This document shows, piece after piece, positions 1-64,000 of a stretch of 64,000 nt of DNA; the stretch's first letter is position 1, and the number at the start of each line of letters is the position of its first letter. The notes below the pieces were generated by a model. The model was not told the DNA's origin. It ran no database searches and saw only the letters and a list, made by a program, of their open reading frames with translations. Source of the DNA: Polynucleobacter meluiroseus (GTDB taxonomy: Bacteria; Pseudomonadota; Gammaproteobacteria; Burkholderiales; Burkholderiaceae); contig NZ_OANS01000004.1 of assembly GCF_900205755.1 (NCBI RefSeq), positions 1-64,000 of the forward strand. The letters run 5' to 3'. Both the position numbers and the translations under genes were made by a program.

Positions 1-1
1 G

Positions 2-79
2 AACATGGGCTTAGGTGGAATTACACCAAAGCAAAAACTAGCACTTGCAGTACCAGCTTCTACTTTTAGCTTAAGTTAA
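2..79 (+). CDS. C-terminal end of an IS3-like transposase (partial)
   Basis: Only the last 25 codons are inside the window; the gene begins before base 1. The residues read NMGLGGITPKQKLALAV followed by a short tail. This resembles the end of the integrase-core domain of IS3/IS481-type transposases, where a conserved xxLGGxTPxxKL stretch closes the catalytic domain. Directly after the stop, bases 76-95 contain a G-run (aatggggggattacc) that could be the terminal inverted repeat of the element. The other end lies outside the window, so neither repeat pairing nor a target duplication can be checked. Intactness of the element is unknown. Confidence 0.55.
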   Translation, partial: NMGLGGITPKQKLALAVPASTFSLS

Positions 80-239
80 AAATGGGGGGATTACCAGAGC
101 AACTTTAAGGCTAATTAGTCTTTTTTAATGCTTCTTTGGTTGTATTTATATGAAGATATCGGGTTAATTGGCTTTTAATAGTGATTCTGTTGATATTTAT
201 CGAAATTAATATTATTTTTAATAATTTTTCTAATCAACA

Positions 240-1268
240 TTACGGCACCAAACTCAAAAAAAGATACTCAAAGAAAATAATCAAATGCACCACCCCTTGC
301 AAAAGGGTGGTCCTGCCAATCGCTAAAGTAAGCGCTCCGATAAAGAAACTCAGATACATGAGCACAATATTGAGGTCACTGATCCCAAGGCTCAAGGGTA
401 AATTAAAGAAAATAGCAATCGCCGCAACCGTAGGAATCGTCAGTCCAATACTTGCTAATGCAGAACCCAAGGCCAAGTTAAAACTACTTTGCAGTCGATT
501 TGCTCTAGCTGCCCTGACTGCAGCAAAAGCTTCTGGCAAGAGCACTAACATCGCAATAGCAATACCCACTACCGTATGTGGTGCACCCGCTGCTTTGACG
601 CCTGCCTCAATAGCTGGACTTAAGAGTTCTGCCAAACCCACTACAACCAATAGAGAGAGGATGAGAAGAAAAGCACTGGCGGCCGTTTTTTTGTTGCTAG
701 GCTTGTCAGCATGGATTTCCATATCCAGCTTTTGTTCCCTAATCACCGGCAGGTAATAGTCACGATGGGTAATGGTTTGAAAGAGCAGAAAAGCAACATA
801 CAAAGCAAAGGAAGCAATACCCGCAAAAGCCAACTGACTGATGGTGAAATCAGGCCCTGGAGTGCTGGTAGTCACCACTGGCATGACCAAAATAAAGGTA
901 GCCAGGGCAGTCAGCACGGCTAGAGCGGAATTCGTGCCCTCATTGCGAAAATTCATTTCGTGGTGTTTAAGGCCTCCCACAAAAATACATAATCCCACCA
1001 CACCATTCATCACAATCATGACAGTAGCAAATACCGCATCGCGAGCAATAAATTCTGCGCCTTCATGACCAGCTAGCATCATGGCAATGATTAGCGAGAC
1101 TTCGATGATGGTGACGCTGATAGAAAGCACTAAGGTTCCATAAGGCTCACCCGTCTTATGGGCAATGACTTCGGCATGATGCACAGCGGATAAGACTCCG
1201 CCGATCAAGGCAACACCCATGAGGGCAATAAACCAGGCTTGATTAAGAAAGGGGGTAAGAATGTGCAT
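240..1268 (-). CDS. chaA: Calcium/proton antiporter, ChaA-like (CaCA family)
   Basis: This is an integral inner-membrane cation/proton exchanger of 342 residues that probably extrudes Ca2+ (and possibly Na+ or K+) in exchange for protons. About ten hydrophobic segments are visible, arranged as the two homologous halves typical of CaCA exchangers. The first half has an acidic motif around residues 45-60 (LSISVTIIEVSLI, Glu57). The second has LVLLPEAFAAVRAARANR around 241-258 (Glu246), followed by LALGSALASIGLTIP. Both halves keep the acidic residue needed for transport. The gene stands alone, transcribed towards the IS remnant, with about 130 bp separating its start from the divergent cbiX. 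The exact ion is inferred from the family. Confidence 0.85.
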   Translation of the reverse strand: MHILTPFLNQAWFIALMGVALIGGVLSAVHHAEVIAHKTGEPYGTLVLSISVTIIEVSLIIAMMLAGHEGAEFIARDAVFATVMIVMNGVVGLCIFVGGLKHHEMNFRNEGTNSALAVLTALATFILVMPVVTTSTPGPDFTISQLAFAGIASFALYVAFLLFQTITHRDYYLPVIREQKLDMEIHADKPSNKKTAASAFLLILSLLVVVGLAELLSPAIEAGVKAAGAPHTVVGIAIAMLVLLPEAFAAVRAARANRLQSSFNLALGSALASIGLTIPTVAAIAIFFNLPLSLGISDLNIVLMYLSFFIGALTLAIGRTTLLQGVVHLIIFFEYLFLSLVP

Positions 1269-1402
1269 TGCAGGAAGAAGGATCGATCTTTAAAGAATGG
1301 ATAATTAAATCAAGGTTGCTTGTTAATATAGTGTGGTTCTGTGCAAATTACATGAATTTGCCCATTCTAAAGCGTTAAAACCCCTATACCTCTCAGAAAA
1401 AA

Positions 1403-1768
1403 ATGATGAAAGCCCTTATTCTATTTGGTCACGGCGCCCGTGATGCCCGATGGCGTGAACCTTTTGACCGATTGCATTCCTTATGGAAGGCCCAGCACCC
1501 AGATGTAATGGTGGAGTTAGCCTTTCTGGAGCTGATGGAGCCTAGTCTAGAGGAGGCAGTGACATCCCTGGCTGGTTTGGGCGCAGACCAGATTACAGTG
1601 GTGCCCGTGTTCTTTGGCCAAGGCGGTCATTTGCGAAATGATTACCCGGTATTACTAGAGCAGTGCAAAGCAAAGTTTCCCCAGCTTGAGCTCAATACCA
1701 CCTCAGCAGTTGGAGAAAGTCTCGCAGTGTTGCAAGCCATTGTTGATTTTGGCGCTAGCTCACTTTAG
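1403..1768 (+). CDS. cbiX: CbiX-type sirohydrochlorin chelatase
   Basis: A 121-residue single-domain CbiX/SirB protein that inserts a metal ion into sirohydrochlorin. It has the expected N-terminal ILFGHGARD (His10) and a second conserved histidine in FFGQGGHLRND (His76), the metal-binding pair of class II chelatases. The short length matches the CbiX-small form that works as a dimer. The siroheme-dependent sulfite reductase and SUMT lie about 2 kb away on the opposite strand. The likely job here is therefore ferrochelation to make siroheme rather than cobalamin synthesis, although cobalt cannot be excluded. The start is the first of two adjacent ATG codons. Confidence 0.85.
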   Translation: MMKALILFGHGARDARWREPFDRLHSLWKAQHPDVMVELAFLELMEPSLEEAVTSLAGLGADQITVVPVFFGQGGHLRNDYPVLLEQCKAKFPQLELNTTSAVGESLAVLQAIVDFGASSL

Positions 1769-1814
1769 GTTGAGTGGGCCTCGGGTTCGGACTTCTTGAG
1801 CCCCTCATTGCTCA

Positions 1815-2090
1815 CTACCTTGCCCTGAGCCAAGGAACCCAATTTTCTAGCGCTAAATTTGGAACCTTCTTGAACCCTCGTAGATTGTTGGTAACCAGAA
1901 TCAATCCCTGGCTTACAGCATGGGCTGCTATATGAATAGCATTCTCGCCAACAATTTCACCCTTCTTCTCCAGAACTATTTTAATTTGCCCATAGTGTTG
2001 TGATGCCTCAAATACCATACGACTGGGGTTCGTATTAAAAATTTCCAGAATTTTCTTAAGCCGGCATTTGAGTATTACAAGCTTTCCCTT
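1815..2090 (-). pseudogene. VapC (PIN-domain) toxin remnant
   Basis: The open frame (in frame from the TGA at 2091-2093 down to the stop at 1815) encodes the C-terminal half of a PIN-domain ribonuclease. Visible parts are the helix region QHYGQIKIVLEKKG, then IAAHAVSQGLILVTNN, a phenylalanine-containing loop and a final LENW, which match the end of VapC toxins. The N-terminal strand with the first catalytic aspartate (usually xDTNxxx) and the central glutamate are missing. The position of the third acidic residue reads Asn-Ala-Ile-His, so it is degraded too. The first ATG is at 2018. No partner antitoxin is seen. I read it as a dead gene fragment. Confidence 0.7.
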
Positions 2091-2124
2091 TCAACTGGTT
2101 TTTGCACCCCCCGCTCATTCTTAA

Positions 2125-2154
2125 ATTTAAAGAGCGCACGTTATCTCTTTAAAT
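2125..2154. repeat. 10-bp perfect inverted repeat at the end of the relE-like gene
   Basis: ATTTAAAGAG (2125-2134) and CTCTTTAAAT (2145-2154) pair perfectly across a 10-base loop. One arm lies inside the last codons of the toxin gene, whose stop is at 2141-2143. The hairpin forms at the end of the toxin transcript, but no clear U-tract follows on the minus strand. It may be a weak terminator or an RNA-stability element. Confidence 0.4.
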
Positions 2155-2425
2155 CCCTATAAAAGTTCTCATGTGAACCCAAAGCTAACAACACTAACTC
2201 TTTGGGGTGATGCTTGCTGGGCAGTAATTCATACGCCAATAAAAATTCCTGACGATGAATTTTGAATTTATAAACAAAAACGCTACCTAAGTCACCGCGC
2301 TTTTCTTCGCCTAGACTCGGCGCATTTGCTATTTTTTTAACTGCTTGATCGAGCGATTTCTTTTCTTGGGGGTGAAGCTTTTTTGCAATTCGAATGAAAG
2401 TAGGTAGTACCCGTATTGCTAGCAT
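2141..2425 (-). CDS. RelE/ParE-superfamily toxin
   Basis: A 94-residue small basic protein, lysine- and arginine-rich, with the beta-strand layout of the RelE/ParE fold. It has an N-terminal helix rich in Lys (IAKKLHPQEKKSLDQAVKKI), a central hydrophobic strand (VFVYKFKI), then FLLAYEL and a C-terminal VLLALGSHENFYRDLK. The last motif is typical of RelE-like mRNA interferases. I prefer the ATG at 2425 to the in-frame TTG at 2434, because it follows the antitoxin stop by one base (TGAAATG), an arrangement suited to translational coupling. It forms a two-gene module with the ParD-like gene upstream. Whether it cleaves mRNA or poisons gyrase is not decidable from sequence alone. Confidence 0.75.
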   Translation of the reverse strand: MLAIRVLPTFIRIAKKLHPQEKKSLDQAVKKIANAPSLGEEKRGDLGSVFVYKFKIHRQEFLLAYELLPSKHHPKELVLLALGSHENFYRDLKR

Positions 2426-2426
2426 T

Positions 2427-2645
2427 TCAACCAAATTGGTACTCAGCAGCTTGACCAGCCAAACGCTCTTGCTGAGCTAGCATGATTTCTCGCACCATGG
2501 AAACGGGTAATTCTGGATTGTCTGTCACCGCTTTGCCGATACGAGCCCAGTACTCAATTTGTTTTGGCACACTGCGATGCTCTGCAGCAGCATAAGGTTT
2601 TGCGTCATCGACTAAAGCATCTGAAATTTTCATGGCAACTGGCAT
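2427..2645 (-). CDS. ParD-like antitoxin
   Basis: A 72-residue protein of the ParD-like antitoxin family (the short family that pairs with RelE/ParE toxins). The N-terminal stretch MPVAMKISDALVDDAK is a ribbon-helix-helix-type start. It is followed by AEHRSVPKQIEYWARIGKAV, the conserved helix with the WARIG motif, and a flexible C-terminal tail that would bind the toxin. The ATG at 2645 is chosen because a perfect AGGAGG lies six bases upstream; the longer frame starting at 2696 lacks a ribosome site. The gene is first in the operon, ends one base before the toxin ATG, and has a sigma-70-like promoter directly upstream. Confidence 0.75.
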   Translation of the reverse strand: MPVAMKISDALVDDAKPYAAAEHRSVPKQIEYWARIGKAVTDNPELPVSMVREIMLAQQERLAGQAAEYQFG

Positions 2646-2667
2646 AGAGCCTCCTAATATTGGTTTC

Positions 2668-2696
2668 ATTTTGCAACTAAATACAACTTTTGTCAA
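2668..2696 (-). promoter_or_regulatory. Promoter of the ParD-like/RelE module
   Basis: On the minus strand a perfect -35 box TTGACA (2691-2696) is separated by 17 bp from a CAAAAT -10 box (2668-2673). The predicted start lies about 16-20 bases before the antitoxin ATG. Two near-identical heptamers (AGTTGTA and AGTTGCA) sit in the spacer and may be antitoxin half-sites. Confidence 0.5.
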
Positions 2697-2769
2697 CCAT
2701 GTTACAGAACCGGCTGATGCCCCTTATTGAGCAAAGTACACCCAATTTGCACCTATCTGTAAAGTTGAG

Positions 2770-3615
2770 TTACTGAAAGCGATAAACCAATGAGCCCAAA
2801 AGACTGTCCTGGTAAGTGCGGTTCATGATTGGGCTGCCGTTAATACTGCTACCCAAAAATTTGCGTCTCCCAAAGATATTGAAATAAAACTGATCCACGA
2901 TAGGAATCTCAATCATGAGACCACCAGTAAAGTTAGTTGTGCCAGAAACAGTGTATTGAGAGTAGCCCAGTGTTTTTGAGGCGTTAGCTGAAACACCGTA
3001 ATAATAATTAGCAAAGTTGCTGCTCAGCCGCTCAACACCAAACATGGGGTACAACTTGATTTTGGCGACGGGCTCAAATTCCGCAAAATAGGAGAATTCA
3101 TACAGCTGACCTTGCGAGCGATCTACGTCTTGGTAGGCATGGAGAAAAAATCCTCCAATGGGTGTCTCTTGAAAGGTGCCGACACCAATAGGAATCGGAT
3201 CCAGCTTGCTATATTTTCTGCCATTGATTGTTGAGATTCGGTTGTAGTTATCTAGATTCACTTGCCCTGCAATTTCAAGATAACCATAGCCCATCTTCAC
3301 TGTTTTAAAACCGAAGGTATCGATGCGGGCAAAGAAGCGCTCATAGTCAAAAAAAGCGTACGGCAGAACATAGGTTTGCGTACCTTGTGCGCCAATGGCC
3401 ATATTCGAACTATAGACCCCTACACCCAAATCCCCAACCAAGTGGTCAGGCAATCCATCAGGTACATCAGTTGGAACTTCGTATTTCGCAATCCCGGCAA
3501 TCGGGGTGTCGGTGCTGGCAGAGTTACCTTGATTGCCTTGCCCAAAACTCATGCTAGAGCAAAGCCCTAAAAAAAGAAGGCTAATGGTGATGCGGTAGTA
3601 GCGTGAGACTTTCAA
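2770..3615 (-). CDS. MipA/OmpV family outer-membrane protein
   Basis: A 281-residue outer-membrane beta-barrel protein. A signal peptide occupies roughly residues 1-25 (basic start, hydrophobic core, ending SFGQG). The mature part shows the MipA/OmpV pattern: an early LGVGVYSSN segment, TYVLPYAFFDYERFFAR, alternating aromatic beta strands and a C-terminal LLGSLVYRFQ strand ending in an aromatic residue plus Gln. The family includes scaffold proteins for murein enzymes and porin-like proteins of unclear substrate, so the exact role here is open. It is transcribed in the same direction as the sulfite reductase operon upstream, but about 200 bp separate it from the SUMT stop, so it is probably a separate unit. 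Confidence 0.75.
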   Translation of the reverse strand: MKVSRYYRITISLLFLGLCSSMSFGQGNQGNSASTDTPIAGIAKYEVPTDVPDGLPDHLVGDLGVGVYSSNMAIGAQGTQTYVLPYAFFDYERFFARIDTFGFKTVKMGYGYLEIAGQVNLDNYNRISTINGRKYSKLDPIPIGVGTFQETPIGGFFLHAYQDVDRSQGQLYEFSYFAEFEPVAKIKLYPMFGVERLSSNFANYYYGVSANASKTLGYSQYTVSGTTNFTGGLMIEIPIVDQFYFNIFGRRKFLGSSINGSPIMNRTYQDSLLGSLVYRFQ

Positions 3616-3817
3616 GCGACGACCCTGGTCTCAAAAGAGAGGGCGGGATACATTGGTCGGGGGATCATGAAAATTCCAGTTCGCTTAAATGCAGGTGACA
3701 GCAAGCGGAATTCTACCGACTAATAAGGTGTTTGAGCTAGATATAAATAACTGTTTAGCCCCAATAGAGTGCATTCGCCAAGCGCATAGCTGCGGCGTTT
3801 ATATTGCGTTGCAACCT

Positions 3818-4648
3818 TTAAGCGGAGACTGCCTGAACGCCTGCATGACCCAAGTCAAGCTGTTCCAGCTCGATATCCTGATTGACAGATGCTAAGGCTG
3901 CCCCAATCATAATGAGCGCAGGAGAGGCCTCGTCAAACCAGTCGCTTGCGTCACCGTTTGCTAAAGCGCCCAAAGTGCTAGACCAATTCCGCTCTCGAGA
4001 CGTGCTGACTGCCTCTAAGATATGCGCGGGAGTATCCGTATGCTGATTAGGACTGTGGTCAATCAGTTGCTGCGCAATCTTCATGGCATCTTTGCGTCCC
4101 ATGTAATAGACCAGAGTATCCGCACTTGGGCTTTGAATAGGTTGAGTGCTGCTGCCGTGATCATTAGCTTGCGCCAAAGTAATAAATGCAACGCTGCGCG
4201 CAACACCGCGTAAGGTAAGGGATTGCTGCAGACTGGCCGCTCCCGCTAAAGCAGCGGTAATGCCTGGAACAATCTCCACTTCAAGGCCAGCCGCCCGAAT
4301 CGCTTTTAGCTCTTCATCGGCACGGCCAAAGAGCATGGGATCACCACCTTTAAGCCTTACCACTACTGCATATTTTTGAGCGGCATCAACTAAGCGTTTA
4401 TTAATAAATTGCTGTGCGGAAGACAATTTGCCACAGCGTTTACCTACTGCGACTTTAAGTGCTTGAGGGCAGAGCGCTAACAGTTCAGGCTCTACCAAAG
4501 CATCATGAAAAACAATATCCGCTTTCTCTAATAGCTTGGCGCCACGGACAGTAATCAGATCAGCGGCACCTGGCCCAGCACCAACCAGAAAGATTTTGCC
4601 TTTGCCGAAATGATTTGCAGAAGAATTTGGAGGCGTGAGCATTGGCAT
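3818..4648 (-). CDS. cobA: Uroporphyrinogen-III C-methyltransferase (SUMT)
   Basis: A 276-residue SAM-dependent enzyme that methylates uroporphyrinogen III at C2 and C7 to give precorrin-2, the branch point to siroheme. Family motifs are clear: FLVGAGPGAADLITVRGAKL near the start (SAM-binding loop), KRCGKLSSAQQ, VVRLKGGDPMLFGRADEE, and IVPGITAALAGAASL. It is a stand-alone SUMT without the CysG N-terminal ferrochelatase domain, so the nearby CbiX could supply chelation. I start it at the ATG at 4648. The longer frame begins inside the DUF934 gene antisense-free region and adds a non-conserved leader. Its start lies about 10 bp after the DUF934 stop, so it belongs to the same operon. Confidence 0.88.
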   Translation of the reverse strand: MPMLTPPNSSANHFGKGKIFLVGAGPGAADLITVRGAKLLEKADIVFHDALVEPELLALCPQALKVAVGKRCGKLSSAQQFINKRLVDAAQKYAVVVRLKGGDPMLFGRADEELKAIRAAGLEVEIVPGITAALAGAASLQQSLTLRGVARSVAFITLAQANDHGSSTQPIQSPSADTLVYYMGRKDAMKIAQQLIDHSPNQHTDTPAHILEAVSTSRERNWSSTLGALANGDASDWFDEASPALIMIGAALASVNQDIELEQLDLGHAGVQAVSA

Positions 4649-4658
4649 TGAATTTAAA

Positions 4659-5204
4659 TTAGGCTTCAAGCAAGGTTCGCTTACCGCGCCAGCTGTTTTG
4701 GGTCGTGACATCAAATAGATCAAATTGCTTAAGCGCAATCTCGAGGTTCTGATCGGGACGTAATTCAAAGGCATCAAAGCCACAGCGCGCGCCTTGCAAT
4801 AACTGATCAACCAAAACATCACCAATGGCTCTGATTTCACCAGCCCAAGCAAAACGCTCGCGAAGCAGGGCGGCGGTACTAAAGCTACGACCATCTCTAA
4901 AAATAGGAAAGTGGGCGCCTACTACAGGCCATAGTTCTCTACCCTCTTGAATAAGCTCACTATGCTTCAAAATATCCTCGTCAGCCGCAAACCAGACGCC
5001 AACTTTTCCTTGCTTGACTCGCCCGACAACATCGTCATTGTGTTGATGGGTGATCCACCAAGAAAAGGGCACCAAGACTTGATGGGTGCCGTGCTCTAGA
5101 TCAGGCAAGCCACCTTCATCGATTTCCCCATTCCAAACCTGCCATTCATTGGGGGCAATAGTTGGTTTCCCATCTTTAGGAAAGTGAATCATGTGTGGAT
5201 TCAT
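4659..5204 (-). CDS. DUF934 protein of the sulfite reductase operon
   Basis: A 181-residue soluble protein of the DUF934 family. In beta- and gammaproteobacteria this family is found almost only beside siroheme sulfite reductase genes and is thought to assist sulfite reduction, perhaps as an electron-transfer or assembly partner. Recognisable features are VLVPFSWWITHQHNDD in the first half and IGDVLVDQLLQGARCGFDAFELR in the second. No metal or flavin motif stands out. The start codon abuts the cysI stop (base 5204 versus 5205), which indicates translational coupling. Function is known from context only. Confidence 0.8.
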   Translation of the reverse strand: MNPHMIHFPKDGKPTIAPNEWQVWNGEIDEGGLPDLEHGTHQVLVPFSWWITHQHNDDVVGRVKQGKVGVWFAADEDILKHSELIQEGRELWPVVGAHFPIFRDGRSFSTAALLRERFAWAGEIRAIGDVLVDQLLQGARCGFDAFELRPDQNLEIALKQFDLFDVTTQNSWRGKRTLLEA

Positions 5205-6920
5205 TTAGTCGACTCGCGTTTCTTGATGCGGAGTACGAGTTCGATAAGCGGCCTCTTTAAACGGCACAACACCTAAGCGCCGATATGTCTCAATAAACGG
5301 CTCGTCTTGGTCGCGGTTTTGGGTGAAGGTATTAATAATGCTGGTCATGACATCGGGCAGTTCGCTGGCATAGAAAGAGGGCCCAATCACCTTGCCAATG
5401 GAGGCTTGATTGCCTTGATCACCACCTAGGGTGATTTGATACCACTCTTCACCATCCTTATCCACGCCCAAAACTCCGATATTCCCAACGTGATGGTGAC
5501 CGCAAGAATTAATACATCCTGAGATGTTTAAAGAGATATCTCCTAAATCATGCAAGTAATCTAAATCATCAAACCGCTCCTGAATTGCTTTAGCAATAGG
5601 GAGAGATTTTGCATTTGCAAGGGAACAAAAATCTCCTCCGGGGCAGGCAATAATATCGGTCAAGAGGCCGATATTGGGAAGCACAAGGTTGGACTTTTTC
5701 GCAGCCTGCCAAAGTTGCAGCAACTCCCTTTGCTCCACATCCGCTAAGACTAAGTTTTGTTCATGGGTGACACGCAGTTCACCAAAGCTATATCGATCAG
5801 CTAAGTCAGCAATAGCACGCATTTGCGCACTTGAGGCATCGCCCGGAGCTGCAGTGCCATGAGGCTTCAGGGACAGCACCACAGAAGCATAGCCAGGTAC
5901 TTGATGCGCTTTTACATTACGCTCGATCCAGCGCAGAAAGCCAATGCGCTCACTCTCGTCGAGCTGTGCAGCAAATTGAGTAGCAACCGCCAAATCGGCT
6001 TGAGGTGGCAGTACTTTGTATGCAGGCTTAGTGAAATGTTGAGCCACGCGATCCCACTCTGCTTGCGTAAAGTTGACATCATTGCTTTGGCCGTTTTGCA
6101 ACTGCAACCATTCACCTTCTACCTGGCGCGCAAATTCTGCAGGACCTAGGGCTTTGACCAAAATTTTGATACGGGCTTTGTAGATGTTGTCACGTCTGCC
6201 AAAACGGTTATAGACACGCAGTAGGGCAGTTAAGTAACTGGGTAGTAAATTCCAAGGAAGCGCTTCTTTAATGAGGGCTCCCAATATCGGGGTGCGACCC
6301 ATGCCGCCGCCAGCAAAAATATCGGCAACTAACTCATTAGCAGCATTTTTCTTGAGGTTGATCCCCACGTCATGACATAGCAATACAGTTCGATCTTCTG
6401 CCGAGCCATTAATAGCAAACTTAAATTTACGGGGGAGATAGGCAAACTCAGGGTGCAAGGTGGACCATTGACGGAGTAACTCACAAATGGGGCGTGGATC
6501 TACGAATTCATCGCCAGCAACACCAGCGAATGGATCGCTCGTGATGTTACGAATGCAGTTACCGGAAGTCTGTATGGCATGCATTTCGACTTTGGCAAGC
6601 TCGGCCAGAATGTCAGGAGTTTGCTCAAGCTCCACCCAGTTGAACTGAATATTTTGGCGGGTGGTGAAATGCCCGTAGCCACGATCGTACTGATCCGCAA
6701 TCAGCGCTAGAGTGCGCAGTTGCTCGCTACTGAATAAGCCATAAGGAATAGCTACCCGCAGCATATAAGCGTGGCGTTGGTGATAAAGGCCATTTTGCAG
6801 GCGCAAAGGACGGAATTCCTCTTCGGGAAGAGTGCCGTCTAAGCGACGCTTCACTTGGTCTTTAAATTGAGCGACCCGCTGATCTACTAAGGTTTGGTCA
6901 ATATAGTCATATTTGTACAT
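5205..6920 (-). CDS. cysI: Siroheme [4Fe-4S] sulfite (nitrite/sulfite) reductase
   Basis: A 571-residue hemoprotein that reduces sulfite to sulfide with six electrons in the cytoplasm. Two ferredoxin-like nitrite/sulfite reductase half-domains flank the siroheme domains. The cluster and siroheme ligands are present as Cys426, Cys432, Cys469 and Cys473 in CPGGDFCSLA and GCINSCGHHH. The RxNxQ-type substrate-binding region is seen in GHFTTRQNIQFNW (about 83-95). The length suits the CysI/NirA class. It is the first gene of a three-gene operon with DUF934 and SUMT, supporting sulfite rather than nitrite as substrate. The genes for sulfate activation and PAPS reduction (cysD, cysN, cysH) are not in this operon. 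Confidence 0.88.
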   Translation of the reverse strand: MYKYDYIDQTLVDQRVAQFKDQVKRRLDGTLPEEEFRPLRLQNGLYHQRHAYMLRVAIPYGLFSSEQLRTLALIADQYDRGYGHFTTRQNIQFNWVELEQTPDILAELAKVEMHAIQTSGNCIRNITSDPFAGVAGDEFVDPRPICELLRQWSTLHPEFAYLPRKFKFAINGSAEDRTVLLCHDVGINLKKNAANELVADIFAGGGMGRTPILGALIKEALPWNLLPSYLTALLRVYNRFGRRDNIYKARIKILVKALGPAEFARQVEGEWLQLQNGQSNDVNFTQAEWDRVAQHFTKPAYKVLPPQADLAVATQFAAQLDESERIGFLRWIERNVKAHQVPGYASVVLSLKPHGTAAPGDASSAQMRAIADLADRYSFGELRVTHEQNLVLADVEQRELLQLWQAAKKSNLVLPNIGLLTDIIACPGGDFCSLANAKSLPIAKAIQERFDDLDYLHDLGDISLNISGCINSCGHHHVGNIGVLGVDKDGEEWYQITLGGDQGNQASIGKVIGPSFYASELPDVMTSIINTFTQNRDQDEPFIETYRRLGVVPFKEAAYRTRTPHQETRVD

Positions 6921-6987
6921 ATTCCTGCATTGTCTAGAAATATGGTTATTACTACAAATACTTAAATATTGATTCTATATATATAAT

Positions 6988-6999
6988 TTGATATATCAA
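6988..6999. promoter_or_regulatory. 12-bp palindrome upstream of cysI
   Basis: TTGATATATCAA is a perfect 12-bp palindrome in the AT-rich divergent region between the sulfite reductase gene and the Phd/VapC module, about 70 bp before the cysI start. It could be a regulator site (CysB-like proteins use AT-rich sites of this kind), but AT richness makes chance palindromes common. Confidence 0.3.
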
Positions 7000-7076
7000 T
7001 AGCGCTAGAATTAGACGGTTATTCCAAACCTCTCTTTTTGATTGCCAGCAAAACACCTCCATAAAAATATTATTGT

Positions 7077-7098
7077 TATAATCTGACTAGAATAGTCA
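7077..7098 (+). promoter_or_regulatory. Promoter -10 box and palindromic operator of the Phd/VapC module
   Basis: A perfect TATAAT (7077-7082) is followed one base later by the inverted repeat TGACTA-GAA-TAGTCA (7084-7098), and an AAGGAG ribosome site follows at 7101-7106. The palindrome covers the expected transcription start, the usual position of an autoregulatory operator in type II toxin-antitoxin operons. No good -35 box is visible. Confidence 0.6.
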
Positions 7099-7113
7099 TA
7101 AAGGAGATTGAAT

Positions 7114-7365
7114 ATGCATATTTGGCAAGTACAAGAGGCAAAAGCTCAATTTTCCACCGTATTGCGCGATGCAGAGCTTGAAGGCCCCCAAGAAATCACC
7201 AATCACGGTCGATCAGTGGCCGTACTTCTTTGTCGATCAGATTACGATCGCTTAACTGGGGCTAATAAGTCCCTTGTGGATTTTATGCGAACATCGCCAC
7301 TATATAACTCTGAAGATGTGATTATTGAGCGTGATAAAAGTCCGACTCGCAATAGCTCACTATGA
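7114..7365 (+). CDS. Phd/YefM-family antitoxin
   Basis: An 83-residue antitoxin. The N-terminal half is the DNA-binding Phd/YefM fold: IWQVQEAKAQFSTVLRDA, then GPQEITNHGRSVAVLL, with the ITxHGRxVAVL strand that defines the family. The C-terminal tail (residues about 50-83) is charged and probably disordered until it binds the toxin. The ATG at 7114 lies seven bases after AAGGAG (7101-7106), better placed than the in-frame TTG at 7108. It overlaps the toxin start by four bases (ATGA). It should repress its own promoter through the palindrome at 7084-7098. Confidence 0.85.
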   Translation: MHIWQVQEAKAQFSTVLRDAELEGPQEITNHGRSVAVLLCRSDYDRLTGANKSLVDFMRTSPLYNSEDVIIERDKSPTRNSSL

Positions 7366-7775
7366 CATATCTTATTGATACCAACGTCTTCTCGGAGTTG
7401 CGGCGCAAAGAGCCTAATATAGGTGTTGCAGAGTGGTTTTCTCAGAGGCCATCTACAACTCTATTTGTGAGCGTACTTACTTTGGGAGAAATTCGCAAAG
7501 GGATTGATATGCTGACGGATAGCAATCGTAAATTTGCACTACTTGATTGGCTTGAAGTCGATCTACCCGCTTTCTTCATTGGACGAATTTTAACTGTAGA
7601 TGCCAGCGTGGCAGACCGCTGGGGGCGCTTAATTGCGCAAGCAGGACGTCCCACACCAGCCATTGACAGCTTACTGGCAGCAACCGCAGTCCACCATGGA
7701 CTAAAGCTGGTTACCCGTAACACCCAAGATTTTGAGTTTGCCGGGGTTGAAGTTGTTAACCCCTGGAAAACCTAA
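7362..7775 (+). CDS. vapC: VapC/FitB-type PIN-domain toxin
   Basis: A 137-residue PIN-domain ribonuclease, the toxin of the pair. All four acidic or polar positions of the active site are present: Asp6 in YLIDTNVFSE, Glu43 in TLGEIRKG, Asp102 in AIDSLLAATA and the C-terminal RNTQDF (Asn120, Asp123). The family cleaves RNA, in several cases initiator tRNA, with Mg2+. The length and the xDTNVxSExxRKxP start resemble FitB/VapC of proteobacteria. It overlaps the antitoxin by four bases, so the two are translationally coupled. Unlike the remnant at 1815-2090, nothing here looks broken. Confidence 0.88.
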   Translation: MTYLIDTNVFSELRRKEPNIGVAEWFSQRPSTTLFVSVLTLGEIRKGIDMLTDSNRKFALLDWLEVDLPAFFIGRILTVDASVADRWGRLIAQAGRPTPAIDSLLAATAVHHGLKLVTRNTQDFEFAGVEVVNPWKT

Positions 7776-7819
7776 AACCAACTAGAAATATCGAGAAAAA
7801 ATCTCAACCTAAACACTGT

Positions 7820-8191
7820 TTAAAACTTCAAAACCCGATAGTGCTTATAAAGGTTAGCAATCGCTGCAAACCCTAGAAAGACTAGGAGTACTGCCAAGAG
7901 GGTTTCACTTGAGAGATAGGTGAAGACACCCAAGTAAATCAGCAGGTTAGCAACAATAAAGATGGCAATGGCGCCAAGTACCACTAATCTCAATTGGGGA
8001 ACAAACGCCCCCATAGTGATGGCCACAAATACCAAAATAAGATTGCCAACCAAGCCATCTGCGATGATCAAAACCCGATTCGTCATATCTGGATCACTCA
8101 ACTTGCCTACAATAATTAGGACAAAGATGCCGCCCAAGACGAGCAAGTTGAGTTTTGCTTTGGCGAGAAGGATTTTAAGTTGAGGTTGCAT
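7820..8191 (-). CDS. Small integral membrane protein, unknown function
   Basis: A 123-residue protein with four hydrophobic segments (roughly residues 12-32, 43-63, 68-90 and 95-113) and a short basic C-terminus (LYKHYRVLKF). I do not recognise a family motif. The short basic N-terminus (KILLAKAKL) and the loops suggest an inner-membrane protein with few soluble parts. It follows another small membrane protein gene by about 20 bases on the same strand, so the two probably form an operon. No function is proposed. Confidence 0.6.
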   Translation of the reverse strand: MQPQLKILLAKAKLNLLVLGGIFVLIIVGKLSDPDMTNRVLIIADGLVGNLILVFVAITMGAFVPQLRLVVLGAIAIFIVANLLIYLGVFTYLSSETLLAVLLVFLGFAAIANLYKHYRVLKF

Positions 8192-8212
8192 GCAATCTGG
8201 CGCTTTAATAAT

Positions 8213-8440
8213 CTAGAAATTGGGGCTACCGTAAAACACTAGGCTAATCCCAATCCACAGAACAACAAAAGCGACTAAGAGGGTTAAGCCGAGTTTCTTG
8301 AGGTAAAAATCTAAGGTATCCATATAGGCCTCATCATTTCTACCAAAGTAACGATCGAAATGCTTCCAAACTAGACGTCCGACGATTATCGGAATCAAAA
8401 TGGCAACGACGCCAAGTATTACGGTAAGGGTGTTATCCAA
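8213..8440 (-). CDS. Small two-helix membrane protein, unknown function
   Basis: A 75-residue protein with a transmembrane helix at about 6-24 (VILGVVAILIPIIVGRLVW), a charged middle (HFDRYFGRNDEAYMDTLDFY) and a second helix at about 52-72. The hairpin topology would put the charged loop on one side of the membrane. Its stop lies 21 bp before the start of the four-helix membrane protein gene on the same strand, suggesting co-transcription. I do not recognise the family. Confidence 0.55.
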   Translation of the reverse strand: MDNTLTVILGVVAILIPIIVGRLVWKHFDRYFGRNDEAYMDTLDFYLKKLGLTLLVAFVVLWIGISLVFYGSPNF

Positions 8441-8606
8441 TGGTTTCTTTCTTTCGAAAAAGCAGGGTCATATTCAGGGCTCAGAATACCTTGATTTTCC
8501 GACTCATCCGCTTTTCAGGTATTTGATGACTTTAGAAGACTTTTCTGTAGGCTAGAATCCAAAAAGCAATAAATCTAAATAGTTTATCCACTTAAAAGGC
8601 CTTCCA

Positions 8607-9203
8607 ATGACCGCACCATCCTCAGAACAAATGAAACAAATGACCGATCTACGCACCGCAGTCTTAGGCGCGGCCGCCAAAATGCCCGGCGCACTTATCG
8701 GCTTAGGAATCTTATTCATCATCTTGGGAGTGATTGGTATTACTGGTCAGGTCCTCTTCTCCTTCATCTCTATTAGCATGTTGGGTGCCTTTTTAATCTT
8801 TGGTGGCGTTTTGCAATTTGCCCATGCCATCAAATCTCAAGGTTGGCAGAGCGTGAGCATTCAGGTTTTGTTGGCGCTACTCTATATTGCAACCGGCTTA
8901 TTTACCTGGTTGTTCCCCATCCCAGCCTTAGAAGTCATTACTTTATGGCTCGCAGCAATCTTTTTCATTACTGGCTTCCTGCGCCTAGTCTCTGCATTTC
9001 AGCACCGCCACTTTAATGAGTGGATTTGGATGGTTTTTTCTGCGGCAATCTCCATCTTGATGGGCGCGCTCATCATGAGTGGCTATCCATCCAGTAGCTT
9101 ATGGTTGCCTGGCTTGCTGATCGCGATTGAGTTGCTTTTACAGGGCTGGTCCATGTTGTTTTTAGGCTTTGCCGCACGCAAACTGTTGAACAACAAGCAG
9201 TAG
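8607..9203 (+). CDS. HdeD-family membrane protein (DUF308)
   Basis: A 198-residue inner-membrane protein with six hydrophobic segments arranged as repeated DUF308 units, the pattern of HdeD. Diagnostic stretches are ALIGLGILFIILGVIGI near residue 30, LLALLYIATGLFTW near 90, and AAISILMGALIMSGYP near 145, where each unit has a Gly-rich helix followed by a proline turn. HdeD in E. coli is linked to acid resistance at high cell density; no acid-stress neighbours are seen here, so that role is only a family association. It is a single gene, divergent from the small membrane proteins, with a short gene (9265-9435) directly after. Confidence 0.75.
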   Translation: MTAPSSEQMKQMTDLRTAVLGAAAKMPGALIGLGILFIILGVIGITGQVLFSFISISMLGAFLIFGGVLQFAHAIKSQGWQSVSIQVLLALLYIATGLFTWLFPIPALEVITLWLAAIFFITGFLRLVSAFQHRHFNEWIWMVFSAAISILMGALIMSGYPSSSLWLPGLLIAIELLLQGWSMLFLGFAARKLLNNKQ

Positions 9204-9264
9204 TAGTCATCGGCAAGTAATCAGCAATAGGTTTTTTTCATTATCGGCACTAAAATAGCCGAAT

Positions 9265-9435
9265 ATGAAAAAAACCGACTTATACAAAAACTTAGGTTTG
9301 GCCACTGCTCAGCGTATGAAAAACGCTGCAAAAGTAGCCAAGCCTGGTGCAAGCGATAAAGCCAAGCTTAAAAAAGAACTTGCTAGCGGCAATCCTTTGC
9401 TGGCATCTTTAATTGGTAAAACAGAATCTAAATAA
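9265..9435 (+). CDS. Short basic protein, 56 residues
   Basis: An open frame from ATG 9265 to TAA 9433-9435, too short for usual length cut-offs. The product is lysine-rich (MKKTDLYKNLGLATAQRM, then KVAKPGASDKAKLKKELA) and ends SLIGKTESK. It has no signal peptide or membrane helix. The composition and coding-like codon choice argue for a real gene, as does its position in an otherwise empty gap between the HdeD gene and the acyltransferase. I do not recognise the family. It could be a small nucleic-acid- or ribosome-associated protein, judging only from charge. Confidence 0.55.
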   Translation: MKKTDLYKNLGLATAQRMKNAAKVAKPGASDKAKLKKELASGNPLLASLIGKTESK

Positions 9436-9500
9436 GTTTCACCAGGGCGCAGTAAAGACTTCTTCGCCACTCATCTATCCTTTTTAGGAAATCTGTTTCA

Positions 9501-10565
9501 TTGCGCTCAAAAAACCATTTTCTCCTGGTTGATTTCTTAAAAGTCTTCGCTGCCTTAGTCATCATTCTTCACCACTTGTCTAGCTATGGGCAGATCGCAG
9601 AGGATGTGCACCTGCTACTCCCAGAGATCATGACTTGGCTATTTGAGTATGGCCGTTATGCAGTACAAATATTTTTAGTGATGGGCGGTTACCTCGCCGC
9701 GCAATCGCTAACTGGGATGAATCACTTGCATGGCCTGAAGGCGGTATCCGGGGTAGTTATCAATCGCTATCTCCGACTTTTAATGCCCTATGTTGCTTCT
9801 TTAATGATCACAGTATGTTGCGCTTGGATCGCACGTTTTTGGGTGCAAGATGAGTTTGTGGGAGAGTCAGAAACACTGATGCAGTTTTTAGCCCATCTGT
9901 TTTTCTTGCAAGGGATTTTGGGGCTGGATTCGATCTCGGCGGGCGTTTGGTATGTCGCAATCGATTGGCAGCTCTATGCCATGCTGGCCATTGTCTTGGG
10001 GATATTTCCGCGTTCACGCAGCTTGGTTTGGATATTGAGTGCGATTACTGTGGCCTCTTTGCTGTATTTCAATCGCCATGGAGAATTTGAGAACTACTTC
10101 ATTTACTTCATGGGTCCCTATGGCCTAGGAATTTTGGCGCAGTTGGCAAAAAACTATCCCGACCCCCGCATCAATCGCTTTGCCAAAATCGTTATTGCAC
10201 TCGTAGGCGTAGTGATATTGGTAAATAGTTTTCCAACGCTATGGCTTCGTAATATTTTGGCTTATGGTGTGGCGGTTGCCTTGATTCAATGGGGCAGCCG
10301 AGCCTACAAAGACAATAAGCACGCTAAGGCACACTTCGCAGTGAATGCAATCTTGTGGGGTAGCCGAAGATCTTATTGCGCCTTCTTATTGCACTTCTCT
10401 TTTATCTTGTTGGCCAACACGCTTTATATAGCATGGGGCATTAATCAACGTCACGATGGCGTGATCGCTTTAGGGATGATGCTGTCCGCGCTAGCGCTGA
10501 GTTGGCTGGCGGCGAACTACTTATATCGCTGGGTAGAAGTGCCTACCCGCAAGCTCAAGATTTAA
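9501..10565 (+). CDS. Acyltransferase 3 family membrane protein
   Basis: A 354-residue integral membrane O-acyltransferase with about ten transmembrane helices. The N-terminal VDFLKVFAALVIILHHL carries the conserved histidine pair region of acyltransferase 3 proteins, and VQIFLVMGGYLAA (about 52-66) is the usual FF(I/V)xSGY-type motif, here with MGGY. The family acetylates or succinylates sugars in surface polysaccharides; the substrate cannot be told. The start is TTG at 9501, with AGGAA ten bases upstream; no ATG gives the conserved N-terminus. Its stop is a few bases from the convergent darP stop, so it is a single gene. Confidence 0.8.
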   Translation: MRSKNHFLLVDFLKVFAALVIILHHLSSYGQIAEDVHLLLPEIMTWLFEYGRYAVQIFLVMGGYLAAQSLTGMNHLHGLKAVSGVVINRYLRLLMPYVASLMITVCCAWIARFWVQDEFVGESETLMQFLAHLFFLQGILGLDSISAGVWYVAIDWQLYAMLAIVLGIFPRSRSLVWILSAITVASLLYFNRHGEFENYFIYFMGPYGLGILAQLAKNYPDPRINRFAKIVIALVGVVILVNSFPTLWLRNILAYGVAVALIQWGSRAYKDNKHAKAHFAVNAILWGSRRSYCAFLLHFSFILLANTLYIAWGINQRHDGVIALGMMLSALALSWLAANYLYRWVEVPTRKLKI

Positions 10566-11089
10566 AGCCCCATCTCTTTCAGGACGCGGAAGATTTCTCG
10601 ATAGGCTTTGGGTGGCTTGTTAAGTTCTTTTTCCCGCCGTGCATTGCGAATGAGTGTGCGCATATTTTGGATATCCATGTCGGGATATTGCTCAATCATT
10701 TTGGTAAACGTGGCGTCATCAGCAATGAGTCGATCGCGATAGGATTCCAGAAAATGGAGTTTGGCCGTTTCTGCTTTACTCACTCCCTGAATGGCATCTA
10801 GACGTCTCTGAATGGTATCGAGCTCAGTCTCATCCAAGAAACGCATTAATTTGCCTAAATATTGCTTATGCCTACGAATCGCCTCAAAACTCTTAATTTT
10901 GTTGGTCTCCCCGATGGCGACTTTAATCGCCTCATCCATGGGGATCGTCTTGAGCGCATCGCTACTGAGAGCTGCCAACACTTCAGCCAATTTTTGGCGT
11001 TCGGTCATTTGGCGCTTTAATTCAGACTTGCTGGGCCCCTCGTTAAGATCTTCCTTCTTGGGCGTACGGTTCTTTTCATTGACATGCAT
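10562..11089 (-). CDS. darP: Ribosome biogenesis factor DarP/YjgA
   Basis: A 175-residue, highly charged, helical protein of the DUF615/YjgA family. These proteins bind late 50S precursors and help to finish peptidyl transferase centre folding. Recognisable parts are SKSELKRQMTERQKLAE (about 20-36, the family opening), KIKSFEAIRRHKQYLGKLMR (about 63-82) and a C-terminal RTLIRNARREKELNKPPKAY (about 143-162). The length matches the family. The gene ends overlapping the convergent acyltransferase stop by four bases. Its start is separated from the divergent GMC gene by about 150 bp. Confidence 0.9.
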   Translation of the reverse strand: MHVNEKNRTPKKEDLNEGPSKSELKRQMTERQKLAEVLAALSSDALKTIPMDEAIKVAIGETNKIKSFEAIRRHKQYLGKLMRFLDETELDTIQRRLDAIQGVSKAETAKLHFLESYRDRLIADDATFTKMIEQYPDMDIQNMRTLIRNARREKELNKPPKAYREIFRVLKEMGL

Positions 11090-11239
11090 GGGCTTATTTT
11101 AGACGGGTATTGATGCGGGGCTGGGTATTTATCGGGCGATCGTCAGGTAGAGCGCATGAATTACCGCACTGGTAAATAATGGAGGACAGAATAAGCATTA
11201 ACGTATGCTAGCCTTAAGCAATAGAATCTAGAGCAAGCT

Positions 11240-12865
11240 ATGACCCAAACACAACGTTACGACTACATCATTATTGGCGCTGGCAGCGCAGGTTGTCTCT
11301 TGGCAAAACGCTTGACAGAGAACTCCCATAAGCAGGTTTTGTTGATTGAGGCAGGGAAAAGTGACAACTACATCTGGATACATATTCCGGTTGGGTACTT
11401 GTATTGCATAGATAACCCGCGCGCTGACTGGCGCTTTAAGACGGCCAAAGAAGCGGGTTTGAACGGCCGGTCTTTACTGTATCCGCGCGGTAAAGTACTT
11501 GGGGGCTGCTCCTCTATTAATGGCATGATTTATATGCGCGGACAAGCGGGAGACTACGCCACTTGGGTTGAGGCGACAGGCGATGAAGCTTGGTCATGGC
11601 CGAATGCCTTAGAGCGGTATAAATCATTCGAGGACTACCACGGTGGGGCTAACCAGTGGCATGGCAAAGGCGGCGAGTGGACCGTGTCACGTCAGCGCTT
11701 ACGCTGGCCCATCATGGACGTGTTCAGAAAAGCGGCAGTCGAGTCGGGCATTCCCGCTAGCGACGACTTTAATCAAGGCGACAACTTTGGTGTGGGCTAC
11801 TTTGATGTGAGTCAACGCGCCGGTTGGCGTTTAAACACTTCCAAAGCATTTTTACGTGAGGCCGCCAAACGCCCTAATTTGACTGTGCTAACCGAGGCAG
11901 TGGTGGATACCTTGTTAATTGATCCCAAAACCAAAAATTGTTACGGGGTGCAATACTTAAAAGACGGCGTTGCTCATCAAGTTCTGTGCAATATCGAAAG
12001 TGGGGGCGAGGTCATATTAAGCGCAGGCACTATTGGTAGCGTCCAGATCTTAGAGCGTTCAGGAATTGGTTCAGCCGAGCGCTTAGAGCAACTAGGCATT
12101 CCTGTTATGAGTGATCTACCAGGGGTGGGCGAGAACCTCCAAGACCATTTGCAACTGCGCATGATCTTTAAAGTCAGCGGTATTCAGACTCTCAACACTA
12201 AAGTTCATCACCTCCTTGGCAAACTAAAGATTGGCCTGGAATACTTTTTCAAACGCTCCGGCCCGATGTCGATGGCGCCCTCACAGTTGGGTGCGTTTGC
12301 CTACAGCTCGCCAGCACAAACCTCGGCGAACGTGGAGTATCACGTCCAGCCCTTGTCTTTAGAAAAGTTTGGCGATGACTTGCATACCTTTAATGCCTTC
12401 ACTGCCAGTGTCTGTAACTTGCGTCCAAGCTCGCGGGGGAGTGTGCATATCTCCTCTCGAGACCCGCAGGTGCATCCAGTCATTAGCCCGAACTATCTTT
12501 CCACAGGGGATGACTGCCAGGTTGCGATAGATTCTTTGCGCTTAACTCGAAACATTGTTGAAAGTGCGGCCCTAAAACCGTATAGCCCTGAAGAATATAA
12601 GCCCGGTAGTCAGTATCAAAGTGATGCCGACTTAATCAAGGCTGCTGGAGATATTGGGACAACGATTTTCCATCCAGTGGGTACCTGCAAGATGGGTCGC
12701 CCAGATGATCCCATGGCAGTTCTGGATTCTGAACTGCGAGTGAGGGGCATTCAGCACCTCCGGGTAGTGGACGCCTCTGCTATGCCGACCATTACCTCAG
12801 GTAATACTGCCGCTCCAACCATGATGATTGCGCAACGAGCCGCGCAACTACTCACGGGTGAATAA
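11240..12865 (+). CDS. GMC-family FAD-dependent alcohol dehydrogenase
   Basis: A 541-residue flavoenzyme of the glucose-methanol-choline oxidoreductase family that oxidises a primary alcohol to the aldehyde. The FAD dinucleotide fold is at about 9-27 (IIIGAGSAGCLLAKRLTE), the first GMC signature at about 86-103 (YPRGKVLGGCSSINGMIY), the second at about 262-275 (LSAGTIGSVQILERSG). The catalytic His is in FHPVGTCKMG, and the C-terminal SGNTAAPTMMIAQRAA closes the flavin site. The family contains choline, alkanol and polyethylene-glycol dehydrogenases; the substrate here is unknown. The following EamA gene overlaps its end, so enzyme and exporter are probably co-transcribed. Confidence 0.85.
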   Translation: MTQTQRYDYIIIGAGSAGCLLAKRLTENSHKQVLLIEAGKSDNYIWIHIPVGYLYCIDNPRADWRFKTAKEAGLNGRSLLYPRGKVLGGCSSINGMIYMRGQAGDYATWVEATGDEAWSWPNALERYKSFEDYHGGANQWHGKGGEWTVSRQRLRWPIMDVFRKAAVESGIPASDDFNQGDNFGVGYFDVSQRAGWRLNTSKAFLREAAKRPNLTVLTEAVVDTLLIDPKTKNCYGVQYLKDGVAHQVLCNIESGGEVILSAGTIGSVQILERSGIGSAERLEQLGIPVMSDLPGVGENLQDHLQLRMIFKVSGIQTLNTKVHHLLGKLKIGLEYFFKRSGPMSMAPSQLGAFAYSSPAQTSANVEYHVQPLSLEKFGDDLHTFNAFTASVCNLRPSSRGSVHISSRDPQVHPVISPNYLSTGDDCQVAIDSLRLTRNIVESAALKPYSPEEYKPGSQYQSDADLIKAAGDIGTTIFHPVGTCKMGRPDDPMAVLDSELRVRGIQHLRVVDASAMPTITSGNTAAPTMMIAQRAAQLLTGE

Positions 12866-13781
12866 GCCCCACATAGACTCTTCAAGAGCCTATGCCTTAC
12901 CGGCAAGCCATCTTCTCTTAGCTCTAGCGATTGTGGCAGTGTGGGGAACTAACTTTGTCGTGATTAAGCAATGTTTAGCGGACTTCCCACCCTTTTTATT
13001 CGCGACACTTCGCTATGTATTTGCCTTGATTCCCTTGGTGTTCTTTGTGCCTAGGCCAAAAGTGGCTTGGGCCAATCTCTGTATTTACGGTCTAGCGACT
13101 GGCGTGGGGCAGTTCGGGGTGATGTACTACGCAATGAATAACCAAATTTCACCAGGGCTTGCTTCCTTAGTTATTCAGACCCAGGTCTTCTTCACTATTG
13201 GGTTTGCTATGTTCTTTGCTAAAGAGGGGCTAAAGCGCTATCAAGCCGTCGCAGTTGCTATAGCGCTGACTGGTTTGGTGTTAATTGCGCTTCATACCGA
13301 TGCAACAACTACCTTCTTTGGCATCGCCCTCGTAGTCTTTTCAGGATTTTCTTGGGGGGTCGCCAACACGGTGAGCCGCCGAGCTGGCTCGATCAATATG
13401 CTTGCTTATGTAGTTTGGGCGAGCGCCTTTTCCATCCCACCCCTAGTATTAATGACGCTTTTGCTTGAGGGTGGCTGGGAAGTGCTTAGCTCGACAATGA
13501 TGTCAGCATCTGCTGGTGGCTGGGTGGGAGTCCTTTGGCAATCTTGGGGCAATACGCTCTTTGGCTATACAGCGTGGGCTTGGCTTTTATCCAAGCACCC
13601 AGCTGCAGTAGTGGCGCCCGCACCCCTTTTAGTGCCCGTCTTTGGCATGGGAACCTCCGCCTTCTTTTTAGGCGAAGCCCTGCCGCTTTGGAAGCTGGGT
13701 GCGGCTGGCTTAGTCATTACGGGGCTTGTGATTAACCTTTTTTGGCCAAGCCTAGAAGCGCAAATCAAAAAACATACGTAA
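12858..13781 (+). CDS. EamA/DMT-family transporter
   Basis: A 307-residue inner-membrane transporter of the drug/metabolite superfamily, with ten hydrophobic helices forming two EamA repeats (about 10-135 and 150-285). The first helix contains IVAVWGTNFVVIKQCL, the classic W-G-x-x-F/N motif, repeated in the second half as FSGFSWGVANTVSR. I choose GTG at 12858, just before the overlapped stop of the GMC gene, over the longer TTG frame at 12828. EamA proteins often export amino acids or metabolites. The pairing with a dehydrogenase is a hint but does not define the substrate. Confidence 0.8.
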   Translation: MNKPHIDSSRAYALPASHLLLALAIVAVWGTNFVVIKQCLADFPPFLFATLRYVFALIPLVFFVPRPKVAWANLCIYGLATGVGQFGVMYYAMNNQISPGLASLVIQTQVFFTIGFAMFFAKEGLKRYQAVAVAIALTGLVLIALHTDATTTFFGIALVVFSGFSWGVANTVSRRAGSINMLAYVVWASAFSIPPLVLMTLLLEGGWEVLSSTMMSASAGGWVGVLWQSWGNTLFGYTAWAWLLSKHPAAVVAPAPLLVPVFGMGTSAFFLGEALPLWKLGAAGLVITGLVINLFWPSLEAQIKKHT

Positions 13782-13931
13782 CTAGCGCCTATTTATTCGC
13801 TACGGGTAATGTAAAACCCTAATGCAAGTCCCTTTTTTTACGCTGACATTAACGGTAATATGACTGACAGCTTTGAAATCTAGCTAGTAAAAAGCCATTA
13901 ATTAACCTGCATTTTTAGTCATGGAGACTTT

Positions 13932-15116
13932 ATGAACATTCGTCGTCACATTTTTGCAATTACTGCAACTGCAATGCTTACAACCGGTGCATACGCTGCC
14001 GACATCAAGGTCGGTGTTACAGGCCCCTACACGGGCGGCTCCTCCTCAATGGGTGTGAGCATGCGTGATGGCGTGCGTTTGGCTGCTCAAGAAATTAACG
14101 CCGCTGGCGGTGTTAATGGCAATAAGATCCTCTTAGTTGAGCGCGACGACGAAGCTAAAAATGAGCGCGGCGTGCAAATTGCCCAAGAGTTGATTAACAA
14201 TGAAAAGGTAGTAGCTACCTTAGGCTTTATTAATACTGGCGTTGCTTTAGCTTCACAGCGCTTTTATCAAGATGCAAAGATTCCGGTCATCAACAACGTT
14301 GCTACTGGTACTTTGATCACCAAGCAATTCCCTAATGCACCAGAAAATTATGTTTTCCGCACGTCTGCTGCCGATAATATTCAGGCGCCGATGATTGCTA
14401 AGGAAGCGGTTGAAAAGCGTGGCTTGAAGAAAGTAGCCATCTTGGCTGACTCTACAAACTACGGTCAACTGGGTCGTGAAGATCTTGAGAAGGCATTGAA
14501 GACTTACGGCGTTACTCCTGTGTCAACCGAGAAATTCAACATTGGTGACGTGGATATGACGGCCCAGTTGCTCAAAGCAAAAAATGCAGGTGCGGATGTG
14601 GTCTTGACCTACGCAATTGGACCTGAGTTAGCGCAAATCGCCAACGGTATGGCTAAATTGGGTTGGAAAAAGCCCATCATCGGCAGCTGGACCTTGTCAA
14701 TGGCGAGCTTCATTGACACCGCCGGTAAAAACGGTAACGGTGCCACCATGCCAGAGACATTTATTCAGCAACCAGCAACTACACCAAAGCGTAAGGCTTT
14801 CGTAGATGCTTACCTTAAAGATTTCAAGCCAAAGAATGGCATCATCGCTTCGCCAGTATCAGCGGCTCAAGGTTACGATTCTGTCTATATCTTGGCTGCT
14901 GCCATCAAGCAAGCAAACAGCACAGAAGGACCAAAGATTTTGGCAGCCCTGCAAGATCTGAAGGCTCCAATCAATGGCGTAGTGACGACTTATAACAAGC
15001 CTTATAGTGCCGCCAATCATGAGGCAATTACTACTAAAGACGTGGTGATGGGCGTAGTTGAAAATGGCCGTGTTGAGTTCTTGAATGCTGAGGATGCAAG
15101 CGCTAAGAAGAAGTAA
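13932..15116 (+). CDS. Periplasmic substrate-binding protein of a branched-chain amino acid-type ABC transporter
   Basis: A 394-residue periplasmic binding protein of the Leu/Ile/Val type (peripla_BP_6). The signal peptide covers residues 1-22 and ends AYA, with cleavage before ADIKVGVTGPYTG. The core shows MRDGVRLAAQEINAAGG and later EKRGLKKVAILADSTNYGQ, typical of the two-lobed fold. It is the first gene of a transporter cluster with permease, fused permease-ATPase and ATPase genes downstream. Substrates of this family include branched-chain amino acids, amides, urea and aromatic acids, so leucine-like ligands are the default only. A rho-independent terminator follows, which would make this abundant protein partly independent of the rest. 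Confidence 0.85.
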   Translation: MNIRRHIFAITATAMLTTGAYAADIKVGVTGPYTGGSSSMGVSMRDGVRLAAQEINAAGGVNGNKILLVERDDEAKNERGVQIAQELINNEKVVATLGFINTGVALASQRFYQDAKIPVINNVATGTLITKQFPNAPENYVFRTSAADNIQAPMIAKEAVEKRGLKKVAILADSTNYGQLGREDLEKALKTYGVTPVSTEKFNIGDVDMTAQLLKAKNAGADVVLTYAIGPELAQIANGMAKLGWKKPIIGSWTLSMASFIDTAGKNGNGATMPETFIQQPATTPKRKAFVDAYLKDFKPKNGIIASPVSAAQGYDSVYILAAAIKQANSTEGPKILAALQDLKAPINGVVTTYNKPYSAANHEAITTKDVVMGVVENGRVEFLNAEDASAKKK

Positions 15117-15176
15117 AAACCGCATGTAGCTGGCGTTTTAAGAGTTTTTTTGCAGCACTAAGTATTCAGAAATCCC

Positions 15177-15202
15177 AAAACGCCGCCTGCGGGCGGTGTT
15201 TT
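15177..15202 (+). terminator. Rho-independent terminator or attenuator after the binding-protein gene
   Basis: AAAACGCCGCC-TGC-GGGCGGTGTTTT forms an 11-bp stem (one G-U pair) closed by a short loop and flanked by A and T runs. It lies between the binding-protein gene and livH, so it likely lowers read-through into the permease genes. Confidence 0.75.
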
Positions 15203-15257
15203 GCTTACAATGTCGGATTCGACAATTTAATAGCTTTAAGAATTTTGGGTCAACACC

Positions 15258-16136
15258 ATGGAAATCCTTGCACAAATCCTTTCAAGCGGAATAGCAGTCG
15301 GCATGATTTATGCCGTCATTGCGTTTGGCTTTCAGCTCACTTTTGCAACCTCGGGAACTTTGAACTTCGGTCAAGGTGAGGCACTCATGTTGGGCGCATT
15401 AGTTGGTTTAACCTGCGTGGATACTTTGGGCATGAATTACTGGCTCATGATTCCGGTAGTGTGCGTCTTCGGTATGCTGCAAGGTGGATTTGTTGAATTG
15501 ATTGGCGTACGTCCCGCAATCAAAATTAAATCCGAGTTCGGTTGGATTATGTCCACCATTGCACTGGGCATTATTTTCAAAAACGTGGCAGAAAACATTT
15601 GGGGTCGCGATGCTTTGCCTTTCCCGCCACCCCTGAGCATGGAGCCAATGAATTTTCTCGGCGCTAATATTCTGCCAATGGAAATCTTAGTAGTGGTTGG
15701 TGCTTTGGTCATGATGTTATTGGTTGAATTCTTTAACCGCAAAACCATTTACGGTAAAGCTGTTGTAGCTACTGCTAATGACCGCGATGCCGCTGGCCTC
15801 ATGGGCATTAATACCAGCATGGTGATTACCTTCTCTTATGCATTGTCTTCATTGACCGCTGCATTTGCGGGTGTCCTAATTGCCCCATTGACGCTGACTG
15901 GCGCAACGATGGGTGGCGCACTGGGTTTAAAAGCCTTTGCGGTAGCCATCATTGGCGGCTTATCTAGCGGCCTAGGCATCATCGTTGGTGGCTTGATTCT
16001 AGGCATCGTCGAGACTGCTACCGGCTTTTATATTTCTACTGGCTACAAAGACGTTCCTGGTTTGATTTTGCTCTTACTTGTATTGGCATACAAACCCTCT
16101 GGCCTCTTTGGTAAATCTGCAATTAAGAAAGTTTGA
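15258..16136 (+). CDS. livH: Branched-chain amino acid-type ABC permease LivH
   Basis: A 292-residue inner-membrane permease with about eight helices. It has the LivH-type start LAQILSSGIAVGMIYAVIAFG, the conserved TFATSGTLNFGQGEALMLGA segment, and the ATPase-contact loop around residue 170-190 (VVATANDRDAAGLMGINTS), equivalent to the EAA loop. The C-terminal GGLSSGLGIIVGGLILGI is also characteristic. Its stop overlaps the start of the fused LivM-LivG gene by four bases, so expression is coupled. Confidence 0.9.
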   Translation: MEILAQILSSGIAVGMIYAVIAFGFQLTFATSGTLNFGQGEALMLGALVGLTCVDTLGMNYWLMIPVVCVFGMLQGGFVELIGVRPAIKIKSEFGWIMSTIALGIIFKNVAENIWGRDALPFPPPLSMEPMNFLGANILPMEILVVVGALVMMLLVEFFNRKTIYGKAVVATANDRDAAGLMGINTSMVITFSYALSSLTAAFAGVLIAPLTLTGATMGGALGLKAFAVAIIGGLSSGLGIIVGGLILGIVETATGFYISTGYKDVPGLILLLLVLAYKPSGLFGKSAIKKV

Positions 16137-18067
16137 TGATGAAACTGAAGTCCCATATTCCCTTATTGGTTGCGATCGTCGGGCTGATTTGTCTACCCCT
16201 CTTTATTCACAACCCTTATTACATTCACCTTGCTGAAACGATTCTGATTTACACCATTCTGTTGTTTGGTTTGGATATTGTGGTTGGTTATGTTGGTCAG
16301 GTGTCGCTTGGACACGCAGGATTGTTTGGCATTGGTTCGTATACCGCTGGTATCTTATTCTTCCATTTTGGCCTGCCAATTTGGGCAACTATTCCAGCAT
16401 CTATTATCGTGACCGCGATCTTTGGCGGCATCTTGGCCTTGCCTGCACTCAAAGTGATCGGACCTTACTTGGCGATGGTGACCTTGGCGTTCGGCACGAT
16501 TGCGCAGATTCTGATTAATGAAATGACCTGGCTGACTGAGGGCCCTCTTGGTATTAAGTTGGAGCGTCCAGCACTGATGGGTGTACCGATGACCAAGGCA
16601 GAATATTTCTGGCTGGTCTCAGCGGTCATGATCTTGGCTTTAGTTGTAGTCGATCGCTTTGTTAAATCACAAATGGGCCGTGCTTTCGAGGCGTTACGCG
16701 ATAGCCCAGTTGCATGTGATTGCATGGGCGTATCCGTCTACCGCTTTAAAGTGATTGCGTTTGTGATTAGCGCCGGCTTTGCTGGTTTAGCAGGTTGCTT
16801 GTACGCTTATTCAGAGCAATATATTTCTCCTAACACCTATAACAATGAATTGGCTGTCCTTTTCTTGTTGGGCATCATCATGGGTGGACGTAAATCCCGT
16901 TTGGGCGCGGCCCTCGGGGCTGCCATCATCGTCCTCTTGCCAAAGTTGCTCGATGATGTGAATTTATTCCGCATTGTGGCCTCGATTATTGCGATCGTTG
17001 TTACTGTCGGTGCCGTTCTTGCCCTATCTAAGAAAATCACCACGCCAAAACGGGTTGCGATACCCTTAGCTGGAGTGATTGGTTTGGCGATCTTCTCTTT
17101 TTGGTTGGACAACATCTCCGACTGGCGTTTAAGTATTTTTGGCTTCATGATTTTGTTGGTGGTGTATTACTTGCAAAGCGGTATTGTCGGTTTTGCGAAA
17201 AGTTTCTACCAAGCCATTGTGGGTAAAACTAAAACAACGCGCGGTGAGGTATTGGAAGCCACTGATGATTCAGTGAGCTTTATTAATGCCATCGGCAATC
17301 AAAACTCAGGCACTGAGTTACTAAGAGTGGATTCTGTATTGATGCAGTTTGGTGGCCTCAAGGCGCTAAACAATGTGGACTTAAGCATTAAGCGCGGCAC
17401 GATTCATGGTCTGATTGGGCCAAACGGATCCGGTAAGAGCACGATGATGAATGTACTTACTGGTATCTATATTCCTACAGCTGGCAATGTGCTGTATGCA
17501 GGTGAGAGCGTGGTTGGCAAAACGTCTTCTGATATTGCCTTATCGGGCATTGCGCGTACTTTCCAAAACGTCCAGCTCTTTGGCGAGATGACTGCAATTC
17601 AGAATATCTTGGTAGGATTGCATCACACCTTTAAGTCCAACATGGTGGAAATCGCATTACATCTGCCACGCTACAAGAAAGAAGAGCAAGAGGCGCGGTC
17701 TCGTGCCATGGCGCTCTTGAAGTTTGTCGGCTTGGAGGATTTGGCCAATGAAGAAGCGCGTAACTTACCTTACGGCAAACAGCGCTTATTAGAAATCGCC
17801 CGTGCGCTTGCCTTGGATCCAGAACTCCTCCTCCTCGATGAACCTGCTGCTGGTTTAACTGCGCCTGACATCAAAGAACTGCTGCGCATTATTCGGAAGA
17901 TCCGGGATAACGGCATTACCTTTATTTTGATTGAGCACCATATGGACGTAGTGATGTCCGTATGCGATACCGTTTCCGTATTGGATTTCGGTCAAAAAAT
18001 CGCTGAAGGCAAGCCCGCCGAAGTACAGGCAAACGAGAAGGTGATTCATGCCTACTTAGGTACTTAA
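16133..18067 (+). CDS. Fused LivM permease and LivG ATPase
   Basis: A 644-residue protein that joins two subunits usually made separately. Residues about 1-350 are a LivM-type permease with ten or so helices (DIVVGYVGQVSLGHAG near 45-60, RDSPVACDCMGV near 190-200). After a linker of about 40 residues comes a LivG-type ATPase from about 395 onward: Walker A GPNGSGKS at 429-436, the IARTFQNVQLF Q-loop, the NLPYGKQRLLEIARAL signature, Walker B LLLLDEPAAGL near 566-574, and the H-loop in IEHHMDVV. The fusion is common in Burkholderiales. It overlaps livH by four bases and precedes livF by about 30 bp. Confidence 0.9.
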   Translation: MMMKLKSHIPLLVAIVGLICLPLFIHNPYYIHLAETILIYTILLFGLDIVVGYVGQVSLGHAGLFGIGSYTAGILFFHFGLPIWATIPASIIVTAIFGGILALPALKVIGPYLAMVTLAFGTIAQILINEMTWLTEGPLGIKLERPALMGVPMTKAEYFWLVSAVMILALVVVDRFVKSQMGRAFEALRDSPVACDCMGVSVYRFKVIAFVISAGFAGLAGCLYAYSEQYISPNTYNNELAVLFLLGIIMGGRKSRLGAALGAAIIVLLPKLLDDVNLFRIVASIIAIVVTVGAVLALSKKITTPKRVAIPLAGVIGLAIFSFWLDNISDWRLSIFGFMILLVVYYLQSGIVGFAKSFYQAIVGKTKTTRGEVLEATDDSVSFINAIGNQNSGTELLRVDSVLMQFGGLKALNNVDLSIKRGTIHGLIGPNGSGKSTMMNVLTGIYIPTAGNVLYAGESVVGKTSSDIALSGIARTFQNVQLFGEMTAIQNILVGLHHTFKSNMVEIALHLPRYKKEEQEARSRAMALLKFVGLEDLANEEARNLPYGKQRLLEIARALALDPELLLLDEPAAGLTAPDIKELLRIIRKIRDNGITFILIEHHMDVVMSVCDTVSVLDFGQKIAEGKPAEVQANEKVIHAYLGT

Positions 18068-18098
18068 TCACAAGAACACTATTGAACCGGTAAACACT

Positions 18099-18824
18099 AT
18101 GTTATCTATTAAAAATCTTGAAGCGGGCTACGGCAAAGTCAAAGTACTCCACGGTATTTCGATTGATGTACCTAAGGGCCAAGTCATTACTTTGATTGGC
18201 TCCAACGGGGCCGGTAAAACCACGACAATGCGTGCGATCAGCGGCATGATCAAACCTTCAGCTGGTGAAGTCACTTTGAGTGGTGAAAAAATTGATGGTT
18301 ACAACTCCCATAAGATTGCGCGCTTAGGTTTGGCGCACAGTCCAGAAGGGCGCCGTGTATTTACGACGATGTCAGTTAATGACAATTTATTGCTTGGAGC
18401 TTTTCCGCGGTTTACAGGTAGCCGTCCCAAAGGCGATATCAAAAATGATCTTGAGCGCGCCCTCGAAATGTTTCCTCGTCTTAAAGAGCGTCGCAACCAA
18501 CTAGCAGGAACATTGTCTGGTGGCGAACAACAAATGTTGGCTATGGCTCGCGCGGTGATGCTAAATCCAGAAATTATTCTTTTGGATGAGCCTTCAATGG
18601 GCCTAGCTCCGATTTTGGTTGAAGAGGTCTTTAAGATCATCACGAACCTCAAGTCGCAAGGGGTAACGATGTTGTTGGTTGAGCAGTTTGCCGCTGCTGC
18701 TTTAAACGTAGCTGACTATGGCTATGTATTAGAGAACGGCAAGATTGCGACTCATGGACCTGCTAGCAAACTTAAAGATGATCCTGCTGTGAAGGCTGCT
18801 TATTTAGGCGGCGGCGCGCACTAA
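18099..18824 (+). CDS. livF: Branched-chain amino acid-type ABC ATPase LivF
   Basis: A 241-residue cytoplasmic ATPase, second nucleotide-binding subunit of the transporter. Walker A is at 34-41 (GSNGAGKT), followed by the LivF-typical LAHSPEGRRVFTTMSVNDNL Q-loop region. The signature is LSGGEQQMLAMARAV and Walker B is ILLDEPSMGLAP, with the final switch histidine position replaced by VEQ as normal for LivF. It pairs with the ATPase half of the fused gene directly upstream and is the last gene of the cluster. The stop is followed after eight bases by the convergent sulfite exporter stop. Confidence 0.93.
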   Translation: MLSIKNLEAGYGKVKVLHGISIDVPKGQVITLIGSNGAGKTTTMRAISGMIKPSAGEVTLSGEKIDGYNSHKIARLGLAHSPEGRRVFTTMSVNDNLLLGAFPRFTGSRPKGDIKNDLERALEMFPRLKERRNQLAGTLSGGEQQMLAMARAVMLNPEIILLDEPSMGLAPILVEEVFKIITNLKSQGVTMLLVEQFAAAALNVADYGYVLENGKIATHGPASKLKDDPAVKAAYLGGGAH

Positions 18825-18831
18825 GAAAAAA

Positions 18832-19653
18832 TCAGAAGTAGTGGGCAATGCTTTGAATGAGCAGCCCACTAGCAATGATTAAAGTGAGTACGGCAAAGAT
18901 TTGCTGAATTCGGGAGCCATCTAATTCTTTAACGATGGCTTGCCCTACTACCAATCCCATGAGAGCTGCTAGGGCAAATGGGACAGCGAGCTCTATATCA
19001 AGAGTGCCAGCAAATGCCGAAAGCATCGCGCCTCCACCGGAGATGATTGCAAGTACCCCCAAGGAGGTCGACACAATTGATCGTACGGGCAAGTTGGTAT
19101 AGCGCTTGAGGGCGGGGACGATGATAAATCCTCCGCCAACACCTAGTAATCCAGACAAAAACCCAGCCAAGCTACCGGCAAACATCAGTGCTCGCGCACA
19201 AGGTAAGGTCCATTGCAGTTTGCCTGCTACGGGATTCATGAGGCAGGGTGGTGGCTTAGTCTTCGCTGGTGCAATACCTCTGATTTCATTTAAAGCTTGG
19301 AGATAAAGGCGTATTCCTACGAAGATCAAGATGCAGCTAAATAGAATTTGCAATGGAGTATTAGGTAATTTGGGGGCCAGCCAAAGTCCTATGGGTGCGA
19401 AGGCGAGTCCCACAATCGCCATTAACCCCGCCGCCTTGTAACGCAGAATTTTATTCCTAAGACCCAGGATTGAGCCTAGGCCGGCAGCCAATGCAATTGC
19501 ACAAAGGGCTATCGGTGCCGCTTGTGCAACACTCAGGTGTAAGAAAAAAATCAAGAGGGGAACCGATAAAATTCCTCCGCCAGCACCCGTCAGACCCATA
19601 AGTAATCCCACGAGAATACCCAGTGCGAGGCTGATTAATATGGCGTAGTCCAT
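18832..19653 (-). CDS. TauE/SafE-family sulfite/sulfoacetate exporter
   Basis: A 273-residue inner-membrane protein of the TauE/SafE family with about eight helices in two repeats. The first repeat starts LGILVGLLMGLTGAGGGILSVPLL and the second has SGLLGVGGGFIIVPAL; these Gly-rich GxGGG motifs define the family. Members export sulfite or organosulfonates, or carry other small anions. It is divergent from a Blh-type persulfide dioxygenase gene with only about 60 bp between them, an arrangement known from sulfide-detoxifying BigR operons, so sulfite export is the best guess. A second paralogue is at 32050-32823. Confidence 0.82.
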   Translation of the reverse strand: MDYAILISLALGILVGLLMGLTGAGGGILSVPLLIFFLHLSVAQAAPIALCAIALAAGLGSILGLRNKILRYKAAGLMAIVGLAFAPIGLWLAPKLPNTPLQILFSCILIFVGIRLYLQALNEIRGIAPAKTKPPPCLMNPVAGKLQWTLPCARALMFAGSLAGFLSGLLGVGGGFIIVPALKRYTNLPVRSIVSTSLGVLAIISGGGAMLSAFAGTLDIELAVPFALAALMGLVVGQAIVKELDGSRIQQIFAVLTLIIASGLLIQSIAHYF

Positions 19654-19715
19654 TGCTAAAGATTTTATAGTACGTGTGTGAAATGTAGGTATATTGGTTG
19701 GAGTTGAAGGAGGGT

Positions 19716-20591
19716 ATGTTGAAGTCTAATCACCACGCAGTAATTCAGGCGTTTTTGGATCCTGAGACAAGTACGTTTACCTACCTCGTGTATGAATCCG
19801 TCGGTAGCCCGTGTGTGATTATTGATCCCGTACTCAACTACGATGCTCATTCTGGTAAGACCAGCACCCAATCCGCTGATGCGCTAATCGCCAATATCAA
19901 AGCCAAGCAACTTGAGGTGAAATGGATTTTAGAAACCCACGCACATGCTGATCACCTTACTGCGGCACCCTACTTAAAAGGTGAGCTGGGTGGACAAATT
20001 GTGATCGGTCACCACATTACGCAAGTACAGACTGTGTTCAAAAGCGTTTTTAATCTTGGTCGGGAGCTTGAGCCCGATGGATCTCAATTTGATTGCTTGC
20101 TCAAAGAGGGTGATACGCTTTCTTTCGGCGACCTGACTCTCAAGGCTTTGTCTGTTCCAGGGCATACCCCAGCCTGCATGGCTTACGAAATCGGTGATGC
20201 TATCTTTGTCGGGGATACTTTGTTTTTGCCGGATGTCGGCACCGCCCGCTGTGACTTCCCGGGCGGTGATGCCAAAACGCTATATCAATCGATTCACAAG
20301 CTGTTGTCTTATCCCGCTGACACAAAGTTGTATGTCTGCCATGACTACCCCCCGGATGATCGTCAGCCTGCTTATAGCACCACTGTCGGCGAAGAAAAAA
20401 TGCGCAATATTCATGTGCATGACGGCGTCTCAGAAGAGCAGTTTGTGCAGATGCGTACTGCAAGAGATCTCACGCTAGAGATGCCCGCCTTAATGTTGCC
20501 TGCGATTCAGATCAATATTCAGGCGGGTCACTTACCCATACTAGAATCAAATGGGGTTTCCTATCTAAAGATCCCTTTAAATCGCTTTTGA
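19716..20591 (+). CDS. blh: Blh/ETHE1-type MBL-fold persulfide dioxygenase
   Basis: A 291-residue metallo-beta-lactamase-fold enzyme, most like Blh of BigR operons, which oxidises glutathione persulfide to sulfite with O2 and one iron ion. The metal motif THAHADH is at 74-80 (His75, His77, Asp79, His80). Further ligands are in VPGHTPACMAY (about 147-157) and in the strongly conserved GDTLFLPDVGTARCDFPGG (about 166-184). A second conserved block is YVCHDYPPD. The start is ATG 19716, with GGAGG only two bases before; TTG at 19719 is another possibility. The divergent TauE/SafE gene would remove the sulfite made. No BigR repressor gene is adjacent. Confidence 0.85.
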   Translation: MLKSNHHAVIQAFLDPETSTFTYLVYESVGSPCVIIDPVLNYDAHSGKTSTQSADALIANIKAKQLEVKWILETHAHADHLTAAPYLKGELGGQIVIGHHITQVQTVFKSVFNLGRELEPDGSQFDCLLKEGDTLSFGDLTLKALSVPGHTPACMAYEIGDAIFVGDTLFLPDVGTARCDFPGGDAKTLYQSIHKLLSYPADTKLYVCHDYPPDDRQPAYSTTVGEEKMRNIHVHDGVSEEQFVQMRTARDLTLEMPALMLPAIQINIQAGHLPILESNGVSYLKIPLNRF

Positions 20592-20639
20592 GTCTGCATT
20601 GCAAGTTATTTTTTACCCTTACCGTCAACAGGAGTGCTG

Positions 20640-20882
20640 ATGAATTCTGAAGCGCTTGAGCAGCTGGTTATTACGAAAATGCCTTTTGGTAAATACGCGG
20701 GCCGCTATTTAGCTGAGTTGCCAGGAAACTACTTAGCTTGGTTTGCGCGCGAGGGGTTCCCAAAAAGCGAACTCGGTCAGTTATTAGAACTAATGCATAC
20801 CCTTGATCACAACGGCTTAAGAGATTTATTGGCGCCGATTCAGAAGGCGCATGGAATCAGGGCGCGATCACAGCTGAGTTAG
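20640..20882 (+). CDS. DUF3820 family small protein
   Basis: An 80-residue protein of the DUF3820 family. The signature is ITKMPFGKYAGRYLAELPGNYLAWF near residues 11-35, in which PFGKYxGxxLxxLPxxYLxWF is the conserved core, followed by a helical tail. The core resembles the small domain also found fused to exonucleases, hinting at nucleic-acid work, but no catalytic residues are apparent. ATG 20640 is preferred because AGGAG lies five bases upstream; an in-frame GTG at 20634 lies within the ribosome site. It follows the persulfide dioxygenase gene by about 48 bp and may be co-transcribed. Confidence 0.7.
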   Translation: MNSEALEQLVITKMPFGKYAGRYLAELPGNYLAWFAREGFPKSELGQLLELMHTLDHNGLRDLLAPIQKAHGIRARSQLS

Positions 20883-20905
20883 TGCTCACTACTTTGTTAG
20901 TGGCG

Positions 20906-21652
20906 CTAAGGTTTTTGAGAATTGGGATTGTGGGGCTCTATTTCAGGTAGGGGTAAATGAAAGTCTATTCCCGTGCGTTTAACTAATTCAGCATAAGAAA
21001 TCGGCGGTGTCATCTGCGCTTCGTTGGTGTTTTCCACCCAGTAAGCCCAGGCAAGTTGCCTTTTGGGGTCATAAACCAATTTGTAAATGTAGCTCGGTAT
21101 GGTGACGTTGCTCCGACCAATCACACCTTGCTTGCCTATCGATCCCGTATAGACATACAAACCGCCATGAATCCGTTTTGCGTAGCGCCTAGTCGGCTCT
21201 TCAACATTCTTGGCCCAAATCCCCTGATTATTCTGCCTAGCCTGGGGCATCATATTCGCCAATGAAAAGGACTGAGCCATGCCCTTCTCAGAGTGCATAT
21301 CCCCTGCGGGGACGTTATGGCCCCGGTCGTAGCCACTTTGTCGGTAATCCGTAAGTAGGGCGCGCTCCTTGGCTGGGAGTCTGGCCTCCTCATAAAAGGA
21401 GTTGGTGCGCTTAGGATGGGCGGAAAGAAGCTGACTGCTGGAGAGCTTTTCAACGGCATAGATAGGCTTCTTATCGACCGGGGAGTAGTAAATAGCGAAG
21501 TCATCGAAGCATAAATCCCGTCCAATTTGCGCGGTGGTGGGAGTTTGTTGGCTCGGAAAGAAATCTTTGCAATCGTCAAAGAGTGCAAAGGCATTTACTG
21601 CATACATCAAGCCAAGCAAGAGAAAGGATTTTAGGAGGCGGACCATGTGCAT
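20906..21652 (-). CDS. Secreted DNA/RNA non-specific endonuclease
   Basis: A 248-residue nuclease of the NUC1/beta-beta-alpha-metal family, related to Serratia nuclease. A signal peptide spans about residues 1-22 (VRLLKSFLLLGLMYAVNAFA). The active-site motif YDRGHNVPAGDM (catalytic His in DRGH) is followed about 30 residues later by the metal-binding Asn in QARQNNQGIWAKNVE, as expected. It degrades single- or double-stranded DNA and RNA with Mg2+, probably in the periplasm or outside the cell for nutrient scavenging. The gene is alone, with a long upstream region. The start has two candidate methionines (MHM); the first is used. Confidence 0.85.
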   Translation of the reverse strand: MHMVRLLKSFLLLGLMYAVNAFALFDDCKDFFPSQQTPTTAQIGRDLCFDDFAIYYSPVDKKPIYAVEKLSSSQLLSAHPKRTNSFYEEARLPAKERALLTDYRQSGYDRGHNVPAGDMHSEKGMAQSFSLANMMPQARQNNQGIWAKNVEEPTRRYAKRIHGGLYVYTGSIGKQGVIGRSNVTIPSYIYKLVYDPKRQLAWAYWVENTNEAQMTPPISYAELVKRTGIDFHLPLPEIEPHNPNSQKP

Positions 21653-22093
21653 GACAGTTTAGGTGTTCTGTATTTGGGTTGAGATACATTTTTCAGCGCA
21701 GCGGCGCCAGCTAAAAATACGTTCGCTTGAATGGCAATGCTACTAAGGGCGAACACTATAGGTAGAAAAAACCAACAGGGGTAATACTAAATATATGGGC
21801 TAACACCTATTTTTTAGTCACAAAATTGTCAAATAAGTCTGTTTTTAGGCACTTTTTTATACTATGAAATTAGTGCCTCCTAACCGCTATAAGTTATTGA
21901 TTATTATGAATAAAATAATCAAATTAACCCACTAAGCCCAAATTTTGCTAAATACTAGACCTAAAAGTAGTTAAAAGTACTTCCTTTATTCTTGACTTGA
22001 TATAAGAACCTTCTTAGGATGTCCTATGTTCTTAAATTATTGCAATGCAACATAAATGAGTTAATCATTTTTTGGGGTGTTGCAACAGACTAA
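21653..22093. other. Intergenic region, 441 bp, AT-rich
   Basis: This divergent gap lies between the nuclease and transglycosylase genes. I see no convincing gene in it. The right half is strongly AT-rich and holds one good promoter (21992-22020). One open frame of about 40 codons on the minus strand (roughly 21650-21790) lacks an ATG and a ribosome site, and I do not call it. Confidence 0.5.
21992..22020 (+). promoter_or_regulatory. Sigma-70-like promoter of the lytic transglycosylase gene
   Basis: TTGACT (21992-21997), a 17-bp spacer and TAGGAT (22015-22020) make a plausible promoter about 75 bp before the ATG at 22094. The spacer length is optimal. The gene has no other strong upstream candidate. 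Confidence 0.45.
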
Positions 22094-23089
22094 ATGAGTA
22101 AGTATCAAAGTAAACATCAAAGCAAACATCTTTCATATTTTTTGAATAAAAGATCTTTTTCTCAGCTTCAGGCTGAGGACGCAAAAGCACTTTTCGCATT
22201 TGCGATAGCCCCGCTGCACCGCACCTTAAACGCGATTTTACTAGTCGCTGTATTTCTAATTGTGGGTTTGTGGTTATCTGGAAACGGCACCAATGCGGGT
22301 GCTTTTGATATGGCTCGTATTTTGGTTCCAGACGAGGCGCGCCTGATAGTTTGGCAGGATGGCGCAGGTAAGCCTGCTGAGAATGCGCCAGAAGCTTTTA
22401 GCACAGTGCCTAGCACCGATATTGCCTCGGTCATTTACGATAAAGCGAAATCAGGCTTCTTCGGAGCCAAACAGCAGCCGATCGCCTTGTTGACGCCTTC
22501 GGTTGCCAACACGCAAGTTCGCCCGATTTCTCACTTATCTGACCAGATCCCCGCCTCGAAGATGGATCCACAGGCCTTGGATAACAATCTAATGGGCTCG
22601 CTACGGAACCAGCGCGCAATTGCAGACTTCTTTGAAAAGAAATATGGTCTAGATCGGGCCAAGATTGAAGAGTATGTCTCGAACACCGTATTTATTGCCA
22701 AAGAGGTCAACATCGACCCGGTTTTATTGTTAGCGGTGATTTCAGTGGAGTCTAACTTTAACCCTGCCAGCAAGAGTTCTGCTGGAGCAGAAGGCTTAAT
22801 GCAGGTAATGACAGCTGTCCATAAGGATAAGTATGCGTTGTATGGTGGCGCGGCGGACGCGGTCAAGCCCGAGGTCAACATTCGGGTGGGTGCCTATATT
22901 CTCAAATATTTGATTGCGACATCAGGATCTCTGCGTAATGGCCTGAAGTCCTATGTTGGCGCTGCAAATGCAGACAGCGATGGGGGCTATACCGAAAAGG
23001 TATTGGCTGAAAGAAACCGCCTTATTGAGTTATGCCAAGTACGTTCGCCAAACAAGTTAACCTTAAACGGCAGTGCGCTGCGCTCTTAA
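22094..23089 (+). CDS. SLT-domain lytic transglycosylase
   Basis: A 331-residue peptidoglycan lytic transglycosylase. A cytoplasmic N-terminus of about 50 residues (with a repeated QSKHQSKH) precedes one membrane helix (about 55-72, LLVAVFLIVGLWLSG). The periplasmic part ends in an SLT domain from about 190 on. The catalytic glutamate lies in LLAVISVESNFNPASKSS (about residue 220), followed by SAGAEGLMQVMTAV and later IRVGAYILKYLI. It cuts murein to anhydro-muropeptides during wall remodelling. Family members usually have a longer signal anchor only, so the 50-residue basic leader is a little unusual. Confidence 0.85.
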   Translation: MSKYQSKHQSKHLSYFLNKRSFSQLQAEDAKALFAFAIAPLHRTLNAILLVAVFLIVGLWLSGNGTNAGAFDMARILVPDEARLIVWQDGAGKPAENAPEAFSTVPSTDIASVIYDKAKSGFFGAKQQPIALLTPSVANTQVRPISHLSDQIPASKMDPQALDNNLMGSLRNQRAIADFFEKKYGLDRAKIEEYVSNTVFIAKEVNIDPVLLLAVISVESNFNPASKSSAGAEGLMQVMTAVHKDKYALYGGAADAVKPEVNIRVGAYILKYLIATSGSLRNGLKSYVGAANADSDGGYTEKVLAERNRLIELCQVRSPNKLTLNGSALRS

Positions 23090-23111
23090 CTAGATTCGGC
23101 CCCAGCAAAAC

Positions 23112-23144
23112 AAAAGCCATCTCATCAACTGAGATGGCTTTTTT
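23112..23144. terminator. Bidirectional rho-independent terminator
   Basis: AAAAGCCATCTCA (23112-23124) pairs perfectly with TGAGATGGCTTTT (23130-23142) around a TCAAC loop, with T-runs on both strands. It separates the convergent transglycosylase and FKBP genes and could serve both. Confidence 0.85.
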
Positions 23145-23160
23145 CATGACGGCAGGTAAA

Positions 23161-23508
23161 TTAATTAACGCCGTGCAATTCCACATCAAACACGAGCGTG
23201 GCATTAGGTGGGATTACGCCACCAGCGCCGCGAGCGCCATAACCCATCTCTGCAGGAATAATCAAGGTACGTTTGCCGCCAATTTTCATGCCTGCTACGC
23301 CTTCATCCCATCCCTTAATTACTTCACCGGCACCCAATTGAAAACTAAAGAGTTGTCCCCGGTCTAGGGAGCTATCAAACTTAACGCCCTTATGGTCGGG
23401 TGCTTGATCGTCAAAGAGCCAGCCGGTGTAATGAACGTCAACATACTTGCCAGCCGCTGCTTCATTACCGTCGCCTACTACGCTATCTATCTTTTGCATT
23501 TCATTCAT
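23161..23508 (-). CDS. FKBP-type peptidyl-prolyl isomerase
   Basis: A 115-residue single-domain FK506-binding-type prolyl isomerase, without signal peptide, hence cytoplasmic. Family motifs are [11 protein letters not shown] (about 25-35), [20 protein letters not shown] (about 61-80), [20 protein letters not shown] and LVFDVELHG at the end; the aromatic residues lining the active site are present. I use ATG 23508, which has an AGGAAG ribosome site, rather than an upstream frame start at 23559 whose 17-residue leader is not conserved in this family. It is a single gene sharing a terminator with its convergent neighbour. Confidence 0.9.
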
Positions 23509-23760
23509 GTGGATCTTCCTCTTTGACCTAAATTGAAGGGGTAGTATATTCCGAGCCATTGAATGCCAAGGTCTGAAAGCCCATTATTTGACCGGCCGCT
23601 TGCTCGAACTTCCTAACTAACGGTATTTAGAGTGTTTTCCTCTCTTGTATAGGGGGGTTATGCAGCAATCTAGAGCCAAAACAAGCTCATCCTGTCATGT
23701 CGGTGATTTAAAATAGGCTACAGCAGATTTAGTTAATCTTTCATCATCAAGGAACTAGCA

Positions 23761-25995
23761 ATGGCCGCACAGAAATCAAAGATCATTTATACGCTCACAG
23801 ATGAGGCGCCTCTCTTAGCAACCAGTGCGTTCCTGCCAATGGTGCGTACCTTTACGGCACCTGCTGGAGTAGAGATTGTGGAGAGTGACATTTCTGTAGC
23901 AGGGCGGATCTTGGCGGAGTTTGCTGATTGCCTGAATGAGCAACAACAATTCCCAGACAATTTGGGTGAACTCGGACGTATGACTTTGTTGCCTGATACA
24001 AATATTATTAAGTTACCCAATATCAGTGCATCCATACCCCAGTTACTTCATGCAATTAAAGAGTTGCAGACTAAAGGCTATGCAGTTCCAGACTTCCCGG
24101 ATGATCCTAAAAATGACGCTGAAAAAGCGATTCGGGCGCGCTATTCAAAATGTTTAGGTAGCGCCGTTAACCCTGTCTTGCGTGAGGGTAACTCTGATCG
24201 TCGTGCGCCGCCAGCGGTCAAGCGTTACGCCCAAAAGAATCCCCATTCCATGGGCAAGTGGAGTCAGGCTTCCCGCACTCATATTGCCTATATGCATGGT
24301 GGTGATTTCTATGCGGGTGAAAAGTCAATGACGATGACCAAGGCATGTGATGTCAAGATGGACTTAGTAACGCAGAGCGGCAAAACGATTGTGCTTAAGC
24401 CCAAGGTTTCGTTGATTGCTGGCGAAATTATTGACAGCATGTTTATGAGTAAAAAAGCCTTGTGTGATTTTTATGAAAAAGAAATCGAAGATGCTTATCA
24501 GACAGGGATGTTGCTGTCCTTGCATTTGAAGGCCACGATGATGAAGATCTCCGACCCTATCCTCTTTGGTTACGCCGTCAAGATTTATTACAAAGCAGCT
24601 TTCGAGAAACATGCCAAATTATTTGCAGAGCTTGGGATCAATGCCAACAATGGCATGAGCAGTCTGTATGAAAAACTCCAAACCTTGCCAGAAGCGCAGC
24701 GCAATGAAGTGATCCAAGACCTTGAAGCTTGTCACGCGAAACGTCCTGGCTTGGCTATGGTGGATTCGGCAAAAGGGATTACCAACTTGCATTCCCCAAG
24801 TGATGTGATCGTGGATGCGTCGATTCCGGCGATGGTACGGGTAGGCGGAAAAATGTGGGGCGCCGATGGCAAGCTGCATGACACCAAGGCGCTCATTCCA
24901 GAAAGCACCTTTGCGCGTATTTATCAAGAGATGCTCAATTTCTGTAAGACCAACGGCAACTTCGATCCTACCAAGATGGGTACTGTGCCTAACGTGGGCT
25001 TAATGGCTCAACAGGCAGAAGAATACGGCTCACATGACAAGACATTTGAGATTCCAGAGGCAGGTGTAGCACGCATTGTGGCGGATGATGGCACGGTATT
25101 GCTCGAGCAACAGGTGGAAGAGGGTGATATTTGGCGCATGTGTCAGGTGAAAGATGCGCCTATTCGTGATTGGGTGAAATTGGCTGTCAATCGGGCGCGC
25201 TTATCGCACACGCCCGCCATATTTTGGTTAGATGAGTACCGTCCCCATGAGGCTGAGCTCATCAAGAAGGTCAAGACTTACCTTAAAGACTATGACTTAG
25301 CAGGGGTTGATATTCAGATCATGTCGCAGACCCGTGCGATGCGTTACACCTTAGAGCGCGTCATTCGTGGCAAGGATACGATTTCTGTAACGGGCAATAT
25401 TTTGCGTGATTACCTCACTGATTTATTCCCTATTATGGAATTGGGTACCAGTGCAAAAATGTTATCTATCGTGCCTTTAATGGCTGGCGGCGGACTCTTT
25501 GAGACTGGTGCCGGTGGTTCAGCTCCTAAGCACGTTCAGCAGCTTTTAGAAGAAAACCATTTGCGCTGGGATTCATTGGGCGAGTTCTTGGCTCTGGCTG
25601 TATCGCTGGAAGACATCGGCGATAAAACTGGTAATCCCAAAGTGAAGATTTTGGCTCGTACTCTTGATGAGGCTACCGGTAAGTTACTAGATAACAATAA
25701 ATCGCCTTCACCCAAGGTTTCCGAGCTCGACAATCGCGGTAGCCAGTTTTATTTGGCAATGTATTGGGCTCAAGCTTTGGCTGCGCAAACGGAGGACAAA
25801 GCGTTGCAAGCGCACTTTGCACCTTTGGCGAAGTCACTCACCGACAATGAACAACAGATTGTGGCTGAGCTCAAAGCGGTTCAAGGTAAGCCAGTGGATA
25901 TCGGTGGTTACTTTAAGCCGGATGCTGAAAAGTTAGAAGCTGTGATGCGCCCAAGCACTACCTTAAATACTATCTTGCAAGCCGCACAAGTCTAA
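23761..25995 (+). CDS. icd: NADP-dependent isocitrate dehydrogenase, monomeric type
   Basis: A 744-residue monomeric (IDH-II) isocitrate dehydrogenase, which oxidatively decarboxylates isocitrate to 2-oxoglutarate while making NADPH. The length is right for the family (about 740). Recognisable parts are [19 protein letters not shown] at the start, [20 protein letters not shown] near 140-160 and [20 protein letters not shown] near 480-500, with [19 protein letters not shown] close to the end. The gene is single, with about 200 bp upstream and a GC-rich hairpin after it. This type replaces the homodimeric enzyme in many betaproteobacteria. Confidence 0.95.
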
Positions 25996-26000
25996 TTGCC

Positions 26001-26018
26001 GGGGGTTTAAACACCCCC
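26001..26018 (+). terminator. GC-rich hairpin downstream of icd
   Basis: GGGGGT-TTAAAC-ACCCCC is a perfect 6-bp stem six bases after the stop of isocitrate dehydrogenase. It lacks a T-run, so it is more likely a transcript-end stabiliser or pause site than a classic terminator. Confidence 0.35.
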
Positions 26019-26098
26019 TGCAAGAATAGCTAAATAGTAAGAGAATGGGCAGGTGAAGCAATTCAAGCCACTTGGCTTACTAGAACGAAGGGTATGTA

Positions 26099-27061
26099 AT
26101 GAGCTATGTAGACAAAACCATTTTGGCGAGTGACATTACTCCCAAGGCTCTCTTTGAGAATCGTCGCCAGTGGATTAAGTCAGCCGCCGCGGGTAGTTTT
26201 GGTATGGCTTTAGCGCCTTGGTTTTCACGGGAAGCCTTTGCCTCTGCCCCACAAAAATTGAGCGCTACACCCAATCCGCTGTATGTGGCTAAAGATCCAG
26301 CCACTAGTCTCAAGAATGTAACTACCTATAACAACTTTTACGAGTTTGGTACGGGTAAGTCAGATCCCTCAATGTATGCCGATAGTCTGCAAACTAGTCC
26401 TTGGACCGTCACGATAGACGGACTAGTCAAAAAGCCAATGACCTTGGATATCGATGCCTTGCTGAAGATCGCGCCAATGGAGGAGCGTATTTACCGTATG
26501 CGTTGTGTGGAAGGTTGGTCCATGGTGATTCCTTGGGATGGTTATGCGCTATCCAAGTTGCTAAATAAAGTGGAGCCTTTGGGTTCGGCTAAGTATGTGG
26601 AATTTGTGTCACTTGCAGATCCCAAGCAAATGACTGGCGTCAAAAGTAATGTGATTGATTGGCCTTATCGTGAAGGCCTGCGTTTGGACGAAGCAATGAA
26701 TCCATTAACATTACTTACTTTTGGTTTGTATGGCGAAACGCTTCCCAAGCAAAATGGTGCGCCAGTGCGCATTGTGGTTCCTTGGAAATATGGCTTTAAG
26801 AGCGCGAAGTCGATTGTAAAAATAAGACTCACCGAACAAATGCCTAAAACTAGTTGGAACCTCATTGCCCCTAGTGAATATGGTTTCTATTCGAACGTCA
26901 ATCCTTCAGTCGATCATCCCCGCTGGAGTCAAGCAAGCGAACGGCGCATTGGCGATGCAAAGGGCGTATTTGCTCCGAAGATCAAAACAGAAATGTTTAA
27001 TGGTTATGCTGAACAGGTTGCAAGCATGTATACCGGCATGGATCTGAAGAAAGAATACTAA
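26099..27061 (+). CDS. msrP: Periplasmic methionine sulfoxide reductase MsrP
   Basis: A 320-residue molybdopterin-dependent enzyme that reduces methionine sulfoxide in oxidised periplasmic proteins. A Tat signal is seen near residues 20-50: [19 protein letters not shown] with the twin arginines at 22-23, then a cleavage region AFASA. The molybdenum-ligand cysteine is Cys136 in [10 protein letters not shown], and [16 protein letters not shown] follows near 220-235. Length and motifs are full. It precedes msrQ by about 20 bp, its heme-b membrane partner that passes quinol electrons. The pair works in envelope oxidative repair. Confidence 0.92.
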
Positions 27062-27084
27062 GACGGTGGCTGTTTAACGTGGTC

Positions 27085-27687
27085 ATGAAAATACTTGTTT
27101 TTCTCTTGGCCTTGTTGCCTTTAGATCGACTGGTTTGGTTGGGCTTGAATGATGAACTAGGGGCTAACCCGATTGAATTCATTACCCGCTCGACTGGGAC
27201 TTGGGCTTTAGTTTTGCTGTGCATTACTTTGGCTATGACGCCATTGCGCTTAATTACGGGCCTGCCCTTTTGGATTAAAAGTCGCAGAATGTTAGGTCTC
27301 TTCACCTTCTTCTACGCACTCTTGCATTTTCTGATTTGGCTTTGGTTGGATCAGGATTTTGACTGGGCAGCCATGTGGCATGACGTATTGAAAAGACCAT
27401 TCATTACCATGGGCTTCGCAAGCTTCGTCATGTTAATTCCCTTAGCCATTACCTCAACACGCTGGGCTCAAAGAAAACTCGGTCGCCGCTGGATGCACTT
27501 GCACCGACTGATTTATGTGATCGCTTGCACAGCAATCCTGCACTATTGGTGGCATAAAGCGGGTAAGAACGATCTCGGAACAGTGACAATCTATGCTGCC
27601 GTCATCATATTGCTTCTAGCTTGTAGGTTACCCCTCGTGCGCAACAAACTCACTCTTTTTAGAGCTCCATTCATCAGGCAGAAATGA
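27085..27687 (+). CDS. msrQ: MsrQ heme-b membrane subunit
   Basis: A 200-residue integral membrane protein of the ferric-reductase-like family, about six helices, which takes electrons from the quinone pool (or flavin) for MsrP. The helix motifs LGLFTFFYALLHFLIWLWLD and LHRLIYVIACTAILHYWWH contain the histidines that would bind heme b (His in ALLHF, MHLHR and LHYWWH). The start is set at ATG 27085; an in-frame GTG six bases upstream is possible. It overlaps the following lipocalin gene by four bases, so the three genes msrP-msrQ-lipocalin look like one operon. Confidence 0.9.
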   Translation: MKILVFLLALLPLDRLVWLGLNDELGANPIEFITRSTGTWALVLLCITLAMTPLRLITGLPFWIKSRRMLGLFTFFYALLHFLIWLWLDQDFDWAAMWHDVLKRPFITMGFASFVMLIPLAITSTRWAQRKLGRRWMHLHRLIYVIACTAILHYWWHKAGKNDLGTVTIYAAVIILLLACRLPLVRNKLTLFRAPFIRQK

Positions 27688-28271
27688 AACCTCAGCACTT
27701 TCCTCGTCTTTTGCTCATCGCGAGCCTGATGGTATTGACTTTTTCCTCTGGCCACGCACAAACTCAAGAGTTGGCTCCAGTTCAAACCATTGCCGCCTTA
27801 GATGTACCTCGCTATCAGGGCACTTGGTATGAGATTGCTAAATTCCCGAATTGGTTTCAAAAGAAATGCGTAGCTAACACCAAGGCAGTCTATTCCCTGA
27901 AACCCGACAGCACTATTCAAGTTCTCAATAGCTGCACCCTAGAAAACAAACAAGTTTCTACTGCGGAGGGCAATGCCCGACAAATAGGCGCAGCTGATTC
28001 TCCTAAATTAAAAGTGCGCTTTGCTCCCGCATGGCTTTCCTTCTTACCTTTTGTGTGGGGTGACTATTGGGTGATTGATTTAGACCCAAGTTATCAAGTT
28101 GCCGCAGTGAGTGACCCGCAAAGAGAGTATCTTTGGGTGCTATCGAGAACACCCCAGCTTGATCAGAAAGTGTATGAAGCATTATTAATACGATTAAAAC
28201 AGCAGCAGTTTGATATTCAAAAGCTCGAACTGACGTCGCAAAGTGCTGACACCAAGCGCCAAGCGAATTAA
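27684..28271 (+). CDS. Lipocalin family protein (Blc-like, periplasmic)
   Basis: A 195-residue lipocalin with a signal peptide (about 1-25, ending GHAQ). It has no lipobox cysteine, unlike E. coli Blc, so it should be a soluble periplasmic protein. The lipocalin motif DVPRYQGTWYEIAKFPNWF is at about 35-53, with the G-x-W signature. KKCVANTKAVYSL and VLNSCTLENK provide a likely disulfide pair. FVWGDYWVIDLDPSYQVAAV matches the third strand region. Lipocalins of this group bind lipids or fatty acids. Four-base overlap with msrQ suggests coupling to envelope oxidative repair. Convergent overlap with the next gene by four bases. Confidence 0.85.
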   Translation: MKPQHFPRLLLIASLMVLTFSSGHAQTQELAPVQTIAALDVPRYQGTWYEIAKFPNWFQKKCVANTKAVYSLKPDSTIQVLNSCTLENKQVSTAEGNARQIGAADSPKLKVRFAPAWLSFLPFVWGDYWVIDLDPSYQVAAVSDPQREYLWVLSRTPQLDQKVYEALLIRLKQQQFDIQKLELTSQSADTKRQAN

Positions 28272-29095
28272 AAATTAAACGACAGCTTGCCGTAGTACTG
28301 CCAGTTGTATTGTTGATACGTTTGTACTACTTGTTTGCTAGCACCGACTGCAATTAAAAAGTGCTTATTGAGGCGGTGTGTCACCATCCCATCAATCGGT
28401 ACAAACCAGCCGCCCCCTGCGCTGTTATAAACCAAGCCGTTTTCATCCCACAAGCGTAGTTGTGTATCGGGTGCAAGGTTAAAGCCAAGGGTAGGGTAGA
28501 GCTCAAGTCTTCGGGCGAGTGCTTGCTGATTTACAGCGTTAGCTAAGTTTTGATTTTTAGCATAAAAGCCATACATATAACGCGCTAAGGGAGAGAAGTC
28601 GGATAGTGGAAGAGCGCCTTTGCTAGTCGGCAAAAAAACCATGCCGACTTGAGGGCCAACAGCCCACTGACTATTGTTGCCAAAAGGAAAAATCACTCTG
28701 CCGCCTAGGGTTGCATCCCAGCTTGACAAGAATCCAGGATGATTGCCCCAAAGGGTCAGCATAGTATTACCAGCAGAATAGTGACCTGGATTTTGGTTGG
28801 TAACGAGCGGACCATAGGCGTCTACGTAAGAGGTATCGATCCGCATCGTGCCGCGCCACTGATCATATTGCAAGGGCTGGTAGTAGCGAAGCTTAAGCGT
28901 ATTGCTGGTGGTATCGCCAGATTCAGCAGCGTGATAACCCCAAAACTCTAAAATATGTTGGTTTGAGATTGTGCTTGGATCCCCCTTCAGATTAAAGAAG
29001 GGGATGGTGGCCTCGGTATTCTCAGCGTCATCAGCCCAAGTCGAAGTCGCTGTAGCAAGCAGGCAGAGGCAGAGAACAATCTGGCGCCAGTTCAT
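28268..29095 (-). CDS. Outer-membrane beta-barrel protein, unknown function
   Basis: A 275-residue exported protein. The signal peptide is about residues 1-21 (MNWRQIVLCLCLLATATSTWADD), and the mature protein is rich in alternating aromatic strands, ending YYGKLSFNF with a terminal Phe as in barrel proteins inserted by BAM. ATG 29095 starts a proper signal peptide; the upstream ATG at 29116 would add seven residues that do not. Segments such as WRGTMRIDTSYVDAYGP and LELYPTLGFNLAPDTQ suggest a transporter- or porin-like barrel. I cannot name a family. It stands convergent to the lipocalin gene. Confidence 0.65.
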   Translation of the reverse strand: MNWRQIVLCLCLLATATSTWADDAENTEATIPFFNLKGDPSTISNQHILEFWGYHAAESGDTTSNTLKLRYYQPLQYDQWRGTMRIDTSYVDAYGPLVTNQNPGHYSAGNTMLTLWGNHPGFLSSWDATLGGRVIFPFGNNSQWAVGPQVGMVFLPTSKGALPLSDFSPLARYMYGFYAKNQNLANAVNQQALARRLELYPTLGFNLAPDTQLRLWDENGLVYNSAGGGWFVPIDGMVTHRLNKHFLIAVGASKQVVQTYQQYNWQYYGKLSFNF

Positions 29096-29148
29096 ATGGG
29101 TAATAATCTTACACAACTTGAATGACTACTTTATATATAGGGAAAAAT

Positions 29149-29928
29149 ATGGAACACACTGTTTTAGTGACGGGAGCGACTGCTGGATTCGGTGAGGCAA
29201 CGGCGCGGCGCTTTCTCGCGGAGGGCCACCAAGTGATTGCGCTCGGCAGAAGAGAAGAGCGTCTAGAGGCGCTTAAGGCCTCCTTACCTGCTGAGCAGCA
29301 AGCAAAACTATTAACGCTTGCGGTGGATGTCTGTGACAGCAAACGAGTGGATGATCTTGCATCAAATTTGCCCGCCCAATTTAAACATGTCACTATTTTA
29401 GTTAATAACGCAGGCTTAGCCCTGGGATTAGAACCCGCACATCAAGCCCACTTAAGCGATTGGGATCAGATGATTGATACCAACATCAAGGGCCTTGTTC
29501 ACATGACACGTGCTTTTCTGCCGGGCATGGTCGAGCGTCAGTGTGGGCATGTGATTAATTTAGGATCTGTAGCGGCAAACTATCCCTATCCCGGAGGCAA
29601 TGTCTATGGTGGTACTAAAGCCTTTGTGCAGCAATTTAGCTTAAATATGCGTGCTGATCTAGTTGGTACCCCCATTCGTGTTACCTGCATTGAACCGGGC
29701 ATGTGTTCGGGCACCGAGTTTTCTAATGTGCGCTTCAAAGGCAACGATGCAAAAGCAGAGACTGTGTATAACGGCGTCAAGGCTTTAAGTGCGGATGATG
29801 TAGCAGAGGCTATTTTTTGGACAGCCACCCTACCAAGTCATATGAATATCAATGTGATGGAACTCATGCCAGTGCAGCAATCGTTTAATGCTTTCAATAT
29901 CCACCGTGGTGAATTTAAAGCGAGCTAA
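29149..29928 (+). CDS. Short-chain dehydrogenase/reductase (YdfG-like)
   Basis: A 259-residue NADP(H)-dependent classical SDR. The cofactor motif TGATAGFGEATARRFLAEGH is at about 8-27, the structural NNAG is in ILVNNAGLAL, and the active-site Ser-Tyr-Lys triad is represented by NLGSVAANYPYPGGNVYGGTKAF (Ser, Tyr and Lys about residues 140-162). The C-terminal NVMELMPVQQSF is typical of YdfG-type enzymes, which reduce malonic semialdehyde or oxidise serine and 3-hydroxy acids. The start at ATG 29149 follows an AGGGA ribosome site; the longer frame begins upstream without one. Confidence 0.85.
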   Translation: MEHTVLVTGATAGFGEATARRFLAEGHQVIALGRREERLEALKASLPAEQQAKLLTLAVDVCDSKRVDDLASNLPAQFKHVTILVNNAGLALGLEPAHQAHLSDWDQMIDTNIKGLVHMTRAFLPGMVERQCGHVINLGSVAANYPYPGGNVYGGTKAFVQQFSLNMRADLVGTPIRVTCIEPGMCSGTEFSNVRFKGNDAKAETVYNGVKALSADDVAEAIFWTATLPSHMNINVMELMPVQQSFNAFNIHRGEFKAS

Positions 29929-30482
29929 GTTGATTCACTGGATACAGTATTTTTCCATTGATAAAACTGAGGATAGACCCGCATTACCACGGGTCCGTCA
30001 AAGTCCCAAGATTTGCAGGTGCCCAAATAAAGGGGGGGCTGTTCTGGATTATTGGGATTAGAGAGTGTTCCTGGAATAGACTGAAAAGCCGCTGTAGCCA
30101 TATTCGCTAAGAGTTCCCGTAAATGGGTGCAGCCTTTGATGCCGCCGAGGTGCTCGTTGATGATCTTGCGCCAGCCCTTACCAATGCGTGCGCCGATTAG
30201 CGCGTCCATGGGGGGTATCACTTGACTGCATTCAGGATGGGGGTGGCTGTCCATGGAGACTTCAATCGCTTTAATCTCCAGCGCTTGAGTCACGGTCAAA
30301 CGAACCCACATGTCATGGAAGGGCTCGCCTGGTGCCCAGGTTCTTGAGCCAGTAATAAATGGGCGTGGCTTGGTATCACGTAAGTGGCCTTCAATGTCCC
30401 ACAGGCCATCCTCACGGGCGAAACCCTCGAAGGTGGTTTGTCTAGTATGTAACAGGGCGCGAGCAGCTGGAGTAGATAACAT
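29925..30482 (-). CDS. DUF2889 domain protein
   Basis: A 185-residue soluble protein of the DUF2889 family. The family pattern is visible as RTTFEGFAREDGLWDIEGHL near residues 14-34 (the R-T-x-x-G-x-x-R-x-D-G-x-x-D-I-E-G opening) and later CTHLRELL with a conserved CTHL. A second block SWDFDGPVVMRVYPQFYQW closes the protein. The function is unknown; a CTH motif of this kind often coordinates a metal, but this is speculation. Its stop overlaps the convergent SDR gene by four bases. Confidence 0.8.
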   Translation of the reverse strand: MLSTPAARALLHTRQTTFEGFAREDGLWDIEGHLRDTKPRPFITGSRTWAPGEPFHDMWVRLTVTQALEIKAIEVSMDSHPHPECSQVIPPMDALIGARIGKGWRKIINEHLGGIKGCTHLRELLANMATAAFQSIPGTLSNPNNPEQPPLYLGTCKSWDFDGPVVMRVYPQFYQWKNTVSSEST

Positions 30483-30582
30483 GATGTCAGTAAAAGTAGT
30501 TTGTAATGCGATGCCTCATGATGATAATCAATTCATCTGCACAGATTAGAGGGAAGATTCCCTGTAGTATCCTGTGCAATAC

Positions 30583-31314
30583 ATGGCAAAACCCCTTTCC
30601 CTGGAAAAAATTCTGTTTAGTCAAGGCTTTGGCACTAGACGCTATTGCAGCGATCTGGTCTACGCTGACCTTGTTAAAGTAAATGGCGTATTGGCGGAAG
30701 ACCCTGAAGAGCGCATCGCCCCCGAAAATTTGCTACTGAACGTCGAGGGCAAAGACTGGGAGTTTCATGAAAAGGCTTACATCGCCTTCAACAAACCCCT
30801 CAACTACGAATGCTCCCACAAGACTACCCATCACCCCAGCGTGTATAGCCTCTTGCCTAAGCCATTCGTCGAACGGGGGCTGCAATGTGTAGGACGCCTC
30901 GATTACGACACCACGGGACTGATTTTGCTTTCAGATGATGGGCAGTTCATTCATAAGATGACCACGCCCAAGAAAAATATTGGCAAGGTCTATCAGATCA
31001 CTACGCCTGATCCCATCACGCCAAAGCAAATCGACCATCTCCTGACGAGTGTGACTTTAGACGATGACCCAAAACCCTGTGTTGCCACCGCATGTCAATT
31101 GCTAGATGAGAAGCTGTTAGCCATGACGATTGTGGAGGGCCGTTATCACCAGGTTAAGCGGATGATGGCAGCGGTGGGTAACCACGTTGCGGGCTTGCAT
31201 CGCACGCAGATAGGCCAATATGTCATGCCGTCTGATTTGGCTGAGGGAGAATGGCGCTGGCTTTATCCCGCAGACTTAAGCTTGCTATCCCAAAGTGTCG
31301 ATGCAGCCAAATAA
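30583..31314 (+). CDS. rsuA: 16S rRNA pseudouridine synthase RsuA
   Basis: A 243-residue pseudouridine synthase of the RsuA/RluB/E/F family. An N-terminal S4 RNA-binding domain (residues about 1-55, LSLEKILFSQGFGTRR) precedes the catalytic domain. The catalytic aspartate is Asp in VGRLDYDTTGLILLSDDG (about 105-122), and EGRYHQVKRMMAAVGNHV is the family closing motif. It most likely converts U516 of 16S rRNA. ATG 30583 is used; an in-frame GTG at 30574 is possible. Its end overlaps the region just before phhB by a few tens of bases, so the two are likely co-transcribed. Confidence 0.9.
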   Translation: MAKPLSLEKILFSQGFGTRRYCSDLVYADLVKVNGVLAEDPEERIAPENLLLNVEGKDWEFHEKAYIAFNKPLNYECSHKTTHHPSVYSLLPKPFVERGLQCVGRLDYDTTGLILLSDDGQFIHKMTTPKKNIGKVYQITTPDPITPKQIDHLLTSVTLDDDPKPCVATACQLLDEKLLAMTIVEGRYHQVKRMMAAVGNHVAGLHRTQIGQYVMPSDLAEGEWRWLYPADLSLLSQSVDAAK

Positions 31315-31339
31315 TGAAACCACCCAAAGGATAAAAAGT

Positions 31340-31648
31340 ATGAGCTTAGCAACCAACCCCCAAGTACTCGCCGAGGATTTTGATTTTCAGAAAGCCATTC
31401 CTGAGTGGACGGTGCACCGGGCGGAGCATGCCATTACCCGCGACTTTGTATTTGTTGACTTTGACCGTGCGTTTGAGTTTATGACCCTTTGCGCGGCCTA
31501 CGCCTCAGAGCTAGACCATCACCCTGAGTGGTTCAATGTCTGGAATAAAGTGAACGTACGCTTAAGTACCCATTCCAAAAAAGCCATTACTGAGCTCGAT
31601 ATTTTGATGGCCCAAGCAATGGACCGCTACGCCCAGCAAATTTCATAA
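31340..31648 (+). CDS. phhB: Pterin-4a-carbinolamine dehydratase
   Basis: A 102-residue PCD/DCoH protein that dehydrates 4a-hydroxytetrahydrobiopterin, recycling the cofactor of aromatic amino acid hydroxylases. The active-site signature is SELDHHPEWFNVWNKVNVRL near residues 54-73, where the tandem His-His-Pro-Glu-Trp is diagnostic. FVDFDRAFEFMTLCA forms the usual helix. ATG 31340 has AAGG ten bases before; the upstream frame start at 31295 is within the rsuA gene. No hydroxylase gene is nearby, so its partner is unknown; some bacteria use this protein in molybdopterin-related or other roles. Confidence 0.88.
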   Translation: MSLATNPQVLAEDFDFQKAIPEWTVHRAEHAITRDFVFVDFDRAFEFMTLCAAYASELDHHPEWFNVWNKVNVRLSTHSKKAITELDILMAQAMDRYAQQIS

Positions 31649-31687
31649 ACTCACTAGGCGTAATCGGAAAATCCAAAAAAGAGCAAA

Positions 31688-31912
31688 TTAATGCTCTTCT
31701 TCTGCACCTTCATCACCGTCTTCAGCATTCATGCTCATGAGGATGGTGGCTAATAGGCCGTAGACTACCTCAGTAGCAATCATGCCATCTTCATCGAGCT
31801 CATCAATTAGGTCGTTAAGACATTCTTCAGTTGGCTCATTTAAGAGTGTCATGGCGCATTGGCAACCGTAGTCAAAGTCTTCGTCGTTTGGGGCTTGGGT
31901 TTCGTCAGTCAT
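31688..31912 (-). CDS. Small acidic protein, unknown function
   Basis: A 74-residue very acidic protein (MTDETQAPNDEDFDYG at the start, GDEGAEEEH at the end) with a hydrophobic middle EVVYGLLATILMSM. The central pattern CQCAMTLLNEPTEECLNDLI has three cysteines. It has no signal peptide. ATG 31912 is preferred since AAGG lies six bases upstream, while the other ATG at 31918 sits inside the ribosome site. I do not recognise a family. A 6-bp inverted repeat AGCGCT-TTTT-AGCGCT lies just upstream at 31963-31978. Confidence 0.6.
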   Translation of the reverse strand: MTDETQAPNDEDFDYGCQCAMTLLNEPTEECLNDLIDELDEDGMIATEVVYGLLATILMSMNAEDGDEGAEEEH

Positions 31913-32049
31913 GTTCATCCTTAGTTGAACCTGCAGAATAGCAAATAATATTGCGCTAGCACAGCGCTTTTTAGCGCTTGAGGGAATTTTTAGCTTCAGC
32001 CCTAAAATAAGCCTTACTTTATTAATCGAACCTCAATCTTTAGGCTCTT

Positions 32050-32823
32050 ATGAACGCCCTCAGCCAAGCCTATTCCTCCCATTCAGCCCTCTTTTTTGTA
32101 TTGGCCTCGTTGAGCGTACTGGTGGTTGGCATCTCAAAAAGTGGCTTCGGTGCTGGTCTTGGGGTGTTGTCACTGCCACTCATGGCAAGTCAGTCGAGTA
32201 TTAATGAAGCTTTGGCGATTTTATTACCCTTGCTGATTGCAATTGATCTGGTCGGATTGCATCGTTTCATTAAAAACGCGGATTACGGCATTCTGAAGTT
32301 AGTCGTTCCGCCGGCACTATTAGGAATGCTGCTCGGTTACCTCTTTTTTACGGCAATCACCCCGAAAATACTTTCGCTCTCCATCGGTATATTCACTCTA
32401 CTTTTTCTAATCCAAAACCTCATATTGCGTCGCTTAAGTCAAAAAGAGGCGACCCCGTTTCCTTGGCTAGGAAGAATCATGGGAATGGTGTCTGGTTTTA
32501 CCTCCTTTGTGGCGCACATAGGTGGGCCGCCCATTATGGTATACATGCTGCGAAAAAATCTTGCCCCAATGATCTATACCTCCACATTAGGGGTATTTTT
32601 TATGCTTATTAATCTCAGCAAATTAATTCCTTACACCCATTTAAATTTACTGAAATTCGATCAGTTTTTTGTTTCTCTCTTACTGCTCCCGCTGGTGCCC
32701 ATGGGAGTTTATTTTGGTTTTTATTTGGCAAAACACATTTCCATGAAGTTGTATTACATCCTTGTGCAATTTTTCTTGGCAGTCGCCAGTGTGAAATTGA
32801 TAGTTGATGGTTTAATGGCCTAA
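32050..32823 (+). CDS. TauE/SafE-family membrane exporter (second copy)
   Basis: A 257-residue inner-membrane protein with about eight helices, second TauE/SafE homologue in the window. The N-terminal repeat contains VLVVGISKSGFGAGLGVLSLPL (about 22-43) and the second GMVSGFTSFVAHIGGPPIMVYML (about 147-169), both typical of the family. The GG-pairs differ from the copy at 18832, so the two are not recent duplicates and could carry different anions. It lies upstream of a small secreted protein by about 20 bp, possibly in one operon. Confidence 0.8.
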   Translation: MNALSQAYSSHSALFFVLASLSVLVVGISKSGFGAGLGVLSLPLMASQSSINEALAILLPLLIAIDLVGLHRFIKNADYGILKLVVPPALLGMLLGYLFFTAITPKILSLSIGIFTLLFLIQNLILRRLSQKEATPFPWLGRIMGMVSGFTSFVAHIGGPPIMVYMLRKNLAPMIYTSTLGVFFMLINLSKLIPYTHLNLLKFDQFFVSLLLLPLVPMGVYFGFYLAKHISMKLYYILVQFFLAVASVKLIVDGLMA

Positions 32824-32842
32824 AGCACCCTTAAGGAAAAAT

Positions 32843-33154
32843 ATGAAACTCACTGCATCCCTATCTGCCATCTGCCTAGGAGTGCTCACTTATTCCTTGG
32901 TTGCAGAGGCGCAGATGCAGACTTACTCGCCTTACACTCCAGAGCAAATCAAAGTATTTAATGAGCAGCCGCTCTCGCCTACTGAAACTCCCGAGGGTCC
33001 GATTTACGGCCCAAATCAAGCCCCAGTAGCCAAATCCCAAAATGCTTTACCTAAGAATTATGTAAGTCAGCAGCGTGGTGAACAAGAGGCTGAAGCCCAA
33101 GAAACCGAATCCGCAACGCCTTTTGATCCGATGGCAGCAACCCTGCGCTTTTAG
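32843..33154 (+). CDS. Small exported protein, unknown function
   Basis: A 103-residue protein with a signal peptide at about 1-23 (TASLSAICLGVLTYSLVAEAQ). The mature part is short, proline- and glutamine-rich (QTYSPYTPEQIKVFNEQPLS, later PIYGPNQAPVA) and ends in a charged EQEAEAQETESATPFD stretch and a terminal LRF. It looks disordered. Its location between the exporter gene and the parvulin gene suggests an envelope function, but nothing more can be said. Confidence 0.6.
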   Translation: MKLTASLSAICLGVLTYSLVAEAQMQTYSPYTPEQIKVFNEQPLSPTETPEGPIYGPNQAPVAKSQNALPKNYVSQQRGEQEAEAQETESATPFDPMAATLRF

Positions 33155-33225
33155 TACCGACCAATTGAGAAGACTGACTCTGCATTACTGTAAGATTGAC
33201 TCTATATTTTAGGAGAATCCCAATC

Positions 33226-34044
33226 ATGAAAAAAACCTTCCGTTGTTTAGCATTAAGTGCACTGGTATTGGCGGCACTCGCCCCTGCAGCCCAAGCCCAA
33301 TCGAGTCTACCGATCAATGCTGCAGCATCAGTCAATGGAGTCATTATCACTAGTGATGCAGTAGAGCAGGGTATCAAGTCAGCGATTGCGCAGGGTCAAA
33401 AAGAGTCTCCTGAATTGCGTAATCAAATTTTATCCAGATTGATTGAAATCTCCCTGTTAGCGCAACAGGCAGATAAAGATGGCTTGGCAAATACCGATAG
33501 AGCCAATACCCAACTTGCTTTTATTCGTCAGAATTATTTAGCGGATTTAGAGATGTCTACTTTCATAGCTAAAAATCCAGTAACCGATGCTGAGGTTAAA
33601 GCAGAATACGACCGTGAAGTTGCTTCCTTAGGTCCCCAAGGTGAAATCGTTGAATACAAGGTGAGCGATATTGCCGTAGCAACCGAAGCAGATGCACTGG
33701 CAGCCTTAGCCAGAATTAAAAAAGGCGAGTCATTTGATAAGGTAGCGAAGAGCGTGTCTTTGGGGGCAAACAGAGAGCAGGGTGGATTAGTAGGTTGGGT
33801 GCAAGCTGGTCAAGCACTTCCTCAGGTTACGGCAGTATTGGTTAAGCTAAATAAAGGCCAGATTTCACCAGAGCCAATTCAAATGCCGCAAGGATATTTC
33901 TTGGTAAAGTTGGATGATAAGAGAATCTCAAAACCACCTACTCTTGAGCAAGCTAAGCCTGCAATTCAAAATCGCTTAATACAGAAGAAGCAATTTGAAT
34001 ACCTGACTAAGATTAAACAAGATGCAAAAATTATCGTCCAGTAA
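33226..34044 (+). CDS. Periplasmic parvulin-type peptidyl-prolyl isomerase
   Basis: A 272-residue SurA/PpiD-like periplasmic prolyl isomerase. The signal peptide spans about 1-25 (LALSALVLAALAPAAQAQS). An N-terminal chaperone-like helical region (about 35-130) precedes one PpiC/rotamase domain (about 140-235) with VSDIAVATEADALAALARIKKG, FDKVAKSVSLGANREQGGLV and PEPIQMPQGYFLVKLDDKR; these are the typical rotamase strands. It assists folding of outer-membrane proteins. ATG 33226 with AGGAG eight bases before is preferred to the earlier in-frame start, and a clear terminator follows. Confidence 0.85.
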   Translation: MKKTFRCLALSALVLAALAPAAQAQSSLPINAAASVNGVIITSDAVEQGIKSAIAQGQKESPELRNQILSRLIEISLLAQQADKDGLANTDRANTQLAFIRQNYLADLEMSTFIAKNPVTDAEVKAEYDREVASLGPQGEIVEYKVSDIAVATEADALAALARIKKGESFDKVAKSVSLGANREQGGLVGWVQAGQALPQVTAVLVKLNKGQISPEPIQMPQGYFLVKLDDKRISKPPTLEQAKPAIQNRLIQKKQFEYLTKIKQDAKIIVQ

Positions 34045-34066
34045 ATTTAGTAGTGCATTCTGATGA

Positions 34067-34090
34067 GGGCGCCCAGTTAGCGCCCTTTTT
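34067..34090 (+). terminator. Rho-independent terminator after the parvulin gene
   Basis: GGGCGC (34067-34072) and GCGCCC (34080-34085) form a perfect stem with a seven-base loop, followed at once by TTTTT. It lies about 20 bp after the stop codon. Confidence 0.85.
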
Positions 34091-34108
34091 CATTGCTTAA
34101 AAGCGTAT

Positions 34109-34366
34109 TTAGGCTTTGAGATTTTTTGGAGGAGGAATGCGAATTTGACTATTTAATAAATCAATCGCTGCAGCCCATTCGGCATCTTTGAGTAATTCGT
34201 CTCTTAAGAAATCTCTTTGATCTTTTGTAAAGAAATCCACTTCTGCTAGAACAATAGAATCTGCTAGTGGGGCATGTTGCGCAATAAATTGGGTTATTTC
34301 TGCATGTCCTGATGCTAAGCCTAGCTGCTCAAATAAATCTTTGAGGGGATGAATAATGGATTTCAT
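34109..34366 (-). CDS. DUF2789 family small protein
   Basis: An 85-residue protein of the DUF2789 family. The matching pattern includes PLKDLFEQLGLASG near the start, ITQFIAQHAPLADSIVLAEV, then the conserved FTKDQRDFLRDELLKDAEWA and AIDLLNSQIR. These proteins are small, helical and cytoplasmic, with unknown function. It is a single gene reading towards the terminator of the parvulin gene. Its start region faces the divergent fumC gene, whose GTG start is about 120 bp away. Confidence 0.8.
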   Translation of the reverse strand: MKSIIHPLKDLFEQLGLASGHAEITQFIAQHAPLADSIVLAEVDFFTKDQRDFLRDELLKDAEWAAAIDLLNSQIRIPPPKNLKA

Positions 34367-34484
34367 GTTTTATCCCTGGGTTGTACAGATGGTTGTTGGA
34401 CATTAGCTCCAATAAGTACATAGTACTGCGGTATTGACCAAATAGCCTACTGACATAACAATAGTTCGGGTATAAGATAAGTGC

Positions 34485-35870
34485 GTGAGCACATATAGAT
34501 CAGAAACAGATAGCTTGGGGAGTATCGACGTTCTACAAGACCGATTGTGGGGCGCGCAGACGCAACGCTCATTAATTCAGTTCGCTATTTCTACTGAAAA
34601 AATGCCCTTAGAATTTATTCGTGCGTTAGCTTTAGTTAAACAGGCCTGTATTGTGGTCAATCAAGAATTAGGCTTGCTACCCGTACAAAAATCGGAGCCC
34701 CTGTCGCGGGCGGTGGCTGAAGTCCTATCCGGTAAGTTGGATCATGAATTTCCCTTGTCTATTTGGCAAACAGGGTCTGGTACTCAAACCAATATGAATA
34801 TGAATGAGGTTCTTGCCAACCGAGCCATCCAGTTCATGGGCGGGCAGTTGGGTAAAGATCATTACCTGCACCCGAATGATGATGTCAATTTAGGGCAATC
34901 TTCAAATGACGTCATTCCCACGGCTATGCATGTGGCAGGGGCTCAGCAAATCACTACTCAGTTATTTCCAGCCCTGATTCATTTGTTAGCAAGTTTGGAA
35001 AAAAAGAAAAATGAATTTGCTAGTATTATCAAAATAGGTAGAACCCATTTACAAGATGCCGTGCCTTTGACGCTTGGACAAGAATTTTCAGGCTATGTGG
35101 AACAACTGCAATTAGCCAAACAGGCGATTGAACTGGCTCTACCTCAACTATACGCGTTGGCAATTGGCGCAACAGCCGTCGGTACCGGTTTTAATACCCA
35201 TCCTCAGTTTGGCAAGCGAGTAGCGGAAGTACTTAAGAAGGAGACTGACCTTCCTTTTTTATCCGCACCTAATAAGTTTGCCGCACTCGCGGGGCATGAG
35301 CCAATCGTTTTTGTTCATGGGGCTCTAAAAGCTTTAGCTGTTGCCTTAATGAAGATCTCTACAGATATTCGGTGGTTGGCATCTGGCCCGCGATCTGGCT
35401 TGGGTGAGTTGAGCATTCCTGAAAATGAGCCAGGAAGCTCCATCATGCCTGGCAAGGTGAATCCGACCCAATGTGAGGCCTTGGCAATGCTTTGCTATCA
35501 AGTGATGGGCAACGATGTCACCATCAGCTTGGGCGCCGCTTCTGGAAATTTTGAACTCAATGTTTACAAACCCGTCATTTTGCATAATTTTTTGCAGAGT
35601 ATTCGTTTGTTAGCCGATGGGATACGCTCATTTGATCAATTTTGCGCACAAGGTATTAGTCCAAATATAGAGCGCATTGATGAATTGATGCAGCGCTCAT
35701 TAATGCTGGTGACTGCCTTGAGTCCCCACATTGGATATGAGCATTGCGCAACAATTGCTAAACAAGCACACGAAAAAAATCTCAGCCTCAAGGAGGCGAC
35801 ATTAGCGAGTGGCTTTGTTACGGAAGAGCAATTTAATAAATGGGTTGATCCTAAGGCATTTATTCAGTAA
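34485..35870 (+). CDS. fumC: Class II fumarate hydratase FumC
   Basis: A 461-residue fumarase of the oxygen-stable, iron-free class, which interconverts fumarate and L-malate in the TCA cycle. The fumarase/aspartase superfamily signature [10 protein letters not shown] is at 317-326, and other family parts are [18 protein letters not shown] (about 98-115), [14 protein letters not shown] (about 136-149) and [16 protein letters not shown] (about 185-200). The start is GTG 34485. It is convergent with the acyl-CoA dehydrogenase gene, whose stop lies only five bases away, and shares no obvious terminator with it. Confidence 0.95.
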
Positions 35871-35875
35871 ACGAC

Positions 35876-37657
35876 TTAAAACTGTTCAGGCACTAAAGCA
35901 AGCGTAGATTTACTACCTTCAATAATAGAGCCTGCTATTCCAGGTGCCTTGGTCATTAGGTGCTCCGCATGAAATCGGGCGGTAGCAATCTTAGCTGAAT
36001 AAAAAGCGATATCTTGCCCCAACTTTTGTTCCGCTACTAGTAAGGCTATGGCCATTTTCCAACCAGACACTAACAAGCCAGTAAGCATCAGATAAGGAAC
36101 GCTACCTGCAAATACTGCTTTGATGTCGGTTTTTACATTTGCCAGAATGTAAGTAATAGCCTCTTCAAACACCTCTCGTGTAACAGCTAGTTGCTTGAGC
36201 ACCGCTAAGGCATCAGCGGATGCGCTAATGGCAAGGTCACGCTCAGTCTGCTTAATTTGTTGAGCAAGAAGACGGGCAATAGCGCCGCCATCGCGCACTG
36301 TTTTTCTGCCAACAAAGTCATTTGCCTGAATTGCGGTAGTACCCTCATAAATCGTCAGAATACGGGCATCACGATAGTATTGTGCAGCACCCGTTTCTTC
36401 AATAAAACCCATGCCACCATGCACCTGCACACCAAGGCTTGCCACCTCAATCGACATCTCGGTAGAGAAGCCTTTAATTACCGGCACCAGAAATTCATAA
36501 AGCGCCATTTGTTCTTTGCGTACGGCTAGATCAGGATCATGGTGCGCCCGATCCGACATGGCAGCTGCCACATAAGCCATTGCGCGTGCACCTTCTGTAT
36601 AAGCGCGCATCGTCATTAACATCCGCCGTACATCTGGTTGATGAATAATGCTTACCGGTCCAGGAGAACCTATGAGGTCACGACTTTGTACGCGATCTTT
36701 AGCGTAGTGAACGGCTTTTTGATAAGCGCGATCTGCAATCGCAATGCCTTGCAAGCCTACTGCGAAGCGAGCGGCATTCATCATGACAAACATGTATTCC
36801 AGTCCGCGGTTTTCTTCGCCGATCAAATACCCAATTGCACCGCCAGCATCACCAAATTGCAGGACAGCAGTAGGACTAGCTTTAATGCCCAGCTTATGCT
36901 CAATCGACACGCAATGCACGTCATTACGTTCTCCTAAAGAACCATCTGCATTGACCAAAAACTTAGGCACAACAAATAGAGAGATACCTTTGACGCCTTC
37001 GGGCGCATCTGGTGTGCGTGCTAAGACAAGGTGCACGATATTTTCAGTCATATCGTGCTCACCGTACGTGATGTAGATCTTAGTACCAAAAATTCGATAT
37101 ATGCCGTCTGACTGGGGTACTGCGCGTGAACGAATCATCGCCAGATCAGAGCCGGCTTGCGGCTCAGTCAAATTCATGGTGCCGGTCCATTTACCACTCA
37201 CCATATTGGGTAAAAAGCGATTTTGGAGTTCTTCGCTGCCTGCAGTCAACAGGGCCTCAATGGCGCCATCCGTCAGCAAAGGAGCGAGTGCAAACGAAAG
37301 GTTTGCCGCATTCGACATTTCTATGCAGGCTGTTGCAATGAGCTTAGGTAAGGCTTGACCGCCAAACTCTGTCGGGTGAACAACTCCTTGCCAGCCAGCT
37401 GCAGTGTATTGTTGAAAGGCCGCTTTAAATCCTGGTGTAGTAGTGACCACGCCATTTTTCCAGGTGCTGGGATGTTTATCGCCTTCCCAGTTTAGGGGCG
37501 CTAACACCTCCTCGCAAAACTTGGCTGATTCTTCTAGTACTGCGTCAGCGGTTTCAGAGCCGCAGTCTTCAAAGCCCGGCAGGAGCGTCAGTTGATCTAG
37601 TTGCGCAAGCTCATTCATGACAAACAGCATGTCTTTCACTGGGGCGGTATAGCTCAT
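35876..37657 (-). CDS. Acyl-CoA dehydrogenase, large (595-residue) class, second copy
   Basis: A 593-residue flavoenzyme of the FadE-like large acyl-CoA dehydrogenase group that does the first beta-oxidation step. Residues about 150-180 hold GKWTGTMNLTEPQAGSDLAM (flavin-binding/substrate region), and the catalytic glutamate lies in ILTIYEGTTAIQANDFVGRK near residue 445. The C-terminal extension (about 480-593) is typical of this longer class. It is the last gene of the TetR-led operon, after etfA by about 50 bp, which supplies its electron acceptor. The paralogue at 43596-45383 is the first catabolic gene of the operon. Confidence 0.88.
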   Translation of the reverse strand: MSYTAPVKDMLFVMNELAQLDQLTLLPGFEDCGSETADAVLEESAKFCEEVLAPLNWEGDKHPSTWKNGVVTTTPGFKAAFQQYTAAGWQGVVHPTEFGGQALPKLIATACIEMSNAANLSFALAPLLTDGAIEALLTAGSEELQNRFLPNMVSGKWTGTMNLTEPQAGSDLAMIRSRAVPQSDGIYRIFGTKIYITYGEHDMTENIVHLVLARTPDAPEGVKGISLFVVPKFLVNADGSLGERNDVHCVSIEHKLGIKASPTAVLQFGDAGGAIGYLIGEENRGLEYMFVMMNAARFAVGLQGIAIADRAYQKAVHYAKDRVQSRDLIGSPGPVSIIHQPDVRRMLMTMRAYTEGARAMAYVAAAMSDRAHHDPDLAVRKEQMALYEFLVPVIKGFSTEMSIEVASLGVQVHGGMGFIEETGAAQYYRDARILTIYEGTTAIQANDFVGRKTVRDGGAIARLLAQQIKQTERDLAISASADALAVLKQLAVTREVFEEAITYILANVKTDIKAVFAGSVPYLMLTGLLVSGWKMAIALLVAEQKLGQDIAFYSAKIATARFHAEHLMTKAPGIAGSIIEGSKSTLALVPEQF

Positions 37658-37704
37658 GACAACTCCTGTAAAGGCAAATGCGGTAAAGTGGTAAAAACCG
37701 GGTT

Positions 37705-38640
37705 CTAACTTAACGCTTTGGTTAACTCAGGAACCGCGGTAAATAAGTCGGCTACCAGACCATAATCAGCCACTCCAAAGATAGGCGCTTCTGGATCTTT
37801 GTTAATCGCGACGATCACCTTGGAATCCTTCATGCCAGCAAGGTGTTGAATTGCCCCTGAGATACCGACGGCAACATAAAGTTCAGGAGCAACAATCTTC
37901 CCGGTTTGACCTACTTGATAGTCGTTAGGAACGTAACCAGCGTCAACAGCAGCACGCGAGGCGCCTAAAGCGGCATGTAAGGTGTCGGCTAAAGGCATGA
38001 TCAACTCTGCGTATTTTTCACCAGAGCCTAAGCCACGACCGCCCGACACAATAATCTTTGCGCTGGTGAGTTCAGGTCGATTAGTCTGAGTGAGTTCACG
38101 CCCTACAAAAGTTGATTTACCGAGATCTGCTACGAAAGCATGTTCCTCAATTGCTGCTGAGCCACCAGTTGCAGCTACCGGATCAAAGCCCGTGGTGCGC
38201 ACTGTAATGACTTTAATTGGGTCGCTAGACTGCACGGTTGCAATCGCATTACCTGCATAAATGGGGCGCCCAAAGGTATCCACACTATCGACTTTGATGA
38301 CATCGGATAGTTGAGCAACATCAAGCTTGGCGGCAACACGCGGCATCACGTTTTTACCATTAGCGGTTGCTGGTGCCAAGAGATGACTATACCCATTTGC
38401 TAGTGATAGAATCTGCGCAGCTAAAGGCTCCGCCAATTGATCTACCAAGTGGAGGTCATCCACTACGATGATATTGCGAACTCCAGGAATACCAGCAGCC
38501 GCTTGTGCAACTGTATCCACAGCGCTACCAGCAACCAATATATCTACTTCTGGTGCGCATTGCAGTGCCGCTGCAACTGTATTGAGAGTGCTGGCTTTTA
38601 AGGAGTGGTTATCGTGTTCCGCTATAACAAGTGCTGCCAT
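37705..38640 (-). CDS. etfA: Electron transfer flavoprotein alpha subunit
   Basis: A 311-residue FAD-binding alpha subunit (FixB/EtfA) that with EtfB carries electrons from acyl-CoA dehydrogenases to ETF-quinone oxidoreductase. The C-terminal FAD-binding domain has IIVSGGRGLGSGEKYAEL (about 197-214), then ALGASRAAVDAGYVPNDYQVGQTGK (about 223-247), LYVAVGISGAIQHLAGM and IVAINKDPEAPIFGVADYGLV, all strongly conserved. The N-terminal LIAE-like start is intact. Its start abuts the etfB stop (38640/38641), so they are coupled. Confidence 0.95.
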   Translation of the reverse strand: MAALVIAEHDNHSLKASTLNTVAAALQCAPEVDILVAGSAVDTVAQAAAGIPGVRNIIVVDDLHLVDQLAEPLAAQILSLANGYSHLLAPATANGKNVMPRVAAKLDVAQLSDVIKVDSVDTFGRPIYAGNAIATVQSSDPIKVITVRTTGFDPVAATGGSAAIEEHAFVADLGKSTFVGRELTQTNRPELTSAKIIVSGGRGLGSGEKYAELIMPLADTLHAALGASRAAVDAGYVPNDYQVGQTGKIVAPELYVAVGISGAIQHLAGMKDSKVIVAINKDPEAPIFGVADYGLVADLFTAVPELTKALS

Positions 38641-39390
38641 TTAAATCACCTTCGCTTCATTTTTGAGTTTTTCAATCAGAGTCGCTACATCAGGAACGAT
38701 CACGCCTGCACTGCGCTTTGGGGGCTCTGCTACTTTGAGAGTTTTGAGGCGCGGCGCAATATCTACACCTAGTTCATCAGGCTTGATGATTTCAATCATC
38801 TTCTTTTTCGCCTTCATGATGTTCGGCAGGGTGACATAACGAGGCTCATTTAAACGCAGGTCTGTAGTAATTACTGCAGGCAATTGCAGTGCAATGGTCT
38901 CTAGCCCACCATCGACTTCTCGAGTCACTTTGGCAATACCATCAGCTACCTGCACCTTTGAGGCAAAGGTGCCTTGCGGTAAATCGAGGAGGCTAGCTAG
39001 CATTTGACCCGTTTGATTGCTGTCGTCATCAATCGCTTGCTTACCTAAAATGACGATTTGCGCTGCTTCTTTAGTCACCAGCGCTTTTAAAAGTTTAGCG
39101 ACAGCAAGCGGCTGTAACTCTGCATCACTTTCTACTAAGATGGCGCGATCGGCACCAATTGCTAAAGCGGTACGTAAGGTTTCTTGACATTGAGTGGGTC
39201 CTGCCGAGACCACAATGATCTCAGTGGCTATGCCCGCTTCTTTTAAGCGCACGGCCTCTTCAACTGCAATCTCATCAAATGGGTTCATACTCATTTTGAC
39301 ATTGGCAATATCTACGCCCGACTGGTCTGACTTGACGCGCACTTTGACGTTGTAATCTACAACCCGTTTTACCGCAACTAAGATCTTCAT
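38641..39390 (-). CDS. etfB: Electron transfer flavoprotein beta subunit
   Basis: A 249-residue beta subunit of electron transfer flavoprotein. Conserved sequences are [19 protein letters not shown] at the start, [20 protein letters not shown] (about 31-50), the AMP-binding part [20 protein letters not shown] (about 112-131) and [14 protein letters not shown] (about 185-199). The length is normal. It lies in the middle of the beta-oxidation operon, between the DUF2147 gene and etfA. No iron-sulfur ETF-quinone oxidoreductase gene is visible in the window, so that must lie elsewhere. Confidence 0.95.
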
Positions 39391-39424
39391 CTGTTTGTTC
39401 TCAATCTACTAAAGGAAATGATGT

Positions 39425-39892
39425 CTATTGCTCTACTTTGTACCAAACTTGAGTTCTACCAAGCAGGGGAATACCAATATAACCTCTGACATCCATTTTT
39501 TTACCATCTTCAGTCATGAGTTTGACTTTATATGTCTCACCTTCTTTTGGATCGAGGATATAACCGCCTGACCATGTACCGGATTGATCCTGCTTCAGAT
39601 CGGTCATGATTTTCATCCCAATGAGCGGCTGGTCTTTGCGCGCATCCTTGCATAAATTGCATTTTACCAAAGGGACTTCATTAGCGAGGGGGAAGGTTTT
39701 GATAATGGTACCTTCTAAAAGCCCGTTGATTTGTTCGATCTTGATTAAAGAGGCTGGCTGATTCGTTTTGTCATCGATGGTTTTCCAAGTGCCAATAGCG
39801 GGATCGAGGCCTTGTGCCAAGGCCAAAGAGGCAATCGTACAAAGGCCCAGTGGCAATATCATCAATTGTGAAAGCCGAGAGATAAACTTCAT
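39425..39892 (-). CDS. DUF2147 exported protein
   Basis: A 155-residue periplasmic protein of the DUF2147 family. The signal peptide is about 1-26 (LSQLMILPLGLCTIASLALAQ), followed by the family-defining GTWKTIDDKTNQPASLIKI (about 33-51), a CNLCKDARKDQPLIGMKIM segment with two cysteines and a C-terminal GRTQVWYKV. ATG 39892 is selected because it gives a normal signal peptide; an earlier in-frame start at 39907 only adds five residues. Its location inside the beta-oxidation operon is unexpected and may be incidental. Lipocalin-like beta structure is reported for the family; here I only note the pattern. Confidence 0.8.
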   Translation of the reverse strand: MKFISRLSQLMILPLGLCTIASLALAQGLDPAIGTWKTIDDKTNQPASLIKIEQINGLLEGTIIKTFPLANEVPLVKCNLCKDARKDQPLIGMKIMTDLKQDQSGTWSGGYILDPKEGETYKVKLMTEDGKKMDVRGYIGIPLLGRTQVWYKVEQ

Positions 39893-39916
39893 TAAAGCCC
39901 CAGTCAATTTTTTAAT

Positions 39917-41116
39917 CTAACAGCGTTCAAAAATACCTGCTGCACCCATACCCGTGCCAACACACATAGTGACCATGCCGTATTTTAGTTTTCTTCTTTG
40001 CATCGCATGTATTAAAGTAACCGCCCGAATGGCCCCGGTTGCTCCTAAGGGATGCCCTAAAGCAATGGCACTGCCAAGAGGGTTGACTTTGTTGGGGTCG
40101 AGCTTGAGGTCGCGCATGACCGCTAGCGACTGCGCTGCGAAGGCCTCATTGAGTTCAATCCAATCCAGATCATCTTGAGTTAAACCAGCAAGTTTTAAGG
40201 CAGCAGGAATGGCTTCTTTTGGACCAATACCCATGATTTCTGGGGGAACACCTTTGACTGCGAAACTCACGAAGCGAGCTAAGGGAGTCAGACCATATTC
40301 TTTAACGGCTTTCTCACTCGCTAAGATCAGAATACCAACACCATCAGAGGTTTGTGAGCTATTACCTGCAGTTACACTGCCTTTAGCAGCAAAAAGGGAT
40401 TTCAGTTTCGCCAAGCTCTCGAGTGAAGTGTCAGTTCTAGGACCGTCATCTTGTTTGTAATCATGCCACTGAACATCCACTTGGCCTTCAGCTACATTCA
40501 TTGTGCGCTGTGCGACTTTTACTGGAAAGATTTCGGCATCGAATTCACCGGCGGCTTGCGCGGCAATGGCTTTTTGATGGGAAGCTAAAGCAAAGGCGTC
40601 TTGGTCCTCACGGCTAATATTCCATTGGGTTGCTACCTTTTCAGCGGTAAGGCCCATGCCGTAGGCAATACCAATGTTTTCATCACCCCTAAAAATCTCT
40701 GGAGAGAGCGAAGGGGTGTTGCCACCCATGGGCACCATGCTCATTGACTCTACGCCACCTGCAATCATGACATCAGCTTCACCAACCCGAATACGGTCTG
40801 CAGCCATGGCAATGGCATTTAATCCCGAAGAGCAGAAGCGATTAACAGTAATACCACCAACGGTATTAGGTAAGCCACCAAGCAGTAGACCAATACGGGC
40901 AATATTGAGACCTTGCTGCGCTTCTGGCATTGCGCAACCAATAATCGCATCCTCTATCGCTGCAGGGTCCAGGGTGGGAACTTGAGATAGAGCATGTGTA
41001 ATGGCAACACCTAGTAAGTCATCGGGACGGGTATTTTTTAGAGAGCCTCGACCCGCTTTACCAACTCCACTGCGAGTGGCGGCAACAATGTAAGCATCTT
41101 GAATATTTTTCATCAT
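39917..41116 (-). CDS. Acetyl-CoA acyltransferase (3-ketoacyl-CoA thiolase)
   Basis: A 399-residue thiolase that cleaves 3-ketoacyl-CoA to acetyl-CoA and a shortened acyl-CoA. The nucleophilic Cys95 is in NRFCSSGLNAIAMAAD (about 92-107). The second catalytic pair is GHPLGATGAIRA (His about 354) and MCVGTGMGAAGIFE (Cys about 384). VESMSMVPMGG also matches the family. It is part of the FadN-thiolase-dehydrogenase operon, directly after the multifunctional enzyme (about 18 bp). Two ATG codons start the gene; the first is used. Confidence 0.93.
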   Translation of the reverse strand: MMKNIQDAYIVAATRSGVGKAGRGSLKNTRPDDLLGVAITHALSQVPTLDPAAIEDAIIGCAMPEAQQGLNIARIGLLLGGLPNTVGGITVNRFCSSGLNAIAMAADRIRVGEADVMIAGGVESMSMVPMGGNTPSLSPEIFRGDENIGIAYGMGLTAEKVATQWNISREDQDAFALASHQKAIAAQAAGEFDAEIFPVKVAQRTMNVAEGQVDVQWHDYKQDDGPRTDTSLESLAKLKSLFAAKGSVTAGNSSQTSDGVGILILASEKAVKEYGLTPLARFVSFAVKGVPPEIMGIGPKEAIPAALKLAGLTQDDLDWIELNEAFAAQSLAVMRDLKLDPNKVNPLGSAIALGHPLGATGAIRAVTLIHAMQRRKLKYGMVTMCVGTGMGAAGIFERC

Positions 41117-41134
41117 GAATGTTTTCTTAGTGAA

Positions 41135-43585
41135 TTAGTTTCTGACAGGCTTGCCGTTTTGGAGTAGTCCCATAATGCGCTCCATGGATTTAGGGTGACT
41201 CATTAATTCCACAAAAGCTTGACGCTCAAGCTTGAGCAACCACTCCTCGGGCACTAGTGTGCCGGCGTCTACGTCACCACCAGAAATAATGCGAATGATT
41301 TTCTCGGCAATATGGGCGTCATGCTCAGAGATAAAGCCGCCACCCCGTAAATTGACAACTTGCCCCATTACTGTAGAAGCCACTGAACGTCCACCCACTG
41401 GAATCAGTTTAGGGATCGGTGGCCTGTAACCTGCATAGCGCATTGCCCTTACTTGATGTTGAGCAAGCGCTAATAATTCATAGACGTTGGGTACGATGAT
41501 GTCACCCTTTTGTAGGTAGCCCATCTTCATCGCTTCTTGTGCTGAAGTCGACACCTTAGCCATAGCCGCGTTTTCAAAAGCGGCTTTGATAAAGTCGAGG
41601 TAATTACCACTGCCCGATTCGCTGACGCCACGTGCCGCCCGAATGGCCGCTTCTTTGAGGCCACCTCCAGCTGGAAGTAAGCCAACACCCACCTCTACTA
41701 AGCCAATATAGCTTTCCATGGCGGCAACTCGGCGCGCAGACTGCATTACCAACTCACAGCCACCACCAAGAGCAATACCCGACACAGCGCAAATGACAGG
41801 AACCTCAGCGTATTTCACGCGCATCATTGTGTCTTGAAAGAGTTTGACAAAGGGCTCCACACCGGCAGGCCCACCTTTCATGACCATGGGAAGTGCGGAC
41901 TCTAAATTGGCTCCAGCAGAAAAGGGGCCGCCAGGAGTTCCTAGTTTTAAGGATGTAGGCTGCCAAATGACCAAGCCATCGTAATGTGCCTCAGCCAATT
42001 CAATCGCCTTCTGAATGCCGTTGAGGACATCGGTGGTGAAGGTATTCATCTTCGACCTGAATGAGGCGATGAGTACCTTTGGTTCGCGGTCATCGACCCA
42101 TGCGCGCAGATCCAGGTTCTCATAGATCGTGCTGCCAGCGGTTTTAGGATCAGGAGAGCCATCACCCAAGAGCGTAGGTCTAAATACTTGTTTTTGATAG
42201 ACCGGCAAAGTAGAACGCGGAATAAAGCAACTCTCAGTTGCAGACCAAGATCCCTCGGGCGTATTGATCGCCTGTTTCTCAGCAACGGGCCCATGAAATA
42301 CCCAGCTTGGCAAAGGCTCTTTGCTTAATCCCTTGCCTTGTTCGATATCGTCTTTGATCCAGTTGGCTACTTGAGTCCAGCCAGCGGCCTGCCAATCTTC
42401 AAATGGACCTTTATCCCAGCCATAACCCCAGCGCATCGCGAAATCAATCTCACGAGCGGATTCGGCAATGCTGCCTAAATGCACTGCGCAGTAGTGAAAA
42501 ATATCCCGGTAAATAGCCCACAAAAACTGTGCCTGAGGATCATCGGTTGACCGCAATAGGTCTAAGCGCTCACCAATCGGTTTTTTCAGAATGCGCTCAA
42601 TGAGGGGTTCAATGGTGGCAGTAGCGGCTTGATATTCACCAGTTACTGGGTTCAAAACCATGACTGTTTTGCCATCTTTGCGATAAAAGCCCGCCTTAGA
42701 CTTTTGACCTAAGGCCCCCTTTGCAATCAACTGACTCACAACCTCAGGAATTCTAAATAAAGCTGAGAAAGAATCACCCTGCAAAGAGTCTTCCATCGTT
42801 TTGATCACATGGGCCATGGTGTCCAAACCCACGACATCACTCGTTCTAAAGGTGGCTGATTTAGCGCGTCCTAATTTACTGCCCGTTACTGCATCGACAG
42901 CGTCAAAGCTCAGACCAAACCTCTTCGCCTCTTCAATCACTGCCAGAATGGAAAATACCCCCACACGATTACCAATAAAGTTCGGCGTATCTTTTGCTCT
43001 GACTACCCCTTTGCCCATAGTAGAGGTCATAAAGGTTTCTAAGGCATCGAGTACAAGAGGACTGGTCTCGCTGGCTGGTATCAGTTCTAATAAGTGCATA
43101 TACCGTGGCGGGTTAAAGAAGTGAACTCCGCAAAAGCGTTTTTTTAGGTCCCCTGAAAATCCCTTGGACAACTCATCAATTGCTAAGCCAGAAGTATTGG
43201 TAGCAAAAATAGCGTGCTCCGGAATATGCGGGGATACTTTTTCATACAGGGCGTGCTTCCAATCTAGACGTTCCGCAATCGCCTCAATAATCAAATCACA
43301 ACCAGCCAATAAGTCCAAGTCATCATCGTAATTTGCTGCCTGAATGAGGTTGGCATCCTCTGCCAGTCCTAGTGGGGCGGGTTTGAGTTTTTTGAGGTTT
43401 TCAATAGCCTTAAGAGCAATCCCACTTTTTGCCTGTTTACTGAGAGGCTTATCCCCCTCGGGCTTACCAGGTAAATCAAACAAAATGACGGGCAAACCAA
43501 CATTGATGCATTGGGCAGCAATTTGAGCGCCCATGACACCAGCACCCAATATTGCTACTTTTTTAATAAGGTTGTTATCGCTCAT
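41135..43585 (-). CDS. FadN-like 3-hydroxyacyl-CoA dehydrogenase / enoyl-CoA hydratase
   Basis: An 816-residue two-function enzyme of beta-oxidation. Unlike E. coli FadB, the dehydrogenase part comes first (NAD motif VAILGAGVMGAQIAAQC at about 9-26, then HFFNPPRYMHLLELIPA and the C-domain GNRVGVFSILAV), and an enoyl-CoA hydratase-like part comes last (about 490-700, with PFSAGANLE and ICAVSGIALGGGCELVM). This order is that of Bacillus FadN. It lies between an acyl-CoA dehydrogenase and a thiolase, so one transcript covers all steps. Confidence 0.9.
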   Translation of the reverse strand: MSDNNLIKKVAILGAGVMGAQIAAQCINVGLPVILFDLPGKPEGDKPLSKQAKSGIALKAIENLKKLKPAPLGLAEDANLIQAANYDDDLDLLAGCDLIIEAIAERLDWKHALYEKVSPHIPEHAIFATNTSGLAIDELSKGFSGDLKKRFCGVHFFNPPRYMHLLELIPASETSPLVLDALETFMTSTMGKGVVRAKDTPNFIGNRVGVFSILAVIEEAKRFGLSFDAVDAVTGSKLGRAKSATFRTSDVVGLDTMAHVIKTMEDSLQGDSFSALFRIPEVVSQLIAKGALGQKSKAGFYRKDGKTVMVLNPVTGEYQAATATIEPLIERILKKPIGERLDLLRSTDDPQAQFLWAIYRDIFHYCAVHLGSIAESAREIDFAMRWGYGWDKGPFEDWQAAGWTQVANWIKDDIEQGKGLSKEPLPSWVFHGPVAEKQAINTPEGSWSATESCFIPRSTLPVYQKQVFRPTLLGDGSPDPKTAGSTIYENLDLRAWVDDREPKVLIASFRSKMNTFTTDVLNGIQKAIELAEAHYDGLVIWQPTSLKLGTPGGPFSAGANLESALPMVMKGGPAGVEPFVKLFQDTMMRVKYAEVPVICAVSGIALGGGCELVMQSARRVAAMESYIGLVEVGVGLLPAGGGLKEAAIRAARGVSESGSGNYLDFIKAAFENAAMAKVSTSAQEAMKMGYLQKGDIIVPNVYELLALAQHQVRAMRYAGYRPPIPKLIPVGGRSVASTVMGQVVNLRGGGFISEHDAHIAEKIIRIISGGDVDAGTLVPEEWLLKLERQAFVELMSHPKSMERIMGLLQNGKPVRN

Positions 43586-43595
43586 ATTCAGTCTT

Positions 43596-45383
43596 TCAGA
43601 AAAGGTCAGCAGGCATTGCCATCAAGGAGCTAGAGCCAGCTCGTGCAGCACGAATCAGGTAAGCGGTTTCAGGGAGCATCTTGGCAAAATAGAAGCGTAC
43701 CGTTGCCAGTTTAGCCTCATAAAAGGGATCATCACTTCCTTTATGAGCCAGTGCAATTTTAGCCATCCGCGCAAAGAGGTAGGCATACACCAGATGACCT
43801 ACAACACGCAGGTATGGCACTGCCGTTGCGCCAACTTCTTCATGATTCATCATTGCCTTCATGCCGATTTCTTTGGTGAGCTTTTCTACTTTAGAAGCAA
43901 TGTCCGTTAAGGGGTCAATAAACTCTTGCATATCCTTACGGACACCTTCTTCCTCAATGAAGGCTTCAACGATCTTGCCGAACTTACGCAGCTTTGCACC
44001 CATATCACCGAGTACCTTGCGACCTAATAGGTCAAGTGATTGAATGGTATTTGTACCCTCGTAAATCATGTTGATGCGGGCATCGCGTACATATTGCTCC
44101 ATGCCCCATTCAGCGATATAGCCATGACCGCCAAATACTTGCAGGCCTTCATTAGTGGCTGTGAAGGCATTGTCTGTTAAGAAGGCTTTGACTATTGGGG
44201 TGAGTAAGGTCACTAAATCCGCCGTATCTTTACGGACACTTTCATCAGGATGATTGAGTTCCGTATCAATCATCAAGGCAACCCAGTAAGCAAAAGCACG
44301 GGCGCCTTCGGCGTAGGCTCTTTGTGTGAGCAACATTCTGCGCACATCGGGATGAACGATGATTGGATCAGCTGCTTTATTAGGTTCTTTTACACCAGTG
44401 AGGCTACGCATCTGTAGGCGCTCTTTAGCATAGGCTGCTGAATTTTGATAGGCCACCTCGGTTAATCCGAGGCTTTGCATACCAACCCCAAGGCGGGCGG
44501 CATTCATCATCACGAACATGGCGTTAAGACCTTTGTGGGGCTCTCCAACCAAAGTCCCAACTGCTCCATCGAAATTCATGACACAAGTGGCATTACCGTG
44601 TATGCCCATTTTGTGCTCAATCGAACCACAGGTTACAGTATTGCGTTTACCTAGAGTGCCATCAGGATTAACTAGGAACTTGGGCACGGCAAATAGAGAA
44701 ATACCCTTCGTTCCTTTGGGGGCGTCAGGTAGGCGCGCTAATACGAGATGCACAATATTTTGCGCTAGATCATGTTCGCCACTCGAGATAAAAATCTTTG
44801 TACCGGTGATGGTGTAATTCCCATCTGACAATGGTTCTGCTTTTGTAGTGAGAATGCCCAGATCAGTTCCACACTGGGGCTCTGTAAGACACATCGTCCC
44901 CGTCCACTCTCCTGAAACTAACTTTTCTAGGTAGGTTTGCTTTTGTTCAGGCGTGCCGTGAGCATGCAAACACTCATACGCACCATGAGAGAGGCCTGGA
45001 TACATCGTCCATGATTGATTTGCAGAATTGAGTGTTTCATAAAGCACGGTATTGAGTAATTGCGGCAATCCTTGACCGCCAAACTCAGGATCACAGGAGA
45101 GTGAGGGCCAGCCACCGGCAACATACTGCTGATAAGCTTCTTTAAAACCGGTTGGAGTGGTAACTGAACCATCCTCATGCCGAGTGCAGCCTTCCTTATC
45201 ACCGACTTGATTTAAGGGAAAGGCGATCTCACTGGCAAACTTACCTGCTTGCTCAATGATTTGATTCATGGTGTCTTTATCGACCTCTTGATAGGCGGGC
45301 AAGGTAGCTAAGGCCTTATCAGCATCAAGTAGTTCATGGATCACAAACTGAATATCGCGGAGGGGAGGACTATAGTGTGGCAT
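43596..45383 (-). CDS. Acyl-CoA dehydrogenase, large class, first copy
   Basis: A 595-residue flavoprotein that introduces the 2,3-double bond into acyl-CoA. The flavin- and substrate-binding segment GEWTGTMCLTEPQCGTDLG is at about 155-173, VHLVLARLPDAPKGTKG at about 210-226, and the catalytic glutamate lies in INMIYEGTNTIQSLDLLGRK near 445. It has the C-terminal extension of the large class. It is about 10 bp before the FadN-like gene and about 45 bp after the TetR gene. The second copy at the operon end may have other chain-length preference. Confidence 0.9.
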   Translation of the reverse strand: MPHYSPPLRDIQFVIHELLDADKALATLPAYQEVDKDTMNQIIEQAGKFASEIAFPLNQVGDKEGCTRHEDGSVTTPTGFKEAYQQYVAGGWPSLSCDPEFGGQGLPQLLNTVLYETLNSANQSWTMYPGLSHGAYECLHAHGTPEQKQTYLEKLVSGEWTGTMCLTEPQCGTDLGILTTKAEPLSDGNYTITGTKIFISSGEHDLAQNIVHLVLARLPDAPKGTKGISLFAVPKFLVNPDGTLGKRNTVTCGSIEHKMGIHGNATCVMNFDGAVGTLVGEPHKGLNAMFVMMNAARLGVGMQSLGLTEVAYQNSAAYAKERLQMRSLTGVKEPNKAADPIIVHPDVRRMLLTQRAYAEGARAFAYWVALMIDTELNHPDESVRKDTADLVTLLTPIVKAFLTDNAFTATNEGLQVFGGHGYIAEWGMEQYVRDARINMIYEGTNTIQSLDLLGRKVLGDMGAKLRKFGKIVEAFIEEEGVRKDMQEFIDPLTDIASKVEKLTKEIGMKAMMNHEEVGATAVPYLRVVGHLVYAYLFARMAKIALAHKGSDDPFYEAKLATVRFYFAKMLPETAYLIRAARAGSSSLMAMPADLF

Positions 45384-45428
45384 GGTAATTCCAAGGAAAA
45401 ATAAGTTTTGGTAAGTAAGATAAGGTGA

Positions 45429-46040
45429 TTATTGAATCGTTTGATAGTTACTAAGAAGGTCTTTAATGAGTTTATTGGCAGTCACCAAGCTCTGCGCATT
45501 TTGTAAAAAACGCGCATCATGATGTACTCCTAGCACGGTGCTATAAAGCTGAAACAACAACGCATCCACCTTAGTACTCTTTTTGAGATCACCGGCAGCA
45601 ATGGCTTCTTTAATGGCCCTCCGCAGAGCAGAACGCCAATCTTCCACGCTGCGCACCAGTTCATCACGCACAATACCTGGGCGATCATCAAATTCCGCTG
45701 CCCCAGAAATAAAGAAACAGCTAGTGGAGTCGTCGCCGACGCTCATCTTGAGCCAAGCTTGAATCATGTGGCGCAGTCTGGGCAAACCCTTGGGCTTAGT
45801 CAGGGCGGGTAAAAAAACTAGATCTTCGAAGCGTTGGTAGTATTCGCGTACCACCTCTACCTGCAATTCTTCGCGTGATCCAAAATGGGCAAACACACCA
45901 CTTTTGCTCATCTGCACCGTTTCGGCAATAGTGCCTATCGTCAAGCCCTCCAACCCCGCCTTACTGGCGATTTCCAAAGCAGACTGGAGAATGATGGATT
46001 TGGTGGCGAAACCTTTTTGACTAATCCTTTGCTCAAGCAT
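45429..46040 (-). CDS. TetR/AcrR-family regulator of the fatty-acid operon
   Basis: A 203-residue one-component repressor. The N-terminal helix-turn-helix is at about 15-62: LQSALEIASKAGLEGLTIGT, TVQMSKSGVFAHFGSREEL; the K-S-G-V-x-x-H-F-x-S-(R/K)-E-x-L pattern is the TetR recognition helix. The C-terminal ligand domain would sense an acyl-CoA or fatty acid. It is the first gene of the beta-oxidation operon and is divergent from an outer-membrane protein gene. A palindrome-like site at 46076-46093, about 36 bp before its start, is its candidate operator, so autoregulation is likely. Confidence 0.88.
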   Translation of the reverse strand: MLEQRISQKGFATKSIILQSALEIASKAGLEGLTIGTIAETVQMSKSGVFAHFGSREELQVEVVREYYQRFEDLVFLPALTKPKGLPRLRHMIQAWLKMSVGDDSTSCFFISGAAEFDDRPGIVRDELVRSVEDWRSALRRAIKEAIAAGDLKKSTKVDALLFQLYSTVLGVHHDARFLQNAQSLVTANKLIKDLLSNYQTIQ

Positions 46041-46075
46041 GGGTTCTCTAAATCAAGGGTTTTGTTGTAAAAATA

Positions 46076-46093
46076 ATACGATCGTTCGTTTAT
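46076..46093. promoter_or_regulatory. Candidate TetR-family operator
   Basis: The site ATACGATCGTTCGTTTAT contains the palindrome ACGATCGT (46078-46085) and an overlapping TCGTTCGT repeat, giving an imperfect inverted repeat of ACGA/TCGT half-sites. It lies between the TetR start (46040) and the divergent outer-membrane protein gene, the expected place for its operator. Confidence 0.45.
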
Positions 46094-46313
46094 GTTACAT
46101 CAAATATTTTGCACTTTTGTGACCCCCTCTAAAAAATAAACAGAAAAAACCTCAATTTAAGGCCCGAGGAGGTAGCAACAGAAATTTGAAGAAAAAATTG
46201 GTGCAACACAATAAATATATTGCGGGAAAACCCCAGCTATAAATCAACAGTAAAAACGCTAGGATGATTAAAAATTTGTTTAAGTAAAGCGGTAATAAAA
46301 AAGAGGAAGAGAC

Positions 46314-47093
46314 ATGAAAAAACTAACAATAAGCGCACTGGCAATTGCATTGACCAGCATCGCAACAACATCAGTAATGGCGCAATCAACAAAGACTAAT
46401 GCCTGGGAAGGTGCTTATGCACAAGCAGGCGTTGGCTATGGTATGTTCGTGCCATCAATCGGTAGTGGCACTGCAACGACGGCCACGCCAACGGCGCTGA
46501 AAAACGCCGGTTATCAATCCACCATCAACCAAAATATTTCGGCCAGTGATGTGAATAATGTCAGCACTGGCATAGCTGCTTTAGCGGCTGGTTATAACTT
46601 TGGTATCAATAGCGAATGGATTCTAGGTTTAGCGGCTTCTTATTACCCCGGTGCCAGTGCAGGGGCCACGGGAACTCTTAATATTGCCTCTACAAGCTTG
46701 ACCAACTCGAACCCATTATTACCAAACTACCCAATATCAGGTCAATCCTCTGTAGCTACCTATCAGGTAAAGAATCTTTACAGTATTGTTGCCACACCAG
46801 GTTATGCGCTTGATAAAGATCGACTGGTTTATGCTAAGGTTGGTTATACAGGTGCAACAATCGGTTTGTCGACATCTACTGTAGCCTACAACACTACCAA
46901 TTTACATGGATTTACGGTAGGCCTTGGTTACAAGCAAATTTTGACTGGATCTATTTACGCTTTTGGCGAAGTCAACTATGCCAGTTATGGCAATTCCACT
47001 GCCAGTGCTACAAATGTAACTGGAACTGCCATCTCTGCCCCCATTAAAGGGACTGGCACCGATCTCTTGGTCGGTATTGGATACCGTTTCTAA
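46314..47093 (+). CDS. Outer-membrane beta-barrel protein
   Basis: A 259-residue exported protein, signal peptide about 1-23 (KKLTISALAIALTSIATTSVMAQ). The mature part has the small-barrel pattern of OmpA/Opa-like porins: GAYAQAGVGYGMFVPSIG, SEWILGLAASYYPGAS, VYAKVGYTGATIGLS, and GSIYAFGEVNYASYGN, ending VGIGYRF with terminal Phe as a BAM signal. It is serine- and threonine-rich in a long external loop (about 60-110). The function is unknown; its position between TetR and FadD is only a hint of lipid-related uptake. A strong terminator follows. Confidence 0.75.
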   Translation: MKKLTISALAIALTSIATTSVMAQSTKTNAWEGAYAQAGVGYGMFVPSIGSGTATTATPTALKNAGYQSTINQNISASDVNNVSTGIAALAAGYNFGINSEWILGLAASYYPGASAGATGTLNIASTSLTNSNPLLPNYPISGQSSVATYQVKNLYSIVATPGYALDKDRLVYAKVGYTGATIGLSTSTVAYNTTNLHGFTVGLGYKQILTGSIYAFGEVNYASYGNSTASATNVTGTAISAPIKGTGTDLLVGIGYRF

Positions 47094-47115
47094 GAGAGTT
47101 TTGGTTTAATGAAAG

Positions 47116-47137
47116 GCCCTCTTCTGGAGGGCTTTTT
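47116..47137 (+). terminator. Rho-independent terminator after the outer-membrane protein gene
   Basis: GCCCTC (47116-47121) pairs with GAGGGC (47127-47132) around a TTCTG loop and is followed by TTTTT. It ends the outer-membrane protein transcript before fadD. Confidence 0.85.
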
Positions 47138-47195
47138 CTTTCTTAGTTTTCTGTTTTAGTTGTATCAATCGGTATCTCCTTTTACCCTTATATTT

Positions 47196-48869
47196 ATGAC
47201 GAATCCTAGTAAGCCCTGGTTAAAGAATTATCCTGAGGGTGTTCCTCATGAAATCGATATTTCTTCTTATTCTTCTTTAGTGGCAATGTTTGAAGAATCT
47301 TTTTTACGCTTTCCGAATCGAAAAGCTTGTGAATACATGGGTAAGTTTCTTACCTATCGTGAATTAGATCGGCTATCTAAAAACTTTGCCGCCTATATAC
47401 AAACCTTAGGTTTAGAGCCAGGTGCTCGTATCGCTGTGATGCTACCCAATATTGTGCAGTTTCAAATTACGATGCTGGGAATCTTGAGAGCGGGTTATGT
47501 GGTTGTGAATATCAATCCCCTGTATACCGCAAGGGAGTTGGAGCATCAATTAAAGGATAGTGGCGCATCCACTTTAATCATCCTCGAGAATTTTGCCCAT
47601 GTCTATCAAGATATCGCTCCACATGTTCCTCTTAAGAAGGTAATTGTCACAAGCCTGGGTGAACTCATTGGAATCAAGGGGCGCATAGTTGACTTTGTCG
47701 TGCGCAAAGTCAAGAAGTTGGTGCCCGTTTGGAATTTTCCCCACCAGACTTTTAAAGAGGCCTTAAGTAAAGGGGCGCGTAATCACTTACTTAAACCCAA
47801 TCTAACTCTAGATGACATCGCCTTTCTGCAATATACCGGTGGTACTACTGGGCCTGCCAAGGGTGCAATACTCTTACACCGAAATATCTTATCCAATGTC
47901 ATTCAAACTGAATTATGGTTAGAGCCGGGTTTGCGCAATCGACCTATCGATCAACTCGTGTTCTTATGCGCACTACCGATGTACCACATCTTCGCCCTGA
48001 CAGCCTGTGCTCTATTCGGAATGCGCAAAGGCGGTCTATTGATTTTTGTACCCAACCCTCGTGATATTCCTGGCTTTATCAAATTACTGGAGACCCACCC
48101 CGAAATTAATATTTTTCCAGGCGTCAATACTTTATTCAACGCCCTAATCCATCGCCCTGAATTTGCAAAAGTAAAGTTGCCTAACTTGCTGGTGACTATT
48201 GGTGGTGGTATGGCGGTACAAAAAGGGGTGGCAGATCAATGGCAAAAAATGACAGGCATACCTATTGCTGAAGGGTACGGTCTTTCAGAAACCTCCCCAG
48301 TCGCTTGTGTCAATACACCGTTAATTAAAGAATTTACGGGCACGATTGGTTTGCCCGTGCCAAGTACGGAAGTGCTGATCTTGGATGATGACGGTATCGA
48401 AGTCCCCTTTGGTACGCCAGGGGAAATATGCATACGGGGGCCGCAGGTGATGGCAGGCTATTGGAATAAGCCTGAAGAAACGGCGCATGTGCTGACGGCT
48501 GATGGCTTCTTCAAGTCAGGCGATATCGGCATCATGAATGCCGAGGGTTATACCAAAATCGTAGACCGCAAGAAAGACATGATTATTGTGTCAGGCTTTA
48601 AGGTATTTCCAAATGAGCTAGAGGAAGTGATTGCGTTGTTACCTGGGGTATTGGAGTGTGCCGCAATTGGAGTTCCCAATGAAGAAACAGGGGAGGCTGT
48701 CAAGATCTTTATTGTGAAGAAAAATCCCCTGTTAACCGAGGGGGATGTTGCCGCTTACTGTAAAAAAGAGTTCACCAACTACAAGCGTCCTAAGTTCATT
48801 GAGTTTAGAGATGAGCTTCCAAAGACCAATGTCGGCAAAATTCTGCGCCGCGAGTTAAGGGCATCATGA
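47196..48869 (+). CDS. fadD: Long-chain fatty acid-CoA ligase FadD
   Basis: A 557-residue AMP-forming acyl-CoA synthetase that activates fatty acids to acyl-CoA, feeding beta-oxidation. The ATP-binding motif YTGGTTGPAKGAILLH is at about 212-227, the second motif GYGLSETSPVA is at about 356-366, and FKSGDIGIMNAEGYTKIVDR with the FACS-type residues lies near 436-455; KFIEFRDELPKTNVGKILRR contains the conserved catalytic lysine near the C-terminus. ATG 47196 gives the family start (NPSKPWLKNYPEGV). Its last four bases overlap the nitronate monooxygenase gene. Confidence 0.93.
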   Translation: MTNPSKPWLKNYPEGVPHEIDISSYSSLVAMFEESFLRFPNRKACEYMGKFLTYRELDRLSKNFAAYIQTLGLEPGARIAVMLPNIVQFQITMLGILRAGYVVVNINPLYTARELEHQLKDSGASTLIILENFAHVYQDIAPHVPLKKVIVTSLGELIGIKGRIVDFVVRKVKKLVPVWNFPHQTFKEALSKGARNHLLKPNLTLDDIAFLQYTGGTTGPAKGAILLHRNILSNVIQTELWLEPGLRNRPIDQLVFLCALPMYHIFALTACALFGMRKGGLLIFVPNPRDIPGFIKLLETHPEINIFPGVNTLFNALIHRPEFAKVKLPNLLVTIGGGMAVQKGVADQWQKMTGIPIAEGYGLSETSPVACVNTPLIKEFTGTIGLPVPSTEVLILDDDGIEVPFGTPGEICIRGPQVMAGYWNKPEETAHVLTADGFFKSGDIGIMNAEGYTKIVDRKKDMIIVSGFKVFPNELEEVIALLPGVLECAAIGVPNEETGEAVKIFIVKKNPLLTEGDVAAYCKKEFTNYKRPKFIEFRDELPKTNVGKILRRELRAS

Positions 48870-49843
48870 ATCCACATATCCCACCAGCACTACAAGACCT
48901 CAGGCTGCCAATTATTGCAGCGCCGATGTTTACTGTTAGCTACCCCGAGCTGGTCTTAGCACAGTGCCTAGCAGGCATTGTAGGCTCCTTCCCTGCCTTG
49001 AATGCCAGGCCACCAGAACTACTAGACGACTGGATTACGCAGATCAATGAAGAGCGTGTGGCCTTTCAATCGAGACATCCAACCCATCAAGTTGGCCCAT
49101 TAGCGGTCAATCAAATCGTACACATTTCCAATACACGGTTAGAACAAGATATGCGCACCTGTGTAAAGCATCGCGTACCTATCTATATCACTAGCTTGCG
49201 TGCTCCTATTAAAGAAATCATTGATGCAGTGCATAGTTATGGCGGTATTGTTTTGCATGATGTGATTAGTATTCGCCATGCAGAAAAGGCCTTAGAGGCG
49301 GGTGTGGATGGCCTAATTTTGGTGGCAGCTGGGGCTGGAGGGCATGCCGGTAATTTATCGCCCTTCGCTCTAGTAGGAGAAGTCCGCGCTATGTTTCAAG
49401 GGCCAATTATCTTATCGGGTGCCATCTCCTCTGGAGATGCGGTCTTAGCCTCCTTAGCCATGGGGGCTGACTTTGCTTACATGGGCACCCGCTTTATTGC
49501 CAGTCAAGAGGCACATGCAAGCGAGCAATATAAAGAGGCAATTGTGCAGGCTCATGCTGCTGACATTGTGTATACCGATCATTTCACGGGTATTCATGGT
49601 AACTACATTAAGCAAAGTATTGTTAATGCGGGCTTAGACCCCGATCATCTCGCCCCAGGCGACGTGCAAGCTTTTGCTAAGCTCTCCCAAGCAGGTAAAG
49701 ACAGTTCAGGCGCCAAAGCCTGGAAAGACATTTGGGGTGCTGGTCAAGGGGTAGGCTTGATTGAAGATGCGCCCAGTGTTGCTCAAATTGTGGATCGCAT
49801 TGAGCAAGAGTTCAATGCCGCTAAACAAAGAGTATTAGCTTAG
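48866..49843 (+). CDS. Nitronate monooxygenase (2-nitropropane dioxygenase family)
   Basis: A 325-residue FMN-dependent TIM-barrel enzyme of the NMO family, which oxidises nitronates such as propionate 3-nitronate. The start LRLPIIAAPMFTVSYPELVL and the flavin-binding LVAAGAGGHAGNLSPFALV (about 152-170) are typical, with the GGH active-site histidine, and GADFAYMGTRFIAS near 206-219. It overlaps fadD by four bases, which suggests they are expressed together. The substrate in this lipid setting is unclear. Its end overlaps the convergent DUF4442 gene by nine bases. Confidence 0.85.
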   Translation: MNPHIPPALQDLRLPIIAAPMFTVSYPELVLAQCLAGIVGSFPALNARPPELLDDWITQINEERVAFQSRHPTHQVGPLAVNQIVHISNTRLEQDMRTCVKHRVPIYITSLRAPIKEIIDAVHSYGGIVLHDVISIRHAEKALEAGVDGLILVAAGAGGHAGNLSPFALVGEVRAMFQGPIILSGAISSGDAVLASLAMGADFAYMGTRFIASQEAHASEQYKEAIVQAHAADIVYTDHFTGIHGNYIKQSIVNAGLDPDHLAPGDVQAFAKLSQAGKDSSGAKAWKDIWGAGQGVGLIEDAPSVAQIVDRIEQEFNAAKQRVLA

Positions 49844-50287
49844 ATTCGGTTTCTTGCGTACGTAGAGCGTTTTGGTAATGCGGGCAACAACATCACCAAC
49901 CCCATCCTTTACTTCCACTATAAAGTCCTGAAGTACTTTTTCACCTGAGCTCGCCAAAGAGACGAGGTCATCGATTTGGGCTTGGTTGATTGAAAATTCT
50001 GCAACTACCTTGCCCTTACCGGGTTTTAAGAATTCAATCTTGGCCGCTTGATCCCAGACAATATAGTCATCCCCTAAGTTTTTGGAAAAACACAGCATAA
50101 AAAAGGGGTCTGTCATCGCAAATAGACTACCACCAAAATGCACCCCCACAATATTTCGGTTTGAGAGACCGTGCTTTAGGGATACTCGGGCACTCCGATA
50201 GTCTTTGGAGATGTGCTCCACATGAATTCCTGCGCCCAAGAAAGGTGGCCATATATTCATGATTAGACGGAGGTGATGGGATTTCAT
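49835..50287 (-). CDS. DUF4442 hotdog-fold thioesterase-like protein
   Basis: A 150-residue hotdog-fold protein of the DUF4442 family. Characteristic pieces are LIMNIWPPFLGAGIHVEHIS (about 8-27), RNIVGVHFGGSLFAMTDPFFM (about 43-63, the helix-containing region where thioesterases have their catalytic residues) and a series of beta strands ending TKTLYVRKK. Relatives are acyl-CoA thioesterase-like; HFGGSLF could supply the catalytic residue, but no activity is proven. It is convergent to and overlaps the nitronate monooxygenase gene. Confidence 0.75.
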   Translation of the reverse strand: MKSHHLRLIMNIWPPFLGAGIHVEHISKDYRSARVSLKHGLSNRNIVGVHFGGSLFAMTDPFFMLCFSKNLGDDYIVWDQAAKIEFLKPGKGKVVAEFSINQAQIDDLVSLASSGEKVLQDFIVEVKDGVGDVVARITKTLYVRKKPNLS

Positions 50288-50360
50288 ATATTAGAGCCAG
50301 TCCTTTGACCTCATAATATACAAAGAATTATCTACAACAGGGCGTTTAAACTTTTGAGGT

Positions 50361-51530
50361 ATGCGCCCCTTAACCCATTATTGGAGCCCTATTTTGCGAG
50401 CCCTGCATCAATTTCTGCAGTATTGCGGTTTACCAGAGACAAACACCGTTTCTTGGTCTGAGCGTGCGAGGTCAACAATTGGCGTGGTGATAGGTTTAGC
50501 TGGCATTGTTTGTCTTGGACTCTTCACCACCAGCAATGGGGATACTTCCCCGTGGATTATTGCGTCTATTGGGGCAAGCGCCTACATTGTCTTTGTTCTA
50601 CCCTCTAGTCCCTTAGCGCAACCTTGGGCGGTGATTGCAGGTAGCTTCTTTTCAGCCTTGGTGGCTCTCACAGCGACTTATTTTTTTCAGGACAAGGTGT
50701 TTCTCATTCCACTGTCAGTAGGCTTGGCCATTTTAGTGATGTTTGTAATGCGTTGCTTACATCCGCCGGCAGCCGCCTTGGCATTATTAATTCCCCTCAA
50801 TGGCTTCACAGATTTTCATTTCTTATTATTTCCTGTGCTTGCCAATGTTGTCTTATTAGTCTTGGTTGGAGCGATTTATAACTCGCTTTCAGGGAAACCC
50901 TATCCCTATCGCCCTAAAGTAATTGCTAATTCAACACCAGCTCAAAAGCAGGATCGCAAAATTGAAGATGAAGAAATCGATGCCGTCTTGGCGCGTTATA
51001 ACCAAGTGATCGATGTGAATAAAGAGGATTTAGCAAACCTGATTACTCAAGTGGAACAGCGCGCTAATCATAAGAAATTAAAAAGCATGCTGTGCAAACA
51101 GATGATGACCACCACAGTAAAGCATGTCAGTGTTCATACTTCATTGGATGAGGCTTGGAAAATACTGCGCAGTGACCATGTGAAGGCTTTGCCAGTGATA
51201 GATGCAGATAGAAGAGTGCTCGGCATCATTACGCTTGAGGGCTTTATTGAGAAAGCAGCAGGCGACTTTCAGAGTAATTTCGGCAAAGGCCTGAAGGCTT
51301 TGCTGCGTACCTCTATTTCCGGCTTAAATAAAGCGCCTCAGACGGCAGGACAAATCATGAGTGCGCCAGTCAAAGTCATTAGCCAAGAAAGCACTATGCT
51401 CGATCTGATGGGAATTTTTTGTGGAGCTGGGCACCACCACATTCCGGTAGTCAACGCAGATGCTCAACTAGTGGGAATGATTACTCAATCCGATTTTATT
51501 AAAGCAATTGAACAGTCTGTGATTTCTTAA
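50361..51530 (+). CDS. HPP-family membrane protein with CBS domains
   Basis: A 389-residue protein with an N-terminal HPP-family membrane domain (about 25-175, four helices, containing CLHPPAAALALLIPLNG, the family HPP signature at about 130) and a C-terminal pair of CBS domains (about 235-385). CBS pieces are TTVKHVSVHTSLDEAWKIL, HVKALPVIDADRRVLGIIT, AGQIMSAPVKVISQES and HHIPVVNADAQLVGMITQSD. HPP proteins are reported as nitrite transporters in plastids and cyanobacteria. CBS domains sense adenylates, so regulated anion transport is a reasonable guess. Confidence 0.85.
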   Translation: MRPLTHYWSPILRALHQFLQYCGLPETNTVSWSERARSTIGVVIGLAGIVCLGLFTTSNGDTSPWIIASIGASAYIVFVLPSSPLAQPWAVIAGSFFSALVALTATYFFQDKVFLIPLSVGLAILVMFVMRCLHPPAAALALLIPLNGFTDFHFLLFPVLANVVLLVLVGAIYNSLSGKPYPYRPKVIANSTPAQKQDRKIEDEEIDAVLARYNQVIDVNKEDLANLITQVEQRANHKKLKSMLCKQMMTTTVKHVSVHTSLDEAWKILRSDHVKALPVIDADRRVLGIITLEGFIEKAAGDFQSNFGKGLKALLRTSISGLNKAPQTAGQIMSAPVKVISQESTMLDLMGIFCGAGHHHIPVVNADAQLVGMITQSDFIKAIEQSVIS

Positions 51531-51913
51531 TCGCTACCATTACCTAGGAGTTCTTTTCTCCACAATACTCCGAGCAGGATTCCAGTAATTAACACCTCAC
51601 CATCATTAATGAGGCCAAATATGCCTTCATCTGGGCTGACAGGGTTGGGCGTAAACAGGATTAAAAGTTCCAACAAAAAAATAGTCAGGGTAAAAACGAT
51701 GCGCGCAATTCGAATTCTTCTATGAAGGAGCTCGTGGGCAATTTGATGATGTTTAAACAGGTAACCCAAGGCAATAAAATTCAAAGCCAGAGCTGCCCAA
51801 AGGCTCCAATTCATTTCAAACGGGCTGGTGATGTAATACGCCGCGGAAAAAAGAATCTGTAAAAATATCAAATAAAGCATTTTTGCCCTTAATGTTTTTT
51901 CACAAGCATACAT
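51527..51913 (-). CDS. Small membrane protein, unknown function
   Basis: A 128-residue protein with four hydrophobic segments (about 12-28, 35-53, 66-86 and 100-118) and a short polar N-terminus (MYACEKTLRAK). Loops carry FKHHQIAHELLHRR. The first ATG at 51913 has GAGG four bases before it, but the ATG at residue 12 (51880) also has an AAGGG site; either start is possible. I do not recognise a family. Its stop overlaps the convergent HPP-CBS gene by four bases. Confidence 0.55.
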   Translation of the reverse strand: MYACEKTLRAKMLYLIFLQILFSAAYYITSPFEMNWSLWAALALNFIALGYLFKHHQIAHELLHRRIRIARIVFTLTIFLLELLILFTPNPVSPDEGIFGLINDGEVLITGILLGVLWRKELLGNGSD

Positions 51914-52030
51914 CCTCTGTGAGTCACTAAGACAATTCTGGATTGGGACAAGCCCACCCTCAATGGCTCAGTTGTGAATCCACGGCAGTTAGACTACAGT
52001 TTTGATTCATCAGCAAACAACTAATTAATA

Positions 52031-52714
52031 ATGAGCGAATTTCTCGGTTTTAGCCCCAAAGCCTTCCTCTTTCTGGAGGATTTGACCAATAACCAAAACA
52101 GAGCTTGGTTTGCCGATCATCGTGGTGAATACGAAGAATTTGTTCGAGAGCCCATGAAACGCTTTACAGAAGCGCTGTCCGAAAGTCTGGCAAAGAAAGA
52201 GATTCCTTTGTGGGGGGATACTAAGAGGTCTCTTTTCAGAATTAATCGCGATGCCCGGTTTTCAAAAGCCAAGCATCCGTACAACATGCACGCGAGCGGC
52301 TTATTCACCAGAACAGGGGATAAAGAGTCGCCTGGAGTGCTGTATTTTCGCTTGGATCCCTTGGGTAGCCGAATGGCGGCGGGTTATATGCAACCCGAGA
52401 GCCATATTCTGAAGAAGCTGCGCATGGGCATGTTAGACAATCCTAAGGCTTGGGTCGCATTAGAGAAGTCCTTAAAACGCAAAGGCTATGAATTGGATTA
52501 CTCCTATTCTTTGGCGCGCATTCCGAGAGGCTTTGACAACGTCCCGCCAGAGATAGAAAAGGCAATCAAACTCAAGGGATGGATTATTCGTAAGCAAATA
52601 CCACGTCAGGTCATTTGCTCGAAAGACTTAGTTAGTGAAGTGACTAGTTTTGCTAAAGACCTACTGCCTTTACTCAGTTTTGGCTGGCATGCCTTGGAAA
52701 AGTTTGCTGAGTAA
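52031..52714 (+). CDS. DUF2461 family protein
   Basis: A 227-residue soluble protein of the DUF2461/TIGR02453 family. The family opening FSPKAFLFLEDLTNNQNRAWF with the conserved FLxxLxxNNxxxWF is at about 7-27. Further matches are LFRINRDARFSKAKHPYNMH (about 65-84, with the D-x-R-F-x-x-K-x-P-Y-x motif) and PGVLYFRLDPLGSRMAAGYM (about 99-118). It is common in bacteria and has no known activity. A hairpin after the stop serves mainly as terminator for the opposite-strand ahpF. Confidence 0.85.
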   Translation: MSEFLGFSPKAFLFLEDLTNNQNRAWFADHRGEYEEFVREPMKRFTEALSESLAKKEIPLWGDTKRSLFRINRDARFSKAKHPYNMHASGLFTRTGDKESPGVLYFRLDPLGSRMAAGYMQPESHILKKLRMGMLDNPKAWVALEKSLKRKGYELDYSYSLARIPRGFDNVPPEIEKAIKLKGWIIRKQIPRQVICSKDLVSEVTSFAKDLLPLLSFGWHALEKFAE

Positions 52715-52724
52715 GAAGTGTATT

Positions 52725-52755
52725 AAAAAAGCCCCTGAGTTTTCACTCGGGGGCT
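52725..52755 (-). terminator. Rho-independent terminator of ahpF
   Basis: On the minus strand AGCCCCCGAGT pairs with ACTCAGGGGCT (one mismatch) and is followed by TTTTTT (AAAAAA at 52725-52730 on the plus strand). It lies about 25 bp after the ahpF stop. Confidence 0.8.
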
Positions 52756-52781
52756 GTTGATACTTCTTTGATATTGAACGC

Positions 52782-54350
52782 TTAGGCCATAGCAGCTTCA
52801 GGCACTTCTAAGCGAATGAGGTAATCAAATGCACCCAATGAGGCCTTCGCGCCTTCGCCCATCGCAATAATGATTTGCTTAAAGGGCACTGTAGTGCAGT
52901 CTCCGGCCGCAAAGACACCCGGCATGGAAGTTTCGCCTTTATCGCTCACCTTAATTTCACCTCTGGGCGATAAGTCAATGCTGTCCTTAAGCCATTCAGT
53001 ATTTGGCAACAAGCCGATCTGCACAAAAATCCCTTCGAGCTCAACCACGTGCTCTGTCTTAGTGGCGCGATCTTCATACTGCAAACCGGTCACTTTGCTG
53101 CCGTTACCCAAGGCCTCTTTAGTCAAGGCATTTTTAATGACAGTCACATTAGGCAAGCTATATAACTTATTCTGCAATACCGCATCGGCGCGCAATTTAG
53201 TATCGAATTCAATTAAGGTGACGTGACTAACAATGCCCGCTAAATCAATCGCAGCCTCTACACCAGAATTACCACCACCAATGACAGCCACGCGTTTGCC
53301 TTTATACAAAGGACCATCACAATGCGGGCAGTAAGCTACGCCCTTGTTGCGGTATTCTTTTTCGCCTGGCACATTCATTTCTCTCCAGCGTGCGCCTGTA
53401 CTGATAATGACGGATTTGCTTTTGAGGATGGCGCCATTCGCTAACTCGACTTCAACACCATGATCGGTCTTATGAATTGCTTTTGCCCGCTGAAGATTCA
53501 TAATGTCCACGTCATAGGTCTTCACATGCTGCTCAAGCGCCTGCGTTAACTTCGGCCCTTCAGTTTCTTTTACTGAGATGAAATTCTCAATGCCCAAGGT
53601 ATCCATGAGCTGTCCGCCAAAACGTTCGGCAACAACGCCAGTATGGATGCCCTTGCGCGCTGCGTAAATCGCGGCAGCAGAACCAGCAGGGCCACCACCG
53701 ATTACGAGTACGTCGAACTCTTCTTTGGCGTTGAGTTTTTTAATGGCTTCTACAGGGCTACTTGTATCGAGCTTGGCAACGATCTCTTCGGTGCTCATGC
53801 GGCCCTGACCAAATACTTCGCCATTCATGATCACGGTAGGCACCGCCATAATTTCATACTGATCAACCAAGCCTTGATACAGCGCGCCGTCAATCATTTC
53901 GTGTTCAACGTTGGGATTTAATGCTGCCATCAAGTTAAGGGCTTGGACAACATCGGGGCAGTTATGGCAAGACAAAGAGATGAAGGTTTGAAAATGCAAT
54001 TTCCCTTGCAAACCCTGAATCTGCTTAATGACTTCCTCTTCTACCTTCGGCGGGTAGCCGCTGGCTTGCAAGATGGCCAAGATAAAAGAGGTCATCTCAT
54101 GGCCCATTGGAATACCTGAGAAGGTAATACGTGCGGCCTCACCAGTTTTGCCAACAGTAAAGCTGGGAACGTGGCTAGATTGGCCATCAGTCTGCACAGT
54201 GATTTTGTCGGATTGCTCTGCTACTTCATTTAAGAGTTCGAGCATTTCAGCTGCTTTGGGGCTGTCGTCCAAGCTCGCAATGAGGGTAATAGGGGCAACT
54301 ATCCTCTCAAAATATCCCTTTAATTGGGCTTTAATATTGTTATCTAACAT
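52782..54350 (-). CDS. ahpF: Alkyl hydroperoxide reductase subunit F
   Basis: A 522-residue flavoprotein that reduces AhpC with NAD(P)H. The N-terminal double thioredoxin-like domain carries Cys128-Cys131 (LSCHNCPD). A linker leads to the FAD domain ([20 protein letters not shown] at about 215-234) and the thioredoxin reductase-like active site [13 protein letters not shown] (Cys341, Cys344). [19 protein letters not shown] binds NAD(P)H. The end has [17 protein letters not shown] 54350 is the start; the longer frame from 54434 adds a non-conserved leader through the hairpins in the intergenic region. It follows ahpC by about 130 bp. Confidence 0.95.
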
Positions 54351-54402
54351 GATTGATTCCTTAGTGTATGTGCTTATTAAGTCTGTTGTTTTGTGTATTA
54401 GT

Positions 54403-54455
54403 GAGTCTATTGGAGAGGAGTAAACCCTCTCCAATAGACTCTCCGAAGAGAGTCT
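54403..54455 (-). other. Overlapping alternative hairpins between ahpC and ahpF
   Basis: Two hairpins share six bases and cannot form together. The first has a perfect 16-bp stem, GAGTCTATTGGAGAGG (54403-54418) with CCTCTCCAATAGACTC (54426-54441) and a seven-base loop. The second, met first on the ahpC-to-ahpF transcript, is AGACTCTC-UUCG-GAGAGTCT (54436-54455 counted on the plus strand), with a stable cUUCGg loop. Neither is followed by a T-run. They may protect the ahpC message end or set the ahpC to ahpF ratio. Confidence 0.75.
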
Positions 54456-54480
54456 GATTGCTTCGCGGTGCTTTGCTAAA

Positions 54481-55044
54481 TTAGATCTTGCCTACGAGAT
54501 CCAAAGAAGGTGTCAATGTTGCTTCGCCTTCTTTCCATTTAGCAGGACATACTTCACCTGGATGTGCTGCTGTGTACTGAGCTGCTTTCAACTTACGCAG
54601 AGTTTCAGCAACGTCACGGGCGATTTCATTGGAATGAATTTCAACCGTCTTGATGATTCCCTCTGGATTGATGATGAATGTGCCACGCAGTGCCAAACCT
54701 TCTTCATCAATATGTACATCAAACGCATTAGTCAAGGCATGGGTTGGATCGCCAACCAATGGGAACTGTGCTTTACCTACAGCAGGAGAAGTCTCATGCC
54801 ATACTTTGTGTGAGAAATGGGTATCGGTAGTGATAATGTAAACCTCTGCACCCATTTTTTGGAATGCAGCATAGTTCTCAGCCGCATCTTCAATTTCTGT
54901 TGGGCAATTGAAAGTAAAAGCAGCTGGCATGAAAATGAAAACAGACCATTTACCTTTGATGCTCTCATCAGTAATGGTAACAAACTTACCATTATGGAAA
55001 GCCTGGGCCTTGAATGGCTGAACTGCTGTGTTAATAAGTGACAT
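54481..55044 (-). CDS. ahpC: Peroxiredoxin AhpC
   Basis: A 187-residue typical 2-Cys peroxiredoxin that reduces peroxides and organic hydroperoxides. The peroxidatic cysteine is Cys47 in [14 protein letters not shown] (Thr44 is also conserved) and the resolving cysteine is Cys166 in GEVCPAKW; this numbering equals that of E. coli AhpC. The C-terminal [13 protein letters not shown] is the sensitive-type tail. AhpF follows on the same strand. A divergent region upstream contains a dyad and a repeated ATAGCTAT, possible sites for a peroxide regulator. Confidence 0.96.
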
Positions 55045-55121
55045 GGTGTTCCTTTCAGGGTTGGAAAAAATTGACTACAGGTGAATTCTGAGTGCTAGCT
55101 AGATATTTGTCTAATGAATTG

Positions 55122-55176
55122 ATTTGATAATAGCTATCAAATAAATAGATTATAAAAATTGCCGCTCAATAGCTAT
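55122..55176. promoter_or_regulatory. Dyad and repeated ATAGCTAT upstream of ahpC
   Basis: An 8-bp inverted repeat ATTTGATA-ATAGC-TATCAAAT spans 55122-55142, and the palindrome ATAGCTAT occurs twice, at 55130-55137 and 55169-55176. A TATAAT-like box for ahpC (minus strand) lies between them at 55149-55154. Half-sites of OxyR read ATAG and CTAT; one spacing of 11 bp fits (55134 to 55145), but a full four-part site is not present. Confidence 0.4.
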
Positions 55177-55295
55177 TCTGCGACAAAATAGTGAAAGAGG
55201 TGAGACCCTTGATAAAACTGCCTGCTAAGCTAATTGATGCCTATGCAGCGGAAAGCACAGAAAAGTCTATTTTGCTGGACTAGAATTGAAATACC

Positions 55296-56150
55296 ATGCC
55301 AACGACCCCTAATCTGAATTTACCAATCTATGCGGATGGTCGATTAGCTGGACGCTCTAGCAAGAAATTAGACCTAGCTGACCGCTTAACAGCGCTGGTT
55401 TTGAATGTGGCAAACCATATCGAAACCAAGCAGCTCAAGACCTTGCCTGTCATTTCTTTAGCGCCGTTGACGGTGCGCTTACCCTCTGGTGGGGTGGCAG
55501 TGATCTTTCGCTTCGGTTGCGTGGTGCTCTTTGCAGCGAATGACAATGACCGAGAGTGGTTAATTCATTTATTAGAACCTGCCTGTACTGGTATCCAAGA
55601 AACCTTTTCTGAGGAAACCGTCAAGATCTTAATTGACCCCGATCATGAGGAGGGGCCTGAAGGCGACGATATTTACTTGCACACCCCAGATTTGGACCGG
55701 ATTCGGATTGTGGGTGAAATCTTGGCCAAGTCGAATCAAATTGATTTTTTAGAAAGTCGTTTGAGTAGTGAGTTTGACAAGATTGAACCACTCGCTTTAG
55801 ATCTCGCTGATGACGGCGCATTCTCCATCAACACCCGCACCTTAATGAAAACCGTGGGCACGATGCTCCTTGCTGAACAGCGCATGGCTAACCGTGGTGA
55901 CGTCACGGATCGCTTCAATTCATTATTGACGAATGCTGATCTGGTCTTGCTCCACGCACGTTTAGAAGATGAATATGAATTAACCGAGCGGTCTTTATTG
56001 ATTGAGCACCAGCTGTCCACCATTGGTCGTACAGCAACGACCTTGCTAGAGGCCATACGCTACTCTAGCTCGCACAAAGTGGAGATTTATATCCTGGTTC
56101 TCATTTTTATAGAGCTGCTGCTCTCAATTTATGGGTATTTCTTTCATTAG
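55296..56150 (+). CDS. RMD1/DUF155 family protein
   Basis: A 284-residue protein of the DUF155 (RMD1/YagE) family. Conserved features are VAVIFRFGCVVLFAANDND (about 68-86, the FxFGxVV motif), TLMKTVGTMLLAEQRM (about 182-197), ERSLLIEHQLSTIGRTATTLLE (about 232-253) and one C-terminal membrane helix (YILVLIFIELLLSIYGYFF) at about 265-283. In eukaryotes such proteins are mitochondrial; in bacteria the role is unknown. It is divergent from ahpC with 250 bp between. Topology suggests a cytoplasmic body anchored by its tail. Confidence 0.8.
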   Translation: MPTTPNLNLPIYADGRLAGRSSKKLDLADRLTALVLNVANHIETKQLKTLPVISLAPLTVRLPSGGVAVIFRFGCVVLFAANDNDREWLIHLLEPACTGIQETFSEETVKILIDPDHEEGPEGDDIYLHTPDLDRIRIVGEILAKSNQIDFLESRLSSEFDKIEPLALDLADDGAFSINTRTLMKTVGTMLLAEQRMANRGDVTDRFNSLLTNADLVLLHARLEDEYELTERSLLIEHQLSTIGRTATTLLEAIRYSSSHKVEIYILVLIFIELLLSIYGYFFH

Positions 56151-56320
56151 CGGTAGACAAAAAATAAGCACCCTAAGGCGCTTACTTTCTGAGTGAAAAA
56201 AGAAATTACATTTTCACAATATGCCAAGCGCCATTCAACATGCCATTACCATTTCTGTCATCAGGGTTTAGCTTTGATGGATTGCTCCGCCCAAACGAGC
56301 AAAGTTACTTACTACATATG

Positions 56321-57103
56321 TTACTGAAGGGCGTTATTTAGGAGTTGCGCAAGCCGCTGGCCAGCTAACCACAGTCTTGCTTCCAGTATTGAGGTGTATT
56401 TTGAAAGGTATTGCTGATCCAAGGTGCGTGCGGGATAGAAATCCGCTTTGTGAACGATCTTGCAAGATTCAAGCGCAATGTTGATGGGAATGCTCGTAGT
56501 GATTGGCTGAACATCTTGCTGATTGGCCAACAAGCGCGCACTGAGGGCTGGTGTGGTTTCTTGTAAATTGTTAATTAAATCAATATCCCATACTGCATGA
56601 AGATTGGTCTCCTTGCCAAATGCCTGAACCTGATAAGTGCCGCCGCCCCGATCTTCTTTGTGACTTGCATGGAGGGGTTGATGTATGTCTCCCATGAGAT
56701 GCGTGACCCACTTTAGCGCAAGCAGCCTTTTTTCATCAGAAACGTTTGACGCTAATACGCGGGTTTGGACTTCAAGCGCTCCTATCACGCAAGCTTGGTC
56801 AGGACAATCTCGAGTAGTAATATATTCGCAGCTATTGCTTGGGTAATTCACGTAATGCCATGGGGCGTTAGCGCGCGTTTTATTTTCATCAGCCCAAGTC
56901 GAGATACTGATTAAGGTGGCATTCGACTCGGTAGCTAGCAAACGTTTTACTTCTAACGCGGCCCTTGGGGTGAGATTCTCCTGCGCGATGGCGGCGATGA
57001 CTTGGTGGCCTTCGATTCCCCATGCCAAAGCCGTATTGAGCTGACAGTACGCAATCAGACTAATAAGGCAAAGGCTAAATTTCAATAAGGGGCTGGTGGG
57101 CAT
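56321..57103 (-). CDS. S1/P1-type nuclease
   Basis: A 260-residue zinc-dependent exported nuclease of the S1/P1 family that digests single-stranded DNA and RNA, and acts as 3'-nucleotidase. The signal peptide ends about residue 28 (NTALA), so mature protein starts with Trp, which is the first Zn ligand. Ligand motifs are WGIEGHQVIAAIAQ (about 28-41), ALKWVTHLMGDIHQPLHASH (about 128-147) and NLHAVWDIDLI (about 166-176). RGGGTYQVQA is also typical. It gives a second exported nuclease in the window, beside the NUC1 gene at 20906. Confidence 0.88.
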   Translation of the reverse strand: MPTSPLLKFSLCLISLIAYCQLNTALAWGIEGHQVIAAIAQENLTPRAALEVKRLLATESNATLISISTWADENKTRANAPWHYVNYPSNSCEYITTRDCPDQACVIGALEVQTRVLASNVSDEKRLLALKWVTHLMGDIHQPLHASHKEDRGGGTYQVQAFGKETNLHAVWDIDLINNLQETTPALSARLLANQQDVQPITTSIPINIALESCKIVHKADFYPARTLDQQYLSKYTSILEARLWLAGQRLAQLLNNALQ

Positions 57104-57106
57104 ACT

Positions 57107-57427
57107 TTAATATGGTCTGGCGTACTCATAGGGTCTGCCGTAATAAGGCCTATTGTAGTAAACCGGAGCCGATTGCACGATGACTTGCTGCGCATAAGCG
57201 GGTTGCTGAATATAAACAGGCTGAGCGTAGGTGGGTTGGGCGTAAATGGGAGCTTGATAGTAGCCAGCAGCAATAAATGGAGTGGCGACTGCTACACCGA
57301 CAAAAGCAGGTCCTCCCCAGCCGCGGTGCCAGCCACCGTGCCACCCACCCGCATGACTGATGCCTGAAAAAGCGAAGATGGATAAGCCTAAGGCAGTGGT
57401 GATAAGTGTTTTTTGAATAGATTTCAT
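57107..57427 (-). CDS. Exported Gly/Tyr/Gln-rich small protein
   Basis: A 106-residue protein with a signal peptide (about 1-26, TALGLSIFAFSGISHAGGW). The mature part is low-complexity: a Gly-Trp-His repeat (GGWHGGWHRGWGG), then a hydrophobic patch and a Tyr/Pro/Gln-rich tail with repeated QPxYAQPVY units. It is probably an exported surface or periplasmic protein. The family is widespread as hypothetical with glycine-rich N-terminus, and the function is unknown. It is directly upstream of the S1/P1 nuclease gene by three bases, so they may be co-transcribed. Confidence 0.7.
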   Translation of the reverse strand: MKSIQKTLITTALGLSIFAFSGISHAGGWHGGWHRGWGGPAFVGVAVATPFIAAGYYQAPIYAQPTYAQPVYIQQPAYAQQVIVQSAPVYYNRPYYGRPYEYARPY

Positions 57428-57575
57428 GTAACCCCCTGATAGAGAAGTGCAGCATTTCTTCTATAACGCCCTCTTCAGAATGGGAGTTGACCTCATTATT
57501 TTTATTTTTATGAAAGCTGTCACATTTGCAGATCGTCGTTCAGCAAAATTGATGCAAATCCATTACATTAGACCC

Positions 57576-58223
57576 ATGAATGAATCAAATACCCCTACCC
57601 AGTGGCTTCCTTTATTTCCGCTTGGTACTGTACTGTTTCCTGGTGGCGTGATTTCCCTAAAGATTTTTGAGGCCCGTTACCTGGATTTATTCAAGCGTTG
57701 CTTAAAAGACCAAACTCCATTTGGCGTTATCAGTATCTTTGAAGAAAATGAGCCAAGTTCTGGCGAAGCACCGCAGATGCGTTTTGCCAAGATCGGTACG
57801 CTGGCGATGCTTGAGGATTTCGATCCCATACAGCCAGCCTTATATATGACGAAATCGTTCGGTACGCAACGCTTTACGCTGCTGGATACCAAACAAGAGC
57901 CAGACGGTCTGTGGCTGGGTCAAATCGCGCTGCTCGACAATGATTCATCTATACCTGTGCCGGAAGAACATCGCAGTATCTCAGCCTTGTTAAATGAGCT
58001 GATTCAGGTAATTAGCAGTAATGAATTACTGGGGGACAGTCTTTTTAAACAACCCTATAAATTAGATGATTGTGCTTGGGTATCCAATCGACTTGCGGAA
58101 CTCTTGCCCATTCCACTAATTCAGAAAAATCACTTGCTTTCTCAAACGAATCCGCGCATTCGTTTGGATTTGGTTTCTGAAATTATTGGTGATCAGGACA
58201 TTAATAGTTTGATTATTCATTAG
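57576..58223 (+). CDS. Lon N-terminal-domain-like protein
   Basis: A 215-residue stand-alone protein with only the substrate-binding domain of Lon protease (LON/PUA-like). Pattern matches are LFPLGTVLFPGGVISLKIFEARYLDL (residues about 13-38, the family-defining part), then VISIFEEN and LGQIALLDNDSSIPVPEEH; no ATPase or Ser-Lys protease domain is present. ATG 57576 starts the protein close to the domain; the longer frame begins 43 codons earlier without support. Similar genes are common in beta- and gammaproteobacteria, with unknown function. About 40 bp follow before the next SDR gene. Confidence 0.85.
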   Translation: MNESNTPTQWLPLFPLGTVLFPGGVISLKIFEARYLDLFKRCLKDQTPFGVISIFEENEPSSGEAPQMRFAKIGTLAMLEDFDPIQPALYMTKSFGTQRFTLLDTKQEPDGLWLGQIALLDNDSSIPVPEEHRSISALLNELIQVISSNELLGDSLFKQPYKLDDCAWVSNRLAELLPIPLIQKNHLLSQTNPRIRLDLVSEIIGDQDINSLIIH

Positions 58224-58266
58224 CGCTGTTAGTGTTCAGTAGAAACGCTTCGGACCTTAATTAAAG

Positions 58267-59094
58267 ATGAACGTCCTCATTACTGGTAGCACCTCCGGAA
58301 TTGGCCGGGAGACAGCAATTGGTTTGGCTTTGCAAAACTGCAATCTGTTTCTGGCGAACCGTTCGCAAGAGAAAACAGCTGAATTGATTGCGCATCTAGC
58401 GCAGATTGCAGCTCATAGGCAAGCGCACTTCATTCCCTTGGAACTTGATCGCTTGTCATCCGTGAAGAGCGTAGCCAGCCATTTTTTAAGCTTGGGTGAA
58501 CCCTTGGATCTGCTTATTAATAATGCTGGAGTCTTAGGGGAGAAGAGTCTCACGCAGGAAGGTTTCGAATCTGCTTTTGGTACGAATCACCTAGGCCACT
58601 TTTTGCTGACTCAACTACTTCAACCTGTCTTAGCGAAGACGCCGGGAGCAAGAATTATCAATGTCGCAAGCAATGCCCATTGGAAGTGTCAATTCCCTGG
58701 ATGGGATCAGTTGCGGACTAAAGCTACTTCTGTCTCAGCATTTACCGAGTACGGATTCTCTAAGTTGGCAAATATTTGGCATATCAATGAAATTGCCAAG
58801 CGCCCTGAATATCAAGGCATTACGGCATATAGCTTGCATCCTGGCGTAATTCGGTCATCACTTTGGCGACATGTTCCCGGCCCCTTGAAGGCATTGACGT
58901 GGTTACCTATTCTCAAAACACCAAAAGCGGGTGCACGAACGACTCTATTTTGCGCGCAGACACAAGAGCCTTTTTCAAACGGGCAGTACTTCTCAGACTC
59001 CAAGCCGGCAAAGACTTCTCCCTTGGCTCGAAATGCCAACTTACAAAAAGAATTGTGGGAGTACAGTGTGGAAGCGGTTCAAGCCTATACCTAA
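58267..59094 (+). CDS. Short-chain dehydrogenase/reductase
   Basis: A 275-residue SDR of the retinol-dehydrogenase/protochlorophyllide-reductase-like type. The NAD(P) motif VLITGSTSGIGRETAIGLAL is at about 3-22, the NNAG in LLINNAGVLGEK at about 84-95, and the catalytic Tyr-x-x-x-Lys is YGFSKLANIW (about 161-170), preceded by the active-site Ser in NVASNAHW. HPGVIRSSLWRHV follows, as usual. The substrate cannot be told. It is a single gene, separate from the domain protein before it by about 40 bp. Confidence 0.82.
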   Translation: MNVLITGSTSGIGRETAIGLALQNCNLFLANRSQEKTAELIAHLAQIAAHRQAHFIPLELDRLSSVKSVASHFLSLGEPLDLLINNAGVLGEKSLTQEGFESAFGTNHLGHFLLTQLLQPVLAKTPGARIINVASNAHWKCQFPGWDQLRTKATSVSAFTEYGFSKLANIWHINEIAKRPEYQGITAYSLHPGVIRSSLWRHVPGPLKALTWLPILKTPKAGARTTLFCAQTQEPFSNGQYFSDSKPAKTSPLARNANLQKELWEYSVEAVQAYT

Positions 59095-59277
59095 GATGCT
59101 CCAAGCACGGGGCTCTAAAAACCCCTAGCATTTCACGAAGTTTGTCGCTTTCTGCGTGATTATTCTAATAGGTATAACATGGGGCACTCTTATAAAAGAG
59201 TGGAATCATGCAGTTGCCTTTCTATTACTCGTTTAAGAATATTCAATAAGGCTGTTCGCTAAAAAGCATAAAGACAC

Positions 59278-59883
59278 ATGATTCAAATTCAAATTTGGGG
59301 CGACTTTGAGTGCCCATTTTCTTACCTACAAACCTTAGTGCTCCTGAAGTTAAAAGATAAGTACGGTGATGCTATTGAAATTATTTGGCGGGCATTTGAG
59401 TTAAATCCTGACAAGCAAGTCATGACCCCGACACCAGAGTACTTAGAGAATTTACAGGCTGCCTCCCAAGAACTAATTGCTGCGCAGGCCCACCTCAAGT
59501 TGATATCCCCCAAGTACTTAACGAACATTCGTTTGGCACAAGAGAGTGTTTACTTTGCTGATGTGCAAGGTCTTTCCCTAAAGATGGCTATTGCCTTGTT
59601 CGATGCATTTTTTAATCGTGAGATTGACATTAGCAAAGAGGAAGAGATTCTGAAGATTGCAGATAGACTTGGGCTTAATTCAGATGCGCTGAATGTTGCG
59701 TGGCGTGATGGTAAGTTGACTTCTAAAGTGATTTTGGATGAGCAAGAATTTAGAACTTACGGCTTTCAGGGTGTGCCAGCCATGCTCATTGGTGAAAAAG
59801 ACTTTTCACCAAGAAGCTTTACACCAGTGATAGGGTACAAAACCCCAGATGAGCTTGATCTTATTATTTCTAAGGTGTTATAA
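59278..59883 (+). CDS. DsbA-like (FrnE-type) protein with a CPFS active site
   Basis: A 201-residue cytoplasmic protein of the DsbA/FrnE-like group. The thioredoxin fold begins IQIWGDFECPFSYLQTLVLL, where the usual C-P-W-C is C-P-F-S, so the second cysteine is missing. The end RTYGFQGVPAMLIGEKDF has the cis-proline motif (GVPA) near residue 165. The helical insert (about 60-140) is that of FrnE and 2-hydroxychromene-2-carboxylate isomerase. With a single active-site cysteine, it may be a glutathione-dependent isomerase or reductase rather than a disulfide oxidase. A small inverted repeat CGATAG-TGC-CTATCG lies at 59896-59910. Confidence 0.75.
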   Translation: MIQIQIWGDFECPFSYLQTLVLLKLKDKYGDAIEIIWRAFELNPDKQVMTPTPEYLENLQAASQELIAAQAHLKLISPKYLTNIRLAQESVYFADVQGLSLKMAIALFDAFFNREIDISKEEEILKIADRLGLNSDALNVAWRDGKLTSKVILDEQEFRTYGFQGVPAMLIGEKDFSPRSFTPVIGYKTPDELDLIISKVL

Positions 59884-59936
59884 AAGCGTAACGCTCGATA
59901 GTGCCTATCGACTGATTGATTCTCTTGGGATACGAC

Positions 59937-60080
59937 ATGATTAAACAATTACGCATTAAGCTGGCCCGTTGGATTCTTGGGCACCACTGCCCGTGTCATC
60001 AAATGGGCGGGGATGCCATGGTTGATTTTCAACAAAGAAGTGCGGATAAGCTAAGCGCAGGTAAAGCGCAAGCGGGCTAA
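59937..60080 (+). CDS. Short Cys/His-containing protein, 47 residues
   Basis: An open frame from ATG 59937 to the TAA ending at 60080. The product has an amphipathic N-terminus (MIKQLRIKLARWIL) and a compact HHCPCHQMGGD sequence that could bind a metal, followed by a polar tail. It lies between the DsbA-like and NDH-2 genes, with no other coding sequence in the gap. Residue choice looks protein-like, but I do not recognise the family. It might be a small membrane-associated protein. Confidence 0.45.
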   Translation: MIKQLRIKLARWILGHHCPCHQMGGDAMVDFQQRSADKLSAGKAQAG

Positions 60081-60217
60081 GCCCTCCAAAAAGACCTCGC
60101 CGCACCATCAGAGAGGCTGCCTACCTGCGACTGCCTGAATTTAGCTTATTAACTCGATTCAGTTGATAGAATGATTTATTAAGTATTCATAGTGGCGCAA
60201 GGAAGTGGAGATAAGTG

Positions 60218-61555
60218 ATGAATGAAATGCATCGAATTGTGATCGTGGGCGGAGGGGCTGGCGGCTTAGAGCTGGCCACCAAGCTGGGCGACCGCTATCG
60301 CTCTTCAAACAAGGGTGCAAAGAAAGTCAGCGTCATTCTGGTGGATAAAAACCGTACCCACATTTGGAAACCAAAGTTGCATGAAGTTGCCGCAGGCAAT
60401 CTGGATCTCGCAGATCAAGAGCTTGACTACATAGCCCAAGCGCACTGGCACCATTTTTCCTTTCGTCTGGGCGAATTGATGAACATTGAACGTGAAAAGC
60501 AAGAAATCACGATTGCTCCTTTTTTGGATGATGCTGGGGAAATCGTTACTCCCGAACGCACTATTCCCTATGACACCTTGGTGATTGCTATCGGCAGCTT
60601 GACCAATGATTTTGGAACACCTGGTGTTGAGCAATATGCCCAACGCCTCGAGTCCTTGGCAGACGCGAAACGCTTTCATATGCGCATGCTCAATGCCTGT
60701 CTGCGAGCGCAAACTCAGGTTTCACCATTGGCCCCACACCAATTGCATGTCGCGATTATTGGTGCAGGAGCAACAGGAGTTGAGCTTGCGGCCGAGCTAC
60801 ACCGCACCACCCGTGAAATGATTGCTTTCGGTATGGATCGAGTCGATCCCGATAAAGACTTAAAAGTTATCGTAATTGAGGCGGCTCCCAGAATCTTGCC
60901 AGCGCTTCCCCCTAGAATTTCTGGGGCAGCTGAAAAATTATTGGCGGATTTAGGCGTAGAAGTGCTTGTGAACTCCAAGGTGGAAAAAGTTTCTGCAGAC
61001 AAGGTGTATCTCGCTGGCGGTGTAGAAATTCCCGCTGAACTTATTGTGTGGGCTGCTGGTGTGAAGGCGCCTAATTTCTTAAAAGAGATTAGCGGTCTCG
61101 AAAGTAATCATGCTAACCAGTTAGTCGTCTTGCCTACCTTGCAAACCACGCGTGATCCGCATATTTTTGCAATGGGTGATTGTGCTGCCTGCCCTTGGCC
61201 AGAGGCCAATGGCGGTAAGGGTGGCATTGTTCCTCCGCGAGCTCAAGCAGCGCATCAACAGGCATCCCATTTATACAATCAGATTAATCAGATTCTTAAG
61301 GGCAAACCTCTTGAGGAGTATCGTTACCGCGATTTCGGTTCACTGGTCTCCTTGGGTGAGTACAGTACCGTGGGTAGCATGATGGGTGGCTTGATTGGCG
61401 GCAGCTTAATGGTGCAAGGTATTTTTGCCAAGCTGATGTATCTCAGTCTGTATAAGCTCCATCAGTTGGCCTTACATGGTTGGATAAAAGTCATACTCGA
61501 TACGATTAGCCGTGCCATCCATCGTCGTACTGATTCTGTTGTGAAGCTCCACTAA
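60218..61555 (+). CDS. ndh: Type II NADH dehydrogenase (NDH-2)
   Basis: A 445-residue flavoprotein that oxidises NADH with quinone and does not pump protons. The FAD motif IVIVGGGAGGLELATKLGDR is at about 7-26, the NAD motif VAIIGAGATGVELAAELHR at about 176-194, and the middle IAIGSLTNDFGTPGVEQYA is family-typical. The second FAD segment is IFAMGDCAACPWP, and the C-terminal amphipathic helix (KLMYLSLYKLHQLALHGWIK) anchors it to the inner membrane. ATG 60218 has GGAG seven bases upstream. It is a single gene, convergent with the GNAT gene. Confidence 0.93.
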   Translation: MNEMHRIVIVGGGAGGLELATKLGDRYRSSNKGAKKVSVILVDKNRTHIWKPKLHEVAAGNLDLADQELDYIAQAHWHHFSFRLGELMNIEREKQEITIAPFLDDAGEIVTPERTIPYDTLVIAIGSLTNDFGTPGVEQYAQRLESLADAKRFHMRMLNACLRAQTQVSPLAPHQLHVAIIGAGATGVELAAELHRTTREMIAFGMDRVDPDKDLKVIVIEAAPRILPALPPRISGAAEKLLADLGVEVLVNSKVEKVSADKVYLAGGVEIPAELIVWAAGVKAPNFLKEISGLESNHANQLVVLPTLQTTRDPHIFAMGDCAACPWPEANGGKGGIVPPRAQAAHQQASHLYNQINQILKGKPLEEYRYRDFGSLVSLGEYSTVGSMMGGLIGGSLMVQGIFAKLMYLSLYKLHQLALHGWIKVILDTISRAIHRRTDSVVKLH

Positions 61556-62142
61556 GCCTGTTTATTGGATGCATTGCGATGGCAGGCAATAAAAGAATGG
61601 GGATCTTCCTCTGAAGTTTTGAGGTCGAACTTGAGGTGGCGCATGAGCGAGATCATGTCCGCATTCTTTTTATCAACCTGCCCATAAATGGTGCATAAGC
61701 CATTCAGCTTAGAGCAATCTACAATGCCCTGCATTAAATGTGAACCAATTCCTTCGCGATGATGTTCATCGCTTACTGATAATGAGAATTCACCTTCTGT
61801 GCCGTGAACATCTTTGATAAAGCGGGCGATTCCTGCAAGTGTTTCTGAGCCATCTTCGTTCTGGATCATGGCCACTAGGGCCAAGTCATCCTTTTTGGTG
61901 GCATGAATAATGGCATTCAATAAAGCCTCTGGTAAGGTGGACATGGCATGCGCATAGCGAAAATATCGGCTTTTGGCGGAAAGATGAACAAACAAGTCGA
62001 GTACGCCCGCTCGGTCTGCGGGGGTAATAGGCCTGATGCGATATTCGCCGACCGCTATGCCACCAATCATCACAGGCCAGGCTCTAATATATTCAGAACG
62101 TAGGGCGGGATGGGGTTCGGGATTCGGCGTGAGTTGATCCAT
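61552..62142 (-). CDS. GNAT-family N-acetyltransferase
   Basis: A 196-residue acetyltransferase with one GNAT domain (about residues 30-180). YRIRPITPADRAGVLDLFVHL is the N-terminal motif, and VSDEHHREGIGSHLMQGIVD (about 122-141) is the acetyl-CoA-binding motif (R/Q-x-x-G-x-G/S). It fits the Pat-like group acting on proteins or small amines; no GNAT partner domain is seen. I start it at ATG 62142; an upstream ATG at 62202 is also in frame, and neither has a good ribosome site. Its stop overlaps the NDH-2 gene by four bases. Confidence 0.75.
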   Translation of the reverse strand: MDQLTPNPEPHPALRSEYIRAWPVMIGGIAVGEYRIRPITPADRAGVLDLFVHLSAKSRYFRYAHAMSTLPEALLNAIIHATKKDDLALVAMIQNEDGSETLAGIARFIKDVHGTEGEFSLSVSDEHHREGIGSHLMQGIVDCSKLNGLCTIYGQVDKKNADMISLMRHLKFDLKTSEEDPHSFIACHRNASNKQA

Positions 62143-62298
62143 GGGGTAAGAAGGGCGAAGAGTGAGGTAATTACACTGTAAACAATACCCTAACTTACCC
62201 ATTTAGAAGCGTTCGATTTCAAGAAAAACCCTCCCCTTTAGCGTCGGTAACTGCCGGAATTTACTATAGAATCTGCATAAATATTATAGGAATGCAGA

Positions 62299-63585
62299 AT
62301 GACCGCTCTAAGTCGCCCTCAAATTAAAGTACTGAGCCTATCTGCCCTAGGTGGCATTCTTGAGTTTTATGATTTCATCATCTTTATTTACTTCGCTACC
62401 TCAATTGGCGCTTTATTCTTCCCTGCCCATATTCCGGACTGGTTGCGACAGCTACAAACCTTTGGCATTTTTGCAGCAGGCTATTTAGCCCGTCCCGTTG
62501 GCGGCATCATCATGGCGCACTTTGGTGATACGCGAGGCCGTAAAAGAATATTCACTTTCAGTATCTTTTTAATGGCGCTACCTACCTTGGCTATTGGCTT
62601 GATGCCAACATACGCTGATATTGGTATTTGGGCACCTATTCTGTTACTCACCTTTAGACTGATGCAGGGTGCTGCGATCGGAGGTGAAGTGCCAGGTGCT
62701 TGGGTGTTTGTCTCTGAGCACGTCGAGCGCAGACATGTCAGTTTTGCCTGCGCCGTCTTAACAGCGGGCTTAACCGGTGGAATCTTTTTGGGCGCGATTG
62801 TGGCCTCGCTCGTGAATTCTTTCTATAGCCATACAGAAATCTTATCTGGAGCGTGGCGTTGGCCTTTTATTCTGGGAGGTGTATTTGGTATCGTTGCCGT
62901 GTTGCTGCGCCAGTGGTTGCATGAAACTCCCGTCTTCCAAGCAATGCAGGCCCAATTGCAACGTTCAGAAATTCCTTTGCGTAAAGTCTTGCGCGAACAT
63001 CGACCTGCGATCATCTTGACCGCCTTATTGAGTTGGGTCTTAGCCGCCTCCATCATCACCATGATTCTGATGACACCAACCTTGTTGCAAACGAAGTTTC
63101 ATATTCCTCCTAAGTTGACCTTAGAAGCCAATATGTTTGCGACCCTCTGCCTTTCAGTTGGTTGTCTTACTTTTGGCGCTTTAGCCGGAAAATGGGGAGT
63201 AGGGCGCGTCATGTTGTTTGGAGCTCTTGGTTTGGCAGCTAGCTCATTGTTGCTTTACTATCAGCTGGCTATATCAGCCACTTACCTGCTGCCGCTTTAC
63301 GGACTAAACGGCTTTTTTGTGGGAGTGATTGCCCTTGTTCCTACGATAGGCGTTTTATCTTTTCCACCCGAAGTGCGCTACTCAGGCCTTTCATTTTCCT
63401 ACAACATATCCTACGCCGTATTTGGTGGACTCACACCAATTTTCGTAAGTCTTCTTATACCTTTGAGTTCAATGGCGCCGGCTTACTATGTGGCTTCTTT
63501 GGCAGTATTGCTGCTCTGTATCGGCATCTATTTGTTAATGACAAATGCGCCAATCGCCCGTGTTTTAGAAAAGGCGCAGCCTTAA
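62299..63585 (+). CDS. MFS transporter of the metabolite:H+ symporter (MHS) group
   Basis: A 428-residue inner-membrane transporter with twelve helices of the major facilitator superfamily. The MHS-group start LGGILEFYDFIIFIYFATSI (about 16-35) and the loop 2-3 motif GDTRGRKRIFTF (about 75-86) are clear. RLMQGAAIGGEVPGAWVFVSE (about 121-141) is diagnostic of proline/betaine and dicarboxylate symporters. The substrate is unknown. AGGA seven bases before ATG 62299 supports the start. The gene is single, with an intergenic region of 300 bp after it. Confidence 0.85.
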   Translation: MTALSRPQIKVLSLSALGGILEFYDFIIFIYFATSIGALFFPAHIPDWLRQLQTFGIFAAGYLARPVGGIIMAHFGDTRGRKRIFTFSIFLMALPTLAIGLMPTYADIGIWAPILLLTFRLMQGAAIGGEVPGAWVFVSEHVERRHVSFACAVLTAGLTGGIFLGAIVASLVNSFYSHTEILSGAWRWPFILGGVFGIVAVLLRQWLHETPVFQAMQAQLQRSEIPLRKVLREHRPAIILTALLSWVLAASIITMILMTPTLLQTKFHIPPKLTLEANMFATLCLSVGCLTFGALAGKWGVGRVMLFGALGLAASSLLLYYQLAISATYLLPLYGLNGFFVGVIALVPTIGVLSFPPEVRYSGLSFSYNISYAVFGGLTPIFVSLLIPLSSMAPAYYVASLAVLLLCIGIYLLMTNAPIARVLEKAQP

Positions 63586-63886
63586 GGAAATAACTGCGTT
63601 AGTTTCTACCTTTTCTTGGGAAAATTCAGGTAAAGCAGTAACAGGTGAAAACAAGGATTGACCTGCGTTGATGCCGATGTCATTTTAGTTAGGATTAGTA
63701 AAAAAAGATGTGATGTAACAAAGAAAGGTGCGCTTCGGTACACCTTTTTCTTGGATTGACCCCAGTTTTATTTTCATAACAAGCGTATAGTGAATTTACC
63801 AGTTGCACATTCTCAATACAGCCACTGATTTCGTATGCGTTTGAGAATCCGCAACACCATTGTCATGATTGACAGAGAGATACGCC
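63586..63886. other. Intergenic region, 301 bp
   Basis: No gene is visible here. It contains the terminator at 63724-63750 and, right of it, an AT-rich segment before the cupin gene. A TATAGT-like box lies near 63787 but has no clear -35 partner. Confidence 0.5.
63724..63750 (+). terminator. Rho-independent terminator
   Basis: AAAGGTGCGC-TTCG-GTACACCTTT forms a stem with one mismatch and a TTCG loop, followed by TTTTC. It lies about 140 bp after the MFS transporter stop and may end that transcript. Confidence 0.65.
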
Positions 63887-64000
63887 ATGAACGCAAGCAC
63901 TCCAACTGCTCGGGACACCGAGTTTTCACATGTAAAAGCTCAGGACACACAATTTTTACCAGGTGGCTTACGGGACTTCTTTTTGTATCGCGACCTAGGC
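63887..64000 (+). CDS. Cupin-domain protein, N-terminal part (partial)
   Basis: The reading frame begins at ATG 63887 and runs off the window end after 38 codons. The sequence MNASTPTARDTEF is followed by HVKAQDTQFLPGGLRDFFLY and RDLG, which matches the opening of single-domain cupin proteins of proteobacteria, where a YRDLG stretch leads into the first barrel strand. The metal-binding histidine motifs would lie outside the window. The enzyme class cannot be told. The ribosome site (GAGAGA) is weak. Confidence 0.65.
   Translation, partial: MNASTPTARDTEFSHVKAQDTQFLPGGLRDFFLYRDLG

Follow-up and report, generated by a model that had tools for sequence, protein, structure and literature searches.

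Two hairpins that share a strand between ahpC and ahpF of Polynucleobacter: a candidate processing and 3′-protection element

Introduction

In Escherichia coli, the ahpC-ahpF junction is cleaved by RNase III, and the half-life of ahpC is reported as about 14 min in the wild type and about 6 min in an rnc mutant, with ahpF unchanged (PMC5371410). Hairpins without a U-tract also lie inside many E. coli operons where, according to a second report, they protect the upstream gene (PMC5927463). A third relevant structure is the PBC-28-3 motif, which a study whose search included Polynucleobacter genomes associated with an AhpC-like gene; it is described as lying upstream of the gene, next to the start codon, with a long stem and a conserved pyrimidine-bearing loop (PMC8632094).

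Here we describe an element between ahpC and ahpF of Polynucleobacter and compare it with these systems. As in E. coli, it occupies a structured gap at the same junction (PMC5371410); there is no evident common sequence, however, and the E. coli gap is 244 nt long and also has a hairpin with a short U-rich tail. Like the operon-internal protective hairpins, as far as the accessible text of PMC5927463 describes them, the element is stable, free of a U-tract, located 3′ of the upstream gene and conserved in relatives, but unlike them it consists of two hairpins that share a strand, with both pairings conserved. It appears to differ from PBC-28-3, as that motif is described in PMC8632094, in its location after ahpC and before ahpF and in its short, variable loops. 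Elsewhere in the same genome a long GC-rich stem (L254, G000:C1:219295-219714 and upstream) ends about 25 nt before another gene of the AhpC-TSA family, whose start was chosen by script, and this stem fits the published PBC-28-3 description, within the portion available, better than the ahpC-ahpF element does.

The E. coli junction provides a further observation. In the MG1655 gap (L211, positions 175–215), the RNase III site at 639695 lies, by our reading, within a short stem-loop, GATGCA/TGCATC, and a longer pairing, ATGCAAGC/GCTTGCAT, competes with it. This alternative pairing at the same junction comes from one genome and is a lead only; its shared arm is the first strand, whereas in Polynucleobacter it is the middle strand. 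Rfam gave no matches across the whole Polynucleobacter stretch at gathering thresholds, and no prior description of this element, or of the strand hand-over design proposed below, was found in searches of the open-access literature.

Results

Organization of the ahpC-ahpF junction

The window, by which we mean the whole 64,000-nucleotide stretch of DNA that was analysed, comes from a 1.89-Mb genome and contains ahpC (54481–55044, 187 aa; ORF list and AhpC relatives) and ahpF (52782–54350, ATG at 54350, 522 aa; ORF list), both on the minus strand. The intergenic gap is 130 nt, and the order and spacing of the genes suggest that they share one transcript with ahpC as the upstream member. All parts of the element are therefore described as read on the minus strand. 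First comes strand S1 (CAATc-AGACTCTC), comprising an extension (54456–54460), in which CAAT of the mRNA at 54457–54460 pairs with the ATTG of S2 and the C at 54456 is bulged (folding and extension pairing counts), and the core AGACTCTC (54448–54455; inverted-repeat search and alignment of relatives). A TTCG tetraloop follows (54444–54447; sequence and alignment of relatives), UUCG in the mRNA, and then S2, GAGAGTCTATTGG (54431–54443; alignment, pair counts and parsimony). Next is a segment (54414–54430; inverted repeats and pair counts) in which 54426–54430 pairs with 54414–54418 around a loop at 54419–54425; it varies in relatives, with compensatory changes. S3, CCAATAGACTC (54403–54413; inverted repeats, alignment and pair counts), is followed by the ahpF leader (54351–54402; sequence and gap analysis), which has no U-run and in which AAGGA is the likely ribosome-binding site. 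Pairing of S1 with S2 forms hairpin H1, and pairing of S2 with S3 forms hairpin H2, whose inner stem is the variable segment; the middle strand S2 is thus common to both.

The sequence-only reading had placed a perfect 16-nt inverted repeat at 54403–54418 and 54426–54441 and a perfect 8-nt stem at 54436–54443 and 54448–54455, and the inverted-repeat search returned both at 100%, the second with a 4-nt loop. Reading the sequence also bears out that the 8-bp hairpin, with its UUCG loop, comes first on the ahpC-to-ahpF mRNA. The hairpins do overlap as proposed, but by more than the six bases first counted: in the predicted folding H1 runs beyond 8 bp through the single bulged C, with CAAU against AUUG, and because this extension reaches into the ATTG of S2 the competition covers about 10 bases. 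The H2 stem of the window is 16–17 bp, and a 131-nt stretch folds 4.4 s.d. better than its dinucleotide shuffles (z −4.4; none of 200 as good).

Upstream of ahpC there is a CTAT-N7-ATAG sequence (window 55134–55148), a spacing that we take to be OxyR-like. It was rejected as a candidate site: among the 108 genus loci it occurs in that of the window alone, and 13 of 1080 shuffles contain it, and its occurrence in a single locus makes it probably a chance match.

Distribution of the element in Polynucleobacter and beyond

An AhpC search of the genus at E ≤ 1e-60 matched 108 of 186 genomes, and all 108 loci were taken. In every one ahpF is the next gene after ahpC, across a gap of 55–150 nt (median 105), and 107 loci, that of the window included, contain the element. 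The tables below have 106 rows, as they leave out L089, which has lost the element, and L187, an S3 variant retained among the distinct cores and included in one tally of the loops, whose H1 loop is the GNRA-type GCAA. S1 reads AGACTCTC in 97 of the 106 tabulated rows and S2 reads GAGAGTCTATTGG in 101. The H1 loop is of UNCG type in 80 of 106 (UUCG 68, UCCG 8, UACG 2, UGCG 2), and the commonest of the other loops is TTTAA (12 of 106). Lengths vary more: the H1 loop spans 3–7 nt and the S2–S3 spacer 16–25 nt in the genus loci, and across the 106 tabulated loci the S1 core starts 15–43 nt past the ahpC stop and S3 ends 24–58 nt from the ahpF start codon. A search for the three-strand layout, which makes the two hairpins mutually exclusive as had been proposed, recovered 97 of the 108 genus loci and none of 540 shuffles; this strict search misses 11 loci, L089 among them. 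In other lineages it found 4 of 73 ahpC loci, against 1 of 730 shuffles.

L089 (genome G036, a single contig) is a natural deletion of the element that runs exactly between two AATAGACTC repeats present in its relative L088. ahpC and ahpF are still adjacent there despite the loss.

A covariance model was built from 40 of the 93 distinct cores, chosen to be less than 93% alike. It matches 109 of the 186 genus genomes at E ≤ 0.1, of which 107 have E < 1e-11 and two are weak and unrelated. These two matches (G170, E 4.6e-4; G151, E 0.03) were rejected, being simple hairpins that lack the three-strand layout, in genomes that lack an AhpC match. The one in G170 (L242, G170:C42:5291-5355) has a 12-bp stem that shares the GACTCTC/GAGAGTC core and is possibly a gene-end hairpin. 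In a sample of the family the model matches 49 of 398 genomes, all of this genus (which makes up 61 of the 398 by the rows listed), and none of the other 337 among the rows listed; in a sample of the order it matches 7 of 399, again all of this genus, and none of the other 392 among the rows listed. The two samples overlap in some genomes, and the model was run with strict filters.

A broader set of 80 loci of AhpC relatives includes seven with the element. Five of these (L005, L006, L016, L024 and L028) have an ahpC identical to that of genus loci already counted. The other two, L009, from a metagenome-assembled genome named 'Burkholderiaceae bacterium', and L011, from one that carries the label Bordetella parapertussis, reach E of about 1e-16 with the model, and their ahpC genes have at most 84% identity to any of the 108 genus loci; they may come from a lineage sister to the genus, from divergent species within it or from bins with wrong labels.

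The genome of the window contains a single copy of the element. A REP-like dispersed repeat was considered and rejected on account of this single copy, and because the 17 extra sites of the 13-mer found elsewhere are all inside ORFs; S2 as the site of a regulon was rejected in the same way, as the 17 extra sites in other genomes are all within ORFs. An eighteenth extra S2 site, in G184, is the element's own S1 on the opposite strand.

Both pairings appear to be selected in the sense RNA

On the ahpC tree, the parsimony steps per site are 0.31 for S2, 1.1 for S1, 1.7 for S3 and 16.8 for the third codon positions of ahpC, such that S2 changes at a rate about 50-fold below the latter. S2 is the most frozen of the strands, as would be expected if every change in it must suit two partners. 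Changes in S2 include one in L115, to a base that keeps a G-U pair, and one in L183, which breaks one pair of H1.

One-sided changes in S1 and S3 number 23 by hand count, which leaves out the three-strand joint change described below and reversals, and which scores L090 as three S3 changes where there may have been one deletion. In fourteen of them the sense RNA still has a G-U pair, and the other nine break pairing, all nine at stem ends: four at the outermost base of S1 and five in the last two bases of S3. Among the one-sided transitions, 14 of 15 give G-U in the sense RNA (p = 0.027, taking the expected share as 13/19 from our own site count). In the antisense RNA the same changes would set A against C without pairing, which makes it likely that the element works in the sense mRNA. 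In L177, L178 and L184 all three strands have changed together (AGGCTC/GAGCCT/AGGCTC); the tree puts this on the branch to a group of seven genomes, the rest of which show the common form or are absent from the table, and it thus represents one or two events.

The comparison of relatives for compensatory changes, which the sequence-only reading had proposed as its check, bore out H2 by covariation and H1 by near-invariance. For H2, 92.2% of cells in the 40 cores are paired; six pairs have changed on both sides, a number equalled by 36 of 500 shuffles, and there are 36 doubly changed cells against 17.4 in the shuffles, none of the 500 being as high. Two bases of the inner stem are mismatched in roughly half of these 40. 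For H1, 99.1% of cells in the same 40 cores are paired and the one doubly changed pair is matched by 82 of 500 shuffles, so that near-invariance is what speaks for it. Its extension switches recurrently between CAATn, CAAT and CCAT along the tree, yet 100 of 106 loci keep it paired, compared with 428 of 2120 shuffles. H1, as judged from these alignments, is backed by conservation, the kept extension and its loops more than by covariation. From the slow change of S2, the changes that keep G-U, the confinement of breaks to stem ends and the joint three-strand change, it appears that selection acts on both the S1:S2 and the S2:S3 pairings of the sense RNA.

The same patterns bear on whether the element acts as DNA, as a palindrome bound by a protein or as repeats that template switching keeps alike, the RNA having no role. 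Quasi-palindromes can be corrected by template switching, and the deletion in L089 has its ends exactly in AATAGACTC repeats, both of which would suit such an origin. The loops, however, vary in length (both the H1 loop and the S2–S3 spacer), UNCG-type H1 loops predominate, and the hand-counted one-sided transitions favor G-U pairs on the sense strand, and we regard a DNA-level element as very improbable.

Predicted states of the transcript

When each hairpin is folded separately, H2 is the stabler of the two in 105 of 106 loci, with a mean of −24.0 kcal/mol against −16.2 kcal/mol for H1. Folding within the mRNA, with S3 present, favors H2 in 74 of the 106 loci and H1 in 25 and gives an intermediate in seven, so that rest in H2 is not predicted for every locus. 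In three genomes the predicted folding of a growing transcript was followed: H1 forms first in all of them, the window and L137 flip to H2 once S3 appears, and L086 stays in H1. With S3 removed, H1 is predicted with P > 0.9 in all 106 loci. The unpaired 3′ tail predicted after truncation has medians of 0/2/1/3 nt with the native S1 and 1/1/1/4 nt with a scrambled one, which is no clear shortening, and only the folding energy differs.

The simplest reading of such hairpins is a plain intercistronic 3′ stabiliser, in which they act purely as barriers to exonucleases, and H1 and H2 compete just because a short sequence happens to be repeated. In E. coli many operons have U-tract-free hairpins that shield the upstream gene (PMC5927463), H2 alone is already very stable, and the predicted 3′ tail is independent of S1. 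Such a stabiliser should let the outer bases of S3 and the extension of S1 drift freely, yet these mostly keep their pairing with S2, and in one lineage all three strands changed jointly. We consider it the less probable account, with perhaps a chance worth keeping in view.

Could the two states instead control ahpF? A regulated RNA switch would have a protein, a small RNA, a ribosome or stress shift the balance between H1 and H2 and so alter ahpF output; the two kept pairings are of similar reach, S2 is almost invariant, like a sequence that is recognised, and the genes are part of peroxide defence. The predicted accessibility of the ahpF start is equal in the two states, however, differing by more than 0.2 in one of 106 loci, and this disfavors a switch on ahpF translation as a form of the RNA switch that the sequence-only reading had raised. 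Terminator-like sites were absent from all 108 genus gaps, and the range of spacings between the ahpC stop and S1 (15–43 nt) makes control by a terminating ribosome less likely. Overall a regulated switch seems unlikely. In trp-type attenuators, alternative 1:2 and 2:3 pairing has a middle strand pick between two partners, as here, but in the Polynucleobacter element neither state is tied to a terminator or to masking of a ribosome-binding site.

A partial or factor-dependent terminator between ahpC and ahpF is subject to some of the same evidence. Terminator-like hairpins with a U-rich tail occur within 200 nt after ahpC in 22 of the 73 loci from other lineages, whatever gene follows, and would make such a role in Polynucleobacter conceivable. 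Against this stand the 108 Polynucleobacter gaps, none of which is terminator-like, and the lack of TTTT within 10 nt after S3 in all 106 tabulated loci, which agree with the earlier observation that there is no U-run and that a simple terminator is unlikely. We give this explanation very little weight, the least of those considered.

Discussion

The function best supported is the processing signal or 3′ protector, with AhpC above AhpF, that the sequence-only reading had offered as one possibility; it draws on the anatomy of the junction and on the E. coli case as given in the available text of PMC5371410. A role in differential decay fits an element that combines a stable hairpin after the upstream gene with the lack of a uridine tract. 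We propose more specifically a two-state element for processing and 3′ protection that raises ahpC over ahpF, in which loss of S3 returns S2 to S1, and hold this account to be plausible, though a little short of probable.

In this proposal H1 would form during transcription and in most species give way to the stabler H2 after S3 emerges. The intact two-gene mRNA would then carry H2, a long stem that could block 3′-to-5′ exonucleases or serve as substrate for a double-strand RNase (e.g. RNase III, which the genome encodes). When S3 is cut off or chewed away, S2 would go back onto S1 and form a new hairpin near the fresh 3′ end of ahpC; the ahpC piece would be protected and the ahpF piece would decay faster, leaving more AhpC than AhpF. 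We infer that the competition between strands may serve to rebuild a 3′ barrier, and such a hand-over would explain why the complementarity of three strands persists.

Several observations count against this model. The predicted tail lengths do not set S1 apart from scrambled S1, there is little covariation in H1, nine changes break pairing, L183 breaks a pair of H1 and L089 has lost the element altogether. The 16–17 bp stem is also to be set beside the 22 nt of double strand that PMC5371410, in the part available, names as the minimum target of RNase III. A more elaborate version, in which the mRNA element is regulated, the choice between H1 and H2 responding to a protein or RNA that recognises the nearly invariant S2, or to how active RNases are during oxidative stress, and setting the AhpC:AhpF ratio through a strand hand-over that renews the 3′ barrier at each cut, is speculative and in our estimation doubtful.

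The unequal products that operons often need can be obtained by several routes, of which intergenic hairpins are one. To the known protective hairpins, the alignments suggest, the Polynucleobacter element would add a competitor strand, and a conserved competitor that shares a hairpin's strand makes it testable whether strand exchange renews a protective RNA end after cutting. Strong conservation, the one copy in its own genome and the natural deletion in G036 (L089) favor such a test. The comparison suggests that bacterial lineages treat the ahpC-ahpF junction by unrelated means, whether terminator-like hairpins, an RNase III site or the element described here; in Polynucleobacter this element has hardly changed across the genus, and it probably makes the ahpC message outlast that of ahpF.
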